Source of the DNA: an uncultured Bacteroides sp.
GTDB taxonomy: Bacteria; Bacteroidota; Bacteroidia; Chitinophagales; Chitinophagaceae
DNA: 34,856 bases
Reading direction: 5' to 3'
Assembly (NCBI GenBank): GCA_902168085.1
Contig: CABHOP010000004.1
Span: 1-34,856, forward strand
The position numbers and the translations under genes are program-made. A model generated the notes under the pieces. That model did no database searches, was not told the origin of the DNA, and saw nothing but the letters and a program-made list of their open reading frames with translations. Below, piece after piece: positions 1-34,856 of this stretch; position 1 is the first letter of the stretch, and each line of letters begins with the position of its first letter.

Positions 1-317
1 GGCATAACTGGTGCGGGTGAAGTAGTACCTGTATAAGTAAAGTTAGTAGCGTTTGTTTTAACGGTTACAGCGAAGTTTTTGTTAGAACGTACCTTCAGGC
101 CTTGCTCGCTTGAAGTAACACCGTTAGCATAATCATTAACTGTATTGAAAGCCAGGTTAACGGCAGCACCTGTAGCGCTGTTGTTACCTGTAAAGGTCAG
201 CTCGATAGCATTGCTCAGGTTCAGGTTCACGGTTTGCGTAGCAGTGCTGGAAGCGTTTTGAGCGTTAGCGGCGAAATATGCAGAGATCAGGGCAGCGATA
301 GCGAATACTTTTTTCAT
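1..317 (-). CDS. Secreted pilin-like protein, 3' end cut off by the contig edge
   Basis: The gene reads leftward off the contig, so only about the first 105 codons are present, from an ATG at 317. It opens with a Sec signal peptide (MKKVFAIAALISAYFAANAQ, cleavage after AQ). A threonine-, asparagine- and alanine-rich mature part follows, with alternating beta-strand-like hydrophobicity. The visible 317 bases align without gaps to 25885-26201, the first 106 codons of the complete paralog at 25652-26203. One block of almost 60 bases looks identical in both. No cysteines are seen. By analogy with the full copy it is probably a beta-sandwich surface subunit, possibly a pilin; that function is inference. 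The assembly probably broke here because of the repeat. Confidence 0.8.
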   Translation of the reverse strand, partial: MKKVFAIAALISAYFAANAQNASSTATQTVNLNLSNAIELTFTGNNSATGAAVNLAFNTVNDYANGVTSSEQGLKVRSNKNFAVTVKTNATNFTYTGTTSPAPVM

Positions 318-376
318 AATCTTGGTTGTTTGTTTTGTTTGTTTAAAGTTTGTTTGTGTTTGTTCGTTTGATGATG

Positions 377-460
377 CAAATATGGCCCTATGGCAGGCTG
401 ATAGCCAAACTTTAAAGGCAGGTTAACCGGTTGTTAGGAACTGGTTTGCAAACGCTTAAC
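377..460 (-). promoter_or_regulatory. Promoter with phased hexamer array, copy A
   Basis: Read on the minus strand, a -7 element CATATTTG (384-377) lies 21 bases from a -33 TTTG (409-406). Upstream, hexamer slots occur at 11-bp steps on plus coordinates: gttaac 422, gttagg 433, gtttgc 444, cttaac 455. The same layout precedes the genes at 22306 and 25652. The promoter call follows the Bacteroidota TTTG/TAnnTTTG consensus. The repeats are probably sites for an unidentified regulator. Confidence 0.65.
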
Positions 461-560
461 AAATGGCAGGAGTATGAGGAAAAAGTGTGGGTGAATACGT
501 AAACACGACTATCCATCCCCGGATTACAGGTAGCAAGGAGCAACTAAGAATGGGAAAATA

Positions 561-1061
561 TTAGTCTGCTATGGCTTCTTTCACCTTGAAGGTAAAATTG
601 CGCTGCGAGATATAGCTGAATACAGCCACCAATGCGGTGGTAAGTATTTTAGACGGTGTAGGGTACCAACCCAGCCCGTCTACAAACAGCTTCAGGAAGA
701 AGTAGTTGAGCACAATGCACATGCTTACCAGCACTGCATAACGAAACAGCTGCACGCGGCCCTGCAGGTTGCTATGCGGGAAAACAATGTATTTAGACAA
801 GGCAAAGCCCAAAGGGAAACTAATGGAAAATGACATGATAAAAGCGGCAATGTGCGGCGCTATATGCATACCCAGCACATCTACCGTGCTGTTTTTATCC
901 AATATATAGTTGTAACTGACGAAATAAAGCAGGATATCAAAAACCGTATTAGAGCCACCACATGCCAGGTACCTGAAAGTGTGTTGTGGTATCCACCTTT
1001 CAAAGGGTTTATGAAAAAAGTCTATGAAGTTGAGTATAATATCCCTTGTAGTACGTAGCAC
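561..1061 (-). CDS. GtrA-like small multi-pass membrane protein
   Basis: A 166-residue protein with about four hydrophobic segments, at roughly residues 26-50, 66-92, 104-126 and 135-157. Length, topology and the early RYLxxGGxNTxFD motif fit the GtrA family. That family is thought to help move lipid-linked sugars across the inner membrane or to anchor partner glycosyltransferases. The start is GTG at 1061, directly after AGGA and a few codons after an in-frame stop; no useful ATG lies nearby. It is the last gene of the minus-strand run from gldJ, 63 bases after the BtrH-like gene. The substrate cannot be read from the sequence, and no glycosyltransferase sits beside it. Confidence 0.8.
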   Translation of the reverse strand: MLRTTRDIILNFIDFFHKPFERWIPQHTFRYLACGGSNTVFDILLYFVSYNYILDKNSTVDVLGMHIAPHIAAFIMSFSISFPLGFALSKYIVFPHSNLQGRVQLFRYAVLVSMCIVLNYFFLKLFVDGLGWYPTPSKILTTALVAVFSYISQRNFTFKVKEAIAD

Positions 1062-1124
1062 TCCTGAATGTTAAAGCGACAAAAATAAGGTTATTTCCCG
1101 ACGCAGGTTGTTAAATATTATTTT

Positions 1125-2129
1125 TTACCACTTGATGACCTGCAATTTGTGGAAAAACTGTTTCTCTTTATCACCTACGGCGCGCAGCATGTCTCCCAGC
1201 TCGTCAAAAGAAACCAGGTCATTCTTACGGTCTTTCATCAGTCGGGCAGCGCTGTAGGCAAAGTTTCGCCAGTCGTCGCCTATGGCTGTTAGTTCTTTTG
1301 CATATTGCTGCAAATCATCGCGTTGCAGCAGCTGGCCAGCTTCCTGCAAAAAGGCAGCATAGAGGAAACGGAAACCAGCACCCCCGGTGCCTATTTCTTC
1401 CTGCATGCGTATGACATTACCCAGGTACAGGCTAGCCTTGCGGGGAGTCAGCTTTTGCGGATATTTCGTGATTTTTTTAGCCAGCAGGCCTATGGCTTTG
1501 TTGCCAAACCATGGCAGGGGCGGGGACAGCATAAAAAAGCAGGTTTGCTTGATGCCTGCTTGTATGGCCTTTTCATACTGCACCTGTGATGGGGCAGATT
1601 TGATGTAATACATAAATCCTTTAGGTTCCGGCGTGCCTTTGGCAAAACGAGCCTTTGCCAGGTCTTCCGGGGCTATACGGGTAGTGGTTTCTACCACCGG
1701 GTCGCTGACGAGGTATTCATTGCCTTCTTTGCCATATACTACCAGGTTGTGGGCATTGAAGTGGAAGCGGAATGCCTCCGGCAGGTAAGGCAGGTAATAT
1801 ACGCTGCTGAGCATACCAGCGGGCTTGCCTGCAGCCAGTACATCATCAAGCGCCTGCATAGCCTTTTCAGGCGTAGAAAATTTCTGCGTATGAATATCTA
1901 TATGCAGCCTTTCGGTAACCCGCTTGAAGATAGCGCCCGGCCAGGTACGGAATGTAGTGCCCGGTGTGCCGCTCACCTTTAGAAAAGGGATGTGGGCAAA
2001 GAAGATACCCGCCCCGATGCCAAAAGCCATTGGTTCACTAATGTTTATACCCTGGTGACGGAGCAGGTTGGCCGTAACACCGCTTTCGCAGTGGGCGTGC
2101 TGGCTATGAGAAAAGTGGAGCGTACTCAT
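1125..2129 (-). CDS. BtrH-like C39-fold protein (BtrH N-terminal domain plus DUF4872-like C-terminus)
   Basis: A 334-residue cytoplasmic protein without a signal peptide. The N-terminal half resembles BtrH, the butirosin acyltransferase with a papain/C39-like fold. It has a candidate nucleophile Cys14 in the context HAHCESG, His127 in HFNAHNLVVYG and Asp143 in YLVSDP. The helical C-terminal half fits the partner domain usually annotated as DUF4872. BtrH moves an acyl group from an acyl carrier protein to an amine; whether this homolog does so is unknown, and no carrier protein is encoded nearby. It lies 38 bases after the 134-aa gene and probably shares its transcript. Family assignment is from memory of the motifs, not a search. 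Confidence 0.75.
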   Translation of the reverse strand: MSTLHFSHSQHAHCESGVTANLLRHQGINISEPMAFGIGAGIFFAHIPFLKVSGTPGTTFRTWPGAIFKRVTERLHIDIHTQKFSTPEKAMQALDDVLAAGKPAGMLSSVYYLPYLPEAFRFHFNAHNLVVYGKEGNEYLVSDPVVETTTRIAPEDLAKARFAKGTPEPKGFMYYIKSAPSQVQYEKAIQAGIKQTCFFMLSPPLPWFGNKAIGLLAKKITKYPQKLTPRKASLYLGNVIRMQEEIGTGGAGFRFLYAAFLQEAGQLLQRDDLQQYAKELTAIGDDWRNFAYSAARLMKDRKNDLVSFDELGDMLRAVGDKEKQFFHKLQVIKW

Positions 2130-2167
2130 TGTATGCTTAGTGTATAAGGGGTGTCTGCGTTGAAAGA

Positions 2168-2572
2168 TTATTTGCCGAACTGGGTGAGTGCTGTAACCGG
2201 TATATTGAATATCTCAGCGTACTTCTGCAGCATAACATCGCTGAGCTTTGCAAAACCGGAAGGTTTCATGTGGCGCTTTACCTGCCACTGCCATTTGCCT
2301 GCATATTTAGCCAGCAGGGCCACATCCATCAGGCACTTTTGCATATAGTAGGCTATGGGGCTTAGCTGCCCGCTGCGCACCAATTGCTCAGTGGCGGCCA
2401 GTTCCTCGTCCACAGCATCCCAGGCTTGTTTGGTAGCAAAATTATCGGGTTCCCAACCGGCAGAATTAACGCTGGTATATTTACCATCGTCACCTACGGC
2501 ATACATTACCTTGGTTATCTTGTCCCCCTCCCTGAAATCTTTGGGGTCTTGCGGCACTTCATTTACCTTCAT
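2168..2572 (-). CDS. 134-aa protein of unknown function, partner of the BtrH-like gene
   Basis: A soluble protein with no signal peptide or membrane segment. The N-terminal 50 residues are polar and look beta/loop-like. The rest is helical and ends with a stretch (about residues 100-134) resembling the last helices of an XRE-type helix-turn-helix domain, KYAEIFNIPVTALTQF. The canonical DNA-recognition part is not evident, so a DNA-binding role is only a possibility. Its tight spacing to the BtrH-like gene (38 bases) and to murF (46 bases) on the same strand suggests co-transcription. I do not recognise the family. Confidence 0.7.
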   Translation of the reverse strand: MKVNEVPQDPKDFREGDKITKVMYAVGDDGKYTSVNSAGWEPDNFATKQAWDAVDEELAATEQLVRSGQLSPIAYYMQKCLMDVALLAKYAGKWQWQVKRHMKPSGFAKLSDVMLQKYAEIFNIPVTALTQFGK

Positions 2573-2618
2573 TTGAAGCCTCTGTTTTTCAGTGCGGTGA
2601 AGTTAGTATAAAAAAGCA

Positions 2619-3938
2619 TTATGCGGGTAGCGCCTGCAGCATTACTTCCATTTTACTGCCGCGGGAGCCTTTTATAAGTATGGATGCATGTTGCGGGGCA
2701 TTGGCTTTTATAGCTGCCGCCGCTTCTGTAGATGTCTGATAATGCCTGTACTTGTGCTCAATGCCATCAAATTCTTTACCTACCAGTATCACATCGCTCC
2801 ATTCATATAGCTGTACTAATGCCACCAGCTCGGCATGTTCTGCGGCCTCGTCTGTGCCCATTTCCTTCATGCCACCCAGCCACAGGGTTTTATTGGGCAA
2901 TTGGGCAGCGGCAAAATTGATAATAGCGGCACGCATGCTGGTAGGGTTGGCATTGTAGGCATCAAGGATGATCTTATTAGTGCCCTGCTGCAGCCATTGA
3001 GAGCGGCTGTTATCAGGGTTGTAGGTTTCGATGGCAACCTTTATATCACTTAAAGGCACGCCGAAATGTAAACCCACAGCTATGGCTGCCATGATGTTGG
3101 GGAAATTATATTCGCCCACCAGGAGGCTTTTGATGAGGGTGGTATTGCCTTCGTATTGCAGGTTGATATGCAGGAATACGCCCTCCATTTCCGGGGTGCC
3201 TTGATATTGTGCATCGGCAGTGCTGCCGTAAGTGATCTGTTTATCAATACCGGCACTCATTTCGGCCAGGTAATCGAGGTCGGTATTGCGGAAGATAGTG
3301 CCGCCCATAGTGCGGATATAGTCGTACAATTCGCCCTTGCCTTTGCGCACACCTTCAATGCCTCCAAAGCCTTCTATATGTGCTTTTCCTGCATTGTTTA
3401 TCAACCCGTGGGTGGGTAGGGCTATGCGGCAATAGCTTTCTATTTCCTTCTGATGGTTAGCGCCCATTTCTATCACTGCCATCTGTGCATCGTCCTTTAT
3501 TCTCAGCAGGGTGAGCGGTACGCCTATATGGTTGTTCAGGTTGCCTTCAGTAGCATATGTTTTATACTTGCGGCTCAGTACAGCAGTAACTAGTTCTTTA
3601 GTGGTGGTTTTACCGTTACTGCCCGTTATGGCAATGAACGGGATATCGAACTGCATGCGGTGATAGGTTGCCAAACGTTGGAGCGTAGTCAAAACATCAT
3701 CTACCAGTATGCATTTGTCATTTACTACGTAGGCCGCTTCATCTACAACGGCATAAGCTGCGCCGGCATCCAGTGCCTGCTGTGCAAAGGTGTTGCCATT
3801 AAAATTGGGGCCTTTCAGTGCAAAATAGATATCTCCTTTTTTTAGTTTGCGGGTATCTGTTTGTACGGAAGGGTATTGCTTGTAAATATCGTAGAGTGTG
3901 CTAATTTCCACTGCTTTAAATGCTTTTATAACCTGCAT
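2619..3938 (-). CDS. murF: UDP-N-acetylmuramoyl-tripeptide--D-alanyl-D-alanine ligase
   Basis: MurF uses ATP to add D-Ala-D-Ala to UDP-MurNAc-tripeptide, the last cytoplasmic step of peptidoglycan precursor synthesis. The 439-residue length is normal. Residues 26-60 carry the N-terminal substrate-binding motif (TDTRKLKKGDIYFALKG). The Mur-ligase ATP loop TGSNGKTTTKE is at 105-115, followed by EGNLNNHIGVPLTLL and the middle-domain EMGANHQKEI. The C-terminal domain has the DAYNANPTSM motif. It lies 57 bases downstream of gldJ on the same strand. A perfect terminator hairpin fills most of that gap and ends only a few bases before the murF ATG. Confidence 0.96.
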   Translation of the reverse strand: MQVIKAFKAVEISTLYDIYKQYPSVQTDTRKLKKGDIYFALKGPNFNGNTFAQQALDAGAAYAVVDEAAYVVNDKCILVDDVLTTLQRLATYHRMQFDIPFIAITGSNGKTTTKELVTAVLSRKYKTYATEGNLNNHIGVPLTLLRIKDDAQMAVIEMGANHQKEIESYCRIALPTHGLINNAGKAHIEGFGGIEGVRKGKGELYDYIRTMGGTIFRNTDLDYLAEMSAGIDKQITYGSTADAQYQGTPEMEGVFLHINLQYEGNTTLIKSLLVGEYNFPNIMAAIAVGLHFGVPLSDIKVAIETYNPDNSRSQWLQQGTNKIILDAYNANPTSMRAAIINFAAAQLPNKTLWLGGMKEMGTDEAAEHAELVALVQLYEWSDVILVGKEFDGIEHKYRHYQTSTEAAAAIKANAPQHASILIKGSRGSKMEVMLQALPA

Positions 3939-3944
3939 AAAAAT

Positions 3945-3974
3945 AACAAACCCCTCCGGAAGAAGGGGTTTGTT
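3945..3974 (-). terminator. Hairpin terminator between gldJ and murF
   Basis: A perfect 11-bp stem (aacaaacccct / aggggtttgtt) with an 8-base loop. On the minus strand it is followed by TATTTTTATG, so the U-tract runs into the murF start codon at 3938. It looks like a rho-independent terminator for gldJ and must be passed, or bypassed by an internal promoter, to express murF. Confidence 0.8.
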
Positions 3975-3994
3975 TATTGAAAAGAATTCTCTGA

Positions 3995-5524
3995 TTATTT
4001 GCGAGGCGGACGACCACCTTTACCAAAGTAGTTACCTGCTTTTTCGTCGTTGCGGCCGTTAGGGCTGCCCAGGCGATCCATTACCAGGCGGAAACCTACT
4101 GTAGAGCTTGATTGCTTAGCCTGCATGAAACGGCGTGTGCCTGGAGACATGTAGTAAGCACGGTCGGCCCAAGAGCCACCTTTGTAAACTTTAGCGTCGT
4201 TGTTTACCAGTGTGTTTGTACCGTAGTTGTATACGAACTGAGAAGCACTGTCACCATCGTTATAGTTGCGCAGGTCACTCACGTTGCCATCATATATTTC
4301 TTTAGCCAGCATTTCTTCGTTTGTAATAGGACGGCGAGGAATGTGACCCAGGCTGTCTTTTTCTTCCAGTGAATTATCTTCAGTCAGGCGTTTCTGAGTA
4401 GTGTACTCATTACCGCGGAACGGACGGAAGTCATTCAGGTCGCTTGTGTAAGGACGGTAAGTATCCAGTACCCACTCGCTCACGTTACCGGCCATATTGT
4501 ACAGGCCATAAGCGTTAGGCTGGTAAGAGAAAACAGGAGCAGGGATATCTGCGTTATCATTCAGGCCACCGGCAACACCCATCGCATCGCCACGTCCGCG
4601 TTTGAAGTTGCCCAGGAACTGACCTTGATATGAGTTACGGAAACCATAGCGTTTTGTTTCAGCATCACCCCAAGGGTAAACATTGCGGTCTGTGATAACT
4701 TCTTCACCACGGCGACGGCTTGTTTCGCGTTCAGGGTTGTTACCTATGTTAGCCACCGCTGCATATTCCCACTCAGCTTCTGTTGGGAGGCGGTAGTTTG
4801 GCAGCAGATAACCATCTGAATAACGCAGGTTGCGTTTGCCGGCACCCTGTGGATCCAGGTCGCGTTTGCGGTTCCTGCCCGGCGTACCTTCGTACTGGCC
4901 GGTAGTGTAAGTTTCGCTATCGAAGATGTCTTCGTTCACCTGAGTCGGGTTCTTTTTCAGGAAGCCGTTTTTGATCAGGATATATTCGTTCACACGATCG
5001 CTGCGCCATTTGGCAAACTCATTTGCCTGGTACCAGTTTATACCTACTACAGGGTAGTAGTTGTAAGCTGCATGGCGGAAATAGTTTTCAACCAGCGGTT
5101 CGTTGTAAGATAATGCTTTGCGCCATACTGTACTATCGGGCAATGCTTTAGCGATAACATCCGGATAGTCAGAACCGTAGGTACGGTACATCCAATAGAT
5201 ATATTCGCGGTAGTGTATGTTTGCCACTTCGGTTTCATCCATATAGAAAGAAGAAACAGAAACGGTGCGTGGGATATTATTACGCTCCATGGTCAAATCC
5301 TCTTCGGTTTGTCCCATAGTAAATCGGCCACCTTCGATAAATGTAAGACCAGGGCCGGTTTGCTGGCCTGGGTAGTTGGCAACATCAAAGCCACCTAAGC
5401 GTGGATCGTTGTAATCCCAACCGGTAACCTGTGATACGCCAACATTCTTTTTCGAAGAGCACGCCGTCAGAAGGGTAGCTGTCCCGATGCAAAGCATGCT
5501 CACGCCGATGAGAGTTCTTTTCAT
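3995..5524 (-). CDS. gldJ: Gliding motility/T9SS lipoprotein GldJ
   Basis: GldJ is an outer-membrane lipoprotein needed for gliding and for a stable type IX secretion system in Flavobacterium. I chose the ATG at 5524 because it starts directly at a lipoprotein signal peptide with lipobox LTAC (lipid Cys22). A longer frame from 5563 would put 13 residues before it. The body has the formylglycine-generating-enzyme/sulfatase-modifying fold: FIEGGRFTMGQ, DETEVANIHYREYIYW, YPVVGINWYQANEFAKWRS, LPTEAEWEYAA, GNVSEWVLDTY and KGGSWADRAYY. In GldJ this fold is thought to be structural rather than catalytic. It is divergent from porU with a 261-base gap, the arrangement expected for the gldJ/porU/porV neighbourhood of gliding Bacteroidota. 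Confidence 0.95.
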   Translation of the reverse strand: MKRTLIGVSMLCIGTATLLTACSSKKNVGVSQVTGWDYNDPRLGGFDVANYPGQQTGPGLTFIEGGRFTMGQTEEDLTMERNNIPRTVSVSSFYMDETEVANIHYREYIYWMYRTYGSDYPDVIAKALPDSTVWRKALSYNEPLVENYFRHAAYNYYPVVGINWYQANEFAKWRSDRVNEYILIKNGFLKKNPTQVNEDIFDSETYTTGQYEGTPGRNRKRDLDPQGAGKRNLRYSDGYLLPNYRLPTEAEWEYAAVANIGNNPERETSRRRGEEVITDRNVYPWGDAETKRYGFRNSYQGQFLGNFKRGRGDAMGVAGGLNDNADIPAPVFSYQPNAYGLYNMAGNVSEWVLDTYRPYTSDLNDFRPFRGNEYTTQKRLTEDNSLEEKDSLGHIPRRPITNEEMLAKEIYDGNVSDLRNYNDGDSASQFVYNYGTNTLVNNDAKVYKGGSWADRAYYMSPGTRRFMQAKQSSSTVGFRLVMDRLGSPNGRNDEKAGNYFGKGGRPPRK

Positions 5525-5739
5525 AATCAGAGAAAAATATTTGCTACGAAATTGGTTGAACAATTTGTTAAAAGTGTTACAATGTTAGAGCATTCTTTTC
5601 ATAATGTCAAGTGTTCAAACCTTATAATCTAAAAAATCTCCAATTTATTGGCGGTGCTGCAATTGGTAATAATCCATTAAGTTTTACGTTACTATTACAA
5701 TAGCCTTGCTGCGCGGGTGAGTATATGGCTCATATATAC

Positions 5740-5747
5740 TAACTTTG
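5740..5747 (+). promoter_or_regulatory. Candidate -7 element for porU
   Basis: TAACTTTG matches the Bacteroidota -7 consensus TAnnTTTG and lies 38 bases before the porU ATG. There is no clear TTTG 19-21 bases upstream, so the promoter would be weak or activated. Confidence 0.4.
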
Positions 5748-5785
5748 AAGAGGTTGCGGGCAGCCACATATAATAATATTATTAG

Positions 5786-8700
5786 ATGAAAAAAACAATA
5801 TTGACCCTTTCTTTGGCAGCACTTGGATACATGGGGGCCTACGCCGCTTATGAAGAACAGGTTAAAGTAGCCAAAGATGAAATTTTCAACGGCTATGTTG
5901 TAAAGAAAATATGGCTGGAAAACTATGAAATACCACAGGTTACCATATCAGGCATCAGTTATAAAGATGGCGTAGCGCTGCCCGTAGAAGCATTGCCATC
6001 AGACCCGCAACGCTTTGATATAGTACTGGGTAAAGAACGCAAGCGCCCTTTTGCGCTGGTGCGCGTACCGGCTTTTCATGCAGAAGGTGAAAAAGTGCAG
6101 CAACTGGCCTCTTTTACCCTGCAGGTGACCGAAAAAGCAGTAGCCCGTACTAATAATGCAGCAGCTAAAACAACAGCTGATAATTCGCCACTGGCTACAG
6201 GTACTTGGTATAAAATTGCCGTGAGCCAAACCGGCCTGCATAAAATAGATTACAACCTGATAAGTAAACTGGGTGGAGGTGGCAGCATCAGCAGTGACAA
6301 TATCCGTGTGTTTGGCGACGGGGGTAATATGCTGCCGGAAGATAACAGCGTGGCCCGCAAGAGCAACCTTACAGAAAATGCCATATGGGTAAATGATGGC
6401 GGCGATGGCGTTTTCAATGAAGGCGACTATGTCATCTTCTACGCTAAAGGCCCTACCGGCTGGACGGCAGATATGACCAATAAAGTATTTGCACATACCA
6501 AGAACCTGTATGAAGACAAAGGGTATTACTTCCTGAACTTTGATGTAGCCGCGAGTAAACGTGTAAATGCTGTAGAAAGTGATGCTAACCCTAACGTGAC
6601 AGTCACTGCATACAACGATTATGCACTGTATGAAAATGACATCAACAACCCGCTGCAATATGGTAAAACATGGTGGGGCGAAGACTTTGGTACGCAAGGT
6701 AGCAAGGTGAGCAATCGCAGCTTTGATATAGACCTGGGTAGTGTGCAGGGCGATGCCAGCTTTAGAACAGTGATGGGTTGCCGTTCGGCAGGGTATAGCC
6801 AGTTTACCATAGCGCACAACGGCCAAACCGTAGGCACCTATTCATTGGGCCCTATGAGCACAGATGACTATGGCTCGCCAATGACCACCGAAGATGCTAA
6901 ATGGAACAGCAGCGGCATCAGCGGAAACCAGAACATAAAGCTGACCTTTCAACCGGGTGCAGGCGATGGTACGGGCTACCTTGATTATATAGAAGTGAAC
7001 ATGCGAAAATCGCTGGCTTTTGGCGACAATGCCATCACCTTCCGCGATATAAACAGTGTGAGTGCTTCAAACATTGCCAGCTACCAATTGGCAAATGCTG
7101 ATGGGAATACACAAGTATGGGATGTGACCGACCCATGGGAACCTGTGCGCATTAACGGAACATTGAACGGCAGTACATATACTTTTTCGCGAAAGGCAGA
7201 TATGCTGCATGAATTTGCAGCTTTCAAAAGTACAGACTTACCGGTGCCAGAAGCGGCAGGTAAAGTAGATAACCAAAACCTGCATGGCGAAGAATTGACA
7301 GATTACATCATCGTAACGCACCCTAACTTTTTACCGGCAGCAGAAGAGCTGGCCAATTTCCACAGGCAGCGTAGCAATATGAAGGTGCTGGTAACCACAC
7401 CTCAAAAAATATATAACGAGTTTTCATCGGGCAGGCAGGATATATCAGGTATCCGTGATTTTGTACGGATGTTTTATGACCGTGCAGGAACAGATACGGC
7501 ACAAATGCCTAAATACCTGCTGCTATTTGGCGATGCATCTTATGACTATAAAGACAGGGTAAGCAACAATACCAATTTTGTACCCACCTTTGAATCGGCA
7601 CAATCTTTAAATAATCTTGGTAATTATTGTGGTGATGATTTCTTTGGTTTCCTGGATGATAACGAGAATATTGAAAAAACAGGTATAGCCAATACACTGG
7701 ATGTAGGCGTGGGCCGCCTGCCTGTAAAATCGCTGGAAGAGGCGAATAACTTTGTAAACAAAGTGAAACATTATAAGAGCCCGGCATCATTGGGTGCATG
7801 GCGACTGTCAGCAACCATCATAGCCGATAATGAAGATGGTGCCGGCCCGCATATGGAAGATGGCGAGATAATGGATGCCACCGTGCAGACGAACAGCAAT
7901 ATCTATAATGCTACCAAAGTGTATCAGGATGCGATACCCATGGTATCTACACCGGGTGGTACACGCGCGCCGGAGGCCAATAAAATGATTAATGACCAGG
8001 TATTTAAAGGTACCCTGCTGCTGAACTATAGCGGCCACGGTAACACGGAAGTACTATCGCACGAGCGTATCATAACACAAGACGACTGGAATAGCTGGAA
8101 GAATTTTGATAAGATGCCATTCTCTGTAACCGCTACCTGCGACTTTGGCCAGTTTGACCAACCGCAATATGTATCGGCAGGAGAGCAGATAGTGCTGAAA
8201 AAGGATGGCGGAGTGATAAGCGCCGTAACTACGGTGAAGCTGGTGTACCAAAGCCCGAACCGCATACTGAACAGAGATTACCTGGATGCACAGTTTCAGC
8301 ATATTAATGGCAAATGGAACACCTTTGGCGATGCCTTCCGTATAGGTAAGAATAAAACTTACAGTAAAGCCTCGACCGCAGAGGGGGATATCCTCAACTT
8401 CCGTAAGTTCTCTTTATTTGGCGACCCCGCACTGGAGCCTAACTTCCCTGAATATTTTATTTATACAGAGAACGTGATACAAGGTGCTACCAATAAACAA
8501 GTAGATACCATCAATGCACTGGGTGAATATATAGTGAATGGCTATGTGGGCGATATAAATGGAAACATACTTGGCGATTTTAACGGCCGGGCAGATATTA
8601 TCATCTTTGACAAGCCACGCACGCTGAAAACCCTTACCAATATCAACAAGAGCTTTACCGTGCGTAACAATATCATCTATAAGGGTAAGGCCACAGTAAC

Positions 8701-9520
8701 GAATGGCAAATTCTCTGTAGCCTTCATTGCCCCTAAGGATATTAATTATGATTTTGGCAAAGGCAAAGTGAGCTACTATGCAGAGAATGGTAAGACAGAT
8801 GCCGCAGGTGCTGATTTTAATTATACGGTAGGTGGTTTTTCAGATTATCCCGTTACGGACAACAACCCGCCAAAGGTAAGGCCATTTATAGAAGACAGCC
8901 TCTTTCGCAATGGGGGGCTTACAGGGCCTAATACGCTACTGTATGCCATACTGGAAGATGAAACAGGCATCAATGTATCGGGCAATGCTGTGGGGCATGA
9001 CCTGACTGCTGTGCTGGATGGCAAGGTGCAGGAAGCCTTTATTCTGAATGATTATTACGAAACTGAGCCGAATACGTACAAGCGTGGCTATGTAAACTTC
9101 CCTATGACAGGGTTGGCAGAAGGCCGTCACCGCCTGGTAGTGAAAGCATGGGACGTAAACAATAACTCAGGAGAGGGTGTTGTAGACTTTGAAGTGGCTA
9201 ACGGCCAGATGATGAAAGTGCAACAACTAATGAACTACCCGAACCCTTTTCACGATGTGACGCACTTTGTATTTGAGCACAACCACCCGGATGAATATAT
9301 GTGGGCTGAAATAAACATATATAACACAGCCGGCGTGCTGGTGCGCACCATCAGGCAGAATTTTTACCCCAGCAGCAGCCGTAGCAAAGAAATAACCTGG
9401 GACGGCACAGATAATAACGGGGCTAAAATAGCTTCCGGCGTGTATATTTATAGAATGAGTATCACGACAGATGCCGGAACCAAAGATTCGGCATACCAAA
9501 AACTTGTGTTTATACGTTAA
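5786..9520 (+). CDS. porU: Type IX secretion system sortase PorU (C25 peptidase family)
   Basis: PorU is the cell-surface sortase that removes the C-terminal sorting domain of T9SS cargo and, in Porphyromonas, attaches A-LPS. The 1244-residue protein starts with a signal peptide (about 1-20) and a long beta-rich N-terminal region. The gingipain-like C25 domain spans about residues 503-885. Candidate catalytic residues are His751 (NYSGHGNTE) and Cys785 (TATCDFGQF). The C-terminal ~100 residues start at NYPNPF (about 1149) and form a FlgD-like/CTD-type Ig domain ending in a KLVFIR-like strand, as expected since PorU carries its own sorting domain. The gene is followed by porV after 113 bases. 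Confidence 0.95.
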   Translation: MKKTILTLSLAALGYMGAYAAYEEQVKVAKDEIFNGYVVKKIWLENYEIPQVTISGISYKDGVALPVEALPSDPQRFDIVLGKERKRPFALVRVPAFHAEGEKVQQLASFTLQVTEKAVARTNNAAAKTTADNSPLATGTWYKIAVSQTGLHKIDYNLISKLGGGGSISSDNIRVFGDGGNMLPEDNSVARKSNLTENAIWVNDGGDGVFNEGDYVIFYAKGPTGWTADMTNKVFAHTKNLYEDKGYYFLNFDVAASKRVNAVESDANPNVTVTAYNDYALYENDINNPLQYGKTWWGEDFGTQGSKVSNRSFDIDLGSVQGDASFRTVMGCRSAGYSQFTIAHNGQTVGTYSLGPMSTDDYGSPMTTEDAKWNSSGISGNQNIKLTFQPGAGDGTGYLDYIEVNMRKSLAFGDNAITFRDINSVSASNIASYQLANADGNTQVWDVTDPWEPVRINGTLNGSTYTFSRKADMLHEFAAFKSTDLPVPEAAGKVDNQNLHGEELTDYIIVTHPNFLPAAEELANFHRQRSNMKVLVTTPQKIYNEFSSGRQDISGIRDFVRMFYDRAGTDTAQMPKYLLLFGDASYDYKDRVSNNTNFVPTFESAQSLNNLGNYCGDDFFGFLDDNENIEKTGIANTLDVGVGRLPVKSLEEANNFVNKVKHYKSPASLGAWRLSATIIADNEDGAGPHMEDGEIMDATVQTNSNIYNATKVYQDAIPMVSTPGGTRAPEANKMINDQVFKGTLLLNYSGHGNTEVLSHERIITQDDWNSWKNFDKMPFSVTATCDFGQFDQPQYVSAGEQIVLKKDGGVISAVTTVKLVYQSPNRILNRDYLDAQFQHINGKWNTFGDAFRIGKNKTYSKASTAEGDILNFRKFSLFGDPALEPNFPEYFIYTENVIQGATNKQVDTINALGEYIVNGYVGDINGNILGDFNGRADIIIFDKPRTLKTLTNINKSFTVRNNIIYKGKATVTNGKFSVAFIAPKDINYDFGKGKVSYYAENGKTDAAGADFNYTVGGFSDYPVTDNNPPKVRPFIEDSLFRNGGLTGPNTLLYAILEDETGINVSGNAVGHDLTAVLDGKVQEAFILNDYYETEPNTYKRGYVNFPMTGLAEGRHRLVVKAWDVNNNSGEGVVDFEVANGQMMKVQQLMNYPNPFHDVTHFVFEHNHPDEYMWAEINIYNTAGVLVRTIRQNFYPSSSRSKEITWDGTDNNGAKIASGVYIYRMSITTDAGTKDSAYQKLVFIR

Positions 9521-9574
9521 TTTTCAGAACACAAAGCGTATATTGCTTGTCCGATTGTATAACAGAGGATACAA

Positions 9575-9606
9575 TTTGATAGCAATCATAAATTAAAATA
9601 CCTTTG
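9575..9606 (+). promoter_or_regulatory. porV promoter
   Basis: -33 TTTG at 9575-9578, a 20-base spacer and -7 TACCTTTG at 9599-9606, a full match to the Bacteroidota sigma-factor consensus. It lies inside the porU-porV gap, so porV can be transcribed independently. It also rules out a TTG start at 9604 and supports the ATG at 9634. Confidence 0.75.
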
Positions 9607-9633
9607 CAAAGCTTTAAAATAAATTATAATAGA

Positions 9634-10830
9634 ATGGCAAAACGTTTTGCTTTAGCAGGATTAACTGTAGCAGCAGCCCTTACTTCTTTCACCACATTTG
9701 CACAAAAACCCAACCTGAACGGTACTACCAATACTGTTACTACTGCCGTGCCTTTTCTGCGTATATCTCCGGATGCCCGTGCAGGCGCAATGGGTGATGT
9801 AGGTATTGCAACATCTCCGGATGCCAATGCACAACACTGGAATGTGGCAAAACTGCCATTTGCTGAGAAGAAATATGGTGTATCTGCAACCTATACTCCA
9901 TGGCTAAAAGATATAGTGCCTGATATATTCCTGGCTTACCTTTCCGGTTATGCTAAGTTTGGTGAGAAAGTACCGCAAACGATCAGTGCATCACTTCGCT
10001 ATTTTTCACTGGGTGAAATAAACTATACGGACGTAAACGCGCAGCCTTTAGGTACCGGCCGTCCTAACGAGTTTGCTTTCGACCTGGGTTATGGCCGTAA
10101 GCTGTCTGAAAACCTTTCTACAGGCCTTAGCTTCCGTTATATACACTCTGCCATCGCTTCGGGCCTGGCATCCGGTAGCAACGTAGATTATAAACCGGGT
10201 AATGCATTTGGTGCCGACCTGGGTATCTACTATACCAAAACAAAAGAGATAGACGAATTTCGCAACTCAAACATCAGCCTGGGTGCTGTGCTGAGCAATA
10301 TCGGTTCTAAAATAGCTTACAGTTCTACCCGCAGGGATTTCATCCCAATGAACCTTGGTTTGGGTGGCGCGTATACTTACAAAGCGGATGAGTATAACAA
10401 AATCACCTTTGCATTAGACATCAACAAACTGCTGGTGCCTACACCACAGGATAGCTTTGATAATGCAAGGAATCAAACGGTGCGTTACATTCCTGAAAAA
10501 TCTGTAGTATCGGGCCTGTTCGGTTCATTTGGCGATGCGCCGGGTGGTTTCAGCGAAGAGCTGAAGGAGTATCAAATATCACTGGGTGCTGAATACTGGT
10601 ATCAAAACCAATTTGCAGTACGTGCAGGTTATTTCTACGAGAACAAAGACAAAGGTGACCGCCGCTACTTTACTTGTGGCCTTGGTGTACGCTACCAGGT
10701 TTTCAACCTGAACTTTGCTTACCTGGTGCCTTCAGGCAGTGGTATCAACCGCAACCCGCTTTCAAACACATTCCGCTTCTCGCTGATGTTTGAATTTGAT
10801 GGTAAAAAGAAAGAAAGTGAAGCGCCATAG
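9634..10830 (+). CDS. porV: Type IX secretion system outer-membrane shuttle PorV (LptO)
   Basis: PorV is a FadL-like outer-membrane beta-barrel that takes cargo from the translocon and hands it to the PorU sortase. The 398-residue protein begins with a signal peptide ending TTFAQ. The conserved early motif is LRISPDARAGAMGDVGIATSPDANAQHWN, split here as LRISPDARAGAMGDVG followed by IATSPDANAQHWN. Many alternating beta strands follow, and the final strand ends in FRFSLMFEFD. An upstream TTG frame at 9604 falls within the promoter, so the ATG at 9634 is preferred. It follows porU on the same strand and is closed by a bidirectional terminator shared with the convergent ABC-F gene. Confidence 0.95.
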   Translation: MAKRFALAGLTVAAALTSFTTFAQKPNLNGTTNTVTTAVPFLRISPDARAGAMGDVGIATSPDANAQHWNVAKLPFAEKKYGVSATYTPWLKDIVPDIFLAYLSGYAKFGEKVPQTISASLRYFSLGEINYTDVNAQPLGTGRPNEFAFDLGYGRKLSENLSTGLSFRYIHSAIASGLASGSNVDYKPGNAFGADLGIYYTKTKEIDEFRNSNISLGAVLSNIGSKIAYSSTRRDFIPMNLGLGGAYTYKADEYNKITFALDINKLLVPTPQDSFDNARNQTVRYIPEKSVVSGLFGSFGDAPGGFSEELKEYQISLGAEYWYQNQFAVRAGYFYENKDKGDRRYFTCGLGVRYQVFNLNFAYLVPSGSGINRNPLSNTFRFSLMFEFDGKKKESEAP

Positions 10831-10855
10831 TAGCATAGCTTCTTCATAAAAAATT

Positions 10856-10882
10856 AAAGCGCGTTTCATGACGCGCTTTTTT
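10856..10882. terminator. Bidirectional terminator between porV and the ABC-F gene
   Basis: A 9-bp stem aaagcgcgt / acgcgcttt with a 6-base loop. A T-run follows on the plus side and an A-run on the other side, so it can end both convergent transcripts. Confidence 0.85.
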
Positions 10883-10889
10883 ATTGTCT

Positions 10890-12791
10890 TTATATATACT
10901 CGCTTAGTTCCAGCCACCGTAGTTCTTTTTCTTCCAGCAGTTGTGTTACTTCTGTAATACGGTTGGTAAGCTTTTGCAATTCTTCGTAAGGCAGTGTACC
11001 GGTGCTCATCTTTTCGGTTATTTCAGCCTTCTCTTTTTCCAATGCGGGTAGTTCTTTTTCCAGTTGTTCAAACTCGCGCTTCTCGTTGAAGGAAAGTTTC
11101 TTCTTGTCTTTAGGTTTACCGGTAGGTGCTTCTGCAGTGCTATTCTGTGCTACCGGTTCCGGGGCACTAACCTGCTGCTTTTTCTTTTGCTCTTCTTCCT
11201 TTTCCCAGATGCGGTAGTGAGAGTAGTTGCCGGGAAAATCGCGCACCACGCCATCGCCCTCAAATACAAACAGGTGGTCTACCAGCCTATCCATAAAATA
11301 CCTGTCGTGCGATACAATGAGCAGGCAGCCCTGGTATTCGCTTAAAAAGTTTTCAAGAACGGAAAGGGTGGGCAGGTCCAGGTCATTTGTAGGTTCATCG
11401 AGTATCAGGAAGTTGGGATTGCGAAAGAGTACAGATAACAATTGCAGGCGTTTCTTTTCGCCACCACTCAGCTTGCTGAGGTAGGTGTATTGCTGTTCGG
11501 GCGGGAACAGGAATAGCTGCAGGAATTGGGCTGCGCTTAACGAACTACCATTGGCCAGCGGGAAATTTTCGGCTATGCGCTTTACAAACTCTATAACACG
11601 CATGTCTTCTTTTATCTCCAGTCCTTGTTGAGAAAAGTTGCCAAAGATGACCGTATCGCCGATGTTTATCTTACCGCTATCACCAGGTTCGTGGCCCTGC
11701 AGCATTTGCAGGAAGGTTGATTTCCCGGCCCCATTCTTACCTACCACACCTATACGGTCGCCCTTTTTAAAAGTGTAGTCAAAGCCTTTCAGTATTACCT
11801 TGTCGCCAAAGCTTTTGTATACTTTTTTCAGCTCTGCTATTTTACCGCCCAGGCGGTTCATTTTCATTTGCAGTTCCAGCGTATTGTCTTCTATGCGTTG
11901 TTTGGCGCGTGTTTCCACATCGTAAAAATTATCGATACGGCTGCGCGATTTGGTAGTGCGTGCTTTGGGTTGCTTGCGCATCCACTCCAGCTCTTTGCGG
12001 TATTCGTTTTTAGCTTTATCAATACTGGCCTGCTGGCTTTCTATACGTGCCGCCTTCTTTTCTATATAGTTTTCGTAATCGCCTTTGTATTCAAATAAAG
12101 TAGAGCCATCCAGTTCCCATACCTCATCGCACACACTATCCAGGAAATAACGATCGTGGGTCACGAGCAGCAGGGTTACATTTTCCTGGTTCAGGTAATG
12201 TTCCAGCCACTCTACCATACCCACATCCAGGTGGTTGGTAGGTTCGTCCATTATCAGCAGCACGTGCTTATGCTCAAAACCTATATCTATCAGCGTTTGT
12301 GCAAGTGCCACCCGTTTGCGTTGGCCGCCGGAAAGTGTATTGACGGGTTGCTGCAAATGGTGGATATTCAGTTTGCCCAATATCTGTTTCACCTTGGCCT
12401 CAAAATCCCAGGCATTCAGCTCATCCAGCTTTGCCAGTGCTTCCGATAAAGCAACGGGGTCCTTTTCTTCTGCATCCACAATACGCTCATACTCGCGCAG
12501 GGCTTCAGCTACCGGGTGCTTGTAGTGAAATATATTATCCAGTACAGATAAGGCTTCATTAAACTTAGGCTCCTGCTCAAAAAGTGCTACCGTGACATCT
12601 TTATGTATCCATACGGTGCCGTCATCAGGCTGGTCCTGCCCCGCCAGTATCTTTAGCAGGGTAGATTTACCACTGCCGTTTTTGGCTACCAGGGCTATTT
12701 TATCGCCCTCGTTGATATGAAAAGAAATATTGCTGAATAATGGTTTTACTCCAAAAGACTTGCTGATGCCCTCTGCTGAAACGTAATGCAT
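10890..12791 (-). CDS. ABC-F family ATPase (Uup/EttA-like)
   Basis: A soluble protein with two ATP-binding cassettes and no membrane domain, typical of ABC-F proteins that act on the ribosome. Cassette one has Walker A KNGSGKST (37-44), signature LSGGQRKR and Walker B LLIMDEPTNHLD. Cassette two has Walker A GKNGAGKST, signature LSGGEKKR and FLILDEPTNDLD. A charged interdomain linker separates them. A C-terminal Lys/Gln/Glu-rich stretch and coiled coil (about the last 90 residues) point to the Uup-like subgroup. The ATG at 12791 (MHYVSAEG) is preferred over a TTG at 12812 because the cassette begins right there. The gene is convergent with porV and divergent from the transhydrogenase operon. 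Whether it gives antibiotic protection or is housekeeping cannot be told. Confidence 0.93.
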   Translation of the reverse strand: MHYVSAEGISKSFGVKPLFSNISFHINEGDKIALVAKNGSGKSTLLKILAGQDQPDDGTVWIHKDVTVALFEQEPKFNEALSVLDNIFHYKHPVAEALREYERIVDAEEKDPVALSEALAKLDELNAWDFEAKVKQILGKLNIHHLQQPVNTLSGGQRKRVALAQTLIDIGFEHKHVLLIMDEPTNHLDVGMVEWLEHYLNQENVTLLLVTHDRYFLDSVCDEVWELDGSTLFEYKGDYENYIEKKAARIESQQASIDKAKNEYRKELEWMRKQPKARTTKSRSRIDNFYDVETRAKQRIEDNTLELQMKMNRLGGKIAELKKVYKSFGDKVILKGFDYTFKKGDRIGVVGKNGAGKSTFLQMLQGHEPGDSGKINIGDTVIFGNFSQQGLEIKEDMRVIEFVKRIAENFPLANGSSLSAAQFLQLFLFPPEQQYTYLSKLSGGEKKRLQLLSVLFRNPNFLILDEPTNDLDLPTLSVLENFLSEYQGCLLIVSHDRYFMDRLVDHLFVFEGDGVVRDFPGNYSHYRIWEKEEEQKKKQQVSAPEPVAQNSTAEAPTGKPKDKKKLSFNEKREFEQLEKELPALEKEKAEITEKMSTGTLPYEELQKLTNRITEVTQLLEEKELRWLELSEYI

Positions 12792-12862
12792 AGGCGGCAA
12801 AATTAAGCGCAAAGCGGCTAACAGCGCTTTATTATTTTATGGTTGCTTTAAAGGCATGGTAT

Positions 12863-12893
12863 TTTGACTTATCACGGAAAAAAAGTATTTTTC
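12863..12893 (+). promoter_or_regulatory. Candidate promoter of the transhydrogenase operon
   Basis: -33 TTTG (12863-12866), a 19-base spacer and TATTTTTC (12886-12893), which differs from the -7 consensus only in its last base. It lies 30 bases before the pntAA ATG. Confidence 0.45.
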
Positions 12894-12923
12894 ATATATT
12901 CTCAAACGAATCCCATCCTTGAT

Positions 12924-14060
12924 ATGATAATAGGCGTATTGAAAGAACAGGCTCCCGAAACAAGAGTATCGCTGGTGCCTGAAGTGGTAGCTGCATTGGT
13001 GAAGATGAAGGCGGAAGTATGGATAGAAAGCGGTGCCGGAGATCAAGCGTTTTTTGATGATAACAGCTATATATCGGCCGGTGCACAAATAAAAAGCCGG
13101 TCAGATATTGCCACCGAAGCCACGTTGCTGTTGACCATGCATGGAGACAACGTACCTGATAAACTGAATAGCAACGCTGTAATACTGGGTGTTTATCAGC
13201 CACTATACAATGCAGGACAAATGCAGCAATGGGCTACGAAAGGCTATACCGTATTCAGTATGGATACCATACCACGTACTACACGTGCACAAGCCATGGA
13301 TGTATTGAGCTCTCAGGCGAACATTGCTGGCTATAAAGCAGTGCTGCTGGCAGCATATCAATACAGCCGTTACTTTCCCATGTTCATGACAGCGGCAGGT
13401 AGCATACCGCCTGCTAAAGTTTTGATACTGGGCGCCGGTGTGGCGGGGCTACAGGCCATTGCCACTGCCAAGCGTCTGGGCGCGGTGGTGGAGGTATTTG
13501 ATACCCGTCCAGCGGTGAAAGAAGAAGTAATGAGCCTTGGTGCCAAATTTGTAGAAGTAGAGGGCGCTGCCGATGCATCGAAAGCCGGTGGATATGCGGT
13601 AGAACAAAGTGCCGAGTTTCAGCAAAGGCAGAAGGATAAGATACATGAGCATGCGAAGAAGGCGGATATCATCATTACTACGGCACAGATACCGGGAAGG
13701 AAGGCCCCCATACTGATAACAAGGGAAATGATAGAAGACATGCGTGCAGGCTCTGTGATAATAGATATAGCAGCTGTAACGGGCGGTAATACCGACCTGA
13801 CACGTAATAACGAAACCGTGCTGTACAAAGGCGTGACCATAGTAGGTAATTCTGCACTGCCGGCTACAGCGCCATCTGATGCCAGTAAAGTATATGGCAA
13901 AAACGTGCTCAATTTCCTGAAACTTGTGATAGATAAAGATGGTAGCCTGCACCTGGACTTTAACGATGACCTTGTAAAGGGTACCTGCATAGTACACGCA
14001 GGCAGTATTACTAATGAACGTGTGCAATCAATGATAACTCCGCAAACCGCAAATGCTTAA
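12924..14060 (+). CDS. pntAA: NAD(P) transhydrogenase alpha subunit, NAD(H)-binding part
   Basis: This is the soluble NAD(H)-binding domain I of the proton-translocating transhydrogenase, which moves hydride between NADH and NADP+ using the proton gradient. The 378-residue protein starts at the ATG at 12924 (MIIGVLKEQAPETRVSLVPE), the conserved family start. A longer frame from 12864 would overlap the promoter. It shows RAQAMDVLSSQANIAGYKAV (about 121-140), the Rossmann motif GAGVAGLQA (about 170-178) and later RKAPILITREMI. It is the first gene of a three-gene operon, 3 bases before pntAB, giving the split alpha1/alpha2/beta form. Confidence 0.94.
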   Translation: MIIGVLKEQAPETRVSLVPEVVAALVKMKAEVWIESGAGDQAFFDDNSYISAGAQIKSRSDIATEATLLLTMHGDNVPDKLNSNAVILGVYQPLYNAGQMQQWATKGYTVFSMDTIPRTTRAQAMDVLSSQANIAGYKAVLLAAYQYSRYFPMFMTAAGSIPPAKVLILGAGVAGLQAIATAKRLGAVVEVFDTRPAVKEEVMSLGAKFVEVEGAADASKAGGYAVEQSAEFQQRQKDKIHEHAKKADIIITTAQIPGRKAPILITREMIEDMRAGSVIIDIAAVTGGNTDLTRNNETVLYKGVTIVGNSALPATAPSDASKVYGKNVLNFLKLVIDKDGSLHLDFNDDLVKGTCIVHAGSITNERVQSMITPQTANA

Positions 14061-14063
14061 TAC

Positions 14064-14390
14064 ATGAATTTCATAACACAACTATTTACTGACCCGGCTA
14101 CATACCGCCTGCTGACAATCGTGGTATTGTCGGTATTCCTGGGTATTGAAGTGATATCGCGTGTGCCATCGGTACTGCACACCCCGCTGATGAGTGGCGC
14201 CAATGCCATACATGGCGTGGTAATCATCGGTGCCATCATAGTAATGGGCCAAGCACCTGCGGATGATTACCTCGCGCTGATATTAGGCTTCCTGGCTGTG
14301 ATACTTGGTACACTGAATGTAGTGGGGGGCTTTGTGGTGACCGACAGGATGCTGGAAATGTTTGACAAAAAGAAAAAGAAGCGATCGTAA
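14064..14390 (+). CDS. pntAB: NAD(P) transhydrogenase alpha subunit, membrane part
   Basis: A 108-residue protein with about three to four hydrophobic helices, matching the membrane segment that is fused to the alpha subunit in E. coli PntA and separate in many bacteria. The ATG at 14064 lies 3 bases after the pntAA stop, so translational coupling is likely. The C-terminus is very basic (KKKKKR), as expected for a cytoplasmic tail. With PntB it forms the proton channel in the inner membrane. Confidence 0.92.
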   Translation: MNFITQLFTDPATYRLLTIVVLSVFLGIEVISRVPSVLHTPLMSGANAIHGVVIIGAIIVMGQAPADDYLALILGFLAVILGTLNVVGGFVVTDRMLEMFDKKKKKRS

Positions 14391-14450
14391 GAAAGTGGTT
14401 GCGTGCAGCAACAAGATATTAAAAGCAATTGCCTTTTCAAAAAAAACCAG

Positions 14451-15899
14451 ATGACCAACATAATATTACCGCTTAGTTACCTGATAGGTTCCATTACATT
14501 TATACTGGGTTTAAAAATGCTGTCGCACCCTGATAGTGCACGTAGGGGAAACCTTGTAGCCGCAGCGGGCATGACGATAGCCATACTGGCCACCATATTC
14601 CTGTATACAGACGAAGCCGGTAATCGGCTGGGTAATTACGGATGGATATTTGGCGGGCTGATAATAGGCAGCATTGTGGGGACACTTGCTGCCAAGAAAG
14701 TACAGATGACTGCCATGCCTGAAATGGTGAGCCTCTTTAATGGTATGGGCGGTGCCTGTGCCATGCTGATATCGATTATCGAGTTCAAACACCATACGAC
14801 TGGTATTTCGCCGGAACTGTATGAGGAAGCAGGGACGACGATATTTACCATTATACCGGGTACGCTGTTCATCACTATTATATTGGGCATGGTGATAGGT
14901 AGCGTGTCATTTGCAGGTAGCATCATAGCCTGGGGTAAGCTGAATGGTAAGATCAAAGATTTTTCTTTCAATGGGCAGCACATCATCAACCTGCTGCTGT
15001 TGGGTGTCATTACTGTGTTGACGATATACATTGTAGCGGCGAGGCCCGCTATAACCATAACGTTATTTTACACGGTGCTTGCCTTGTCGCTGGTGTATGG
15101 CATATTGTTTGTCTTTCCCATAGGCGGGGCGGATATGCCGGTGGTGATATCGTTGCTCAATTCTTTTACCGGTGTGGCAGCAGCTTTTGGCGGCTTCCTG
15201 TACAACAACCCTGTAATGCTGACGGGTGGCATATTGGTAGGTTCTGCAGGTACGATACTTACTATATTGATGTGCAAAGCCATGAACCGTTCGCTGAAAA
15301 ATGTATTGATAGGTTCGTTTGGCGGTAAAAAAGTTAGTAGTGGCGCCAGTGGTACAAAAGAACAGGGCAACTACAAAGAAATATCTCTGAATGATACCGC
15401 TGTGCTGATGGCCTATGCGCAGAAGGTGATGATCATACCCGGTTATGGCCTGGCCGTTGCCCAGGCACAGCACGCCTGCCACGAACTGGAGAAACTGCTG
15501 AATGATAAAGGTGTGGAAGTATTCTATGGTATTCACCCTGTAGCGGGGCGTATGCCGGGGCACATGAACGTGTTGCTGGCAGAAGCCGATGTGCCATATG
15601 AAAAACTGCTGGAAATGGAAGATGCCAACGACCAGATGGGGTCTGTAAATGTGGTGATGATACTGGGTGCTAACGACGTAGTGAATCCTGCTGCTAAAGA
15701 TGACCCGGGCAGCCCGATATATGGAATGCCGATATTGGAAGTAGAAAAAGCAGAGCATGTGATTGTGAACAAACGAAGCATGAAGCCGGGGTATGCTGGT
15801 ATTGAAAATGAACTATTCTTCCGCCCCAAAACATCTATGCTGTTTGGTGATGCAAAGAAAGTGCTGCAGGACCTGGTAAGCGAGCTGAAACAAATGTGA
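14451..15899 (+). CDS. pntB: NAD(P)(+) transhydrogenase beta subunit
   Basis: PntB carries most of the proton-channel helices and the NADP(H)-binding domain III. The 482-residue protein starts at the ATG at 14451 (MTNIILPLSYLIGS); an upstream in-frame GTG at 14403 would add 16 polar residues and is unlikely. Around nine hydrophobic helices fill the first 290 residues. Domain III follows with IIPGYGLAVAQAQH, HPVAGRMPGHMNVLLAEA, ILGANDVVNPAA and VNKRSMKPGYAGIEN. It is the last gene of the operon, 60 bases after pntAB, and is closed by a hairpin terminator. Confidence 0.95.
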   Translation: MTNIILPLSYLIGSITFILGLKMLSHPDSARRGNLVAAAGMTIAILATIFLYTDEAGNRLGNYGWIFGGLIIGSIVGTLAAKKVQMTAMPEMVSLFNGMGGACAMLISIIEFKHHTTGISPELYEEAGTTIFTIIPGTLFITIILGMVIGSVSFAGSIIAWGKLNGKIKDFSFNGQHIINLLLLGVITVLTIYIVAARPAITITLFYTVLALSLVYGILFVFPIGGADMPVVISLLNSFTGVAAAFGGFLYNNPVMLTGGILVGSAGTILTILMCKAMNRSLKNVLIGSFGGKKVSSGASGTKEQGNYKEISLNDTAVLMAYAQKVMIIPGYGLAVAQAQHACHELEKLLNDKGVEVFYGIHPVAGRMPGHMNVLLAEADVPYEKLLEMEDANDQMGSVNVVMILGANDVVNPAAKDDPGSPIYGMPILEVEKAEHVIVNKRSMKPGYAGIENELFFRPKTSMLFGDAKKVLQDLVSELKQM

Positions 15900-15923
15900 C
15901 GAACCGATTGAAATAAAATTTAT

Positions 15924-15950
15924 AGCCTCCCCGTTAAAGGGAGGCTTTTA
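15924..15950 (+). terminator. Terminator of the transhydrogenase operon
   Basis: An 8-bp stem agcctccc / gggaggct with a 7-base loop, followed by TTTTA. It sits 25 bases after the pntB stop and 11 bases before the next ATG. Confidence 0.8.
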
Positions 15951-15956
15951 TCTTTG
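15949..15956 (+). promoter_or_regulatory. -7 element directly before the first EGF-like lipoprotein gene
   Basis: TATCTTTG matches TAnnTTTG and ends four bases before the ATG at 15961. Transcription would start at or just inside the start codon, suggesting a leaderless or near-leaderless mRNA. No good -33 TTTG is at the right distance. Confidence 0.4.
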
Positions 15957-15960
15957 CAGC

Positions 15961-16476
15961 ATGCGCCATAGCTATTTTGTTACTGCATTTGCAGTATTAT
16001 CCCTGTTCTTTGTTGTTTCCTACACGGCCTGCATAAAAGATAAATGCGGCACCGTGATATGTGATAATGGAGGCGTATGCGTGCAGGGGAAATGTGCCTG
16101 TCCTACAGGATATGAAGGCGATTTCTGCCAAAGGCAATGGAATGAAAAATTTGAAGGCAACTGGAATGCAAGCGATTCTATGAACCGCGTAGGAACCCGT
16201 ATTAATTATCCCGTAGTGATAGATGGCGGTGCAACTAAAGACAGTTTTTATGTATATGGTTTTATGGATACGGTAGATGCCTTATTGTGCACACGCACCG
16301 CGCCGCTGAAATTTAGTTTTCAGGCTGATAGGAAGGTGGATAGCTTTGTAACGATAAAGAGCGGCAATGGCGTGGTAGATAGCCTTACAGGCGACATTAC
16401 CGGTATCTACAGCATACAGAAAAAGCTGGCAACTAAAGACACTTTTATGACCGTGTACTTTAGCTGGAAGCGATAG
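15961..16476 (+). CDS. EGF-like domain lipoprotein (first of two tandem)
   Basis: A 171-residue protein with an N-terminal lipoprotein-type signal (lipid Cys about residue 24, context YTAC). One EGF-like module follows with spacing C-x4-C-x5-C-x4-C-x1-C-x8-C (CGTVICDNGG…CVQGKCACP…), predicting three disulfides. The remaining ~110 residues are beta-rich and unassigned. The protein is probably anchored in the outer membrane and exposed to the periplasm or outside. The next gene is a paralog with the same architecture. The function is unknown; such small EGF-like lipoproteins are common in Bacteroidota. Start chosen at the ATG opening the signal peptide. Confidence 0.8.
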   Translation: MRHSYFVTAFAVLSLFFVVSYTACIKDKCGTVICDNGGVCVQGKCACPTGYEGDFCQRQWNEKFEGNWNASDSMNRVGTRINYPVVIDGGATKDSFYVYGFMDTVDALLCTRTAPLKFSFQADRKVDSFVTIKSGNGVVDSLTGDITGIYSIQKKLATKDTFMTVYFSWKR

Positions 16477-16509
16477 GATGTTTTATTTTTGTAAAAAGCA
16501 CACACCCTA

Positions 16510-17130
16510 ATGATGAACCGTTTCAGAAGACTGGCATTGACTACGTTTTTAACCACAATGGCCCTTTTTACTTCGGTGGTTTATGTGGCCTGTAATAAAG
16601 AATCAAAATCTGCTGTGCCCGATAGCTGTGCAAATGTTACCTGTAAAAACGGTGGCGACTGTGTGCAGGGGAAATGTATGTGTTTGAATGGATTTGAAGA
16701 AAGCGACTGTGGTAAACGTTCTATTGAAAGAATGATAGGTAAATGGAAAGTAGAAGAAACTACGGTAGGCAGCAGTGCCATGCCTAACCGTGGTACCAAG
16801 CGACTATATACTATGACCATTGCAGAAATAGCAGGCAGCAATGTGAGCTTTACTGTATCCAACTTTATGGACAAAGGTACCGGCGATATTAAAGGTGATA
16901 TAGGGCTGAGCTACAACCTAATTACAAAAACATACGAAAGAGATGTACCTACCGCATACGTCATAAAAGATAATCAAACGGTTGCGGGTACGTATATCAC
17001 CATCCTTTCCGGTTCAGGAGAGGTGGATCAGTTTGGGTATACACTCAATGGCAGATACTACACGGTGTATCCTACCGATACTGCTACGGTGCGGGACACT
17101 ATTAACTTCATTGCCTCATATATAAACTAA
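16510..17130 (+). CDS. EGF-like domain lipoprotein (second of two tandem)
   Basis: A 206-residue paralog of the preceding gene. It has a lipoprotein signal with lipid Cys near residue 28 (context YVAC), then an EGF-like module with identical cysteine spacing (CANVTCKNGG…CVQGKCMCL…) and a longer beta-rich domain. The NGG-x-CVQGKC core is shared, while the C-terminal domains have diverged, so the pair arose by an older duplication. Two ATGs (16510 and 16513) are possible starts. A TATTTTTG -7-like element at 16484-16491 suggests a separate promoter. The function is unknown. Confidence 0.8.
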   Translation: MMNRFRRLALTTFLTTMALFTSVVYVACNKESKSAVPDSCANVTCKNGGDCVQGKCMCLNGFEESDCGKRSIERMIGKWKVEETTVGSSAMPNRGTKRLYTMTIAEIAGSNVSFTVSNFMDKGTGDIKGDIGLSYNLITKTYERDVPTAYVIKDNQTVAGTYITILSGSGEVDQFGYTLNGRYYTVYPTDTATVRDTINFIASYIN

Positions 17131-17169
17131 AGAATTGTGAGGCTTTGCGTTGAAATTGCCTGAAAAAAA

Positions 17170-17200
17170 TTTGCAAAAATCATTTTGTTGTCTACTTTTG
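17170..17200 (+). promoter_or_regulatory. Promoter of the tRNA Thr-Tyr-Gly-Thr cluster
   Basis: -33 TTTG (17170-17173), a 19-base spacer and -7 TACTTTTG (17193-17200), 46 bases before the first tRNA. This is a full match to the Bacteroidota consensus, as expected for stable RNA genes. Confidence 0.75.
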
Positions 17201-17246
17201 CAATCCCGTTTCTGACGGATAGTTCTTTCTCAATGCAATAAATTAA

Positions 17247-17319
17247 GCCGCTTTAGCTCAGCTGGTAGAGCAACTGATTTGTAATCAGTAGGTCGCTGGT
17301 TCGATTCCGGCAAGCGGCT
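17247..17319 (+). tRNA. tRNA-Thr (anticodon TGT)
   Basis: 73 bases. Acceptor stem GCCGCTT/AAGCGGC with discriminator T, anticodon loop ATTTGTAA, T-loop GGTTCGATTCC. CCA is not encoded. It is the first of four clustered tRNAs. Confidence 0.96.
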
Positions 17320-17344
17320 CTTTTTATTTTTTATGAAATAGGCC

Positions 17345-17427
17345 GGGCAGATACCCAAGCGGCCAACGGGGGCAGACTGTAAATCTGCTGTCTTACGACT
17401 TCGGAGGTTCGAATCCTTCTCTGCCCA
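17345..17427 (+). tRNA. tRNA-Tyr (anticodon GTA)
   Basis: 83 bases with the long variable arm typical of tRNA-Tyr. Acceptor stem GGGCAGA/TCTGCCC, discriminator A, anticodon loop ACTGTAAA. Confidence 0.96.
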
Positions 17428-17478
17428 CTTTACATTGTTTTGCTCTTTAGCAATTTGTGCGATGTGTAAGTAAAACAA

Positions 17479-17551
17479 GCGGGAGTAGCTCAGTCGGTAG
17501 AGCGACAGTCTTCCAAACTGTAGGTCGCGGGTTCGAATCTCGTCTCCCGCT
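17479..17551 (+). tRNA. tRNA-Gly (anticodon TCC)
   Basis: 73 bases. Acceptor stem GCGGGAG/CTCCCGC, discriminator T, anticodon loop TCTTCCAA, T-arm GGTTCGAATC. Confidence 0.96.
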
Positions 17552-17560
17552 CTTATCAAA

Positions 17561-17632
<72 letters not shown>

Positions 17633-17670
17633 CTCATCTTTTTTCGTTTCCTTTTATTTTATTGTTTCTA

Positions 17671-17678
17671 TATGTTTG
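17671..17678 (+). promoter_or_regulatory. -7 element directly before the membrane-protein gene
   Basis: TATGTTTG matches TAnnTTTG, with TTTC (17647-17650) 20 bases upstream as an imperfect -33. It ends six bases before the ATG at 17685, again suggesting a very short or absent leader. Confidence 0.4.
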
Positions 17679-17684
17679 CCGCAT

Positions 17685-18710
17685 ATGCAGGCAATTCGTC
17701 GTTTTCTATTGCGCGAACATAATTTAGTGTTCCTGTTTTGCATGGCCGTTATGACCGGGCCTGCTATTGCTATTCTATTCGCTTTCGATTTATCTCAAAC
17801 CAAAGACTGCTATACCTATTTGGGCTTAGCTCAATTTGACTTTGATCAGAGCCCTGTGCGCAGATTCAGGGTAATCATTCCATTTGCAGCTGCGGCACTC
17901 AACAAAGTATTCGGCGGTATCTTTTCAAAACTTGCCCCATCTTATTTCAGGGGAGACTTTGGCTTACCATTCAGTTTTTTTGTGATAAACATTTCCCTGA
18001 TGTCTTACTACGGGGTATTAATATATAGGTATTGTAAGGCATATGGGTTGCCAACTGTCATATCTATACTTGGTTTGCTGGTGATGCTTACCTGCAGATA
18101 CACCTCTTATACAGCAGCTTTGCCAATGGTTGATTCATTGTTTTGCGTAGTAGTGGCAATGGTATTGCTGGGTATTAAGGAGCAGCATGCAGCCATGTTG
18201 ATTACAGCTATTTTTTTAGGCCCTTTTGCAAAAGAAGCATTCATTTTTATAGCGCCGCTAATCTTTTTCTACAGCCATATAGATAAACGCAAACTGATAG
18301 CATATTTTCTGCTTTCAGGAATATTGGTGTTTACATATCGGTATGTATATGAGCGATATGCGCCGGCGCAAGTAGTGGACGGGCTCCGTGCAGACCTATA
18401 TCATTTTTACCTGATACCCACATATGCAAAGACGCTTTTGAGTGGGATGGGATTGTATAAAATGGCATCCAACCTCTTTGTGTGGCTGGCCGTACCTGTT
18501 GCAGCTTATGTGTTTATTCCCGGCTATTTGAAAGCGGCGGCAAAACGGGTAGAAGGTATATGGCTGTGGTTTATGGCATCGGTGGTTTTGCAGATGGTTT
18601 TATCGGGTTCGCTGGAGCGGATGTTTTACATATCTATGCCTGTTTTGTGCCTTTGGGTAGCGGCTACGGCTAATGAATTGAAAAAACAATATGCGGGAAG
18701 GGAAAAATAA
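17685..18710 (+). CDS. Multi-pass inner-membrane protein of unknown function
   Basis: A 341-residue protein with about nine to ten hydrophobic helices and short polar loops. The N-terminus is basic (QAIRRFLLREHN). The overall look resembles polytopic GT-C-type glycosyltransferases or polysaccharide-associated membrane proteins. I see no diagnostic catalytic motif beyond scattered acidic residues near the first loop (SQTKDCYTYLGLAQFDFDQS) and KEAF in the middle. The ATG at 17685 is preferred over a TTG at 17676, which falls in the -7 element. It sits between the tRNA cluster and tuf, which are usually adjacent. Confidence 0.75.
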   Translation: MQAIRRFLLREHNLVFLFCMAVMTGPAIAILFAFDLSQTKDCYTYLGLAQFDFDQSPVRRFRVIIPFAAAALNKVFGGIFSKLAPSYFRGDFGLPFSFFVINISLMSYYGVLIYRYCKAYGLPTVISILGLLVMLTCRYTSYTAALPMVDSLFCVVVAMVLLGIKEQHAAMLITAIFLGPFAKEAFIFIAPLIFFYSHIDKRKLIAYFLLSGILVFTYRYVYERYAPAQVVDGLRADLYHFYLIPTYAKTLLSGMGLYKMASNLFVWLAVPVAAYVFIPGYLKAAAKRVEGIWLWFMASVVLQMVLSGSLERMFYISMPVLCLWVAATANELKKQYAGREK

Positions 18711-18733
18711 ATTTATTTGAATCAAAAATAACT

Positions 18734-18741
18734 TATATTTG
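18734..18741 (+). promoter_or_regulatory. Candidate -7 element of tuf
   Basis: TATATTTG matches TAnnTTTG and lies 48 bases before the tuf ATG, after the intruding membrane-protein gene. The nearest TTTG (18716-18719) is only 14 bases upstream, shorter than the usual spacer. Confidence 0.45.
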
Positions 18742-18789
18742 CACACTTTTTAGGAAAAAACTACTCAAATTTTTTAAACAAGAATAACA

Positions 18790-19977
18790 ATGGCAAAAGA
18801 GACCTTTAAGCGGGAAAAACCCCACGTAAACATTGGTACCATTGGCCACGTGGACCATGGTAAGACTACACTGACTGCGGCAATAACTACCATACTGGCA
18901 AACAAAGGTTTGGCAGAGAAAAGGGGTTATGATGAGATTGATGCTGCTCCTGAAGAAAAAGAGCGTGGTATCACCATCAACACAGCTCACGTAGAATACC
19001 AGACAGCTAACCGCCACTATGCGCACGTTGACTGTCCAGGCCACGCTGACTATGTGAAGAACATGATTACCGGTGCTGCCCAAATGGACGGTGCTATCCT
19101 GGTGGTTGCGGCTACAGACGGTCCTATGCCACAAACGAAAGAGCACATTCTGCTGGCACGCCAGGTAGGTGTACCTCGTATCGTAGTATTTATGAACAAA
19201 GTTGACCTGGTTGACGATCCTGAGATTCTGGACCTGGTTGAAATGGAAATCCGTGAACTGCTGAGCAAATACGAATATGATGGTGATAACACACCAATCA
19301 TCAAAGGTTCTGCTACAGGTGCACTGGCTGGTGAAGAAAAATGGGTTGCTGCAGTTGACGAACTGATGGCTGCAGTTGACGAATACATTCCGCTGCCTCC
19401 TCGTCCAATCGATCAGGCATTCCTGATGTCTGTAGAAGACGTATTTACGATCACTGGTCGTGGTACAGTTGCTACAGGTCGTATCGAGCGCGGTATCATC
19501 AAAGTTGGTGACAACGTTGAGATCGTAGGTTTCAATGAGTCTCCGCTGACTTCTACTTGTACCGGTGTTGAGATGTTCAAAAAACTTCTTGACCAAGGTC
19601 AGGCAGGTGACAACGCTGGTCTGCTGCTGCGTGGTATTGAGAAAAAAGATATCCGTCGTGGTATGGTTATCTGCGCTCCTAAGAGCATCACTCCACACAC
19701 AGAATTCAAAGGCGAAGTTTACGTACTGAGCAAAGAAGAAGGTGGCCGTCACACTCCATTCTTCAACAAATACCGTCCTCAGTTCTATTTCCGTACTACA
19801 GACGTTACAGGTGAGTGCAAACTGCCTGATGGTGTAGAAATGGTAATGCCTGGCGATAACGTTAACCTGCACGTACAACTGATCGCTCCGATAGCGATGG
19901 AAAAAGGTCTGAAATTCGCGATCCGCGAAGGTGGCCGTACAGTTGGTGCCGGTCAGGTAACTGAAATCATCAAATAA
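18790..19977 (+). CDS. tuf: Elongation factor Tu
   Basis: EF-Tu delivers aminoacyl-tRNA to the ribosome as a GTP complex. The length is normal at 395 residues. GTPase motifs are G1 GHVDHGKT (19-26), G3 DCPGHAD (81-87), G4 NKVD (136-139) and the switch-I motif [14 protein letters not shown]. Domains II and III follow, including [13 protein letters not shown], and the C-terminus ends [11 protein letters not shown]. Codon choice is visibly more uniform than in neighbours, as expected for a highly expressed gene. The conserved tRNA cluster lies upstream but is separated from tuf by a membrane-protein gene. A hairpin terminator follows. Confidence 0.98.
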
Positions 19978-20010
19978 TAACGCGCAGGATCACCTGCTGT
20001 TAATAAGCTT

Positions 20011-20041
20011 AATAGCCATCGGTTTTCCGGTGGCTATTTTG
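20011..20041 (+). terminator. Terminator of tuf
   Basis: A 12-bp stem aatagccatcgg / ccggtggctatt with one G-T pair and a short T-rich loop, followed by TTTTGTTGTTT. Confidence 0.8.
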
Positions 20042-20073
20042 TTGTTTAAAGAATATCGGATATTTGTTTGTCT

Positions 20074-21141
20074 ATGAACACGATAACATACCTGAATACG
20101 GCAGCCACAGGATTGGTAGACGCAGCTGTAAGACAAGCCGGAGTGGCGCTGTATGAAGCGTTTGAGCAAAACGCTAGTACCCGTGCGGAAAAGTGGCGGT
20201 TTGAAGAAGAAAGTGCTATACGGGAAACGATAGCCGCTTTTGTAGGTGCCGATGCAAAAAACATTGCCATGCTGCCCAATTTTTCATGGGGAATGAATGG
20301 TATTGTGCAGTCGCTGAAAGGGAAAGTGAAAAGAGTGCTGCTATACCGTGGTGATTATCCTTCGCTATTAGAGCCTTTCAAGCTCAATGATTTTGATATA
20401 ACATGGATAGATGCTGCAGATGGGTTTACGATGCCTGTGGATGAAATAAAAAGGCTTATTGCGGCAAGAAGTATTGATATAGTTGCCATCAGCCATGTGC
20501 AATGGACATCAGGTTATCGCCTTGAGCTGAACGAGATAGGGGCTTTGTGTAAAGCACACGGGATAGTATTTATTGTAGATGCTACGCAAAGCTTAGGCGC
20601 AATGCCGATAAATGTACCAGAAACCCAAGCTGATGTATTTATAGCCAGCAACTACAAATGGATGAATGCGGGTTTCGGTACCGGTATCATGCATGTTACA
20701 GATGATTTTCTGGCTACATACCCACCTGTAGTGGGTGGGAATAACAGCTATGCAATGGTGGATGGTAAATGGCAGTATGCACCATCTGCACGCAGCTATG
20801 AGCCGGGGCACCCTAATATGTTTGGGCTGAATATCATGAAAGCTGCGATAGAGCACAAGAATAGAACAGGCATGCCGCAAATATGGGCACATAATATGCG
20901 GCTTACCCAACTGCTGCTGGAAGAGCTGAAACATCTTCCGGTTACATTGATAGGAGGTTATGATATGGCCAACAGGACATCTATCGTGTTTGTGAAAGAT
21001 GAAAACGGATTGGGCGATTGGCTGAAACAGCACAATATAGTGGTGACGCACCGGGATGGTAACCTGCGCATCAGTATGCACTTTTATAACACGGAAAAGG
21101 ATATAGAGGTGCTGGTAGATTGCCTGCGGAAATGGCAGTAA
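20074..21141 (+). CDS. Class V aminotransferase-fold PLP enzyme (cysteine desulfurase/selenocysteine-lyase-like)
   Basis: A 355-residue fold-type I PLP enzyme. The motif DATQSLGAMPINV contains the PLP-contacting Asp and Gln. The lysine in SNYKWMNAGFGTG is the expected Schiff-base residue. The N-terminal YLNTAATGL motif is typical of the class V family. No SufS/IscS active-site cysteine loop can be identified and no suf or isc genes are near, so a general desulfurase or lyase role is uncertain. The ATG at 20074 is preferred to a TTG at 20068. It lies between tuf and tRNA-Trp/secE, a second insertion into a normally compact block. Confidence 0.85.
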   Translation: MNTITYLNTAATGLVDAAVRQAGVALYEAFEQNASTRAEKWRFEEESAIRETIAAFVGADAKNIAMLPNFSWGMNGIVQSLKGKVKRVLLYRGDYPSLLEPFKLNDFDITWIDAADGFTMPVDEIKRLIAARSIDIVAISHVQWTSGYRLELNEIGALCKAHGIVFIVDATQSLGAMPINVPETQADVFIASNYKWMNAGFGTGIMHVTDDFLATYPPVVGGNNSYAMVDGKWQYAPSARSYEPGHPNMFGLNIMKAAIEHKNRTGMPQIWAHNMRLTQLLLEELKHLPVTLIGGYDMANRTSIVFVKDENGLGDWLKQHNIVVTHRDGNLRISMHFYNTEKDIEVLVDCLRKWQ

Positions 21142-21331
21142 AAGTGTATGTGAGGCTGCTTTGTAGGCAGCAGTTGTTATATTTTGCGAGATTTAAAGAA
21201 GAAGTGTTTTTTTACCAAAAGTATTTTCATACATTTGCTATCCCAATCAGGAAGTCAAAAGACACTCTTTTGGCTTTTTAGTTTGTGCAAACCAGTGGGA
21301 GATAACTTGTTATTTTCCGTCTTTGAAAAAT

Positions 21332-21402
21332 ACGGGCATAGTTCAACGGTAGAATAGAGGTCTCCAAAACCTTAGATCGTGGTTCGAATCCGCGTGCCCG
21401 TG
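21332..21402 (+). tRNA. tRNA-Trp (anticodon CCA)
   Basis: 71 bases. Acceptor stem ACGGGCA/TGCCCGT, discriminator G, anticodon loop CTCCAAAA. It sits directly before secE-nusG, a common bacterial arrangement. A TACATTTG -7-like element is at 21230-21237. Confidence 0.96.
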
Positions 21403-21409
21403 CTACTTT

Positions 21410-21445
21410 AATTAGCTGATACCCTAATCAGCTGATTAGCTAATT
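21410..21445 (+). other. Nested inverted repeat between tRNA-Trp and secE
   Basis: A perfect 14-base palindrome taatcagctgatta (21425-21438) is flanked by aattagct (21410-21417) and agctaatt (21438-21445). It can fold as a hairpin in the spacer and may be a processing or attenuation structure separating the tRNA from the mRNA. The T-run after it is weak, so a strong terminator is unlikely. Confidence 0.5.
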
Positions 21446-21454
21446 TTAATTATT

Positions 21455-21652
21455 ATGGCCAAATTTGGAAGCTATATACAGGAAGCATACGATGAGTTGG
21501 TACATAAAGTGACCTGGCCATCGTGGGAAGAACTGCAACAAACTACGATCATCGTATTGGTTGCACTTATTATTACAACATTGGTGATATTCGGTATGGA
21601 TTTCGCATCTGAAAAGATATTGACCATGTTGTATGACATTTTAGGCAAGTAA
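21455..21652 (+). CDS. secE: Preprotein translocase subunit SecE
   Basis: A 65-residue single-span inner-membrane protein of the SecYEG channel. The amphipathic region has the conserved KVTWPSWEELQQTT motif (about residues 18-31), followed by one transmembrane helix (about 32-50). The short length is normal for non-enterobacterial SecE. It follows tRNA-Trp by 52 bases and precedes nusG by 16 bases. Confidence 0.95.
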   Translation: MAKFGSYIQEAYDELVHKVTWPSWEELQQTTIIVLVALIITTLVIFGMDFASEKILTMLYDILGK

Positions 21653-21668
21653 AGTATAACGAAGCAAC

Positions 21669-22232
21669 ATGTCAGAGGCAACAGTAAACCAGGAAACAAA
21701 GTGGTATGTATTGCGCGTAATCAGTGGCAAGGAGAAAAAAGCCAAGGAATACGTAGATAAGGAAATAAAGATAAATGGCTGGAGTAATGCCATATTCCAG
21801 GTGCTATGCCCCGTAGAAAAAGTTTTTAAAGTTCAGGCAGGTAAAAAAGTACTGCGTGAAAAAATATTGTACCCCGGTTACCTGATGCTGGAAGCAGCAG
21901 ATGGCAAACTGAATGATGACATGATACAAACCATCAAGAATGTATCGGGTGTTATTCACTTCCTGGGTAAAGACAATCCTACATCGCTGCGCAAATCTGA
22001 AGTAAACAAGATGTTTGGTAAGATGGACGAAGTGAGCGAACAGGGTATAGGCTATGCAGAACCTTACATTGTAGGCGAAACTGTACGCATCACAGATGGT
22101 CCTTTCAACGATTTCAACGGTACGATAGAAGAAGTAAACGAAGAGAAGAAGAAACTGAAAGTAGTTGTAAAGATATTTGGCCGTGCTACACCGGTAGAGC
22201 TGAACTACATGCAGGTAGAGAAAATAGCATAA
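21669..22232 (+). CDS. nusG: Transcription termination/antitermination protein NusG
   Basis: NusG binds RNA polymerase and couples it to Rho or the ribosome. The 187-residue protein has the NGN domain (about 10-115, opening with [19 protein letters not shown]) and a C-terminal KOW domain (about 130-187, [22 protein letters not shown]). It is translated 16 bases after secE. Unlike the common order, no rplK follows: a 15-bp terminator hairpin ends the transcript and the next gene is convergent. Confidence 0.97.
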
Positions 22233-22252
22233 TCAAACACATTGCATATATG

Positions 22253-22290
22253 AAATCAGCCATTAGCATTGCTAATGGCTGATTTGTTTT
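22253..22290 (+). terminator. Strong terminator after nusG
   Basis: A perfect 15-bp stem (22253-22267 with 22271-22285) around a 3-base loop, followed by GTTTTTAATT. It closes the tRNA-Trp–secE–nusG unit and faces the convergent 89-aa gene. Confidence 0.9.
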
Positions 22291-22305
22291 TAATTACTTC
22301 TTCTG

Positions 22306-22575
22306 CTAAACGCTCTGAGCGTATTCGGCTACCGAACCATGTATGACCCGTCTCAGGTCGGCAGTAAGTTCCTCTACATTCACTTCGTTCTTATCGCGTA
22401 CACGTTTAATAAGATAAACAGCGGCAGTCATCAATGTTTGGTTGATCATCTGCATGTTGTTTACAAGATTGCCAACATAATCATAGGAGTCTCGTGTGCT
22501 GGCTTTTAAATGTTTTTTCACCACAAGCCTTGACATACGGGTGAAAACGGCTAATGCTCTTTCCTGAGGATTCAT
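22306..22575 (-). CDS. 89-aa helical protein of unknown function with a pilin-type promoter
   Basis: A small soluble, apparently all-helical protein without signal peptide, membrane segment or cysteine. It is rich in Met, Val, Arg and Asn (for example RMSRLVVKKHLK and NLVNNMQMINQTLMTAAVYLIKRVRDKNEV). I do not recognise a family. The start is the ATG at 22575. Its promoter region matches, element by element, those of the two secreted pilin-like genes (positions 377-460 and 26247-26329), so it is likely expressed with them. It follows the usher-like gene on the same strand but has its own promoter in the 167-base gap. A regulatory or assembly role in that system is an inference from shared regulation only. 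Confidence 0.7.
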   Translation of the reverse strand: MNPQERALAVFTRMSRLVVKKHLKASTRDSYDYVGNLVNNMQMINQTLMTAAVYLIKRVRDKNEVNVEELTADLRRVIHGSVAEYAQSV

Positions 22576-22627
22576 TAGTAAAGTGTTTTAATAGTTATAG
22601 TTCAGATTGCGTTTCCCTTATATGATG

Positions 22628-22711
22628 CAAATATGCATTGCATGGACGCTAAAGACAAATTTTATATGTGTTGTTAACGAGTGCTTTGCAACCCATTAAC
22701 AAACGCTTAAC
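22628..22711 (-). promoter_or_regulatory. Promoter with phased hexamer array, copy C
   Basis: On the minus strand, -7 CATATTTG (22635-22628) and -33 TTTG (22659-22656) are 20 bases apart. Plus-strand hexamers sit at 11-bp steps: gttaac 22673, ctttgc 22684, attaac 22695, cttaac 22706. Aaagacaaatttt around the -33 and gctttgcaa around slot two are shared with copy B. It drives the 89-aa gene. Confidence 0.7.
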
Positions 22712-22742
22712 ACAATTAAAATGATGGGTTTAAGCGCAGGCA

Positions 22743-25514
22743 TCAATCCTTTTTGCGGATATTGATCTGGCGCTTACGTTGTTTAATGTCGAAATAAATG
22801 GTCTTGGTATTGTTATTCACCAAATCGGCAGGCTGGGAAAACTGTGTAGGCCTGAAGTTGTCGTCAAAAGCCAGCGGGCTTAATGTAATGATGTAGTTAC
22901 CACTGGGCAGGTTGAAGTAGAACTCTCCATTTTCATCTGTAAGCGTAGCATATTTGATGGTATCTGCGTTCTCCACCGTTTCGGCGGTGACCTTAATGTT
23001 ATTCAGCTTGAAGCTAAGGTTGGAATTGGAGTCGATAGTAAGGTTCAGTTTGCCTTGCAATATCTTACTTATTTTATACGGTACATATAATGTCTGGTTG
23101 CCTTTTACCGTAACAAACTGTGTAGGCCCCAAACTGGGCACCCAGCCGCGTATCTTGCTGCTATAGCCAAAGTCGGCCTTGTATTCGCCTTTGTCTATGT
23201 TTTTGAATAGGATGCTGCCATCCTTATCCGTAATAAAGAGATTATTGCCCAAAGAAAGCATCTGGCCTGCAATGGACTCTTCATCATTGTTCTTCATGCC
23301 ATCATTATTGGCATCTTTAAACAATACTATCTTAAGTGCATAATACTTGCGGGCCACTACAAAGGGTGCATGCAAACGAACACGCAGGGATGCACTGATG
23401 TATGGTGTCATTTCCAATTGCTTCACCGGGATGATGCCAATCATATTGAAGTCGAAGCCAAGCTTAGGATTCGCATAGATGACATTGGCCAGTATGTTTG
23501 AAGTTTCAATATCGCCCGGTTTTGTTTTGTTGTAGTTGAGTTGTGAACGGATGTTGAGCGTGCGTTTGAAAAGACTGACTTCTGCAAATGGGCTGATGAC
23601 AATGCGCTCGTAAGCCTGTGGGGCCTTGATGTAAGAAATGTATTCGTGGTAATAGTACGGGCCATTATCGTAGCGGAATGAAGCGCCTATCCAGCGGTAT
23701 TGGATATTGCCCTGGTTACTGTTGATAGTAACTGCGGTAGTAGTTTCCTGGCCCGGTATTACACCTTCCCCGTAATAAGAGTTTAATGTAATAGATAGCC
23801 TTTTGAAGAATAGTACCGATGCATTCAGGTTGAGGTATGAGAAACGGTACCTGGCAAAATTTCCTGTATCGCTTTGTACCTGCAATTGCTTGCCCGCCGA
23901 TAATACGATACTGGCCCCATTCATTCCAAAACCTGTGCGCACACCGTAGTTTTCGGTTTCCAGGTTGAAGACATCGGAAAACAAAGTAGTATCCTGGTAG
24001 AAGTTTTGCCGGCGCAGGTTGTATTCATAAAAGCCACCGGTAAATACTTTTTTGTAAATAAGCCGGGCGTCATGGTTCTGCATGCGCTGGCCTTTGAAGA
24101 TGCCGGGGTAAGAATTACTGTTGTATAATACAGAAGACGACACGGCCGACCATTTGCTGGCCCATTGCAGGTTGTAACCTGCCGATGTACCCCATAGCTT
24201 ATCTTTGGCATTGCCGGCCAGTTTCTGAAAAGTTTGTTCCATACCCACGCCACCTGAAAGTATCAGCTTACCTTGCTCGGCAAAGCGCCATTCTCCATTC
24301 TGCTTTACCAGGTAGCTATTTAGTTGGCGTTCATTATCAAAGTTGGCAGTGGCGCCCCCTGCTATCCGGATATTTTCCCGCAGCCCGCCATATTCATAAT
24401 TGATACCCCCAAGTTTACTGTCGCCGGTGCGGCTCTTCAGCAAACCATAGGCATCCAGCCTATCGCGTTGTTTCCATTTATGGCCTATTTTGGCACCATA
24501 GCCATCCATGTAAAAGTCAGTTAGCTCATTGATGTTGCCGGCAGTGCCGTACCATTTATGCCCATTATATTCGGCACGCACAATACTATTATCAATAGCC
24601 TGGCCTTTAGATAGTGTTTTACTGCGCAGGTCGATGGCTATTTTGTCTTGTGGTGTAAGATCTACAGAACCATGCAGCGCGCCGTAGTATTGCACGTTAT
24701 CTTCCCCCTGGTAAGTAGCACCGGCTTCCAGTTGCAATGGCATATCGAGGTAAGCAGACGAGTGCTCTTTAAGTACGCTGCCTATTTTAGAAACTACCTG
24801 TGCCAGGTTCATCGTTTCGCCGTTTTCTACGCTTACCTGCACTTTTATCTCTTCCTTCTTCAGCATACTCCACTGCCGCTCTGTAATGTGCAGGGGAATA
24901 TAGAAAGTAGAGTCTTTACCGGGTGGAAGTAATAAGGACTGCTGATAATCGAGCTGCAGGAAAGTATTTTGAAACTTAACCGTATAGTTATTGGGGGTAT
25001 TGCCCATATTGCGCAGCACCACGGGAAACCTGATATTCTTTTCATACCCTGCCATCACATAGTTACCATTGGGTAGGGTGGCTTTGAACTTGGTAAATTC
25101 TTTTACCCGTACCCTGAACGTATCTACCAGTTTTTCAAGCCCATCGTTGAGGCGGTATTCTATACGTACCGTTTGCCATACTGCAGTGCGCGATTTAGTG
25201 GGTACCAACCGGATAGGGATACTGGTATTGCCATTTTCATCAAGGCTTACGGTTACCAGACTTTGAGTTACCATTTCCCACCCTTCGGGGGCGGTAACAT
25301 TTACTATGACGCTTATTTTATTATTGGTAAGGTTGGTGATATTGATGGTATTGTAAAGAAAATCCCTGTTACCGGCTGCTACCAGGGTATCATTGAGCAA
25401 GGCAGTTTTATAAATTGTTTTGCTAAGCTGTGCATTGGCTACCGTAGTTAGCAGTAGCAAAAACATAGCAAAAACGAATGCAGTTGTTGTTTGATATTTA
25501 GGGAGTCCTCTCAT
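22743..25514 (-). CDS. Usher-like outer-membrane protein with N-terminal Ig-like pair and C-terminal beta-sandwich domains
   Basis: A 923-residue protein with a signal peptide (1-29, ending NAQ). Two Ig-like domains follow. The first (about 30-138) contains NVTAPEGWEMV, like NEW3-type domains; the second spans about 140-240. Residues ~250-720 alternate tyrosine/aromatic and polar positions with many G-x-x-Y strands, as in a large outer-membrane beta-barrel. The end carries two beta-sandwich modules. One, about 726-815, is SdrD-B-like with a calcium-type loop (DANNDGMKNNDE); the other, about 816-912, is carboxypeptidase-regulatory-like (TLTDENGEFYFNLPSGNYIITL). The order resembles a fimbrial usher fused to a chaperone-like pair, but no family match can be claimed without a structure search. 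The ATG at 25514 is preferred over a GTG at 25526. The upstream neighbour is a pilin-like gene. Confidence 0.75.
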   Translation of the reverse strand: MRGLPKYQTTTAFVFAMFLLLLTTVANAQLSKTIYKTALLNDTLVAAGNRDFLYNTINITNLTNNKISVIVNVTAPEGWEMVTQSLVTVSLDENGNTSIPIRLVPTKSRTAVWQTVRIEYRLNDGLEKLVDTFRVRVKEFTKFKATLPNGNYVMAGYEKNIRFPVVLRNMGNTPNNYTVKFQNTFLQLDYQQSLLLPPGKDSTFYIPLHITERQWSMLKKEEIKVQVSVENGETMNLAQVVSKIGSVLKEHSSAYLDMPLQLEAGATYQGEDNVQYYGALHGSVDLTPQDKIAIDLRSKTLSKGQAIDNSIVRAEYNGHKWYGTAGNINELTDFYMDGYGAKIGHKWKQRDRLDAYGLLKSRTGDSKLGGINYEYGGLRENIRIAGGATANFDNERQLNSYLVKQNGEWRFAEQGKLILSGGVGMEQTFQKLAGNAKDKLWGTSAGYNLQWASKWSAVSSSVLYNSNSYPGIFKGQRMQNHDARLIYKKVFTGGFYEYNLRRQNFYQDTTLFSDVFNLETENYGVRTGFGMNGASIVLSAGKQLQVQSDTGNFARYRFSYLNLNASVLFFKRLSITLNSYYGEGVIPGQETTTAVTINSNQGNIQYRWIGASFRYDNGPYYYHEYISYIKAPQAYERIVISPFAEVSLFKRTLNIRSQLNYNKTKPGDIETSNILANVIYANPKLGFDFNMIGIIPVKQLEMTPYISASLRVRLHAPFVVARKYYALKIVLFKDANNDGMKNNDEESIAGQMLSLGNNLFITDKDGSILFKNIDKGEYKADFGYSSKIRGWVPSLGPTQFVTVKGNQTLYVPYKISKILQGKLNLTIDSNSNLSFKLNNIKVTAETVENADTIKYATLTDENGEFYFNLPSGNYIITLSPLAFDDNFRPTQFSQPADLVNNNTKTIYFDIKQRKRQINIRKKD

Positions 25515-25591
25515 GATGCATTGCACAGTATATATGCAGGCAGCGTCTTATCGATGGTAAATATAATGAATGGCGGGCAGCTAATACTGAT

Positions 25592-25617
25592 AAAAAGGAG
25601 CCTTACGGGGCTCCTTT
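25592..25617 (-). terminator. Terminator between the pilin-like and usher-like genes
   Basis: A 9-bp stem aaaggagcc / ggctccttt with a 6-base loop; on the minus strand TTTTTA follows. It lies 35 bases after the pilin-like stop and 78 bases before the usher-like ATG. Partial read-through would give much more subunit than usher. Confidence 0.8.
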
Positions 25618-25651
25618 ACCAAAACTATGCACTATGAAAAACCAATTTAAA

Positions 25652-26203
25652 TTATTGTTGTGTAGCTGTGTACACTACATCTACTGTGTAGGTACCGGCA
25701 GGGTAAGCAAAACCCGGAGTAGCTTCGTACTTCACTGCGAAAGTCTGGTTGCCACCTTTGCTGCCATTTGTTATCAGGTTTTTAGCCGTGCTGCTCAGGT
25801 CAGCATAGGCAGAAGCAGAATATGGAGTAGCAATGGTACCACCTGTACCGTTTGCAGACACCATTACACCCAGCACACCGGCTATAGGCATTACAGGGGC
25901 AGGTGAAGTAGTACCTGTATAAGTAAAGTTGGCAGCGTTTGTTTTTACCGCTACTGTAAAGTTTTTATTAGAACGTACTTTCAAACCTTGCTCGCTTGAA
26001 GTAACACCGTTAGCATAATCATTAACTGTATTGAAAGCCAGGTTTACCGCAGCACCTGTAGCACTGTTGTTGCCTGTGAAGGTGATTTCGATAGCATTGC
26101 TCAGGTTCAGGTTAACTGTTTGTGTAGCTGAAGATGAAGCGTTTTGAGCGTTAGCAGCGAAAGATGCAGAAATCAGGGCGGCGATTGTGAATACTTTTTT
26201 CAT
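25652..26203 (-). CDS. Secreted pilin-like beta-sandwich protein (complete copy)
   Basis: A 183-residue secreted protein. The signal peptide is residues 1-20 (MKKVFTIAALISASFAANAQ). The mature 163 residues are Thr/Ala/Asn-rich without cysteine. It opens with a strand TQTVNLNLSNAIEITFTG and ends with a C-terminal strand YPAGTYTVDVVYTATQQ, similar in flavour to the last strand of archaic chaperone-usher pilins and spore-coat-U-like proteins. I do not recognise a certain family; the pilin role is inferred from fold-like pattern, its usher-like neighbour and the terminator between them. The ATG at 26203 is used; a longer frame from 26272 would cover the promoter. A near-copy is truncated at 1-317. 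Confidence 0.8.
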   Translation of the reverse strand: MKKVFTIAALISASFAANAQNASSSATQTVNLNLSNAIEITFTGNNSATGAAVNLAFNTVNDYANGVTSSEQGLKVRSNKNFTVAVKTNAANFTYTGTTSPAPVMPIAGVLGVMVSANGTGGTIATPYSASAYADLSSTAKNLITNGSKGGNQTFAVKYEATPGFAYPAGTYTVDVVYTATQQ

Positions 26204-26246
26204 TTTGTTTGTTGTTTGTTTGAGATTGTTTCGTTGTTTGATGATG

Positions 26247-26329
26247 CAAAGATGCATCGCCGCATCACCCAAGACAAATTTTGAGCCCCCGTTAACCCGC
26301 GCTTTGCAATCGGTTAACAGGCGGTTAAC
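26247..26329 (-). promoter_or_regulatory. Promoter with phased hexamer array, copy B
   Basis: On the minus strand, -7 CATCTTTG (26254-26247) and -33 TTTG (26278-26275) are 20 bases apart. Plus-strand hexamers at 11-bp steps are gttaac 26291, ctttgc 26302, gttaac 26313 and gttaac 26324. This is the clearest of the three copies and drives the complete pilin-like gene. Confidence 0.7.
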
Positions 26330-26358
26330 AATTAAGGTATCCTATATAGAGGGAAATA

Positions 26359-27090
26359 TTAGCGTGTACTACGCTGTGGCGACATGCGGGCACGTATACC
26401 GTGCTGGCGGTATAATAGTACGGTGCGTTTGATGTAATTGAGGAAAGTATACTCGGTCATGCTGCGCAATTGCTCGTAAGTAGGGCGAAACAGTTGCTTG
26501 TATTGTATGAGGCTATCGCCTGTAAGGCCCGTGAGCGAAGCGATGAGTTTATCGTTGAAGGTATAGTCGATGAACTTTTGCTGCTGGTACATGCTATATT
26601 CATCCTGAAAGGCCCATATCTGCTGGTTCTTTTTGCTCATAGCGCTGAAGGGGTGGCGTATCACATCGAGCCCCGTAAGGCGCGGGTGTTCCAGCTCCCG
26701 TTTATAGAGCAGTGCATATTTCAGGCTATCGGTTTTATAATCGGGCGAGGCATTATTCTCGAAATTAGGTACGCCGGGGGTATAACGTTCCATACCTACC
26801 TTAAAGTAGTTGGGCAATTTGCCCTGCGGCACACGGATACGTATCACTTTATAACCGCCTTTTTTAAACTCTACCAACTGTCCCGCAGCTACAGCAATAG
26901 AGAACTTGCCATCTTTATCGCTGTTATCAGCCGTTTCAGAATAGACATTACTTACTACTACATCTTCCAGCGGTTTATTATCTGTGATGTCCATTATCTG
27001 ACCTTGCATGGTTTGTCCGTATGCCACTACTTGCATAAACATAACGAGCAAACCCACAGCCGGCGAGATACGAGTAAGTAATCCACACAT
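26359..27090 (-). CDS. Secreted protein with carboxypeptidase-regulatory-like domain
   Basis: A 243-residue exported protein. The ATG at 27090 opens a signal peptide (about 1-26, ending AYGQ); the longer frame from 27204 would run into the divergent pyrD promoter. Residues ~27-110 form a carboxypeptidase-D regulatory-like beta-sandwich (MQGQIMDITDNKPLEDVVVSN … DKDGKFSIAV … FKKGGYKVIRI). The rest (about 110-243) is helical and polar, with YKRELEHPRLTGLDVIRHPFSAM and a basic C-terminus. This domain pair is common in Bacteroidota envelope proteins of unknown role. It lies upstream of the pilin-like gene on the same strand and could belong to the same system, though the pilin promoter array lies between them. 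Confidence 0.75.
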   Translation of the reverse strand: MCGLLTRISPAVGLLVMFMQVVAYGQTMQGQIMDITDNKPLEDVVVSNVYSETADNSDKDGKFSIAVAAGQLVEFKKGGYKVIRIRVPQGKLPNYFKVGMERYTPGVPNFENNASPDYKTDSLKYALLYKRELEHPRLTGLDVIRHPFSAMSKKNQQIWAFQDEYSMYQQQKFIDYTFNDKLIASLTGLTGDSLIQYKQLFRPTYEQLRSMTEYTFLNYIKRTVLLYRQHGIRARMSPQRSTR

Positions 27091-27156
27091 AATCAGGTTT
27101 AAAGATACAAGTTCGGTGAGCATCAATTTGTTAAAAAACATACAAAGGCGTTGCCG

Positions 27157-27164
27157 TATCTTTG
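27157..27164 (+). promoter_or_regulatory. Candidate -7 element of pyrD
   Basis: TATCTTTG matches TAnnTTTG and ends eight bases before the pyrD ATG. The nearest TTTG (27127-27130) is 26 bases upstream, longer than usual. Confidence 0.4.
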
Positions 27165-27172
27165 CTGCGCCT

Positions 27173-28201
27173 ATGTACGGTATAATACGAAAGATACTTT
27201 TCAAAATAGATCCTGAGGCGGTACACTATATGGTGATGCGCCGCCTGGCACAAGGGTATGCCATAGCCCCCATTAGAAAATGGATGCGTGCCGCATTTAG
27301 TGTAAAGCATAAAAGCCTGGAACGTACCCTATGGGGTATTACTTTTCCGAACCCGGTAGGCCTTGCCGCAGGGTTTGATAAGGATGCGCGCTATACAGAT
27401 GCGCTGGCATGCCTGGGTTTTGGATTTGTAGAGATAGGTACAGTGACGCCGCGCCCCCAGCCGGGCAATCCGAAGCCGCGCCTGTTTCGCCTGCCACAGG
27501 ATAAGGCACTGATAAACAGGATGGGCTTTAATAACGGAGGTTCTTCTGCAGCAGCAGAGCGCCTGAGGCATAGAAAAGAAAAGCTGATAATAGGCGGCAA
27601 CATTGGCAAGAATAAAGACACGCCCAATGAAAATGCCTTATCCGACTACGAGATATGTTTTAAAGACCTGTATGATACGGTAGACTATTTTGTGGTAAAT
27701 GTAAGCAGCCCCAATACCCCCGGCCTGCGCGAACTGCAGGATAAAGAGCCGCTGATGCGTATACTGAACCGCCTGATGGAACTGAATAAGGAGATGGGCG
27801 CCCCCAAGCCATTGCTGCTAAAGATAGCGCCGGACCTTACAGATAGCCAGTTGGACGATATCATTGATATTGTGGGCCTTACCGGTATACAAGGCCTGGT
27901 AGCTACCAATACTACTATAGACAGGAGCGGGCTCACCACCGAAAAGGCCCAGGTAGAGGCCATAGGGGCAGGAGGTGTAAGCGGCATGCCGGTACAGAAA
28001 CGGGCTACTGAAGTAATAAAATACATACATACCAAAAGCAACGGCAAAATACCTGTAATAGCTGTAGGTGGTATTTTCACCGCGGCAGATGCTAAAGAAA
28101 AGCTGGATGCCGGTGCGGTACTGGTGCAGGTATATACCGGTTTCATTTATGAAGGGCCTGCTACCGCAGCTAATATCTGCAAAGGCTTGATAAACGCATA
28201 A
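27173..28201 (+). CDS. pyrD: Dihydroorotate dehydrogenase (quinone), class 2
   Basis: PyrD oxidises dihydroorotate to orotate in pyrimidine synthesis, passing electrons through FMN to quinone at the inner membrane. The 342-residue protein starts at the ATG at 27173. It has the N-terminal membrane-associating helices of class 2 enzymes (KILFKIDPEAVHYMVMRRL). Family motifs include NPVGLAAGFDKDA, GFVEIGTVTPRPQPGNPKPRLFRL, NRMGFNN, NVSSPNTPGLRELQ with the catalytic Ser region, KIAPDL and NTTIDR. The C-terminus carries IPVIAVGGIFTAADA and VQVYTGFIYEGP. It is divergent from the secreted protein at 26359 and followed by terC after 21 bases, so the two may be co-transcribed. Confidence 0.97.
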   Translation: MYGIIRKILFKIDPEAVHYMVMRRLAQGYAIAPIRKWMRAAFSVKHKSLERTLWGITFPNPVGLAAGFDKDARYTDALACLGFGFVEIGTVTPRPQPGNPKPRLFRLPQDKALINRMGFNNGGSSAAAERLRHRKEKLIIGGNIGKNKDTPNENALSDYEICFKDLYDTVDYFVVNVSSPNTPGLRELQDKEPLMRILNRLMELNKEMGAPKPLLLKIAPDLTDSQLDDIIDIVGLTGIQGLVATNTTIDRSGLTTEKAQVEAIGAGGVSGMPVQKRATEVIKYIHTKSNGKIPVIAVGGIFTAADAKEKLDAGAVLVQVYTGFIYEGPATAANICKGLINA

Positions 28202-28222
28202 TATTCCTAACCATTACACTAT

Positions 28223-29008
28223 ATGACTGAACTATTTTCGGTAGACGGCCTTATTAGCCTTTTAACGTTGACGGTACTTGAGGTGATACTGGGTATCGAC
28301 AATGTGATCTTCGTATCTATCATTATGGGCAGGCTGCCCAAGGAAAAACAACTGACTGCACGCAGGTTCTGGATGTTTGGGGGCATAGGTGTGCGTGTGG
28401 TGCTGCTGCTGTGCCTTAGCTGGCTGGTGCAGCAAAAAGGCAAGCCTGTGTTTACGGTATTTGATAAAGGGTTTGACCTGGCCAGCCTTGTGATGCTGGC
28501 AGGTGGCCTGTTCCTACTCTGGAAAACAGTAAAAGAGATACACCATAAACTGGAAGGCGATGAAGAAACACCACAAGTGAAAACCGGTGCCAGCGGTGGT
28601 TTTGCCGGGGCTATAGGTGAAATACTGCTGGTAGATATGGTATTCTCTTTCGATAGTATGATAACGGCAGTGGGTATAGCCAAGCATGTGGAAGTGATGA
28701 TAGTGGCCGTATGTATCGCAATGTTCGTCATGTTCCTGTTCAGCCACCGTATAGCCAGCTTCATACACAAGCACCCTACGCTTAAAATGCTGGCATTATC
28801 CTTCCTGGTGCTGGTAGGCGTGGTACTGATAATAGAAGGGTGGGATAGCGAACGCGCCCATGATATGCACCTGAAGAACTATGTATATTTTGCCATGGTA
28901 TTCTCCTTTGCCGTAGAGCTGCTGAATATGCGCATGCGCAAAAGATCAACAAAACCACCTGTGGAACTAAACGAACCTGACCCGGATAAAATGCCGGCTG
29001 ATATGTAA
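28223..29008 (+). CDS. TerC family integral membrane protein
   Basis: A 261-residue protein with about seven transmembrane helices. TerC-family landmarks are EVILGIDNVIF in the first helix and LLVDMVFSFDSMITAVG in the middle, whose acidic residues are thought to bind metal. Members are linked to tellurite resistance and, better supported, to manganese export and metalation of secreted enzymes. The C-terminal tail is polar and proline-rich. It lies 21 bases after pyrD and is closed by a hairpin terminator. Confidence 0.92.
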   Translation: MTELFSVDGLISLLTLTVLEVILGIDNVIFVSIIMGRLPKEKQLTARRFWMFGGIGVRVVLLLCLSWLVQQKGKPVFTVFDKGFDLASLVMLAGGLFLLWKTVKEIHHKLEGDEETPQVKTGASGGFAGAIGEILLVDMVFSFDSMITAVGIAKHVEVMIVAVCIAMFVMFLFSHRIASFIHKHPTLKMLALSFLVLVGVVLIIEGWDSERAHDMHLKNYVYFAMVFSFAVELLNMRMRKRSTKPPVELNEPDPDKMPADM

Positions 29009-29010
29009 TC

Positions 29011-29040
29011 AAGAGCGGCTAGGCCGCTCTTCTTGTTTGT
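29011..29040 (+). terminator. Terminator of the pyrD-terC unit
   Basis: A perfect 9-bp stem aagagcggc / gccgctctt with a 3-base loop, followed by CTTGTTTGT. Confidence 0.8.
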
Positions 29041-29128
29041 AAAAAGGTTGTAAAACAAGTTGTAACCTATTGTATAGATTCATAAGGGAATTACCTTCGT
29101 TGTACGATATAACCTTAAACTAACTATT

Positions 29129-30397
29129 ATGAGATTACTTATTTCCTTATCCGTACTCTTTACATTGTGCATTGGTTTAAATGTAAAAGCGCAGAGCTAC
29201 ATGCTTAAAACACTTACCCATCAAATCAATTTGTCAGATTCTGCCAGTTTGATGGATTCAACAGTTTACTAATATAAAAGTGGGCAGGGGGCTATTTTAT
29301 CAATTGAGAATTTTAACGGACTGTTTGATGAATACCATTATAATGGTACACAGAAGGCCATTCATGGGCTTACCTATGATAGCGCTCATCGTTTCATAGT
29401 AATAGATTCTTCAAAAAATGTTAGCGTGACCTGGACACGCAGGTTTCTACAAAAAATGGATAGCCTTAATAATATAACCTCATTCCAGTGGTATTATTAT
29501 CATTACACCAATCAATGGTGGGGGGTACCTGCGGATACCTATAGTTACAATGGCAATAAGTTAATTGCTGACAAAGATAGCCGCTATGTATATGATACAG
29601 CAGGCAGATTGGATTCTATTATTACAGGTAATTATTTTACGAAATACACTTATAATAGCGATGGCTCTATAGCTAGCATCTGGGATCAGCGCTTTGGTAA
29701 ATACACTTATAACTATACTGCCGGGGGAGAACTGATATCTGAGTTACATCAAATGTATGACCCCGGTGTTGCTAACTGGATAGACAGGTATAACAAAGTA
29801 TATACTTACAGCTCTTCAGGCGACTTTTTTAGTACTACTTTATTGAAGTATGATACATCGGGTACATGGGTCAATGACATTAAAAGAGACTATTGGTTTA
29901 ATAAAGACGGAAAGGACAGCTTACGTATCTATAACAGGTGGATAGCTAGTAAGTGGGATACCGCTACAAGGTACAGGTATGCATATATATCCCCAGACCT
30001 GCTATCTTCAGTAATAATAGATAAGTGGAACCCAGGTACGCAAAATTGGGAAGTGAGTGCTGATACCTTTAGCTCATTCGGCGGACATATATTCCGGTTT
30101 CAATACGAGGCTTTTTTCCCTACTTCAGTAAAGTCAATGGACGTAGCAGCCGCGGAAATGAAAATGTATCCAATACCTGCTACTGATATATTGAATATTG
30201 AAACATCCTTCAATGAAAATGCACAAATAGCAGCCTGTATTTTCAGTACCGATGGAAGGCTTTTAAGGAAATGGACGTATAAACAAGCGCCACATCATAA
30301 ATGTACAATCCCGGTAGCCGATCTTGGGCAAGGCAATTATGTACTGACCTTGAGTGACGGTAAGCAACCTGTATCGAGAATATTTTCAAAATACTGA
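29129..30397 (+). pseudogene. T9SS cargo-type YD-repeat-like protein interrupted by one in-frame stop
   Basis: From the ATG at 29129 the frame gives a signal peptide (MRLLISLSVLFTLCIGLNVK, then AQ) and runs to TAA at 29270-29272 (codon 48). The same frame then stays open to 30397 with no shift. The downstream part has tyrosine-rich YD-like repeats (YTYNSDGSIASIWDQRFGKY) and a T9SS type A sorting domain starting MKMYPIPATDILNIE and ending PVSRIFSKY. Aligned with the intact paralog at 30976, DSTVY*YKSGQG matches DSTHYYFGAGRG, so the stop replaces a Tyr codon. A restart at GTG 29426 would lack a signal peptide. It is either a recent nonsense mutation or a base error. Confidence 0.75.
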
Positions 30398-30420
30398 TGG
30401 TAGAAAGCCCATCCTTAGAT

Positions 30421-30450
30421 ATTAAAGCCTGCAAAGCAGGCTTTAATTGT
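30421..30450 (+). terminator. Terminator after the interrupted cargo gene
   Basis: A perfect 12-bp stem attaaagcctgc / gcaggctttaat with a 3-base loop, followed by TGTTATATTT. Confidence 0.75.
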
Positions 30451-30461
30451 TATATTTAGTG

Positions 30462-30818
30462 ATGAAATTTTATTATATGTATAGAGTTCTATTGTTGCTG
30501 CTGTTGCTTTGGGGCAATAATGCTTATTCCCAAACAAAGACCATTGAAAAAAATGCCACCGAAAAAGATAAAATGAAGCTTTACCCCAATCCCGCAAAAA
30601 CCTATACAAACATATATGTGGATTGGGAAACGGCCCGCAGCTTTTCCATTACTATTTACGATATCGCCTACGCTACCCAGCTAAGTGAGTGGAAGATACC
30701 GGTCCGGAAAAGTTATCAGTATAGCCTGGATGTATCGAAATTACCGGATGGCAAGTATGTTATAAGCGTTATCAGTGACAAAAGAAGTTTGTCAGACACT
30801 TTGACCGTCATGCATTAG
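30462..30818 (+). CDS. Miniature secreted protein made of a signal peptide and a T9SS sorting domain
   Basis: A 118-residue protein from the ATG at 30462 (ATG 30477 is an alternative). It has a signal peptide ending AYSQ, a linker of about 13 charged residues (TKTIEKNATEKDK) and then a T9SS type A sorting domain: MKLYPNPAKTYTNIYVDW, ITIYDIAYATQ, LDVSKLPDGKYVISVIS and a final strand SLSDTLTVMH. There is practically no passenger domain, so after sorting-domain cleavage only a short peptide would remain. It could be a remnant of a larger cargo gene, a decoy, or a protein whose CTD is its function. It lies between two cargo genes of the same type. Confidence 0.75.
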   Translation: MKFYYMYRVLLLLLLLWGNNAYSQTKTIEKNATEKDKMKLYPNPAKTYTNIYVDWETARSFSITIYDIAYATQLSEWKIPVRKSYQYSLDVSKLPDGKYVISVISDKRSLSDTLTVMH

Positions 30819-30975
30819 TGCTTTGCGGTTAAAGAATTGTCATGGATTTTATAACAATTGTAAACGGCTTGTCAAAATATTGTCATAGGGTGGTCGCATT
30901 AGGAAAAAATCGTTAGATTTAGGTTAGATAAATTTTAATTGTGTTTGCATTTAGTTCACATTAATCGCCAGCATT

Positions 30976-32340
30976 ATGAAAAATAAATACTTATTGTTAT
31001 CATATCTTTTGCTGTGCGCAACACCTATAATAGCAGCAGAAGGCAGTTCAAATATGACATCGGGTGTAGTGATACCCGGTAGTTTTCCTCATTTCAACCC
31101 CCAGGTTGGCAAGACATCGGGAGTGGCTAAATTGAATTTTCGCCTGTATGCCAGAACTAATACATTACATAATGGTTCTGCGTTTGTTCCGGTCGATTCC
31201 ACGCACTATTATTTTGGTGCAGGGCGTGGCGGGGTACTGAATTACGATATACCCGCCAGCGATGAGTCTATCTATTATGATGAGAGTTATACATACTATT
31301 ACAACAATGTAATGGCTGCATATGGTAATAAGCTATATCGCAAACAAACATTTAATTCTAATGATAATGTAACATCACTAACATATGCTACATGGCGTAC
31401 CAGCACAGGTTTATGGAAAGATTCTGCAAGGTACCTGTACGATTACCTGCCGGGCAGCAGCAAAATAGATGTTACCTATTTTCAACTGGCAGGTGCGGGA
31501 GGTATGTGGAACCCTCACGATCAATCTACCCTTACCTATAACGGTAATAATGTAGTGTCTATCAGCTCACTTTCATACAGTGCCACTTTTGTGTACGATG
31601 CGAATAATAATATCGTTTCGGTGGAAGATAAAGTTTCGGATCATGGCAGCGGCACCCAATATAATAATGAGCGTAAAAGCTATACATACGAGAATGGTGA
31701 TGTGGCTACCTATACTTTAGAGAAATGGGATGCCAACACATCGGCCTGGGCAAAAAATAAGCGCTGGGAATATACCTATAATGCTAAACTGCTGGTATCG
31801 GCTATAGAATATAACTGGAATGGTAGTAGCTGGGAGCAATATGATAAAATATTATACACCTACAACAATGCCAATAACAAAACATCTGAAACCAAACAGG
31901 TTTGGAATGGCAGCATTTTTGTAAATGAAAGCCGTGAGATATGGGCTTATAATGACTTTGGCCTGCTGAAAAGCATTACTACCGAAGATTGGCAAAGCAA
32001 TGCATGGGTAAATAAGGCAGGTAATACAGAGGTGCGTTATTATTACGAATACTATAGCCCCACCAAAGTAGGTGAAACAACGCTGAATACTGCATCCCTA
32101 AGCATGTACCCTGTGCCAGCTGTAAATACGGTAAACATTAAGCTGGATATGGGTGCAAGTGCTTCTGTAGCATTTGCTATATCAGATATGTATGGCAGGG
32201 TAGTAAAACAGTGGAATGAATCCAATACATCGTTTTACCAGGGACAGGTAGATGTTTCTTCTTTGGCCGCGGGTAACTATATGCTTACTGTAAATGATGG
32301 CAAAGAGACACTGTCTCAGAAATTTACGGTTGCTAAATAA
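30976..32340 (+). CDS. T9SS-secreted YD-repeat-like surface protein
   Basis: A 454-residue exported protein. The signal peptide is about 1-20 (ending IIAAEG or nearby). Residues ~85-370 hold repeated units of about 25-45 residues built as Y-x-Y-N-x3-L-V-x5-W-N-G-S-x-W, for example YTYNAKLLVSAIEYNWNGSS. They resemble degenerate YD/RHS-type beta repeats. The last ~80 residues are a T9SS type A sorting domain (LSMYPVPAVNTVNIKLDMG … MYGRVVKQW … SLAAGNYMLTVNDG … QKFTVAK). This predicts export by the system that includes the porU/porV genes at 5786-10830. It is the intact paralog of the interrupted gene at 29129. Confidence 0.88.
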   Translation: MKNKYLLLSYLLLCATPIIAAEGSSNMTSGVVIPGSFPHFNPQVGKTSGVAKLNFRLYARTNTLHNGSAFVPVDSTHYYFGAGRGGVLNYDIPASDESIYYDESYTYYYNNVMAAYGNKLYRKQTFNSNDNVTSLTYATWRTSTGLWKDSARYLYDYLPGSSKIDVTYFQLAGAGGMWNPHDQSTLTYNGNNVVSISSLSYSATFVYDANNNIVSVEDKVSDHGSGTQYNNERKSYTYENGDVATYTLEKWDANTSAWAKNKRWEYTYNAKLLVSAIEYNWNGSSWEQYDKILYTYNNANNKTSETKQVWNGSIFVNESREIWAYNDFGLLKSITTEDWQSNAWVNKAGNTEVRYYYEYYSPTKVGETTLNTASLSMYPVPAVNTVNIKLDMGASASVAFAISDMYGRVVKQWNESNTSFYQGQVDVSSLAAGNYMLTVNDGKETLSQKFTVAK

Positions 32341-32360
32341 TTTATTAAATCCATTCTTAC

Positions 32361-32391
32361 ATCCCGTCCTTTAAAGGGCGGGATTTTTTTT
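32361..32391 (+). terminator. Terminator after the YD-repeat cargo gene
   Basis: A 12-base arm atcccgtccttt pairs with aaagggcgggat (one G-T pair), followed by seven further T residues. Confidence 0.85.
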
Positions 32392-32441
32392 GCATCGTTT
32401 TTGGGCGGGCTTTTATTATTTTTATTACAAATAGCATCTGC

Positions 32442-32942
32442 ATGAGGGTATTTCTTCTAATGTTGCTGATAAGTGTTACCTGCACCCGCGCAATGGCACA
32501 AGATGGTGAAGATGAGCCATTGGCTGCACGTGTGCTGGCATTGGATACGAGCGTTGATATCGCCAAACGTTTTTGTGAAGCCATCGGTAGCATGGCAAAG
32601 GACTATACGCTTGCCTTTGTAGATAATGAAGTACGCTACACGGTAAGGTATGTGTATAAGAATACCAAAGGCGAATCATTAAGAATAGACTATCGTTTTT
32701 CGACAGAAATGGATTCAGCTACTAATAAAAAGCGTACGGTAGTGAATTATCAGAAGATAAGTGGAGAACTGGGGGTAATGACTACCATTTACAATTTTCT
32801 ATTCAGTGCCAGCCTTACACCTGAAAGGGTGATGACATACAGCACGGAAGGCAGCCCCGTAAGCTTTAGGGATAAAACGTATGAATATACTTTTATGCCG
32901 GATGATTATGAGCCCGGCTACTGGGTACTCACGTTTCATTAG
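32442..32942 (+). CDS. Secreted protein of unknown function
   Basis: A 166-residue protein with a clear signal peptide (about 1-20, ending AMAQ). The mature part has a short acidic start (DGEDEP), then a helix around residues 35-53 and a series of beta strands (EVRYTVRYVYKNTKGESLRIDYRFS). No sorting domain, lipobox or known motif is visible, so it is probably periplasmic. It stands alone between the T9SS cargo genes and a convergent secreted gene. I do not recognise the family. Confidence 0.7.
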   Translation: MRVFLLMLLISVTCTRAMAQDGEDEPLAARVLALDTSVDIAKRFCEAIGSMAKDYTLAFVDNEVRYTVRYVYKNTKGESLRIDYRFSTEMDSATNKKRTVVNYQKISGELGVMTTIYNFLFSASLTPERVMTYSTEGSPVSFRDKTYEYTFMPDDYEPGYWVLTFH

Positions 32943-33107
32943 TGTTCAACATGTGGTTATTATTATATTTTGTGTTGTAAATAATTGATTATCAGATATA
33001 AATTCATGATTGCTTGAATATTAACGAAATACCTTACAAATAATGCTTTATTTTGCAGGGATACAAATGTAAATTACAGCTGAAAAGCTGCTAATCATAA
33101 AGTTATT

Positions 33108-33119
33108 GGGGCTAGCCCC
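33108..33119. other. GC-rich palindrome in the 32943-33199 gap
   Basis: GGGGCTAGCCCC is a perfect 12-base palindrome in an otherwise AT-rich gap. It could be a weak hairpin or a protein-binding site; no function can be assigned. Confidence 0.35.
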
Positions 33120-33151
33120 CTTATATTGTTTGTTTTGTTTGATAAAAGAAT

Positions 33152-33169
33152 GCCACCATTTTTGGTGGC
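33152..33169 (-). terminator. Terminator of the 498-aa secreted gene
   Basis: A 7-bp stem gccacca / tggtggc with a T4 loop. On the minus strand ATTCTTTTATC follows. It sits about 30 bases beyond the stop of the gene ending at 33200. Confidence 0.6.
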
Positions 33170-33199
33170 TTCTCTATTTATATCCTATCCGTTTTTGTT

Positions 33200-34696
33200 T
33201 TACTTAGGCAGGGGAAAAATGCCGATTGTTAGTTTAGGTGGTGCCATGTCATAACGTATCACTTTATCCGGGCCGCTTACAGTAGCATTTTGAAACAGCC
33301 ATGGGTACAGCGCAGCAGGCGGTGCATCTGTATCCACTTCCCATTTATCTGTATTTGCCTTAGATGCTTCTCTGTCGAAAGGCAGACCTATTGCCGGGGT
33401 GGTAGCAGGGCTATCTATAGCATACAACAATGTTTTTCTTCTATGCTCATTATCTACATGCGTAAAGCACACACGTGCCTCGCGCCCGCGGGTGGTAAAG
33501 CGGTAAGCAAAAGCATCGTTTTTCATTAACCACCCCGCCACAGTGTGTATATTGGCTTTGGCCAGCTTGCCTTTTATGGTAATCTTTGCAGGTGTAACCT
33601 TAGGCACAAAGTTGATGCCATTTACTTCACCTTCGCCATTTGCATAAATAATAAAAGGGTCGGATATCGTCACTTCTGCACCGACATTGTTGTATTGACG
33701 CGTTAGCAATTCACAAATGATGGAAAATTCTGCCCGGCCGCCCGGTACGATAGCCTGTACAATAATTTGTGCTCCATTCTGCAAATCTTTTACTTTAGTA
33801 TCCGGCAAGAATTTTTGTAAAGAGCTGAATGGTAATTTAAAAGTACGGAATAAGCGCCCGTGAGGCTCCAGCTGCCCCAGTAATAATCCCGAGGGGGCTT
33901 TCTCATCAAAGTCGCCATTTTTATAGTACGCACCGCCTATAAAGCTCATGCCCATCATATCTCCCAATGTAGAAGGGTACATATAGTCGCCACTGTCTTC
34001 TAATGCGTTATACGCAATTTCGTCGCCATGCATAGACATGATAGTGCGCACATGGTATTGATATCGTTCTTTTTTAGCATCGGGTTTTATCTTTTCAAGC
34101 ACCGTCAGCTTGTCCATAAAGCTGGCAGTAGTTATGATTTCCATCGTGCCGTTTTTAGGGGCATATTCCTTTTTCCATTCTTCTTCAAAAGAATGGTTGT
34201 AGCGCGTAATGGCATAACTGCCGTTTTTGCCACCCCCGGCAAATAATATCAGGCCATCGGGCATGCCCGGAAATATCCGTAAAGTATTGGTAAACGATGC
34301 CGGAGATACATTTTCCTCTTTTTTCGTTGCTTTAATTTCCCCGTTCCTTTCCAGTGCCATGATGGTGCGTGTTTTGGCTACGGGGTCGCCTAAAACGAAT
34401 AAAAGGCCATGGTCTGCCATTGCAGATGCAAGCACTATAGTCGATTTGCTCACATCCAATGCAATAGTGTTTTGCGGATGGGCTTCGCGGCCTAAAATAT
34501 GTATGTGCAGCTTCGCGGTCTTTGCCTTATTATCATCGTGGCCGGTTATATAATACGTATAATTACTTGACCCGTGCCTGCCCGATTGCACACCGCCGAA
34601 GCTGTAACTTGAAACACTATCTATAATAATTTCCTGCGCTTTGCTATCGGATATATAAAGGGCTATAAAGAAAACCAGGATAAAAAATTTGCGCAT
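33200..34696 (-). CDS. Large secreted protein of unknown function
   Basis: A 498-residue exported protein. The ATG at 34696 begins a signal peptide (about 1-20, ending SKAQ); the longer frame from 34771 would put 25 residues before it. The mature sequence is beta-rich with repeated short strand-turn units, for example IALDVSKSTIVLASAMADHGLLFVLGDPV, split here as IALDVSKSTIVLASAMADHG and LLFVLGDPV. This suggests a propeller-like or Kelch-like layout, but no repeat signature is firm. There is no T9SS sorting domain or lipobox, so the periplasm is the likely place. It is the last gene before the adapter-contaminated contig end. Confidence 0.75.
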   Translation of the reverse strand: MRKFFILVFFIALYISDSKAQEIIIDSVSSYSFGGVQSGRHGSSNYTYYITGHDDNKAKTAKLHIHILGREAHPQNTIALDVSKSTIVLASAMADHGLLFVLGDPVAKTRTIMALERNGEIKATKKEENVSPASFTNTLRIFPGMPDGLILFAGGGKNGSYAITRYNHSFEEEWKKEYAPKNGTMEIITTASFMDKLTVLEKIKPDAKKERYQYHVRTIMSMHGDEIAYNALEDSGDYMYPSTLGDMMGMSFIGGAYYKNGDFDEKAPSGLLLGQLEPHGRLFRTFKLPFSSLQKFLPDTKVKDLQNGAQIIVQAIVPGGRAEFSIICELLTRQYNNVGAEVTISDPFIIYANGEGEVNGINFVPKVTPAKITIKGKLAKANIHTVAGWLMKNDAFAYRFTTRGREARVCFTHVDNEHRRKTLLYAIDSPATTPAIGLPFDREASKANTDKWEVDTDAPPAALYPWLFQNATVSGPDKVIRYDMAPPKLTIGIFPLPK

Positions 34697-34801
34697 ATTA
34701 ACGTACGAGTTTTTGGGAAACGAATATATGAAATTGAAGATAAGGTAAAGGCCCCCGGCAATAAATTGCATTTATTTTAAGTAATATTTATAAAACAACT
34801 C

Positions 34802-34856
34802 CTGTCTCTTATACACATCTCCGAGCCCACGAGACTAAGGCGAATCTCGTATGCCG
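34802..34856 (+). other. Illumina Nextera adapter and index (non-genomic)
   Basis: The sequence contains the Nextera mosaic end CTGTCTCTTATACACATCT (34802-34820) and the read-through CCGAGCCCACGAGAC (34821-34835). An 8-base index TAAGGCGA (34836-34843), known as N701, and the start of the P7 flow-cell sequence ATCTCGTATGCCG (34844-34856) follow. It is library sequence left on the contig end. Confidence 0.97.

Follow-up and report, generated by a model that had tools for sequence, protein, structure and literature searches.

Probable usher and pilus subunit genes of a divergent chaperone-usher-like pathway in an uncultured Bacteroidota

What is built by two neighbouring genes, one for a small pilin-like secreted protein and the other for a large barrel protein that begins with a chaperone-like pair of immunoglobulin (Ig) domains? 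The genes lie in the window analysed here, the 34,856 nucleotides of contig CABHOP010000004.1 from an uncultured Bacteroidota (GTDB family Chitinophagaceae), and a first-pass annotation read them as a possible undescribed pilus system in which an usher has absorbed its chaperone. Our analysis makes it likely that Bacteroidota have a diverged pilus pathway of chaperone-usher-like type and that the window carries its usher together with one major-type subunit, a reading built on three gene families that cluster or co-occur and on a predicted usher-like architecture. The features are collected in table 1.

Table 1. Features of the usher-like locus (window coordinates)
Feature	Position	Strand	Basis
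Pilin-like secreted subunit, 183 aa from ATG	25652..26203	-	Open frame, family of copies, conserved residue
Second subunit gene copy, cut by contig end	1..317	-	93% identical over 105 aa
Usher-like outer-membrane protein, 923 aa	22743..25514	-	Conservation, predicted model, Foldseek
Signal peptide of usher-like protein	25431..25514	-	Residues 1 to ~28; hydrophobic, ends VANA, read by eye; low pLDDT
N-terminal Ig pair, chaperone-like	24786..25412	-	Residues 35-243; model and hhalign
Beta-barrel, no plug-sized insert	23373..24737	-	Residues 260-714; model strand list, fold matches
C-terminal beta-sandwich 1, SdrD_B-like	23049..23342	-	Residues 725-822; PF17210 E 5.8e-9, above cut-off, best stretch 731-783
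C-terminal beta-sandwich 2, CarboxypepD_reg-like	22749..22994	-	Residues 841-922; PF13620 E 4.9e-5, under cut-off
Intrinsic terminator-like hairpin of subunit gene	25592..25617	-	Stem GGAGCC/GGCTCC and T run, by inspection
Promoter-like region of subunit gene	26247..26278	-	TTTG, ~20 nt, CATCTTTG
Small gene, 89 aa, directly 3' of usher	22306..22575	-	Weak R3H match only

Both genes are real. Their frames are open, that of the usher-like protein giving 923 amino acids from its ATG (927 if an upstream GTG is used), and in nine of ten loci with usher relatives (43–99% identity) the frame is open over almost its full length; the exception, L019, is frame-broken. The proposed order, in which an Ig pair is followed by a large barrel and then by two beta-sandwiches at the C-terminus, is also what an AlphaFold2 model predicts (mean pLDDT 74.4, pTM 0.45), in which the strands at either end fit two Ig-like domains and two beta-rich C-terminal regions. 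The barrel has about 26 long strands, by a hand count from the strand list of this pLDDT 74 model; PMC11459180 gives the usher barrel as 24-stranded. The longest gap between long strands of the barrel is about 25 residues (618–642), too short for a beta-sandwich, so that the model would have no plug domain.

Is this barrel that of an usher? When the model was searched with Foldseek against 350,542 chains, ranks 1–4 were FimD usher chains (E 2e-10 to 2e-9), with low TM-scores (0.18–0.28 by query length, 0.19–0.37 by target length). Among the 50 matches listed by VIA-align, FimD chain 9fxs_D alone aligned over the barrel plus the C-terminal part (254–906); in the same comparison FimD and PapC are equalled or outscored by TonB receptors, porins and MtrB, so the barrel by itself is not diagnostic. 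The two C-terminal beta-sandwich domains, which are a trait of the usher family, are found by both the Pfam scan and the model. The Pfam Usher model (PF00577) does not match the 923-residue protein up to E 5, no usher, PapD or pilin family is above cut-off for any window protein (Pfam, NCBIfam), and hhalign against the classical ushers of E. coli K-12 gives nil (0.1–1.2%). PF00577 is likewise above cut-off in none of 296 Bacteroidota genomes, with E. coli as the positive control; one relative, L136, matches it below threshold (E 3.2e-4).

The N-terminal Ig pair occupies the place where classical ushers have their own N-terminal domain, a domain that is absent here (hhalign of the Ig pair against K-12 ushers, 0.1%). 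It was described as chaperone-like and this has been borne out, since it matches a family of separate two-Ig chaperones at 96% in hhalign, or at 79% once signal peptides are removed, against 0.3 and 0.7% for reversed controls. This resemblance speaks for a fused chaperone-usher that is self-contained and needs no separate chaperone to export the subunit, as does the finding of no chaperone within any of the 14 fetched loci of the window's subtype, which we call type A. The window itself contains no chaperone match, as the annotation stated; elsewhere in the same genome, there are two separate two-Ig chaperones, distantly PapD-like. In a set of 59 genomes (this one and its relatives), a separate two-Ig chaperone is present in all 20 that bear the usher and absent from 38 of the 39 that do not (both 20, usher only 0, chaperone only 1, neither 38; Fisher p 7.5e-15, kinship ignored), and copy numbers of usher and chaperone are equal in 17 of the 20. 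Genome G015 has the chaperone without the usher, and in G014 a type-A chaperone locus accompanies ushers found to be of type B only. Given this co-occurrence we reject a fusion that works without a chaperone, and regard it as very improbable.

The placement of the genes points the same way. At all 14 type-A chaperone loci, which lie apart from the usher, two subunit genes flank the chaperone, and in all 22 fetched usher loci outside type A the usher, chaperone and subunits are clustered, with chaperone and subunit genes near the usher in eight of eight type-B loci (of ten such matches) and in 14 of 14 more distant ones. The pairing of barrel and pilin-like subunit that was proposed for the window recurs within type A: in 11 of the 14 loci usher and subunit genes are no more than about 210 bases apart; the others are L060 (at a contig edge), L068 and L071. 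One genus member (G003) that has neither usher nor chaperone has no subunit genes, and the remaining 14 of the 15 members have 5–28. Ten of the 14 distant loci also encode a large subunit-like protein, a candidate adhesin, and the gene order resembles that of pilus operons. Of ten proteins scanned from the remoter loci, five resemble the known families that would be expected there, and none of these reaches the cut-off; these sub-threshold matches include PapD_N (E 0.002 and 0.0074), CooC_C (E 1.3e-5) and DUF4402 (E 7.8e-5).

At E 1e-5, 67 of the 296 Bacteroidota genomes sampled contain relatives of the separate chaperones. When compared with seven E. coli K-12 chaperones the family aligns colinearly in hhalign, at 94% over 213 columns or, after removal of signal peptides, at 50% over 191 columns (0.3% for the reversed control); its matches to K-12 pilins and to the subunits studied here, about 31% over 17–31 columns, indicate that short Ig-like similarity is common. 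Pfam PapD does not match the two chaperones of this genome and is below cut-off in two remote ones, and the family profile finds no PapD-type chain among the PDB sequences up to E 10. In the known chaperone-usher pathway, residues Arg8 and Lys112 of the chaperone anchor the subunit. In a joint alignment the Arg8 column holds R or K in 12 of 23 nearer chaperones, 1 of 17 remoter ones and 7 of 7 from K-12, and the Lys112 column holds H, K or R in 17 of 23, 0 of 17 and 7 of 7, respectively; in the C78 chaperone these two columns are T and H.

What the chaperone profile does find in the PDB is the two-domain WxL-interacting protein EfmWxLIP1 (9i25, 9i1y; E 1.4e-5 over both domains), which belongs to a Gram-positive system that is not known to have an outer-membrane usher. 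The locus might encode a surface scaffold like the WxL/WxLIP clusters, with small surface proteins bound by the two-Ig protein, a barrel that serves for general transport as a porin or exporter, and no fibre. One of seven chaperones scanned (L103) passes the PF06030 cut-off, which the two from this genome do not reach. Among the WxLIP domains, however, the N-terminal one alone is matched, the family of the second domain (DUF3324) not being listed for any of the seven, and FimD chains head the Foldseek list, the gene order is that of pilus operons with its adhesin candidates, and related subunits occur in the PDB as entries with 16 chains each (below). On balance we consider such a scaffold very unlikely.

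This genome contains 20 matches to the subunit's family, three of them cut by contig ends. The window subunit has no cysteine in its 183 residues, as first noted, and a tyrosine near its C-terminus (Y172) is invariant in all 21 aligned rows. Its predicted model is poor (pLDDT 55.5) and gave no usable fold match. In Pfam and NCBIfam scans no family is above cut-off (best Pfam line, PapG_N, E 0.017), and SCPU (PF05229), the archaic Csu pilin domain, is listed neither for it nor for the other subunits scanned. Profile evidence (hhalign) for homology to FimA-type pilins varies with the set compared: 77% over 120 columns against the FimA family, falling to 44% and 10% (30 C-terminal columns) and 0.7% with other sets.

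Bacteroidota use both type V (Mfa/Fim) pili and type IX secretion, and neither is known to require helper genes beside that of the subunit; this subunit might be of either sort. The absence of cysteine means that there is no lipobox, and no type V pilin or type IX sorting-domain family is listed for the subunit. A type V pilus or a type IX client is thus rejected on sequence features, and we hold it to be extremely improbable. According to PMC5789003 (2018), type V subunits are lipoproteins whose maturation depends on a cysteine; for the type V fimbriae of P. gingivalis, a member of the Bacteroidota, the same paper states that chaperone or usher helpers have not been identified and are probably not present.

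Two related operons, L111 and L112, carry an usher and a chaperone of the kinds described here, and their subunits match the PDB proteins TLP-1 and TLP-2 (9ikj, 9ikk) over nearly their full length (E 7.5e-48 to 3.8e-43). These, which we take to be the Tsinghua Lotus Pond filaments of CryoSeek, are entries of 16 identical chains each; at 236–237 residues they are longer than the window subunit and are matched by the subunit family profile (E 4.6e-5, positions 23–80) but not by the window subunit alone. The related operons are offered here as gene clusters for these proteins.

In the diverged pathway that we favour, subunits would leave the cytoplasm by Sec and be held in the periplasm by the separate chaperone, supplied here from another locus, which would lend them a strand. 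Chaperone-subunit complexes would dock on the barrel protein, the strand lent to each subunit by the chaperone being replaced by the N-terminal strand of the next subunit (presumed donor-strand exchange), and the fibre would exit through the barrel. The N-terminal Ig pair of the usher, in the position of the classical recruiting domain, probably receives the complexes or caps the fibre base; this is the least certain step.

The classical systems (FimC/FimD/FimA of type 1 pili) share with this one the large barrel with two C-terminal beta-sandwiches, the separate two-Ig chaperone, the small secreted subunits and, in most related loci, the clustering of the genes. Unlike FimD, the window usher has a predicted barrel of some 26 strands with no plug-sized insert and no sequence family above cut-off in common, and unlike the classical arrangement its subtype keeps chaperone and usher apart and has a subunit with 20 genome matches. 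Toward the alternative (CFA/Ecp) systems there is a faint likeness of its C-terminal part to EcpC (24%, 136 columns; K-12 classical ushers against EcpC, 47%) and the sub-threshold CooC_C match in one relative; toward the archaic Csu systems, compared through Pfam models, the window proteins show neither PF00577 nor SCPU.

A broader reading has about an even chance of being correct. Bacteroidota would have a deep chaperone-usher branch of their own, in which a built-in chaperone-like acceptor of the usher replaces the classical recruiting and plug domains, the chaperone takes an intermediate position between PapD and the WxL-interacting proteins of Gram-positive bacteria, and fibres of the environmental TLP-1/TLP-2 kind are built. 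If true, this would supply the missing assembly machine for the TLP structures, and the essential parts of chaperone-usher assembly could be tested against another arrangement of the pathway, one whose usher contains a chaperone-like module. No description of a chaperone-usher system of Bacteroidota was recognised in the open-access PMC literature (titles and abstract openings, which is no proof of absence); the word undescribed holds within that literature and the family libraries searched.

The hairpin between the two genes is present as first reported (-14 kcal/mol, z -1.88, with 7 of 200 shuffles equally good; a terminator scan does not list it). A similar stem and T run follow, by eye, eight of the nine other subunit copies with aligned downstream DNA (the exception is C89b), so the hairpin belongs with the subunit gene, and its suggested role as a special device favouring subunit over usher is rejected. 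Upstream, the promoter-like region, read against the Bacteroidota -33/-7 consensus, resembles by eye the DNA before ten other aligned subunit copies, with changes in C73b and C22; no match of a sigma-70 scan covers it. Finally, the small gene 3' of the usher has a counterpart of 88–126 residues in seven of ten loci (L011–L016 and L019; in the other three the stretch ends shortly after the usher), with a subunit gene between usher and small frame in L014, and is possibly an accessory gene.

The two open reading frames recognized in the first-pass annotation, a 923-amino acid (AA) usher-like barrel protein ("usher") and, upstream of it, a 183-AA pilin-like secreted protein ("subunit"), are indeed present. 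They had been read as a chaperone-usher fusion exporting the subunit without a separate chaperone; a chaperone-usher-like pathway survives our analysis but the fusion without a chaperone does not, since the chaperone is a separate protein, and the window's pathway is probably a variant of the chaperone-usher kind. Two genes for two-Ig, distantly PapD-like chaperones lie elsewhere in the window genome, on contigs C55 and C78. C55 also carries a second usher-like gene (28% identity), and its gene run is a divergent chaperone, then subunits, then usher. This genome gives 20 subunit matches with an E-value of 0.001 or lower; contig ends truncate three of these.

Window genes discussed here
Feature	Position	Strand	Product
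Usher	22743-25514	minus	923 AA
Subunit	25652-26203	minus	183 AA
Small gene directly after usher	22306-22575

The usher and the chaperone occur together. Among 59 genomes (the window's own and 58 relatives; usher found by single-protein search, chaperone by profile search) the usher is present in 20 and the chaperone in 21; 20 have both, none the usher only, one (G015) the chaperone only and 38 neither (Fisher p 7.5e-15, uncorrected for relatedness). Copy numbers of the two are equal in 17 of the 20 genomes, the exceptions being G011, G014 and G032. Subunit matches number 5–28 in each of 14 of the 15 genus genomes; the fifteenth, G003, has none, and usher and chaperone are absent there too. Across 296 Bacteroidota genomes, 67 match the chaperone profile at E 1e-5, many of them weakly, and 18 the usher profile at E 1e-10, seven of these over nearly its whole length. 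The Pfam Usher model (PF00577), with E. coli as positive control, gave no match over its cut-off in these 296 genomes and sub-threshold matches in five.

Gene neighbourhoods, in which we counted profile matches within fetched surroundings of usher or chaperone genes, differ between two usher subtypes. In type A, that of the window, 11 of 14 loci have a subunit no more than about 210 bases from the usher (L060 is at a contig edge, and L068 and L071 lack a subunit there) and none of the 14 has a chaperone; these loci are not independent, as the window and L059 are near-identical, and L059, L060, L061, L063 and L068 are, judging by their length, contigs already among the relatives from the first usher search. 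The type-A chaperone has its own locus, where two subunit genes flank it in 14/14 fetched cases, one of them from G014, whose detected ushers are type B only. Type B, by contrast with type A, has chaperone and subunit in all eight fetched loci (of ten usher hits); coordinates place a chaperone about 1.4 kb away in the unfetched G006:C13, and profile-match coordinates show none in G011:C9. More distant loci found via the usher have both in 14/14 cases, and ten of these encode a 326–478 AA protein matching the subunit profile, a candidate adhesin. For 20 loci found via the chaperone, an usher profile match adjoins the chaperone in 12; eight of the 20 were picked with an usher hit on the contig already known, and the remaining 12 include four with an usher. 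The chaperone-like genes of L128, L129, L130 and L134, with no usher match within the stretch, may be solo two-Ig proteins or accompany a more diverged usher.

Several smaller features of these loci were noted. The small gene after the usher holds that place in seven of ten usher loci of relatives. Type-B clusters seem, by eye, to share small putative accessory genes (L021 9915-10529, L074 4234-5642, L077 9275-9640, L078 4663-6070). Putative dapD and mscS genes (names by eye) precede subunit and usher in several relatives (L022 11796-14598; L062-L067); in the window genome they accompany a subunit copy on C89, and subunit, usher and nusG are on C4 (window 21669-26203), as if a rearrangement had taken place at one of the subunit copies. 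The relatives that came from the contig search belong to metagenome-assembled genomes, several of which carry the name Flavipsychrobacter (Chitinophagaceae) or Bacteroidetes. L011, with a 99% identical usher and the same gene order, is titled Azovibrio restrictus, which looks wrong since its apparent genome (G011) is placed in the window's genus.

Neither window protein matched a pilus family over cut-off in Pfam or NCBIfam, where SdrD_B matches the C-terminal part of the usher, nor, searched alone, any PDB sequence up to E 5. Profile comparison (hhalign; E. coli K-12 families as yardstick, 11 unrelated families as controls) gave 94% over 213 columns for the chaperone against K-12 chaperones and 96% over 181 columns for the usher's N-terminal Ig pair (residues 35-243) against the chaperone, with unrelated controls under 8%. 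These figures are partly due to signal peptides, because without them they drop to 50% and 79% (reversed controls 0.3–0.7%). A direct comparison of the N-terminal pair with K-12 chaperones fell short (1.3% and 3.8%); a tandem-Ig control gave 0.1%, and K-12 chaperones against EcpB, as a gauge, 2.4%. The usher gave 0.1–1.2% against K-12 classical ushers, and its C-terminal part 24% against EcpC. Membership in PF00577 was considered and rejected: unlike ushers of that family, the 923-AA protein has no Usher model match and no predicted plug or usher-type NTD. It is a putative usher by its working, outside PF00577.

In the best reading, drawn from family resemblance, the subunit would leave the cytoplasm through Sec, be captured by the separate chaperone and dock with it at the usher, where strand exchange would join one subunit to the next and the fibre would exit via the barrel. 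What the usher's own Ig pair does is the most interesting question here. Near their N-terminus, large proteins adjoining remote chaperones (L131 6200-9919, L136 3598-6582) show weak similarity of the copper amine oxidase N-terminal kind (E 0.037 and 0.029), and the Ig pair may therefore be confined to some members of the family. Of ten proteins of remote loci that were scanned, five gave matches, to PapD_N (two), Usher, CooC_C and DUF4402, in the expected gene kinds, all below cut-off and several outscored by generic beta-domain families; these loci are a putative further bridge to known families. A search of PDB sequences with the chaperone profile brought up the WxL-interacting protein EfmWxLIP1 (E 1.4e-5) but none of the PapD chains, which speaks for a chaperone placed between the two groups or of WxLIP-like origin.

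The subunit profile matches the PDB proteins TLP-1 and TLP-2 (presumably filaments from Tsinghua Lotus Pond, CryoSeek) over 58 positions (E 4.6e-5 and 6.7e-5), and for the subunits that operons L111 and L112 encode, the match extends over almost the entire length (E 7.5e-48 to 3.8e-43). Each entry holds 16 identical chains, which suggests that these proteins form a fibre. The window genome has seven further complete or near-complete subunit copies, 87–98% identical in protein; relative to the usher-side copy, DNA identity is 80–95% in the coding region, 46–70% in the 250 bases upstream and, for copies with downstream DNA, 31–45% over the 200 bases that follow the gene. A stem and T run follow the stop in eight of nine other copies with downstream DNA, and a TTTG...TTTGCATCATC-like region precedes the subunit in the ten other copies with upstream DNA (changed in C73b and C22; both by eye), and each copy therefore looks like a transcription unit of its own. 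Contigs of the window's assembly begin or end in or near subunit copies (window 1-317, G000:C62:1-534, G000:C36:16005-16289, G000:C18:268-813), and the repeats thus probably broke the assembly. Tandem subunit arrays of at least nine genes per stretch occur at G002:C11:446425-454860 and G009:C1:37504-46049.
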